Origin: Amoeboradix gromovi | Taxonomy: Eukaryota > Sanchytriomycota > Sanchytriomycetes > Sanchytriales > Sanchytriaceae | Direction of reading: 5' to 3' | Assembly (NCBI GenBank): GCA_018985225.1 | Contig: JADGIF010000063.1 | Location: 1-23,997 of the forward strand | DNA length: 23,997 nucleotides | Shown here: piece by piece, positions 1-23,997 of the stretch | How positions within the stretch are numbered: the first letter of the stretch is position 1 | Layout of the letters: each line of letters begins with the position of its first letter | Position numbers and translations under genes: made by a program | The notes under the pieces: model-generated | The model's database searches: none | Seen by the model: the letters and a program-made list of their open reading frames with translations, nothing else | Told to the model about the DNA's origin: nothing

Positions 1-169
1 AATAAGCTGTGGCCTAAAGAACAGGCGATAGGATGTACACTTGAGTTTGACTAGGACACCGTTTTGAACGTTTTTGTAGAGTATGCTTGATGATATGACG
101 TTAATCTTTTTCAGATGAAGCCTGAGAGAATCTGAAAAGAAGTTAAAAGAGATATTGAGTGAATATTAT

Positions 170-1027
170 TTATTGCAAATGCTCATTGCTATTGATTTTT
201 AAAGCTATAAACACATAAATGGTATCTTGAAAGCCATAAACAGAGGCCCAGTAGTGTCGCTTGTAAAAGAAGCAATGGGAGTGAACCACACTATCATTCA
301 AAGGCAAAGATGGTGAATTAGGATCTATGAGACTCTCTCTCGATACAAGGTTGTACATCTTTTGGTGCAAAAAATACAGCTCAGGCGAATTAGGTTCTAA
401 ATCATTGTAAAGAGACTTCAATATGTCCTTGAAAGGTTCAATCTGCACTAAAAAGGTTGGTACGTCCCACTTTGAGGCGGGTAACTTGAATTCCTCAACT
501 TGAAATTCATTAATACAGGTGTTAGAGTGCAAGATTAGAGGCATGTAGTACAATGTGCTGTGCAACAGTTGGGAGATTAATATACGAAGCAATCTACCAT
601 GTGCAATGACAGCAACTTTTTTGCAGTGGGTGGAATCCTTTAGTATTCTAAACAAGCCAGCGATAGATCTGTTTCTCACCTGGTTAGGGGACTCTCCGCC
701 CTCTGATTTGCAGTCGAAGTTACCATTCTGCCATTCTGATAGTATACTTGTAAGATTAGGGCTTTTACGATTTTCATAAATACCCCAGTGAATCTCATTT
801 AGTTCTTTGTATATGTTCATATGCATATTAAGAGCTAGTGCGGTTTCTTTAGTTCTTTTTAATCCTGTTACCGCTAGATATTCGACACCTTGAAGAGCAT
901 TGCATAGCAATTCTGCTTGTTTTCTACCAGTATCATTTAAAGATGCATCTACTCCTTGTCCTTGCAGAATCTTATTTTTATTTAATTCTGTCTCACCGTG
1001 TCGGCATAAATAAAGTGTTCGGCCCAT
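170..1027 (-). CDS. Histidine phosphatase / phosphoglycerate-mutase-like protein with unusual C-terminal extension
   Basis: This is a member of the phosphoglycerate-mutase-like histidine phosphatase superfamily. Residues 9-12 are the RHGE phosphohistidine motif, R58-T59 belongs to the phosphate pocket (LKRTKETA), E78 fits the acid/base position, and A142-H143-G144 is the second catalytic histidine motif. The core (residues 1 to about 185) resembles small broad-specificity phosphatases such as yeast YOR283W, so a phosphomonoesterase acting on small sugar or glycerate phosphates is likelier than glycolytic mutase; the substrate is inferred. About 95 residues after the core match nothing I recognise and are longer than in small family members. 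The start is the ATG directly before the first beta strand (MGRTLYLCRHGE), leaving no room for a targeting peptide, so it is probably cytosolic. It is transcribed away from the complex I gene to its right. Confidence 0.85.
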   Translation of the reverse strand: MGRTLYLCRHGETELNKNKILQGQGVDASLNDTGRKQAELLCNALQGVEYLAVTGLKRTKETALALNMHMNIYKELNEIHWGIYENRKSPNLTSILSEWQNGNFDCKSEGGESPNQVRNRSIAGLFRILKDSTHCKKVAVIAHGRLLRILISQLLHSTLYYMPLILHSNTCINEFQVEEFKLPASKWDVPTFLVQIEPFKDILKSLYNDLEPNSPELYFLHQKMYNLVSRESLIDPNSPSLPLNDSVVHSHCFFYKRHYWASVYGFQDTIYVFIALKINSNEHLQ

Positions 1028-1303
1028 ATTTTGTTTTGAAAAACAATTGAAATAAAATCTTTATCCCGCTCTGAGCATTGATCTTAGTAAAGACCCAGAC
1101 AATCAAAAGCTTTGCAGTCAGCCCATATTTGTTAAGGGTATTGAACATTACTCGTAACGCCAAGTTTTTGCAAATCTGGAAGCAGTTTTAATAAAAATCT
1201 TGATTATTATCTATTTACTGTTTTATGAAAATAAAAGCAGTCATTGCATCCACTCAAATCCAAAAAAGTTTTAAACTTATTAACAAAATCTTCAAATCAT
1301 TGA
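1028..1303. other. Intergenic region between divergent genes
   Basis: This AT-rich stretch lies between the start of the phosphatase gene (-) and the small ORF and ESSS gene (+). It must hold the promoters for both directions. I see no repeat, RNA gene or further reading frame in it. Confidence 0.5.
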
Positions 1304-1477
1304 ATGTCTACTAAAAATGGTGAAAAACCAAGTTTGCGTGGAAAAGATGAAGGCAAATTATTTCTACTAGCTTATGATCAATTGAAAATGGTATTTTTTC
1401 TATATAAATTAGATACTCTAGTTTTTAAAGTGGATCTCTCAAAAATGATTGTAAAACAAACGGAATGTCGTTACTGA
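1304..1477 (+). CDS. Possible 57-codon small ORF overlapping the start of the ESSS gene
   Basis: An ATG-to-TGA frame of 57 codons begins MSTKNGEKPSLRG and ends VKQTECRY. The stop lies 13 bp inside the ESSS coding region, in another frame. The middle (EGKLFLLAYDQLK, then VDLSKM) faintly recalls short Myb/SANT-like helices seen in fungal small proteins, but the match is too weak to name. A GT...AG segment of 22 nt sits after the first 29 codons (near 1391-1412), yet removing it would cause an immediate stop, so it is probably not an intron. It could be a small gene, an upstream ORF that restrains ESSS translation, or chance. Protein homologues in related species would decide. Confidence 0.22.
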   Translation: MSTKNGEKPSLRGKDEGKLFLLAYDQLKMVFFLYKLDTLVFKVDLSKMIVKQTECRY

Positions 1478-1752
1478 GATCTTTCAGGGTCTCTAAGATA
1501 ATGCGAGCAAGCCATGGCCCTCAAAACTTTGAGGAACCCTACGGATTTTTGTTTAATCAAGTTGGCAAAGCAGAGAGAGAATGGTGGGAGATACCATTTT
1601 ACGTATTTATGGGATCCATCGTTGCATTTGGAGTAGCTTGGAATTTAAAACCGGATACATCTCTGCAAAGTTGGGCGAAAATAAAAGCGCAGGAAAGACT
1701 GGTTCAAGGCAAGTTCATCTCTGGTGAAGAATTGAAAAGAATTGGAGAATAA
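1465..1752 (+). CDS. NDUFB11: NADH:ubiquinone oxidoreductase (complex I) ESSS / NDUFB11-type subunit
   Basis: This is an accessory membrane-arm subunit of mitochondrial complex I. The 95-aa protein has the family layout: a short basic N-terminus that could be a presequence, then EPYGFLFNQVG matching the conserved GYLFNE-type block, an acidic/tryptophan patch (EREWWEIPFY), one membrane span (about residues 48-62) and the family ending KPDT...WAK..AQERL. The length fits the mature subunit. The start is the first ATG in frame; a second at 1501 would drop the basic leader. Its presence indicates the organism keeps complex I, unlike Saccharomyces and known microsporidia. AATAAA overlaps the stop codon at 1748-1753, and the convergent SmF gene ends 18 bp away. 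The call rests on remembered motifs of a small protein, so the paralogue name is moderate. Confidence 0.72.
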   Translation: MSLLRSFRVSKIMRASHGPQNFEEPYGFLFNQVGKAEREWWEIPFYVFMGSIVAFGVAWNLKPDTSLQSWAKIKAQERLVQGKFISGEELKRIGE

Positions 1753-1770
1753 ATTGTTTATTCTATGTAG
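1753..1770. terminator. Shared 18-bp 3' end of convergent ESSS and SmF genes
   Basis: Only 18 bp separate the two stop codons. AATAAA at 1748-1753 overlaps the ESSS stop. The opposite-strand AATAAA (plus-strand TTTATT at 1757-1762) lies just after the SmF stop. Both mRNAs must therefore end inside the opposing gene or within this gap. Confidence 0.5.
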
Positions 1771-2007
1771 CTATTCTGTGTTGCTTCGTTTTGAAATGTA
1801 CTGTATGTTATTACATCTTATAAATGCGTGTCCAATAGGACCAATTTCTTTTTTACTTGAAAACTCTACCGCATCTACTAATTCTATATTAAAATAGGAG
1901 TCGAATGATTTTAATATTCCCTGATAATACAAATTCCATTTTAGTTGCACCTTGATCTGCTTATCTATGCAATTCGTTAAGAATGGTCGAGGATTGAGAA
2001 TGTCCAT
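1771..2007 (-). CDS. SMX3: Small nuclear ribonucleoprotein F (SmF)
   Basis: SmF is one of the seven Sm proteins that form a ring around the Sm site of U1, U2, U4 and U5 snRNAs. The 78-aa protein has the full Sm fold. Sm1 contains NPRPFL, then VQLKW...YQGILKSFDSYFNIEL; Sm2 contains GHAFIRCNNIQYI. The KW in strand 2 and the IRCNN rather than IRGNN in Sm2 favour SmF over LSm6. Length is typical. The start is the only ATG before the N-terminal helix, and no intron is evident. It converges on the complex I gene with 18 bp between stops. Together with RSE1 further right it shows the organism runs a conventional spliceosome although its genes here lack introns. Confidence 0.88.
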   Translation of the reverse strand: MDILNPRPFLTNCIDKQIKVQLKWNLYYQGILKSFDSYFNIELVDAVEFSSKKEIGPIGHAFIRCNNIQYISKRSNTE

Positions 2008-2391
2008 TCTCCAGGTTTAGCAATCAAGAAAGCAAAACAAATGGGACATCATATTCATATCATTTAGAATGATTTATGATCATATAAATTAGTGGGTGTA
2101 CCACATACGATTAAATTGGCTCATAAGACAATATTTTCTAAATCCAAAATGGTGTTAACAACGGCAATTCATTAAATTATGTCAGGCGAGTACCCATGGC
2201 TATTAGCTTGGAAATTTGAGTACTTGGTGACGTTTTGCAGCCTATTAGTAGAATTCTTTGCTATGTAAGTGACTTTTTGAAGGAGAAATTTAGAATTGCT
2301 GGTTCAGTCGTGTATTGAGATGTTGCAGATTCTGGATAAAACTTTACTAATCCTTGGTTTTGGAAAGAGTAGATTCTATAAACATGTTTAT
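2008..2391. other. Intergenic region without recognised gene
   Basis: This 384-bp gap lies upstream of SmF and downstream of the protease gene. No frame of useful length is present. It contains a 16-nt word (2111-2126, TTAAATTGGCTCATAA) that recurs exactly at 17111-17126. Around 2315-2335 a weak match to the sequence just after the Fanzor tail at 5780-5800 (GATGTTGCAGATTCTGGA versus GATGTTACAGATTTGGAA) hints at a very old element remnant. Confidence 0.4.
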
Positions 2392-3543
2392 TTAACTTAA
2401 TACGAAGTGTAGAGTTTGATATAAAAACTTGAAATAATCTTGGAAAACCAAGTGTGGAAAATATTGCAAGAGTGAGATGCTAAATGCATACACTGCCGAG
2501 GCAGTTATCCACCTCTTTTTCTTATTTTCTGGCAAGGTTAACTTAATCGTGGCATCTTTGACATCTATCATTCTATAGCATGTCGTATTTGCAAAGCCAA
2601 AAACTTTAATTTTTACTTCTGGATCCCATTTTGAAGTATATCCCAAAGATTTTAAGACTGGCAATACACTTCTAACTCCCCTGTACTTGTCTGTAACCAC
2701 AGTTTCGGGATTCATCAATGGCAAAATATTAGACCCTTTATATTCTATAGAATGGGAGATAAGATTACCATTAATACTAGAAACATCGTTAGCTGTGTAA
2801 ACATAAAACTTAATTAAATCTCTACTTTCGAAAATACAAGACCCCGGGGCAGATAGATATTGTTCAATTTTTCTTTGAGAAAAAGAGTCTATGAACGTCA
2901 AAGACAATTTTTTCAACGCATCTGGATACACATTATCACTGTATTTGGCACAAACATTGTAATCTCTAATCAATTCAGATAACTGATTACCGTCACATGT
3001 GATAAAGTGGTCAAAAATTGTGGGTTGCGAAAAAATAAGAGATTTGTCTTTGGAAGGACTGCCATCATATATTAAATCAGGCGAGATTCCATTTTCTGTA
3101 ACTATACTACTAATAAAGCCTAATCCGTGCATCAGTTCATGTGCAATTACAAATTTAAAATCTTTATCACCACTTTCAAAGTTCCACCTTCCAATTCTGT
3201 CAACTATTTCAATGTATACATCGCTATCTGTGTCTTTAAGAGGAATATATTGTTTAGTCAAAGATCTAGGGAATAAATACATTCCTAAGCTTGTGTCCAG
3301 TAATATCATCTTAGAAGGTTTTGAAAAGCCTAGAACTTTAGAGTCGCTAGCCTCGATCATATCCAATGAGGTCATTTTAAAATCGATTCTAATCTTTGAA
3401 CTCACAACTATTGTCTCGGCGTAGTCGTCCAGTACTTGCTGTATCCTACTTAAAAACAGGTCACATCTGTTTATGCAGTTGAAGTACAGTTGGAAAACAG
3501 AGTTTTCAAATGATATGGCAAAAATCGCAACTACTGCAATCAT
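2392..3543 (-). CDS. Secreted metzincin-like zinc metalloprotease
   Basis: A 383-aa protein whose hydrophobic N-terminus (MIAVVAIFAISFENSVFQ) looks like a signal peptide or anchor. Zinc site: H135-E136-L-M-H139 followed by GLGF; further on, ILPLMNPE (residues 273-280) followed by the D...L..LGY helix resembles a metzincin Met-turn. The third zinc ligand is not in the usual HExxHxxGxxH place; H264, just before the Met-turn segment, is a candidate as in leishmanolysin-type enzymes with an insertion. Cysteines are scattered, as in secreted proteins, and the last 40 residues are basic then hydrophobic and could be a membrane anchor. The frame extends 10 codons upstream but only from TTG, so I take the ATG at 3543. 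A secreted or surface protease is a reasonable role; the exact peptidase family is not settled. Confidence 0.68.
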   Translation of the reverse strand: MIAVVAIFAISFENSVFQLYFNCINRCDLFLSRIQQVLDDYAETIVVSSKIRIDFKMTSLDMIEASDSKVLGFSKPSKMILLDTSLGMYLFPRSLTKQYIPLKDTDSDVYIEIVDRIGRWNFESGDKDFKFVIAHELMHGLGFISSIVTENGISPDLIYDGSPSKDKSLIFSQPTIFDHFITCDGNQLSELIRDYNVCAKYSDNVYPDALKKLSLTFIDSFSQRKIEQYLSAPGSCIFESRDLIKFYVYTANDVSSINGNLISHSIEYKGSNILPLMNPETVVTDKYRGVRSVLPVLKSLGYTSKWDPEVKIKVFGFANTTCYRMIDVKDATIKLTLPENKKKRWITASAVYAFSISLLQYFPHLVFQDYFKFLYQTLHFVLS

Positions 3544-3790
3544 GGGGTAATTTGGGACAACTCTAGACTTCAATTCATTAAATCATTTATCCCGGTTACA
3601 TTACTCTTGTTGCAACAATAGTTTTTTTCTAAGACACTTCCAATCGGATAAAATTCGATATTCTTTTTTTTCATCTGTTGAGGTTGGTCCAAGTCTCAAG
3701 ATCCTGAATATCTCGATTTTAAAGAAATAGCTAAAAATGCAGAAACACTCTTCTACGGTCATAATATGGTCTAAAGATAGAGATACTGAT
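3544..3790. other. Upstream of protease gene; possible left part of a Fanzor-family remnant
   Basis: No coding frame is evident. The region should contain the protease promoter. Segments around 3585-3612 and 3645-3680 (including TCGATATTCTT at 3655-3665) show short matches, in the same order, to sequence upstream of the other Fanzor-family remnants near 5247-5257 and, more weakly, near 11710-11815. This could be an old left end of that element. Confidence 0.3.
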
Positions 3791-4035
3791 CAAAGGGAAA
3801 GACATTGGCGGAATGTGATGAAGCAATTACTGCTCAAACGTGTACAACGGTGGAACTATAAAGAGACGCAACTTGGAGAAGTATTACTGCACAAACTGTC
3901 TTCAACTAGCAGATAGAGACAATATGGCATCAAGAAAATTGTACTTGAAGTCTACCTTCCATATGCAATACAACCTCATTTCATTGGAAGCGTGAGCAAC
4001 CAATGTAATGGAGCTACTGGAATTGTTAATATGTC
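3791..4035 (+). pseudogene. Decayed Fanzor/TnpB-family transposon gene, 3' fragment (copy 1)
   Basis: This is a broken copy of the RuvC-III/zinc-finger end of a TnpB/Fanzor protein. In frame it gives LAECDEAITAQTCT, then a one-base frameshift near 3860, then LEKYYCTNCLQLADRDNMAS. The second C-x2-C knuckle and the DRDNMA motif survive; the first knuckle has lost its second cysteine. It aligns along its length with the better copy at 5465-5765, including the start of the conserved tail (GCGTGAGCAACCA at 3990-4002). The upstream RuvC-I and RuvC-II parts are not recognisable, so it cannot encode a nuclease. Family assignment is from the zinc-knuckle and DRD-N/M-A motifs. Confidence 0.7.
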
Positions 4036-4578
4036 CTAAACCGGGACTTGGCGAGATTGCGGGAAAAAATAAGGCTTTACTCGAGACTATCTCATAGCAA
4101 GAGCCCATTTAGGCGTCTGATACCGGCTAGTCATATAAACTCGTTGAATAAGGTTACCTTGGCTCTAGCCATTGCAGGAGCCAAATTCAAATTTCATTAT
4201 AATACTATAAGAATTCTAGTCTTGAGCGAAGTCAACAATATCTTGAGCTCTATGCGGTAACAGGCAAACTTTTTAAAAATCAAACACAGATGTCTAAAAA
4301 TTTGCGCCAGCAAGACACAACAACTTTAAAAGATGGGGTTACATGAATTTTACTATAGGCTCGAAATTTTGGCTGTCTTACAAAACGGTACTTGCTCTAC
4401 TAAAACTTGACAAACATTTTAAATTATGTCCCAAAAAGTAAATATAGTCAAATAGAAATATCCCATACTTATGACCTATGCTCTAGACTGTAAGCTATTA
4501 CCACTATTTTTCTTCTTTCTAGTAACCTATCTCAAGATTGTTGAGTAGTTTCTATCAATCGAAGGTTGTTCTAACATG
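4036..4578. other. Intergenic sequence, nothing recognised
   Basis: This stretch of about 540 bp separates Fanzor-family copy 1 from the TIR element. A plus-strand frame of about 70 codons (4048-4260) begins only at TTG, has no recognisable motif and is not conserved in the other copies. No RNA gene is apparent. Confidence 0.4.
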
Positions 4579-4604
4579 TGAGACATCAAATATAAAAACT
4601 GTAC
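4579..4604 (+). repeat. Left terminal inverted repeat of TIR element copy 1
   Basis: It begins TGAGACATCAAATATAAAAA and pairs with 5013-5038 in reverse complement with four mismatches. Confidence 0.65.
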
Positions 4605-5012
4605 AACTTTCTGTAACAACTTGAGCATTATTTAAGAGGCGAGTGGATATTCAGCTAGTTGCGGAGTTGACGAGTATAAAAGGAAAATAAATATTCTGTA
4701 CAGCTATTCTCTTACTCTTTCATCCAATCTTTATTACAAATAAAATATCACTATTACCCTGTAAAAACTAGAATAGATAAGAGTAATGATGTTAGTATAA
4801 CATTACCAAATGGCTCTAGAAAAGAGTACCGTCTAAGAAAATGCACCTTTTGCTTACATGCTCAAAGACCTCATATATTGGAACGAGGTGCAAGGTCTTC
4901 TAGTTTTATTTTGAAAAGAGGAATACAATCAATGAAAGAATCTTTGTATAACAGAAGATCTTTTATTAATGACAGCATTTCCTCCGTATGGTGCACCTTT
5001 AAAAACGAGTTA

Positions 5013-5038
5013 GTCTAGTTTTTATATTTGGTGTCCCA
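5013..5038 (-). repeat. Right terminal inverted repeat of TIR element copy 1
   Basis: It ends TTTTTATATTTGGTGTCCCA. It is the reverse complement of the left end with four mismatches, and is nearly identical to both ends of the element at 21707-22116. Confidence 0.65.
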
Positions 5039-5040
5039 TA

Positions 5041-5165
5041 TATCGTTGTTCAATCCCGCCTCAAGCTGTTAAAAGCATGAGTAGCCACTTTAATGAATCG
5101 ACTATCTTTTTTAGTTGCTCAGTCAAAATTCTTGATTTGCTAGAAAAGCAGCTCGATTGTTTTCT
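5041..5165 (+). repeat. Diverged Fanzor-family tail (solo copy)
   Basis: This is homologous to the tail after the zinc finger of the copy at 5388-5765. A 15-nt block (TTCAATCCCGCCTCA) is identical at 5049-5063 and 5654-5668, and later blocks (ATGAGTAGCCACT; ATTCTTGATTTGCTAGAAA) follow in the same order. No zinc-finger coding precedes it: the TIR element ends two bases before it, suggesting insertion or deletion at this junction. Confidence 0.6.
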
Positions 5166-5239
5166 TGAATAAATCATTATTGCGAATTTGTATATATTTT
5201 TGTATCATTTCAAGACTTTTCCAGATTATTCTAATAGCT

Positions 5240-5765
5240 TAAATACTCGATATTCTTCCTTTTCGCAAATGGTAAATGGAACAAATAGATGTAATCCTGA
5301 ACATGTCAAATCTAAAGAAATAATTAGCAGGTACAGCATACAAAGACAAATGATCTTATATACTTACCCTCGTTCAATACGAGCCAGATGCTAAGTAGCT
5401 TGTCGAGAAAGGTCGCAAGATATATGGCTACGATGTCCCATTACGCATTCAAGGAACGCTTGAAGTTCAAGTGTAAGCAAAGAGGAAAGACGATGGCCGA
5501 ATGCAATGAATCATTTACTAGTCAGACATGTACAAGGTGTGGTACTCTAAAGAAAACCAATTTGGAAACTTACACCTGTACAAAGTGTCATTTGAAGATA
5601 GATAGAGACCATATGGCTGCAAGGAACATATACATCAAGTATATGCATCCTTATTCAATCCCGCCTCAGGGTAGTGAAAGCGTGAGCAATCACTGTAACG
5701 GAGAAACTTGCATTAGTTTCTCTGTGGAAATTCTCGATTTTCTCGGAAATCAGGACTTTTAACGA
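5240..5765 (+). pseudogene. Fanzor/TnpB-family RNA-guided nuclease gene, 3' part with intact zinc finger (copy 2)
   Basis: This is the best copy in the window. An open frame of 124 codons (5388-5762) encodes FKERLKFKCKQRGKTMAEC, then NESFTSQTC48TRC51, C64TKC67, and D72RD74HMAARNIYIKY. This is the C-terminal RuvC-III plus zinc-ribbon of TnpB/Fanzor proteins (E-x-yTSqtC-x2-C ... C-x2-C ... DRD-x-x-A-x-NI). The usual N after DRD-x is M here. Upstream, 5250-5390 has fragments (EHVKSKEI) shared with the copy near 22440, but RuvC-I and RuvC-II are absent, so the protein is truncated (full proteins are over 350 aa) and very unlikely to cut DNA. The frame continues through the conserved tail, where the other copies have stops, so the last 35 codons are probably not native. 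Confidence 0.78.
5654..5765 (+). ncRNA. Candidate structured RNA: three-hairpin tail of the Fanzor-family element
   Basis: Directly after the zinc-finger coding lie three potential hairpins. The first is GTGA-GCAA-TCAC at 5682-5693, with a GNRA-type tetraloop. The second is GAGAAACT-TGCATT-AGTTTCTC at 5701-5722, 8 perfect pairs. The third is GATTT-TCTCGG-AAATC at 5736-5751. The tail recurs in all family copies in this window. In bacterial TnpB and eukaryotic Fanzor systems the guide (omega) RNA scaffold sits at this position, overlapping or following the ORF 3' end. Function as a guide scaffold is inference; the hairpins are seen by eye, not by folding software. Confidence 0.42.
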
Positions 5766-6206
5766 GGAGGTGTAGCAAACTATGGGATGTTACAGATTTG
5801 GAACTACCAAAATAGCATCTTTCCACTAAGCGTATATCGGTTTCTTGTTCAAAATACCACGGCAGTCCATGCTTTTGTTCTTGCCTTTGCCATAAGCAAA
5901 GTAAATGGCTTTTTATCACATTTTGTATTCCCAGCCAACATATCTCCTAATGTTCTTTGCATCAAATCCGCTGATTTTCGCTCAAATCTGAGGCCCTTTC
6001 TTTAATTCCCTTGTGCCATGTCCAGATCTTAGCAATGGCAACTGTACATTCTGAATATGATAATTAATGTTGCATAACAGTTTAGGAACAGACTGGTCGC
6101 TATTACAGCCGAGGAGAACATTAGAACTATTTTGCTTACTTAAGAGCCTACTCTAGTCGTGTTTTCTAGTGTTAATGATGATTTTAGTACTATACTGGTC
6201 TAAAAT
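5766..6206. other. Intergenic sequence with no supported gene
   Basis: Short open frames exist on both strands (for example 5787-6005 plus) but none carries a recognisable motif or a family resemblance. The reverse-strand frame at 5713-5919 runs antisense through the Fanzor tail. The region may contain further decayed mobile sequence. Confidence 0.4.
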
Positions 6207-6214
6207 TTGTATCT

Positions 6215-6252
6215 AAAATTTTTGGGTACTTCTTTGGCAAATTTTTTGGGTA
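6215..6252 (+). repeat. Short tandem direct repeat upstream of the MOB1 region
   Basis: AAAATTTTTGGGTA (6215-6228) is repeated as AAATTTTTTGGGTA (6239-6252), about 24 bp apart. It could be a promoter element for the small ORF or MOB1, or chance in AT-rich sequence. Confidence 0.3.
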
Positions 6253-6320
6253 GTGATAAAATAACTTTTACTTTTAGTCGTTCTTACTCTCTCCTGTCAA
6301 GTTTTCACATAACCACCAAG

Positions 6321-6455
6321 ATGTCACTTGACTCTCATAAATTAATCAAAGCTATGAATTCTCCTAATTATCAATGGAATGCCACCTATAATATGGATTG
6401 GATGTTGGTAAATCTATTAGAAACTGCTCACTCAAAATTAGTTTATAGAAGCTGA
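6321..6455 (+). CDS. Possible 44-codon small protein upstream of MOB1
   Basis: The frame starts at ATG (context ACCACCAAGATGT) and encodes MSLDSHKLIKAMNSPNYQWN, continuing to HSKLVYRS. Its stop is 22 bp before the MOB1 ATG. The composition (N, Y, W, amphipathic C-terminal half) looks protein-like, but I do not recognise the family. The frame can be extended upstream to TTG codons only. It could be a real small gene, a regulatory upstream ORF of MOB1, or chance. MOB1 itself needs no extra 5' exon, since its N-terminus is complete. Confidence 0.33.
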   Translation: MSLDSHKLIKAMNSPNYQWNATYNMDWMLVNLLETAHSKLVYRS

Positions 6456-6477
6456 AACACCGATATATACTAAGCAG

Positions 6478-7110
6478 ATGTTTTTTCGTAAAGGCTCCAA
6501 AGTTACGCGTCCCAAAAATTCACAGGACTCCAAAGAATTCCTGTTAGAGCCTCAAATTGGGCAATTTGTTGTTGAAGGCTCTTTCAAACTAGTTGTAAAA
6601 TGCCCTGAATATTTAGACCACGAGGAATGGATTGTTTCCCATATTTTTGATTTTTACTCACACACCATGCTGTTTAATGATGTAGTAAGTGATTTGTGTA
6701 CCACGAAGGAATGTCCTACTTTTACCGCTGGAGATGATGAGTTCTTCTGGCTTGATCTTCAAAAGAAACCCATAAAAGCTAGTGCTCCAGAACATATCCA
6801 GTTAGCTTCTGCTTGGATTCAAAAACAATTTGACGATGAATCCATATTTCCCACTAAATATGGTACTCCGTTTTCCAAAGACACAATTCCAAACTCAAAG
6901 ATCCTCGTGAAATACATTCTTCGTATTTTGATGCATATTTATTATAATCATTATTCCCGAATTTTATCCCATAATTCTGAGGCCCATTTAAATTCTCTGT
7001 TTGCCCATATAATTTGTTTCGGGCTTGAGTATGATCTACTCGACTTAAAAGAAATCAACCCAATGAAGGAGTTTATTGATTACATAAAGGAGAATAAAAT
7101 AATAAATTGA
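6478..7110 (+). CDS. MOB1: MOB1 kinase activator (Mps one binder)
   Basis: MOB1 binds and activates NDR/LATS-type kinases (Dbf2 in yeast) in mitotic exit, septation and Hippo signalling. The 210-aa protein is collinear with animal MOB1 (about 216 aa) from the N-terminus (MFFRKGSKVTRPKN) to the last helix, so the start is firm. Zinc ligands are C74 and C79 (CTTKEC) and H153 and H158 (HIYYNH). Signature stretches include CPTFTAG, the W in FFWLD, KPIKASAPEHI and the AHLN...F.HII helix. KPIKASAP and the overall fit favour MOB1 over MOB2 or phocein. No intron is evident. AATAAA appears twice inside the last codons (7093-7098 and 7101-7106), and the convergent RFC1 gene ends only 15 bp away. Confidence 0.92.
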   Translation: MFFRKGSKVTRPKNSQDSKEFLLEPQIGQFVVEGSFKLVVKCPEYLDHEEWIVSHIFDFYSHTMLFNDVVSDLCTTKECPTFTAGDDEFFWLDLQKKPIKASAPEHIQLASAWIQKQFDDESIFPTKYGTPFSKDTIPNSKILVKYILRILMHIYYNHYSRILSHNSEAHLNSLFAHIICFGLEYDLLDLKEINPMKEFIDYIKENKIIN

Positions 7111-7125
7111 GTCAAACTGTAAAAC
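7111..7125. terminator. 15-bp shared 3' end of convergent MOB1 and RFC1
   Basis: This is the tightest convergent gap in the window. The MOB1 poly(A) hexamers lie within its own last codons, so the two transcripts must overlap or end within a few bases of each other. Confidence 0.45.
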
Positions 7126-9279
7126 TTATTTACTTGCTACACGAGGGCTCTTCTTTTTTGTGCTTCTTCTCTTTTTCTTTAGCTTATCAACTAGCTTTGA
7201 TTCAGCCACCTCCTCGTCTTCTGCCTCTTCCTCTTCATATTCCTCATCATCATTTAATTTGTCTTGCTTGAATTTTTTTGGCTTGGTCTGTATATTAGTA
7301 TCAAATGGCAGCGCTACTCGTACTGCGTTCATTGACTTTGTTGTGTTTGTTTTTACTTGTGTTGGAAGTTGCTTGTACTCCTTCATTCCGTCACCCAATC
7401 CTAGCGCTAATATCGAGTCGACATCCTCTTTAACCATATTTAAACTAACAATTAGCTCTACTGCTTTATCCACCTGCTTTGATTTAAACCAATTCATTAT
7501 CAAACTACTGAGACAGCTCAAGTACTGCAATCTAAAGGTAGTGCTAGTGGAGTGATGCTGTAAATGAGAATGCCAGCTCATTTCTTTTAATAGTCTGTAA
7601 GACTTATTAGTAGTACTCATTTTACCCAAAATTGAAGGAAAGTTAATTCTACCGTTAAATTGACTGTTTAGCCTACTTAATGGATAAACAAATGAAGAGA
7701 TGCCGTAGCTGGGCAATAATGCCCATTGCTGATTTGATCGCACAGTAGTTGTGATTAAATCTCCGAAACTGATCGAGTCTGCTACATCAGCTATGACTGA
7801 CAAGTCATCGTTAGTACTCAAATAGTTTTCATGCAACATTAATGGGGACAGTTCATAGTCCTTAAAGAATAGCTCTAATTGATCATTCATCGACAGCTGT
7901 TTGTATGACCTTTGAAACGCTTTCGCAACTATATCAAATATGCCCATTGTTATGTTTTTTTCGTTCACTGTAGCATTTCTTTTAGCATCCATGTATTCCA
8001 ATGTTGTTTGAGGGTTCAAAGCAAATGTGTTTAAAATATTCAGGATCTGTCGTATGTCTGAATGAGTTGTATTTGCAAGCATTTCAATAACATTTTCGGC
8101 TACTTTAATGCGTTCGATTGCACATATCTTTGCAATCCTTGCTTTAATTTGTTGCGGTGTAGGCCTGCGATATTTCAAATCCTCACAATAACTCAGCAAA
8201 GTCTTGACTTTTGGAGATTGTTTATCGTTACAAATGCAGATTACCGGTACTTTGGTGTTCTTGATAAATTGGATTAATTGTTGACTGCCACCTCTGTCAC
8301 CCGCCCCTAGCCCATCCACTTCATCCATTACTATGACTTTGTTTTTACTAGCTTTGCCGAAATAAGAATTGATAGTGCCAGACTGAAAAGACTCGCTTAG
8401 TATGCGCTGCATCATAGTCTTAGAACGAACGTCACTTGCATTAAACTCTAAAATATCAAAGTCGCAATGTTTAGCAGCAACATAAGCCATACTAGTTTTG
8501 CCAATACCAGGTGGACCCGCAAGCATAACGGCTCTTTTGTAATCTTTGGATTTGTTGTTAGGATTAAAGGTCGTTAAGAAATTACACAAAGCACTGAACA
8601 CTTTAGTATTTCCAGCAATATCCGAGGATTTCGTAGGACGATACTTTTCAACAAATATTGTGGGTTTGATAGCAGTTGCAGGAACAAGAGATTGATGACC
8701 GGCAGTAGTAAGACTACTAGTTAATTTGGGTTTTTCATCAGCAGTCACTGAGCGGACTGCTTTAGGAGGTCTCTCGTCGATAATCGTAATTCCTTCCTCA
8801 ACGTCATTCTTAATTTCTGCATGAGTGGGAGATTCAAAATCAGAATTACTTTTTTTGCGTTTGTTTGGAGTTTGGGAGACGCTGGATCGTTTTTTAGGAA
8901 TAGATTTCTCCACTTTAGCTGGAGGATTTGCAATACGGTCCTTTATTAATGTAATAAATTCTTCTTCAGATATCATTGGAATGTTCTTTTCCTTACATTT
9001 TGCAATTTTACTGGGACCGGCATCAATCGCGCCACAAACCATATAACTAGTCTTACCAGAAGGAGAAGTAGTAGCTTTGCCAGACATACTTTTTACAAGG
9101 TCTTGAACTTGCTCTCGACCGAAGTTCTCCAAGTCACCAGTAAACACAAAAGTGAGTCCTTCTAAACAGGTTGGATGATAGCCTATATTTAATTCGTCAA
9201 GACCGCCTTTAACAACTTTTTGCTTAGCTTTCCTGGAGTGAAAGTTCTGAACAACTGGTTTGCGACTAAATGCTTCCAT
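7126..9279 (-). CDS. RFC1: Replication factor C large subunit (clamp loader)
   Basis: Rfc1 is the large subunit of the complex that loads PCNA at primer-template junctions. Domain order is diagnostic. A BRCT domain lies at about residues 38-110 (LTFVFTGDL, SGKTSYMVCG). A basic linker with likely nuclear signals (KKRSS, NKRKK) follows. The AAA+ domain starts with a variant RFC box (FVEKYRPTKSSDIAGN, 209-224), has Walker A AGPPGIGKT (254-262) and Walker B VIVMDEVDG (315-323), then FIKNTKVPVICICND. The RFC1-specific C-terminal domain ends in an acidic then lysine-rich tail. At 717 aa it is shorter than yeast Rfc1 (861) or human RFC1 (1148), with trimmed linkers. No intron is evident. The TAH18 stop is 57 bp upstream of its start. 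AT-rich codon use matches the neighbours. Confidence 0.95.
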   Translation of the reverse strand: MEAFSRKPVVQNFHSRKAKQKVVKGGLDELNIGYHPTCLEGLTFVFTGDLENFGREQVQDLVKSMSGKATTSPSGKTSYMVCGAIDAGPSKIAKCKEKNIPMISEEEFITLIKDRIANPPAKVEKSIPKKRSSVSQTPNKRKKSNSDFESPTHAEIKNDVEEGITIIDERPPKAVRSVTADEKPKLTSSLTTAGHQSLVPATAIKPTIFVEKYRPTKSSDIAGNTKVFSALCNFLTTFNPNNKSKDYKRAVMLAGPPGIGKTSMAYVAAKHCDFDILEFNASDVRSKTMMQRILSESFQSGTINSYFGKASKNKVIVMDEVDGLGAGDRGGSQQLIQFIKNTKVPVICICNDKQSPKVKTLLSYCEDLKYRRPTPQQIKARIAKICAIERIKVAENVIEMLANTTHSDIRQILNILNTFALNPQTTLEYMDAKRNATVNEKNITMGIFDIVAKAFQRSYKQLSMNDQLELFFKDYELSPLMLHENYLSTNDDLSVIADVADSISFGDLITTTVRSNQQWALLPSYGISSFVYPLSRLNSQFNGRINFPSILGKMSTTNKSYRLLKEMSWHSHLQHHSTSTTFRLQYLSCLSSLIMNWFKSKQVDKAVELIVSLNMVKEDVDSILALGLGDGMKEYKQLPTQVKTNTTKSMNAVRVALPFDTNIQTKPKKFKQDKLNDDEEYEEEEAEDEEVAESKLVDKLKKKRRSTKKKSPRVASK

Positions 9280-9336
9280 ATTTGTGTTGTGTCAAAAAAT
9301 TGCAAGGCATATCAAAACAATTTTATTTTTGTACAT

Positions 9337-10848
9337 TCACCAAATTTCATACTGCACACCTTTAAGCTTTATTAAATCTTGAAAATCTTGCAGGTTCTTA
9401 CTCCCAGTAATTACTATATTCGCAAATTGGCCTAAATCCATTTTTAAGTCATTGTAAACCTCTTGCACATATTTGTGGTGTACTCTGGAGTACACTGGAA
9501 TGTATTTCACTTTGCTCTCTAGTTCCTCTTTATAATAAGCATCTTTTTCAGGGTACCTACATCCAAAAATTAGGGTACTAGAATTGGAAGAATTTTCTAA
9601 ATGCTGAACTATAGCTCTAGGAATTGCTATACCAGTACCCGTAGCTATCATGAGTACTGGAGCTTTTACTCTTAATGGGTGTGATTCTAGTTTGCACCAA
9701 ACAAAATCACCCGCAGCCAAATTCGCCAAGTATTGTGTACATGCCCCCAACCTCTTAGTTTTTAAGCTGGTTGCATATTCTACAACAGCGACACATATAT
9801 CCATCTGACCAGCTTTGCAACTGGCGATGGAGAACTGTCTCGGTGCTTGTAGAGGAAACAAATCAAAAATGTGCCTGGGATCCAAATGCTTGACAATGGA
9901 GGGGAAATCCTGCAATACTTCCACTGCTGTTCGTTTAGGATTAGTTACATACAGCGTATACATGTTGTCAAATTCTGATAAGGCTAACAGCCTATCAGCG
10001 ATCTCAGTTTTACGGTCAATTTTTAGAAGCAAGCTTGTTCTATAGAGAGTGTAAAAGAAAGATGGGCCTGGTTGAGTATGAATGTCTACGATGTATTGAA
10101 GAATGTATTCTATAGAAAAAGATTTTAGAAGATATCCTGGGCATGTATCATACCCATTTGAGATTTTGTATAATTCGTCTCTTCTCCAGGTAGTTAATTG
10201 TAGCACTTTCTCAACTTCGTTTGTTAAACTTATCGGCATGATATTGAGCACATCTCCTGGCAAATTAAGAAGCTCTGTCGTAAATTCAATGTGATGGGTT
10301 TTTTGAAAATGATCTTTGGGCGTTAGCAGATTATTCACCTGCACTCGAAGCTGGATATAGTTTGGATAAGATATGGAATCTTGGGAATCTGAAATGTCTA
10401 AATTGTACTTGTACATGTCACCTAAATCATTGTGAACATCAAATTTTGACAACAAATGATCGCAGAACATTCTTAAAGAAGAAGCATATCCTTGCTGGGA
10501 ATCCCCAAGTACTAGTACAACATTTGCGCCGAGCTGCTGTAATCTTCTGTTTAACTTTTTAGCAGCGTAATTAAATTGTTGGTAAAATGAATCACCCACC
10601 CCATAAATGGAAATATTAGCCTGAATTCTATCGGCATTTCTTCGCATAATTCGAGCCCATAGCTTTTTCATTGATGATGGCATTTCACCCTGGCCATAAG
10701 TAGATACTATAAATGCGCAATCAGATATTATTAACTGCTCATTAGCCATTTTTATTTCTGAAGCGTGTCCCTTTCTCTGAAGCTGAAATTGTATTTGTTG
10801 CGCAAATTTGTAAGCTGTGTTAGTCTCTGTGCCTACGAGCAATATCAT
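9337..10848 (-). CDS. TAH18: NADPH-dependent diflavin oxidoreductase (CIA electron donor)
   Basis: Tah18/NDOR1 passes electrons from NADPH through FAD and FMN to Dre2 in the first step of cytosolic Fe-S protein assembly. The order of domains is complete. The flavodoxin/FMN domain (1 to about 140) has GTETNTAYKFAQQI, STYGQGEMP and YGVGDSFY. The FAD domain has PRQFSIAS (336-343) and LGACTQYLANL. The NADPH domain has IATGTGIAIPR (401-411), FGCRYPEKDAYY, and ends near ITGSKN. The last residues (GVQYEIW) match the usual family ending, so the gene is whole. At 503 aa it is short compared with about 600: the segment normally between the GSKN motif and the C-terminal helix is almost absent. GTGxAPFR reads GTGIAIPR. 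It lies 41 bp downstream of an unrecognised gene and less than 1.3 kb from NBP35, another CIA factor. Confidence 0.9.
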   Translation of the reverse strand: MILLVGTETNTAYKFAQQIQFQLQRKGHASEIKMANEQLIISDCAFIVSTYGQGEMPSSMKKLWARIMRRNADRIQANISIYGVGDSFYQQFNYAAKKLNRRLQQLGANVVLVLGDSQQGYASSLRMFCDHLLSKFDVHNDLGDMYKYNLDISDSQDSISYPNYIQLRVQVNNLLTPKDHFQKTHHIEFTTELLNLPGDVLNIMPISLTNEVEKVLQLTTWRRDELYKISNGYDTCPGYLLKSFSIEYILQYIVDIHTQPGPSFFYTLYRTSLLLKIDRKTEIADRLLALSEFDNMYTLYVTNPKRTAVEVLQDFPSIVKHLDPRHIFDLFPLQAPRQFSIASCKAGQMDICVAVVEYATSLKTKRLGACTQYLANLAAGDFVWCKLESHPLRVKAPVLMIATGTGIAIPRAIVQHLENSSNSSTLIFGCRYPEKDAYYKEELESKVKYIPVYSRVHHKYVQEVYNDLKMDLGQFANIVITGSKNLQDFQDLIKLKGVQYEIW

Positions 10849-10889
10849 CAGAAGTCCTTGTTTTAGGAAAGATAAGCAATTTTATTATT

Positions 10890-11606
10890 TTAATAAACCT
10901 CATCAGATTCTAATTCATATGGATCGCCTTTGCAATTTAAAGCTTCTGCTTTTGTCTCGTTTTCCAATTTTTCTATCAACTTTTTATGTTTGATCACCTC
11001 TTCCATTTTAATGCCACAAACCTTAAGGTGCTCTCTAAACCTAGACATTGCTAAATTGGACCCTTCTTCAATTTCTTCCTGACCATCTTCTACATTAAAA
11101 TGGTCAGCGCTGTCTTTCAACATAGAAGCCTTACATAACTTACACATAGCTCTTCCATCAGGACTATTTGATTTTTTTGAAAATCTAGAAGGATCGCTTG
11201 TTTTGCAGGTGTCACATAAAACAGAAATAGAACTGTCAAACTCATTTGCGAGATCACAATTTGGAATTCTAGATTTGCTCAAAAAGATGCTCTTCTCCAC
11301 CTGATCCCTTTTTACCGCTGCCAAAAAGTAAAATTTGTAGTTTTCCACTTGTTGCTGTCCGAATTTTGATTTTAATTCTATGCCATGCTCTCTGCAAGGA
11401 ATCACAGCTACTTGTTCAAAAGCAGATTCCAAATCTGCCTCGCGATCTTCTCTTCTCTTCTTGGCTTCATCTCTATCTGAGAGATCTTTGTATTTTCCAG
11501 CTGCTTCTCTTTTAGATTCTTTTTTCTTAAGTTCCTTAAAGAACAAATTACGGAAGGCTATAAGCCCTTTTGTCGAGATTTTTCCCCTGTTTCTGTTTCC
11601 AGCCAT
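10890..11606 (-). CDS. Unrecognised 238-aa protein with C-x2-C pairs and charged helices
   Basis: I do not recognise this family. What can be seen: a basic N-terminus (MAGNRNRGKISTKGL) followed by a strongly charged helical segment (residues 25-60, rich in K, E, R), a middle part that looks globular (YKFYFLAAVKRDQ), two C-x2-C pairs (CDTC near 131-134 and CKLC near 155-158) that could form one zinc site, an acidic stretch (EDGQEEIEEGS), then a lysine/glutamate-rich helix and an acidic C-terminus. This make-up would suit a nuclear or RNA-associated protein, but that is inference. The start is the first ATG. It is in tandem with TAH18 (41 bp) and divergent from NBP35, with a Fanzor-family remnant in the shared promoter. 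AATAAA lies just past its stop. Confidence 0.75.
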   Translation of the reverse strand: MAGNRNRGKISTKGLIAFRNLFFKELKKKESKREAAGKYKDLSDRDEAKKRREDREADLESAFEQVAVIPCREHGIELKSKFGQQQVENYKFYFLAAVKRDQVEKSIFLSKSRIPNCDLANEFDSSISVLCDTCKTSDPSRFSKKSNSPDGRAMCKLCKASMLKDSADHFNVEDGQEEIEEGSNLAMSRFREHLKVCGIKMEEVIKHKKLIEKLENETKAEALNCKGDPYELESDEVY

Positions 11607-11860
11607 TCAACTTCAAGGAGAAAGAAAGTGTTACTATCTATTCAGGGAAATTAAGGACACAGTCAGGACGGAATATACTCACGGAAACAACTGCCGATTT
11701 TAAATGAATAGATTATTTACCGGAGTGACATTACTCCATCACTGGGTTAGTATTTTGTGCTAAAATTTATTACTGAATAAAAACTTGGCATTCATTCTTT
11801 TTATCTACGAAAAGTGTCTCCCGATTATTTCAGCTAGATGATGTCAGATCTTAACACTCC
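11607..11860. other. Divergent promoter region, possibly element-derived
   Basis: This AT-rich region lies between the 238-aa gene (-) and NBP35 (+). It contains a perfect 5-bp inverted repeat (GGAGT-GACATT-ACTCC at about 11721-11736). Blocks such as GTGACATTACTCC and GAATAAAA...ATTCTTTTTATC weakly match sequence upstream of Fanzor-family copy 1 (3590-3680), so this may be the left part of the same remnant. Confidence 0.35.
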
Positions 11861-12005
11861 AGCAAGCTATAAGGAACATACACTTATATACATCTCTATT
11901 CAACCGCAACTCAGTGAAGTGTGAGCAATTACTGTAACGGAAAGAATTGTATTGCAAGTTTCTCTGTCGAAGTTTTTGGTTTTCTCGTAAACCAAAAGTT
12001 TAATG
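11861..12005 (+). repeat. Fanzor-family remnant: last coding residues plus conserved tail (copy 3)
   Basis: GCTATAAGGAACATACACTT matches the end of the zinc-finger coding in copy 2 (the A-x-RNI residues). It is followed by the whole conserved tail: CAACCGCAACTCAGTGAAG, GTGAGCAATTACTGTAACGG, GTTTCTCTGTCGAAG and the last stem. Tail hairpins here are GTGA-GCAA-TTAC (11921-11932, one G-U pair) and GGTTT-TCTCGT-AAACC (11978-11993). Almost no protein is left, so the tail has survived better than the gene. It ends about 37 bp before the NBP35 start and must overlap that gene's promoter or 5' UTR. Confidence 0.65.
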
Positions 12006-12042
12006 AACAGCTATCAATTACTCCTTTGTTTTTGTTCGGTTT

Positions 12043-12996
12043 ATGGACACTTCTGCTAAATTATCAACTACTGTCCTCCTCAAAAATGCACCTTCTAGCT
12101 GCCCTGGACCAGAGACTGAAAAAGCAGGTAAGAGTGAGGCTTGCTATGGCTGTCCAAATCAAAATATTTGCTCATCTGAGCCGCAAGAAGATGGAGATAT
12201 ATTGCTGATTAAAGAACGGCTAGAGAGTGTTAAAAATGTTATTTTGGTATTAAGTGGAAAAGGCGGTGTAGGGAAGAGTACAGTGTCTACTTTACTTAGT
12301 CTTAAACTCTCTCAGTCCCTTGCAGTCGGTGTCATGGATGTTGATTTGACAGGACCGTCCATTCCCTGTATGTTGGGAGTTGAAAGCGAGCCAGTTCATC
12401 AGTCTTCTACTGGCTGGACTCCTGTGTATGTCAATGATAATTTATGTTGCATAAGTATCCAATTTTTGCTTCCTACAAAAGATGAAGCGGTGATATGGCG
12501 CGGCGATAAAAAGAACGGGATGATCAAGCAGTTTATGAAAGATGTAGAATGGGACGAATTAGATTATTTAGTCATTGATACTCCACCTGGAACTTCTGAC
12601 GAGCATTTATCTACGATTAAGCTCTTTGAACAAACTAAAAAAATCAGTGGGTGTGTTTTGGTTACTACTCCACAGCAAGTCGCCATCCAAGATGTTAAAA
12701 AACAAATCAAATTTTGCAGGAAGTTAAATTTAACAATTCTTGGAATAATTGAGAATATGAGTGGATATGAGTGCTCGAACTGTCATGAAACCAGCGATTT
12801 ATTTGAATCTGTACCCAATAGTGTTGTTGATTTATGCAAGAACTACAATATACGTTATTTAGGCAAACTTTCAGTTGATCCCCTAGTTGGTATGGCTCTA
12901 GACGACGGTGATGATTATTTTGATCTGCATCCTCACTCCACAACTAGCGATGCGTTTGATTCCATCCTAGATAACATTCTGAAGCAATTGCAATAA
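12043..12996 (+). CDS. NBP35: Cytosolic Fe-S cluster assembly scaffold NTPase Nbp35
   Basis: Nbp35 (NUBP1) forms the CIA scaffold, usually with Cfd1, on which 4Fe-4S clusters are built before transfer to cytosolic and nuclear proteins. The N-terminal cluster motif C20-x13-C34-x2-C37-x5-C43 distinguishes it from Cfd1, which lacks this extension. The Mrp/MinD P-loop is GKGGVGKST (72-80), followed by DVDLTGPSIP and VIDTPPGTSDEHLS. The bridging C-x2-C is C244/C247 (GYECSNC). At 317 aa it is full length. The start is the ATG just before the cysteine motif; no upstream in-frame ATG is needed. A Fanzor-family tail ends about 37 bp upstream. AATAAA overlaps the stop (12992-12997), and RSE1 starts 31 bp downstream on the same strand. 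Confidence 0.95.
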   Translation: MDTSAKLSTTVLLKNAPSSCPGPETEKAGKSEACYGCPNQNICSSEPQEDGDILLIKERLESVKNVILVLSGKGGVGKSTVSTLLSLKLSQSLAVGVMDVDLTGPSIPCMLGVESEPVHQSSTGWTPVYVNDNLCCISIQFLLPTKDEAVIWRGDKKNGMIKQFMKDVEWDELDYLVIDTPPGTSDEHLSTIKLFEQTKKISGCVLVTTPQQVAIQDVKKQIKFCRKLNLTILGIIENMSGYECSNCHETSDLFESVPNSVVDLCKNYNIRYLGKLSVDPLVGMALDDGDDYFDLHPHSTTSDAFDSILDNILKQLQ

Positions 12997-13027
12997 ATTT
13001 ATTTTGTCAGTTTTTCAAACCTCCTAT

Positions 13028-16000
13028 ATGCATCTTATTCACAAGACAATTCAGCCCTCTACCTTTGTCAGAGATGCCTGTTCTGGTTCATTTACTTCTG
13101 CTAAACAACCTGAAATGATAACTATATCTGGTTCATTATTAACCATCTATTCTCTGATAAAAAATCAACTAACTTTGTTAAAAAAATTTCAATTAATGGC
13201 CACCTTAATATCTATCAATTCTATCAAACTACCTGGCACTACTACTGATTTGATTGCTCTGACTACTGATAGTGGATATTTCCATGTATTCCAATTAATT
13301 AATCTAGTTTTAACCAAAGTACACTCTGAACCATTTGGTAGATCTGGTATTCGTAAATCCGTTCCTAACATATACGCAGCCGTTGATCCTAAAGGTAGAG
13401 CTGTCATGACTAGTGCTATTGATTCTGTACATACGACGTTTATCCTTAATTTCATGGACAATAAACATGTAATTTCATCGCCACTGCTTTGCAAGTCTAA
13501 TAAATCTATTATATTCAACATGTGCGGCGTGGATGTCGGTTTTAACAATCCTGTTTTTTGTGTTTTAGCTTGTCACTATGAAGATGCTTTGCAAAATCCA
13601 GATTGGTATAACTACCTCCCGAAGCATTGTCATTTTTATGAACTGGATCTTGGTTTAAATACTATGCTACTTCAACATTCGCAGCTAGTTGATTCTCAGT
13701 CCAATTTAGTAGTTCAAGTCCCTATGCCTGCTAGTGGGGTGATTGTAGCTAGTCGCAATAGATTAACTTACATTCATCCCTCTAGTGAATCGATAGAATC
13801 TGATCTTCCGATTGACGATTCACTCACTGGTATTGTCGATGTAGTAGTAAACTGCATCTCCTTGTTCAAATCTAAAAAGCAGTTTTTCTATATTCTTCAG
13901 CTTAGTAATGGCCATGTGTTTAAGTTAGAATTTGTAGAAAATGAATTTAAATGGTATTATTTAATTAAGATTCCCAATTGCAACAACATAGTGATATTTA
14001 AAAGCGGCTATATCTATTTTACTGGTATAAATCAGCTGTATCAGATAAATCATTTTAACGTCGAGTGCGCGGATTATTATACTAGCACAGAAAACAAATC
14101 ACTGACTCTAGTGCAATCCTATGCAAACACAAGTCCATTATTGAATATTATAGATTACAACGATAACTTGACAATTTTGACCAAGGACTCAATTGCTCCA
14201 ATAGAAACGCCCACAGTGGAATTGGTTAACAGCATTCAGCTACCTAGTGCTCCTAAATGTTTGCACACATTTATATTCCATGAGATTGACTACATTTGTA
14301 TTGATATGTGTGAGTATATTTTATTGCTAAGTATTACCGAAGAAATCAAACAGTTAGACTGCCCATTTAACACCGAGTGTAGTCTACTAATAAGTGTACT
14401 ACATGGTGCATCGAATAGTGTAATACTGCAAGTAACAAAAACAGAAATAACAACATTTAGTGATTTATCATTTAGCACCATTTCTACTGTAAAATCTAAC
14501 AATAGCCTGGCTTGCAGCAACAGAAGCAAGGTGCTGGTATATGGTGATAACAGGCTAGTACTTCGTTCTAGTGATCTCGTGGAATTGTTAAATATTGAAT
14601 ATAGCAAGCCTCAGATAATCTCAATAACGGATACAAGGCTGCTATTAGTAGTGGGGTTAGAACTTCAAGTGCTAAACATGCAGGGCGAATTAGAACAGAT
14701 AGTAATGATGGAGTACCCATCAAATTCTGTGAGTGTCGCTAGCAACACAGTATTAATAGGAAGTGATGTGGGATACACCACCTGTAGAATTAACAGCGTA
14801 GGATACATATATATGACTAGTGCAACTGGAAATACCAAAACAATATGCCATAATGATCTGGTAATTGGAGAACATCTGCTGTGGAATAATGATAAAATAA
14901 TGATGGATACTGAGAATATTCTAGACGGAGTGGCATGCAATGGATTAATAACAACTATAACAAGTGATTCGTTCAACTGCTATGAAATAGTAAGCAAAAA
15001 CAAAGCTATAAAAGTCGAAAATATAAAAAGTGTGTTATATCACGGAGATGCCGTGATATTGGTGGGAAATGACATTAAAATATACAACGTGGTGGAAAAC
15101 AATATCATATCATCTCACAGTGCGTTTGAACCAGAGCAGAGTGTATTGACCAGTCAAATATGTAAACTGGATAACACTGAATACTTAGTGGTTAGCACAG
15201 CTAACGACTTTAACCAAATAGCATTTACATTTAGTACTAGTAAACTGACGTGTTACAATTTAAAATCGCTGATTAACGACGAAATTAAGCAGTCTACCAC
15301 AGTAATACCTGATTTGTGTTTTGCGATAAAAACGTATAGAAACAGGATAATGGCAGGGATATTCAATTCTATCCGGTTTTATGAGATGGGCAAACAGCAG
15401 CTTCTGACTAAAAGGGAGTTTAAAATAGGAAATGGATTTATTACAAGACTAGATTGCATGGGAGACAGAATATACGTGGGCACTATACATGACGGAATTC
15501 GAATAATTGAGGAACAAAACAATGAATTAATACACTTTTGTGATGATTACAAGAGCAGATCCATCAGCGAAATGAAATTGATAGACTATGACACTATAAT
15601 TGTAAGTGATAAATATGGTGGCGTAGAACTGGTAGAAATTCCAAGTAGATTAAAAGACGACTTATTACAAGACATGTATGCTAATAAGATGAGTTATGAG
15701 CGGGGGTACTTAAATGGGGCGCCACATCGTTTAAAATGTAAGGCAGCAATTTACTGTGATGACCTAATAACCTGCGTAATAAAGCAGCGAAAAGACAAAA
15801 TAATACTGGGAGGCATAAATGGGAGTATACGTCATTTGATTCCTATCAAACTAAAATCACAATTAAACATTTTGCAGAGACTAGAGATTGAAATGAATAG
15901 AATTGTAGGGAACCGGGTAAACAGGGGGCAAGGATATAGAAGCAGCTATACGATGAAAAAGAATGTGATAGATTACGATGTTTTGCTAGAGTTTAAGGAG

Positions 16001-16087
16001 ATGGATTTTAAAATTCAAGAGGAAATATCAAACACAGTGGAATCAAGCATTAGCGAGATAATGACATTGTTGCAAGAGTTAGATTAA
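13028..16087 (+). CDS. RSE1: SF3b subunit 3 / SAP130 (U2 snRNP splicing factor)
   Basis: This is the large beta-propeller scaffold of SF3b, which helps U2 snRNP hold the branch point. The N-terminus matches SF3B3 closely: MHLIHKTIQPSTF, SGSFTSAKQPEMI, DLIALTTDSGYFHVF, SEPFGRSGIRKSVPN, AVDPKGRAVMTSAI, CGVDVGFNNPVF and HFYELDLGLN. The rest is a long run of beta-rich repeats, and the end keeps ERGYLNGAPHRLK-type and EMN-rich CPSF-A-like features. It is 1019 aa against about 1200 for human and is 31 bp downstream of NBP35. An upstream TTG extends the frame by eight codons, but the ATG at 13028 gives the family N-terminus. The plus-strand stop overlaps AATAAA (16087-16092). The gene has no visible intron although it encodes a spliceosome part. 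Confidence 0.92.
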   Translation: MHLIHKTIQPSTFVRDACSGSFTSAKQPEMITISGSLLTIYSLIKNQLTLLKKFQLMATLISINSIKLPGTTTDLIALTTDSGYFHVFQLINLVLTKVHSEPFGRSGIRKSVPNIYAAVDPKGRAVMTSAIDSVHTTFILNFMDNKHVISSPLLCKSNKSIIFNMCGVDVGFNNPVFCVLACHYEDALQNPDWYNYLPKHCHFYELDLGLNTMLLQHSQLVDSQSNLVVQVPMPASGVIVASRNRLTYIHPSSESIESDLPIDDSLTGIVDVVVNCISLFKSKKQFFYILQLSNGHVFKLEFVENEFKWYYLIKIPNCNNIVIFKSGYIYFTGINQLYQINHFNVECADYYTSTENKSLTLVQSYANTSPLLNIIDYNDNLTILTKDSIAPIETPTVELVNSIQLPSAPKCLHTFIFHEIDYICIDMCEYILLLSITEEIKQLDCPFNTECSLLISVLHGASNSVILQVTKTEITTFSDLSFSTISTVKSNNSLACSNRSKVLVYGDNRLVLRSSDLVELLNIEYSKPQIISITDTRLLLVVGLELQVLNMQGELEQIVMMEYPSNSVSVASNTVLIGSDVGYTTCRINSVGYIYMTSATGNTKTICHNDLVIGEHLLWNNDKIMMDTENILDGVACNGLITTITSDSFNCYEIVSKNKAIKVENIKSVLYHGDAVILVGNDIKIYNVVENNIISSHSAFEPEQSVLTSQICKLDNTEYLVVSTANDFNQIAFTFSTSKLTCYNLKSLINDEIKQSTTVIPDLCFAIKTYRNRIMAGIFNSIRFYEMGKQQLLTKREFKIGNGFITRLDCMGDRIYVGTIHDGIRIIEEQNNELIHFCDDYKSRSISEMKLIDYDTIIVSDKYGGVELVEIPSRLKDDLLQDMYANKMSYERGYLNGAPHRLKCKAAIYCDDLITCVIKQRKDKIILGGINGSIRHLIPIKLKSQLNILQRLEIEMNRIVGNRVNRGQGYRSSYTMKKNVIDYDVLLEFKEMDFKIQEEISNTVESSISEIMTLLQELD

Positions 16088-16103
16088 ATAAATATGTTTA
16101 CTA
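16088..16103. terminator. 16-bp shared 3' end of convergent RSE1 and IBA57
   Basis: The stop codons are 16 bp apart. AATAAA begins at the last base of the RSE1 stop (16087-16092). Confidence 0.45.
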
Positions 16104-16889
16104 CTACGGCAAATAAGAAGGTTTGGTCAACTCGATCGGAATATCAAGAACTTTGGCCATTGGATGAAAGTGGTCAAGTTTTATTAATGCTAAGCCGTAT
16201 ACACAATGGCCACTCTGGCAATGATTAATAACTTTTCCAATTGTGTTCGAGTTTGACTTGATAACCATATTCACAAGGTCATGATGGCTGCTTACGTTGT
16301 TAATTTTAAACGAGATTGTTCTTTTGCGGATTATTCCAGTGTGCTTTGTACGAATCACAAGCTCTTGACCAGTGTAGCAGCCTTTCGAGTAGCTTATACT
16401 ACCTAAAGCATCAAAATTCAGATCAAATGGTAAGCTATTCGGATAATCAACGGATTCAGGGACTGCACTTCTATATCTAAATACTGTGTATTTATGGTCA
16501 TCACAACTAATGATAGGTGCCATTTTTGATATACTCAATGATCTATACCCCATTAAAGGCCTAGGATCTTTGAACATCATGTCGCCTTTAAAGTCGGTTG
16601 GTATTGTTTTATGCCATTGTACTTGGCCGTGTACGGGTAGTAGGTGCACATCACTTCTTAGCTTGTACTTTTGAATATGCATCAGCAACAGATCAGCAAC
16701 GGAATCATGCACTTCCAGGTAGCTACATTTACCCTGGTAGTAAAATGCGTCACATATAACTCTCGATTTTGGAGTCAAAAATAGCAGATATGTTAATGGT
16801 GCACTGAGAGTATTGGTAGTCAAGGAATTGATAAAAGGTACAGCATCTTTTCCCTCTAATTTAAATATCCTGCGAAATAGAGATGCCAT
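16104..16889 (-). CDS. IBA57: Iba57/Caf17-type mitochondrial Fe-S assembly factor (GcvT/YgfZ family)
   Basis: Iba57 works with Isa1 and Isa2 to make 4Fe-4S clusters for mitochondrial aconitase, lipoate synthase and others. The 261-aa protein has the GcvT-like fold. The N-terminus has LEGKDAVPFINSLTTN; the middle has TPKSRVICDAFYY; and the family signature K169-G-C171-Y-T-G-Q-E176 is followed by RTKHTGIIRKR. C171 is the conserved cysteine of YgfZ/Iba57 proteins. The basic start MASLFRRIFK can serve as a short mitochondrial presequence, though it directly overlaps the domain start. It is shorter than yeast Iba57 (497) or human (356), mainly by lacking insertions and a long leader. It converges on RSE1 with 16 bp between stops. 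Confidence 0.9.
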   Translation of the reverse strand: MASLFRRIFKLEGKDAVPFINSLTTNTLSAPLTYLLFLTPKSRVICDAFYYQGKCSYLEVHDSVADLLLMHIQKYKLRSDVHLLPVHGQVQWHKTIPTDFKGDMMFKDPRPLMGYRSLSISKMAPIISCDDHKYTVFRYRSAVPESVDYPNSLPFDLNFDALGSISYSKGCYTGQELVIRTKHTGIIRKRTISFKINNVSSHHDLVNMVIKSNSNTIGKVINHCQSGHCVYGLALIKLDHFHPMAKVLDIPIELTKPSYLP

Positions 16890-17553
16890 ACTAAATCAGC
16901 TACAAAAACTAGACAAGCGTTTCAAAACAAACGTCTGAAAAATAAAAATGCTCGAGTAGAAGAGCTCCATCTTATCGGCTATGCTCTAGATGAAAGTCAA
17001 TTCCTCTTCTCCGCCACCAAGACCTTTCGTAATTCTTAAGTAGGTATTCTATTACAAAAAGATTGTTTCAAGAAGCTTTTACGTTCTTCTCTACGGCTGC
17101 ATCTCACTAGTTAAATTGGCTCATAATATCATTCCTGTTGCAAATAGAGATCTCTTTGGAGATTCCGAATTCATTAGCAAAAAGTACTTATCTCTCTACC
17201 AGGTATATGTACTTGTTTTTTACTCGGTGTACTGTAATGGCCCTTTCTGTTGTGCTTGGAACAGCCGTCAGTGTAGTAAACTTCTGTGTACTTAAGTTAG
17301 TTAACCATGGACGTAACACGATTGAGACAAGACTTGCAAGTATATTAAATAGTGCACCATTGAATGCTAGAGGATACTAGACTGGATTGAAGGGAGCCTG
17401 TATCAAAACGGTGAGAAAATAATAAGATACAGTGAAAGGCTTTAGACAGGCCAAACGGCTTTCAGTCTCCCAAAGTCCTAGTACAGCCTACGACCCTTGA
17501 GATTATATAAATCCCCTCCATTAAAAGACCAGAAAAGCAATTTAGGATCATTG
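16890..17553. other. 664-bp gap without a supported gene
   Basis: This is one of the few large gaps where no Fanzor-family copy is visible. A plus-strand frame (17138-17380) starts only at TTG; its end (hydrophobic stretch, then LVNHGRNTIETRLASIL) faintly recalls the last part of DHHC palmitoyltransferases, but the DHHC cysteine-rich core is missing, so I do not call a gene. The 16-nt word at 17111-17126 also occurs at 2111-2126. AAAAACTAGACAAGCGTTT at 16905-16923 resembles the TIR element end just inside its repeat (21723-21742). Confidence 0.45.
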
Positions 17554-18612
17554 TTAGCCTTTATTTATAAAAACGTAATGTCCGGAAGTCAGCCTAAGGT
17601 CCCCTCCAGAGAGATAGCCTATTCTCTCGACTAATGTTGATATATCTGAATCTTCATTGTCGAATGCAAACTTGAAAATGCTAATTGGAAAAAGTTCTTT
17701 TTTTTTTAACTGGCGCTGATGATCTTCAATTTTTAACTTTAAATCAGTGGCCTTCTCGTACTCTTTGGATTCTAAAGCTCTTGTGACATCACCCCATACA
17801 TTATATACAAACAATGGATCACTTGATTCGATCGGAGCTATGTCTACCGGTTTACTCAATGCAGTATCATAAAACAATTCAGCTGAACTTGAGTTTGCAA
17901 ACTGTATTTTTGATTCCGTGGTCCAGTTTCCGTTTATTTCTGCAATTTTTGATCCACTAAGTGATGAAATCGTACAGTTGAATGTGTTGTAATCGCCAGA
18001 GAAGTATCCTTTTGGTACGAACTCAAATACAGCATTGTACCCAGACTTAGAAGAAATATACACCTTATCTAATATTTCGAAATATGGTCTAATCTGGTAC
18101 AAACCACGCAATGCAAGTACAGGAAGAGATACAAGGTATTGATCGCCATCTATGGAAATCATTATTCTTCCCTTTGGGGATACCAATACATGAGAGCCTT
18201 TGAAGGTTGTAAAAGGCTGGATATGGCCATGAATTGAGATTTTACCAGAATGAATCTGGAACGCGGTAATTGGAGGATGATGTGAGACTTGCTCAGTTAC
18301 AATCTTGCAATTTCCAGCAGTTGCAGAGTAATGTTCACCGAGGATCGGGTTATACGGCTTCAGCTCATATCCTCTTGAGGAATAGCTTCCCTGTAATGTG
18401 GACAAAAACCATTTGCAAACGCAAATTATTCTTTTCTCGGGGTCTTTTTCCAATTCAATATCATCAATGAGGCTTGGATGATCCATCCAGTATTTACTAT
18501 ATTCGGTCATTGAAAACCCGTTTAACAAAATAGAAGGTGCGGCAATATGGCTTAGATCGCCTGCCACAGATTTTATCAAGTTCAAAAATTCAAGAAAAGA
18601 ATTTGTACTCAT
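17554..18612 (-). CDS. Oxysterol-binding protein, short Osh4/Kes1-type lipid transfer protein
   Basis: OSBP-related proteins exchange sterols for PI4P between membranes at contact sites and the Golgi. The 352-aa protein is nearly all ORD domain. The lid region is at the N-terminus, followed by FLSTLQGSYSSRG, KPYNPILGE (85-93) and the family signature EQVSHHPP (107-114, with HH for PI4P). Later come FKG, GNWTTESKI and the basic helix DHQRQLKKKELF. There is no PH domain, ankyrin repeat or FFAT motif, so it belongs to the short class. It is somewhat shorter than yeast Kes1 (434). The start is the first ATG. It is in tandem with the 7TM-RGS gene, whose stop is 49 bp upstream of its start. AATAAA falls within the last codons. 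Confidence 0.92.
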   Translation of the reverse strand: MSTNSFLEFLNLIKSVAGDLSHIAAPSILLNGFSMTEYSKYWMDHPSLIDDIELEKDPEKRIICVCKWFLSTLQGSYSSRGYELKPYNPILGEHYSATAGNCKIVTEQVSHHPPITAFQIHSGKISIHGHIQPFTTFKGSHVLVSPKGRIMISIDGDQYLVSLPVLALRGLYQIRPYFEILDKVYISSKSGYNAVFEFVPKGYFSGDYNTFNCTISSLSGSKIAEINGNWTTESKIQFANSSSAELFYDTALSKPVDIAPIESSDPLFVYNVWGDVTRALESKEYEKATDLKLKIEDHQRQLKKKELFPISIFKFAFDNEDSDISTLVERIGYLSGGDLRLTSGHYVFINKG

Positions 18613-18661
18613 GTTTGAAGTTCGGTTAGAAATATGAAAGGTAAAGTTGAAAAAAAGGTAT

Positions 18662-19807
18662 TTATTTCATGTATGCTAAAACCTCATTAGTTAGAATAAA
18701 TATCAATGATTTCCTAATGTTGTCTATTGCTATAACATCTACTTCTTTATTTCTGTTTACGTGCCATACTAAAAAGTAGTCCAATTCAATAAAGTAAGGG
18801 GAGCTTGAATTAAAATACTTATTCGCAATTCTTCTCAAATCCTTTTGTGTGTATACAGCTAACAGCTCTTTCGAGGTCTCGGACAAAAAGTATAAATACT
18901 GAATAATGAAGGCTTGGCGGCAAATAACAAACAACTCTTGCCGCATCTCGCAGTTGTTCCATACGCGGTCGAACTTTGCCACAAAATGGTTCTTATCCAA
19001 ATTCCTATGAAGCAATACTGGAAGCGTTGTTGAACAAAAAACAAAAGCAGTGTTGAGTAAAAGAAATGACTCAGCAGGGAAGTAATGATCAAGTTTTTTG
19101 TAAAAAAAGAGAGACTCAAGTGTTATCAATGTCAAGTGTAGGGTCAAAACTACAAGTTTGATCTTATATTGCAAATTGAGCCTGAATATATCAACGGTGG
19201 TGTTGATTTCAAATAAAGATAGTCTGATTACAAAGAACAAGATGATGGAACCACTAAGTGACACGGAGAAAGAAATTGGTAGCAGACTGAAGCAGCGTTC
19301 CGCATGGTAGCCTTGCTTATAAACCTCATACTGGAACACTATTAATGTTATTAAGCTATTCAAAAGAATAAAAGAAATCCCAGATATCAATATTGAAAGT
19401 TTACAATGTCTATTTCTACTGATTAGTAAATCTACATTAATATCGAGTTGATTTTCTTCTCCAAGCGGGTACATTGTTGCTGAAAATCGTTTAATCGCGC
19501 GTTCAAATCTTGACATCCTGCCACTCATATTAGAGAGTAAAGGTACCATTTTTAATACCATTATAAAAGTGCACACTGCTATTGTTAATGAAGATATAAA
19601 ACTTTGGATTGCACACGTAAGCTTCCAATAGTACAAATCAGATTGAAAAACGTAATTTGTAATTCCATACATGATGTAGAAAGTTAAAGCAGTTAAGGTT
19701 AAACTTGGTTGGGTCTGCTTAATATGAACTCTTTGAGAATTAAGACTGTATGTAACTAATAGAACTAGATCAAGAATCACTTTCAAAGTCAAGACCCAGA
19801 TTCCCAT
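18662..19807 (-). CDS. Seven-transmembrane protein with C-terminal RGS-like domain
   Basis: The 381-aa protein has about seven hydrophobic spans: residues 4-22, 37-55, 62-86, 136-159, 173-199, 216-235 and 247-266. The soluble part from about 270 resembles an RGS domain: ELFVICRQAFIIQYLYFLSE (291-310), then LRRIANKYFNSSSPYFIELD, then an IDNIRKSLIFILTNEVLAYM helix. This layout is that of AtRGS1-type 7TM-RGS proteins found in plants, some amoebae and some fungi, which stimulate GTP hydrolysis by G-alpha at the plasma membrane. The RGS match is by pattern and rather diverged, so GAP activity is inferred. The start is ATG 19807. It is divergent from ALKBH7 with only 46 bp between starts. AATAAA overlaps the stop. 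Confidence 0.62.
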   Translation of the reverse strand: MGIWVLTLKVILDLVLLVTYSLNSQRVHIKQTQPSLTLTALTFYIMYGITNYVFQSDLYYWKLTCAIQSFISSLTIAVCTFIMVLKMVPLLSNMSGRMSRFERAIKRFSATMYPLGEENQLDINVDLLISRNRHCKLSILISGISFILLNSLITLIVFQYEVYKQGYHAERCFSLLPISFSVSLSGSIILFFVIRLSLFEINTTVDIFRLNLQYKIKLVVLTLHLTLITLESLFFYKKLDHYFPAESFLLLNTAFVFCSTTLPVLLHRNLDKNHFVAKFDRVWNNCEMRQELFVICRQAFIIQYLYFLSETSKELLAVYTQKDLRRIANKYFNSSSPYFIELDYFLVWHVNRNKEVDVIAIDNIRKSLIFILTNEVLAYMK

Positions 19808-19853
19808 TCAATTCTGACCCTTCAAGGTTTTTGTATTTCATTTGGAGTTCCCC
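19808..19853. promoter_or_regulatory. 46-bp bidirectional promoter/5' UTR between 7TM-RGS and ALKBH7
   Basis: Two ATG starts face away from each other with 46 bp between them. Both cores promoters must lie here or within the opposite coding region. No TATA-like or named motif is visible, so transcription start sites cannot be placed. Confidence 0.45.
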
Positions 19854-20426
19854 ATGAATAAACTTGCGCACTATGTTCACATTCCAAATTTGCGAGTATT
19901 CCCTAAAGAATTGCCGATTGAAATCATTCCCAACTTCATCAGTACAGCACAAGAAGATGAACTAACCAGTTTCTGCAATTTGAAATTAAAGAAGTTTAAA
20001 TATGAGTCCAACCATTTTGATAGTGTTATTACAAATTACAGGGAATGCATGGTCGATAAAGTGCCATTTCAGGATAAAATCATGTCCTACTTATCAAAAT
20101 TCAGCACCAATTGGCAAGCATTTCATATTCTTGATCTGCATAAGTCTGGCATTATATCTTATCACCTCGATAGCTATGCAGGACCTCATATTGCGGGATT
20201 GTGTCTAAAGAGCGATTCCGTTATGCATTTCAAAAGTACTAATTTGTCTACACATCCAATATCGGACATTTATCTTTTTCTTCCTCGAAGATCAATTTAC
20301 ATCCAGCACGGGTATGTCAGGGACTTTTACGAGCACGCCTTACTTAAATCGTATGATTGCGTGCTTCCTTCTCATTTCAATATTGAGAACTCCCAAAGAA
20401 TCAGCATTTTGATAAGAAATCCCTAA
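19854..20426 (+). CDS. ALKBH7: ALKBH7-type 2-oxoglutarate/Fe(II) dioxygenase
   Basis: ALKBH7 is a mitochondrial AlkB-family protein, in animals linked to programmed necrosis and RNA demethylation. The 190-aa protein matches it in order: KFKYESNHFDSVITNYRE, FHILDLHKSGIISYHLDSY and IAGLCLKSDSVMHF, then the Fe-binding triad H104-x-D106 and H161 (FYEHALL), and the 2OG arginine R182 in QRISILI. All key residues are present, so it should be active; the substrate is unknown. The leading frame extends four codons to a TTG, but ATG 19854 is the natural start. The first residues are only weakly basic, so mitochondrial targeting is inferred from the family. It shares a 46-bp promoter with the 7TM-RGS gene and converges on the Mn-CDF gene with 16 bp between stops. 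Confidence 0.85.
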   Translation: MNKLAHYVHIPNLRVFPKELPIEIIPNFISTAQEDELTSFCNLKLKKFKYESNHFDSVITNYRECMVDKVPFQDKIMSYLSKFSTNWQAFHILDLHKSGIISYHLDSYAGPHIAGLCLKSDSVMHFKSTNLSTHPISDIYLFLPRRSIYIQHGYVRDFYEHALLKSYDCVLPSHFNIENSQRISILIRNP

Positions 20427-20442
20427 AATAAAAATAAATGAT
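20427..20442. terminator. 16-bp shared 3' end of convergent ALKBH7 and CDF genes
   Basis: AATAAA occupies 20427-20432 directly after the ALKBH7 stop, with a second AATAAA at 20434-20439. The CDF stop on the other strand is at 20443-20445. Confidence 0.5.
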
Positions 20443-21660
20443 TTACTGCAAATAAAATTGATGCTCAATGGTGTGCTCTACCTCCCAGTCTAAATGTACG
20501 TAAGCTCTTTCTACCTGAGGGTACTGCTCTAAGAAATCCTGCAAATTTTGGCCAACATCATGGGCTGTCTTCAATGGTAAGTCTGGTGATAAAACTATGT
20601 CTACTTCCACCAAGTAGTTATCACTTAAATGATAGCATCTAACTGTGTCTATTTGCAATATTAACTCATCAAAATGACAGCATAAGTAACAAACTTCATT
20701 GATAAAATCCTTATCGGCCGCCTTCCCTGTTATTACTGCTATTTGCTCTAGTCCTAGTTTGCCCCAGGTTGTAAGTATAAACAAACTCAGCAGCATACCA
20801 CCAAGTGGATCGATCCATATCTGAAGCGAATAATACGCTGCAAATCCCATTGAGAAACTCAGAATGTTAAATAACAAGTCGTTTCTGTGATCAATAGCCA
20901 ATGCATGTGCAGACGAGGATACAGCTGCGTATTTTTTGCAAATGAAGTACAGAGCAGACTTCACAAAGACAACATAAATCAGTAAACTTACACTAAAAGC
21001 ATCTAAACCAAGGTCTAATGGTACACTTTCATGGTTAGCAATCGCGACAAACTTCTTAAAAGCTTCAATCATAACTTGGATAGCAAAAGTGCTCATTACA
21101 GAGGAATACAAAATAATTCCAATGTTTTCAACGCGAGATCTACCAATCGGATAAGCATACTGATTTCGTTTGGACATGACTCTATGAGTTATAAACAAAA
21201 TACTGGTACTTACAAGATCCAGAACAGCGTCTAAACTAGCAGCCAATATGGCTAGAGACTTAGAGGAAATTGCTAAAATAACCATGCCAACAAATATCGT
21301 TATGGTGACTAGAAATGAGATGTAAATAAGCCATTTAGCATGTTCCTTGTTCATTTCATTGCTCTCATGCACGCTCAAATCTACGTATCCAAGTTTACCC
21401 AACAACCGTTGATACTTGTAGAGAACTGAATTTTGGTCTTTATAGAACTGTTGGAGCTTTTTACTACTGATTGCAACTAATTCTGCTGGGCTCCTCAAAT
21501 AGTTTAATGGATCAAACAACAACGTTGGCCGCATGCCTTGTTCCAAGGGATTTTTATGAGATGAATATAGTATACAAGAACTAGGCTCAAGACTGCATAT
21601 TAAGCATTTATGATTAGAAGTGAAGATAGTGTTAGTGTATACAAAGGACCGTGTCCGCAT
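20443..21660 (-). CDS. Cation diffusion facilitator, Mn-type (DxxxD motifs)
   Basis: CDF proteins export divalent metals from the cytosol or into organelles by proton exchange. The 405-aa protein has a soluble N-terminus with QQFYKDQNSVLYKYQ, typical of fungal and plant Mn-CDF members, six predicted spans, and the CDF signature around S142-LDAVLDL. The metal sites in helices 2 and 5 are D144-x3-D148 and D257-HRN-D261; DxxxD in both helices is the pattern of the Mn subgroup rather than the HxxxD of zinc transporters. YPIGRSRVE (170-178) is the conserved loop, and the C-terminal cytoplasmic domain ends with AYVHLDWE. The start ATG is at 21660. A TIR element begins 46 bp upstream and so occupies its promoter. 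Mn preference is from motif, not proven. Confidence 0.9.
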   Translation of the reverse strand: MRTRSFVYTNTIFTSNHKCLICSLEPSSCILYSSHKNPLEQGMRPTLLFDPLNYLRSPAELVAISSKKLQQFYKDQNSVLYKYQRLLGKLGYVDLSVHESNEMNKEHAKWLIYISFLVTITIFVGMVILAISSKSLAILAASLDAVLDLVSTSILFITHRVMSKRNQYAYPIGRSRVENIGIILYSSVMSTFAIQVMIEAFKKFVAIANHESVPLDLGLDAFSVSLLIYVVFVKSALYFICKKYAAVSSSAHALAIDHRNDLLFNILSFSMGFAAYYSLQIWIDPLGGMLLSLFILTTWGKLGLEQIAVITGKAADKDFINEVCYLCCHFDELILQIDTVRCYHLSDNYLVEVDIVLSPDLPLKTAHDVGQNLQDFLEQYPQVERAYVHLDWEVEHTIEHQFYLQ

Positions 21661-21706
21661 CGAAATGTGATTATAATCTGAAAAACTGTCATTTAGTAAT
21701 TATATT

Positions 21707-21732
21707 TGGGACACCGAATATAAAAACTAGAC
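21707..21732 (+). repeat. Terminal inverted repeat of TIR element copy 2 (CDF side)
   Basis: It begins TGGGACACCGAATATAAAAA and pairs with 22091-22116 with three mismatches. Confidence 0.65.
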
Positions 21733-22090
21733 CAAGTCGTTTTTAAAGGAAGTGCTGCATAAGGAGGAAATGCTATTATTAACAAAAGTCGTCCTTCTTT
21801 CAAATCAATTTTATTTCATTAATGACATTCTTCTCTTTAAAATAAAACAGGATGACCCACTCTCTTTCAAATTTATAAGGTCTTTGAGTGTCTAAGCAAA
21901 AGGTGCACTATCTTAGACGATACTCTTTATCTGTTCCATTTTCTTTTTCTTCTTCTTATTAATCATTGTTTATAAGATTGTAATGGATGAAAAGCTTTTA
22001 TACTAAAATAATTTACTTGAGCAGATCAATTTAATTTACTATCAGTTAACATACACTTGATCTAATGATTCAAACTATTTCAGAAAGTAA

Positions 22091-22116
22091 GTCTAGTTTT
22101 TATATTTAATGTCCCA
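22091..22116 (-). repeat. Terminal inverted repeat of TIR element copy 2 (distal side)
   Basis: It ends TTTTATATTTAATGTCCCA and is nearly identical to the right end of the first element (5013-5038). Confidence 0.65.
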
Positions 22117-22388
22117 CTTGTTTACGAACTGAGTAGTATCTTGTTGTACTTAAGAGTTATTAAACTTTATTGGCGCTTTTAAGAATGCAGGTGTGGATTC
22201 AGAAGTGCTTATAGAAAATATATTAAGAAATTGTGGTGGGCATAACAGCAAAATCTATGTACAAAGTATTCAAATTAAAAAGGAACTAAACGATAGTCGA
22301 GTTTAAATGAAAAAAACTATTTATCGTGATTAAATGTTATATCTCTCCAAAGTAGTGTCTATCTAGACATTTCTAACTGCAGAAGAGC
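22117..22388. other. Sequence between TIR element and Fanzor-family copy 4, unassigned
   Basis: No complete gene is visible. Broken plus-strand frames (for example FRSAYRKYIKKLW around 22200-22240) could be upstream parts of the Fanzor-family copy, but I cannot align them to the other copies. Confidence 0.35.
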
Positions 22389-22905
22389 TTGGTGACATCT
22401 CTTCTGATCGCAAACAGCCAACAATCTCATCTTGAATATGTCAAATCTAAGAGACGACTAATAAATAAAAGCGAACTCTTCCGCAAAACCAATCATATCT
22501 CTCAGCGCCGAAAAAGAGACCTCTATACAACATACCACACATTCAAAAATCGCCTTATTAGTCCTCAAAAGAGATGATCTATGTCCACGACTGATTTAAG
22601 GAGCGCTTGAAGTTCAAGCGTAAACAAGAAGTACGAAATTGGTTGAATGTTCTGAAGCATTTAGTGGTCAGGGACTTAAAGGTGTAGTACTCTGAATAAT
22701 AGCAATCTGGAGAGAAACATACACAAACTGCAGTTTGTAAGTATATAGAGACCATAAGACAGCAACCCACATACTCTTGAGTGCATGCATCCTTAACCAG
22801 TCCCACGTAAGGCTAGTGCAAGTGTGATCAACCACTGTAACGTAATGACGGGGATTTAGTTCTCTGAGGAGATTCATGATTTTCTAAAAACCAGATTTCT
22901 CAGGA
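22389..22905 (+). pseudogene. Decayed Fanzor/TnpB-family gene and tail (copy 4)
   Basis: An open stretch from about 22389 to 22577 includes LEYVKSK, matching EHVKSK of copy 2, and a basic helical part (SQRRKRDLYTTYHTFKNRL) of the kind found in the recognition lobe of TnpB-like proteins. After a stop, GAGCGCTTGAAGTTCAAGCG (22600-22619) matches copy 2 at 5453-5472. It continues through a much-decayed zinc-finger region (stops and shifts) to the tail, AGTGTGATCAACCACTGTAA (22821-22840), and ends near 22905. It carries more upstream sequence than the other copies. It cannot make a full protein. Confidence 0.6.
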
Positions 22906-23054
22906 TACAAAAACTGGGATATTTAAATACGCAGTTTTAGCTTTGAGACAGAGGTTTAAAGAGTTTGGCTAGTTTTCCTTTTGGTTCCCGCATATTTATC
23001 AATTACAGAGGTTTCTTCTAATTTTCCAAACAATAAAAATACTTGCAATTAACA

Positions 23055-23651
23055 ATGGAACCTGCGCTCTATTTTATATCTCAAGACTATGAATTTGAAT
23101 TTGTAGAACATTATTCTGAGTACTTAGAAAAGTTTCCTAGAATTAAAGCTGTACAACCGTTCATTTGGATGTTATTTTACTTAAACGGGACATCCGCCTT
23201 GGATAAATGGTTTGGAATTACCTGGAAAAGTGGTTATAAATCTTTTATGCTAGTAAGGTTTATACAAACACTGCTTATTTCTTTCAAAAAGAAGTTCTAT
23301 ATCTGCGATAGATTATACAGGTTGTCGCTTTCTTTGGATTTTATTTGCTTAGTAGGTTCGTTTTCTGGAATTACTCATGCAGTTTCGTTTCCACAATTTT
23401 TTTTAAGAAGGTCTTTAGATTTTACCGGTTACTCAGTCGGAATGGTAGTAAATAACCATCAGATAATTACCGAACATTATTATACTTTGATAGCTGTTGT
23501 ACTTCCGATTATATACTGGCTCAAGGATATGCTTAAAAAATCACTGAGACCGCCAAAGATAACAAAAGGTTGCAAATTTTGTGGGAAACAGGACATACTA
23601 ATGCCAACTGATGGTGCATGCTATGTTTGTTTAGCTTTGGCAAACGCATAG
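23055..23651 (+). CDS. Pex12-like peroxisomal RING peroxin (short)
   Basis: The protein appears to belong to the Pex2/Pex10/Pex12 family, membrane ubiquitin ligases that recycle the import receptor Pex5. The start MEPALYFISQDYEFEFVEHY resembles the Pex12 N-terminus (P-s-iFe-iaqD), followed by a Pex2/Pex12-type helical membrane domain. The end has CKFC...PTDGACYVC (from about residue 174), a partial RING: C-x2-C, then C-x2-C. The second half of the RING is missing; Pex12 naturally has a degenerate RING, but this one stops just after CYVC. At 198 aa it is much shorter than usual Pex12 (about 350). It may be truncated by a stop or frameshift, or trimmed like other genes here. The frame begins with a TTG four codons earlier; I choose the ATG. 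Pex2 is the main alternative. Confidence 0.55.
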   Translation: MEPALYFISQDYEFEFVEHYSEYLEKFPRIKAVQPFIWMLFYLNGTSALDKWFGITWKSGYKSFMLVRFIQTLLISFKKKFYICDRLYRLSLSLDFICLVGSFSGITHAVSFPQFFLRRSLDFTGYSVGMVVNNHQIITEHYYTLIAVVLPIIYWLKDMLKKSLRPPKITKGCKFCGKQDILMPTDGACYVCLALANA

Positions 23652-23796
23652 AGTCTGCGAGCTATAGCAATGATTATAAATATCTTAATTGGATCAAGAA
23701 GGCGGAGGAGGCTTCAAAATAAATACCAGACAAAGTATCTCAACCAGTAATTTTCATAATACTAAAAGAAATAAATTTGTTTAAAGCACTCACTGT
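23652..23796. other. Spacer between PEX12-like gene and edge Fanzor gene
   Basis: The two genes converge here with 145 bp between stops, much more than the 15-18 bp of other convergent pairs. In the +1 frame after the PEX12-like stop an open run of about 26 codons (RIESASYSNDYKYLNW...) continues to 23721; it could be a frameshifted C-terminus or chance. Confidence 0.35.
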
Positions 23797-23997
23797 CTAG
23801 TCACCCCATTGGAATGGTGTACTCATCAATATCGACATCATATTTTGGCTTTTTAATGTTTTTATATAGCTAACAAATACATCTCTAATATTCAAACTAG
23901 CATTTTGATCAGGGTCAACATTTGAGAAGCATGATCCACATTTTCGCAACCTCTTTCGTTTTCCATATTCTTTACCATTCACATCCTTCTTACATTT
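23797..23997 (-). CDS. 3' end of a second, distinct Fanzor/TnpB-type transposon protein (partial at window edge)
   Basis: Read on the minus strand from the window edge, the frame is open and encodes KCKKDVNGKEYGKRKRLRKC, then GSCFSNVDPDQNASLNIRDV, and stops at 23797. The second zinc knuckle (C-x2-C) followed by D-x-D-x-NAS-x-NI is the RuvC-III end of TnpB/Fanzor proteins. The first knuckle's last cysteine is at the very edge. Spacing between knuckles and the residues (VNG insert, DPDQNAS instead of DRDHMAA) differ from the copies at 3.8-5.8 kb and 22.4-22.9 kb, so it is another lineage. No stop or frameshift is seen in the 67 codons available; whether the whole gene is intact lies outside the window. 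Confidence 0.72.
   Translation of the reverse strand, partial: KCKKDVNGKEYGKRKRLRKCGSCFSNVDPDQNASLNIRDVFVSYIKTLKSQNMMSILMSTPFQWGD

Follow-up and report, generated by a model that had tools for sequence, protein, structure and literature searches.

A high-copy, probably Fanzor2-derived element of Amoeboradix gromovi with an RNA-like right end and a putative guide-RNA scaffold

The stretch of Amoeboradix gromovi DNA analyzed here (the window, 23,997 nucleotides of contig JADGIF010000063.1) carries an open frame of 144 aa (5328-5762) that ends with a stop at 5760-5762 and spans two parts, the C-terminal core of a Fanzor protein and a tail with three hairpins (Table 1). The frame matched PF07282 (E = 1.2e-19), and the solved structure closest to it in sequence was that of the TnpB-like protein L79 (9b0l; E = 1.9e-10), a mimivirus Fanzor2. 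It carries the series TSQTCTRCG..CTKC..DRD, corresponding to the motif given for IS607-type Fanzor2 proteins, namely [TS][TS]xx and a four-cysteine zinc finger followed by RD (PMC3627910). From two copies of the tail in this window, a conserved structured RNA at the 3' end of the Fanzor sequence, possibly a guide-RNA scaffold, had been proposed. The copy shown here belongs to a large family of short elements, which that prediction had not seen.

Table 1. Element, parts of the element and related tails in the window
Feature	Positions	Strand	Basis
Diverged tail	3974..4093	+	57 bits
Old diverged tail directly before the element (model match extends to 5172, into the young left end)	5059..5147	+	66.8 bits
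Non-autonomous Fanzor-derived element (this copy), ~622 bp	5148..5769	+	Homology between copies starts near 5148 and ends near 5769
Left end, ..CAG|CT.., with fixed junction to the Fanzor part	5148..5335	+	40 of 40 scored at 86-100%; 52 left junctions
Fanzor C-terminal core remnant with zinc finger	5336..5639	+	PF07282, E = 1.2e-19; third-position excess among copies
Tail: right end and putative guide-RNA scaffold, in open frame to the stop at 5760-5762	5640..5769	+	No third-position excess; four-fold sites conserved
SL1, outer stem AGTGA/TCACT	5672..5695	+	Compensatory changes beyond chance
SL2, longest hairpin, 11-bp stem in this copy	5698..5725	+	RNAfold; covariation not significant
SL3, upper stem GATTT/AAATC at 5736-5751	5728..5759	+	RNAfold; covariation not significant
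Terminal CGAGGAG of the right end; candidate pseudoknot partner of CCTC at 5664-5667	5763..5769	+	60 right junctions
Flank, putative guide (length assumed)	5770..5790	+	Inference; flank varies among copies
Diverged tail, the copy on which the original prediction drew	11904..12016	+	82.1 bits
Diverged tail	22806..22914	+	64.3 bits

Extent, copies and relatives of the element

The element consists of a left end of ~190 bp, a fixed junction, the last ~300 bp of the Fanzor core and the tail. Searching the genome (6,779,989 bases in 366 contigs) with the tail as a DNA query gave 429 first-look candidates, and the 40 best, which were scored, all matched at 95-100%. The left-end query gave 361, and the 40 best again all matched when scored (86-100%). 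Copy numbers of the element given here are these first-look candidates, only the best rows of which were scored. The termini read ..CAG|CT.. on the left and ..AACGAGGAG| on the right, and the ends were sharp at the 52 left and 60 right junctions inspected. Neither terminal inverted repeats nor target duplications were seen at these junctions, as judged by inspection. Another list of junctions comprised, after removal of identical strings, 49 left and 67 right ones, whose flanks look unrelated except for those of two loci (L039 and L063) with a common left flank. The conserved region runs up to the right end of the element, where it adjoins the variable flank, and a minority of copies show other bases after AACGAG. 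This minority, together with the AG at both ends, would be consistent with a serine recombinase that exchanges at an AG dinucleotide; the exchange of IS607 itself occurs at GG (PMC6188088). A search for empty sites within the fetched loci returned three matches, none of which was accepted as a clean empty site.

Both ends were in hand in 50 copies, spanning about 310-620 bp. Among the fetched loci, 97 distinct tails exceeded 85% identity to the tail at 5640-5769: 41 were accompanied by left end, core and zinc finger, 11 by left end and zinc finger with no match to the core stretch, 38 were truncated where the locus ended, and 7 showed other patterns. The family thus has the composition of a ghost element, since the ends and a putative scaffold are kept without a whole nuclease gene. 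Both in the window (old tail at 5059-5151, element from 5148) and in another locus (L050:3032-3146), young elements immediately follow old tails of this type, perhaps because insertion at older right ends is preferred. Another repeat family occupies 4630-5041 and 21702-22112 of the window. Its terminal inverted repeats (TGGGACACCRAATATAAAAACTAGAC) were recognized by eye, and parts of the repeat match many fetched loci.

More of the Fanzor gene precedes the same tail in two loci (L121 and L126), in both of which it is split into several frames. L121 retains, before this tail, the DPG motif at RuvC-I (ALDPGVRKFL), as well as an inverted fragment of a serine recombinase (54% identical over 48 aa). 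Within the ~0.3 Mb read of the 6.78-Mb assembly, we saw neither an intact Fanzor2 nor an intact recombinase of this subfamily. An apparently intact IS607-type pair of another subfamily was found on the minus strand of locus L079 (G000:C218), where a 672-aa Fanzor2-type frame with PF07282 (274-2292) overlaps a 210-aa serine-recombinase frame (1568-2200). It has the core in common with our element (54% over 98 aa) but not the tail. Its own 3' end forms three hairpins of other sequence (z = -1.38) and, used as a DNA query, matched itself alone. Among the homologs of L079 are proteins assigned by name to Ectocarpus, Pylaiella and Lipomyces, and a search of viral contigs for its relatives gave two pattern matches, neither of them a relative. 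In the whole genome, we found eight matches to serine recombinases and no candidate for a Y1 transposase (PF01797), a search that was positive in 5 of 14 control genomes. A further locus (L080, G000:C351) encodes at 346-2592 a 748-aa open frame with PF07282, unlike that of L079 and perhaps a Fanzor1-type protein, and contains a diverged copy of the tail at positions 1-91. The L079 protein (P0001) is present in EukProt under a contig name with a coverage of 0.86, which points to a low-coverage assembly; its repeats may therefore be partly chimeric.

Codon pattern of the core and the tail

The most informative of the available comparisons was that of codon positions, over which the divergence between copies was distributed in different ways in the two parts of the frame. 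In 96 young rows, it was 0.064, 0.043 and 0.162 at the first, second and third positions of the core, and 0.086, 0.063 and 0.039 in the tail. The corresponding values in 37 old rows were 0.204, 0.203 and 0.378 in the core and 0.238, 0.238 and 0.265 in the tail (2 of the 135 rows, with 80-85% identity, were left out). The excess at third positions is thus found in the Fanzor core and is absent from the tail.

The variants of 38 copies spanning the junction were divided into singletons and shared variants. Singletons were flat over the three codon positions in the core (49/58/56) and in the tail (26/24/28), as neutral decay predicts. For sites with variants common to at least four copies, the counts were 13/8/30 (core) and 4/7/2 (tail). 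In the core, synonymous and other changes stood at 27:27 among shared variants versus 28:130 among singletons (P = 9e-6), while the tail showed no such excess of shared synonymous change (2:11 versus 15:57; P = 1). In the same copies, four-fold sites diverged more in the core (0.146; 30 sites) than in the tail (0.026; 13 sites; one-sided P = 0.003). These contrasts indicate that selection on the source of the copies acted on the protein in the core and on the nucleotides themselves in the tail. The signal of the core comes from copies with the deletion junction, so either selection acted on the short frame itself or sequence passed between short copies and coding ones. By eye, the variants shared in the core form a mosaic among the 38 copies, which favors exchange between copies, although the mosaic may partly be an artifact of the assembly.

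Fold and compensatory changes of the tail

The letters of the two copies compared in the original prediction read as given there: GATTT/AAATC at 5736-5751 versus GGTTT/AAACC at 11978-11993 for the third stem, and for the first GTGA-GCAA-TCAC, here at 5682-5693, versus GTGA-GCAA-TTAC at 11921-11932. The three hairpins expected for 5654-5765 were recovered by RNAfold (z = -2.69), with 4 of 200 dinucleotide shuffles folding as well. For the longer stretch 5620-5769 the hairpins formed with z = -3.90, a value reached by 1 of 200 shuffles. Hairpins arising by chance were rejected, because so few shuffles match the fold of 5654-5765 and because the stretch recurs as a family. The second copy did not behave in the same way, its sequence (11895-12010) being matched in stability by 85 of 200 shuffles (z = -0.13). 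Five other tails of the family gave z values from -0.83 to -2.60 with the same control. Against mononucleotide shuffles, the mean z of 82 tails was -0.87 (below -2 in 14 of them) and that of 21 diverged tails was -0.48. The stability of the fold across the family is therefore modest and not outstanding. Folded as DNA, the tail was better than shuffles (z = -2.15) and the left end worse (z = 1.91).

The first hairpin is probably paired differently from the way first proposed. RNAfold pairs AGTGA (5673-5677) with TCACT (5690-5694) and not GTGA with TCAC, and in diverged tails the former was paired in 101 of 135 cells versus 67 of 112 for the latter. In young tails, GTGA/TCAC was better kept (196 of 204 cells, versus 227 of 255 for AGTGA/TCACT) and formed an intact stem in 43 of 51 copies, versus 28 of 51. 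The common indel in SL2 has a length of 3 nt. A candidate pairing of CCUC (5664-5667) with the terminal bases appears in the minimum-energy fold of 5620-5769. The four pairs of this candidate pseudoknot, CCUC with GAGG, could form in 51 of 78, 68 of 78, 69 of 79 and 58 of 79 tails, with no clear covariation. An Rfam search of 5100-5900 gave no match at E ≤ 1, which covers RAGATH-18 if it is in that release, its presence in Rfam being taken from PMC11061315.

Covariation was examined by collecting the copies and building a covariance model, as the original prediction had advised. The first model was built from 30 hand-picked tails out of 81, of which 19 were diverged and 11 young; a duplicate and the four diverged tails with the poorest alignment had been dropped. 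It was run over the window and 67 of 80 loci (13 overlapping others were left out) and gave 93 matches, corresponding to 82 distinct tails. In the alignment of these 82 rows fitted to the model, 88.1% of the cells were paired, versus at most 49.1% when the partners were slid, and the covariation score was 0.122 versus at most 0.059. Changes on both sides affected 21 pairs (13-19 when slid) and 40 cells (25-41). A second search covered the window and 59 loci, selected so as to raise the share of diverged copies, and gave 82 matches (80 distinct); it included 40 further stretches picked as likely diverged, many of which proved young. Its fitted alignment was similar: 84.5% of cells paired versus 45.0%, a score of 0.135 versus 0.070, and changes on both sides in 20 pairs (15-19) and 40 cells (23-44). 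In neither alignment did the count of cells changed on both sides exceed all slid versions.

The number of compensatory double changes was then compared with that expected when the same number of substitutions is placed at random. SL1 showed 23 such changes versus 12.5 expected (P = 0.0002), and no significant excess was found in SL2 (9 versus 9.7; P = 0.67) or SL3 (6 versus 4.1; P = 0.22). In an alignment made blind to structure, which covered SL1 and SL3, the excess persisted for the whole of SL1 (23 versus 13.0; P = 0.003) and was weaker after removal of the most striking copy, L026 (17 versus 10.7; P = 0.027). It was larger for the outer stem (21 versus 9.7, reached in 0 of 5,000 permutations; 17 versus 8.4 and P = 0.0004 without L026) and absent from SL3 (4 versus 4.0; P = 0.59). 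Examples of outer-stem variants are AGTGG/CCACT, ATTGG/CCAAT, AGCCG/CGGCT and ACCAG/CTGGT. These permutations ignore the relatedness between copies, so the P values serve as guides. Significant compensatory change was therefore confined to SL1, in the form AGTGA/TCACT. The double change that had drawn attention to the third stem is real, but SL3 as a whole does not covary beyond chance.

Origin and possible function of the tail

The tail evolves like a structured RNA and not like protein code. A conserved, RNA-like element at the 3' end of the Fanzor sequence, as originally predicted, is supported by its copy number, the codon contrast, the constrained synonymous sites and the compensation in SL1; its guide function is suggested by analogy. 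We consider it probable (roughly 0.7) that a short non-autonomous element, derived from an IS607-type Fanzor2 transposon, ends on the right with this tail and that the tail encodes the guide-RNA scaffold of that transposon. The element most likely derives from, and would work like, the right end of an IS607-type Fanzor2. The genome contains an IS607-type recombinase and a Fanzor2-type gene but no Y1 transposase, and there are precedents for both three-stem-loop scaffolds and ghosts. The family is thus probably an abundant Fanzor2 "ghost" family, a variant of the known guide-RNA loci without protein.

The closest precedents described are the Spu-1 ghosts of the Fanzor1 of Spizellomyces punctatus, short loci with both ends and the guide-RNA region of the right end but no nuclease gene (PMC10432273). 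That source counts 134 such loci beside 42 with full-length or partial genes and reports that the scaffolds of four ghosts were functional with SpuFz1 in human cells. Our element resembles them in having its ends, a putative scaffold at the right end and no whole nuclease gene. It differs in being Fanzor2-like, in showing no inverted repeats, which Spu-1 has, and in retaining a piece of coding sequence that overlaps the tail. Ghosts of Fanzor2 may already have been published, since a figure legend of the same source also mentions ghost loci beside Fanzor2 genes in Naegleria lovaniensis and Mercenaria mercenaria. The available text on eukaryotic and viral IS607-type elements describes the combination of Fanzor2 with an IS607-like serine recombinase (PMC3627910), which is also that of L079, and the zinc finger and RD motif recur in our element; structured tails or short Fanzor2 derivatives are not described in that text.

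Among TnpB systems, the reRNA of ISXfa1, an IS607 element, is an RNA of ~150 nt from the right end that extends beyond the element and has three predicted stem-loops (PMC10711439). The fold of the tail fits this layout. The ISXfa1 pseudoknot was demonstrated by mutation, whereas the one proposed here is a candidate pairing without clear covariation. The RAGATH-18 reRNA of ISFba1, also IS607 with TnpB, has a 187-nt scaffold with three stem-loops, as here, and pseudoknots (PMC11061315). It is described there as independent of coding sequence, while our tail overlaps the frame and has no Rfam match.

By analogy with the Fanzor1 ghosts, the tail would act as the scaffold, and the guide would be the flank that starts at 5770. 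An RNA transcribed across the right end would have this 3' flank as its guide. A Fanzor2 made elsewhere would bind the scaffold and cut DNA matching the flank, as TnpB and Fanzor do, and this cutting could help the element persist. The serine recombinase of longer elements would move the short copies in trans.

Several other explanations were considered. The first concerns only the present and is compatible with the scaffold reading: the tail may once have been the scaffold of the source elements, the copies being inert relics of a family that is now dead. The stop found in 16 of the 30 best protein rows, the flat distribution of singletons and the lack of an intact partner in the part of the assembly read all point this way. 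The identity of the 40 scored tails, the best of 429 candidates, implies a fairly recent spread and speaks against it, as does the presence of L079 with its intact gene pair of another subfamily. We regard the odds of this explanation as about even, and activity of the present copy today as unlikely.

Conservation of the tail only as a DNA end, where the serine recombinase would bind and carry out exchange and the hairpins would be incidental, appears unlikely. Mobile copies must keep their ends, conservation stays strong up to the last bases, and SL2 and SL3 lack significant covariation, all of which suit such a site, but a double-stranded binding site does not predict the compensatory changes of SL1. 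It is highly improbable that the tail simply extends the coding sequence of the Fanzor C terminus. The tail is in open frame in this copy and its common SL2 indel is 3 nt long, yet this explanation was rejected on the third-position, shared-synonymous and four-fold evidence, so that the outcome named beforehand as refuting the structured RNA, a tail shown to be ordinary protein coding, was not obtained on the codon pattern of the available copies. Hairpins serving as single-stranded DNA ends of IS200/IS605-type (Y1) transposition are likewise highly improbable and were rejected, since despite their place near the right end and the fold of the tail as DNA, the genome gave no Y1 match and the left end folds worse than shuffles.

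On the reading of the tail as a guide-RNA scaffold, a broader idea may be formulated, which we hold to be quite unlikely: short Fanzor2-derived elements would have distributed guide-RNA genes by the hundreds, differing in their guides, and a small number of Fanzor2 nucleases would serve these genes in trans. A single RNA-guided nuclease of a eukaryote would in this way address hundreds of sites in its own chromosomes. No short Fanzor2 families were found among the literature matches listed, most subscription journals being outside their scope. Relative to these matches a high-copy, ghost-like Fanzor2 family would be new, guide-RNA loci without protein being already published for Fanzor1 (PMC10432273). 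Looking for a contrast between a protein-like core and an RNA-like tail in one frame is a simple method for detecting gene-overlapping guide-RNA scaffolds. If it is truly a Fanzor2 ghost family, it would provide a natural set of scaffold variants, and such an abundant Fanzor2 version without inverted repeats would suggest that loss of the nuclease gene with retention of the scaffold is a general path in eukaryotes.
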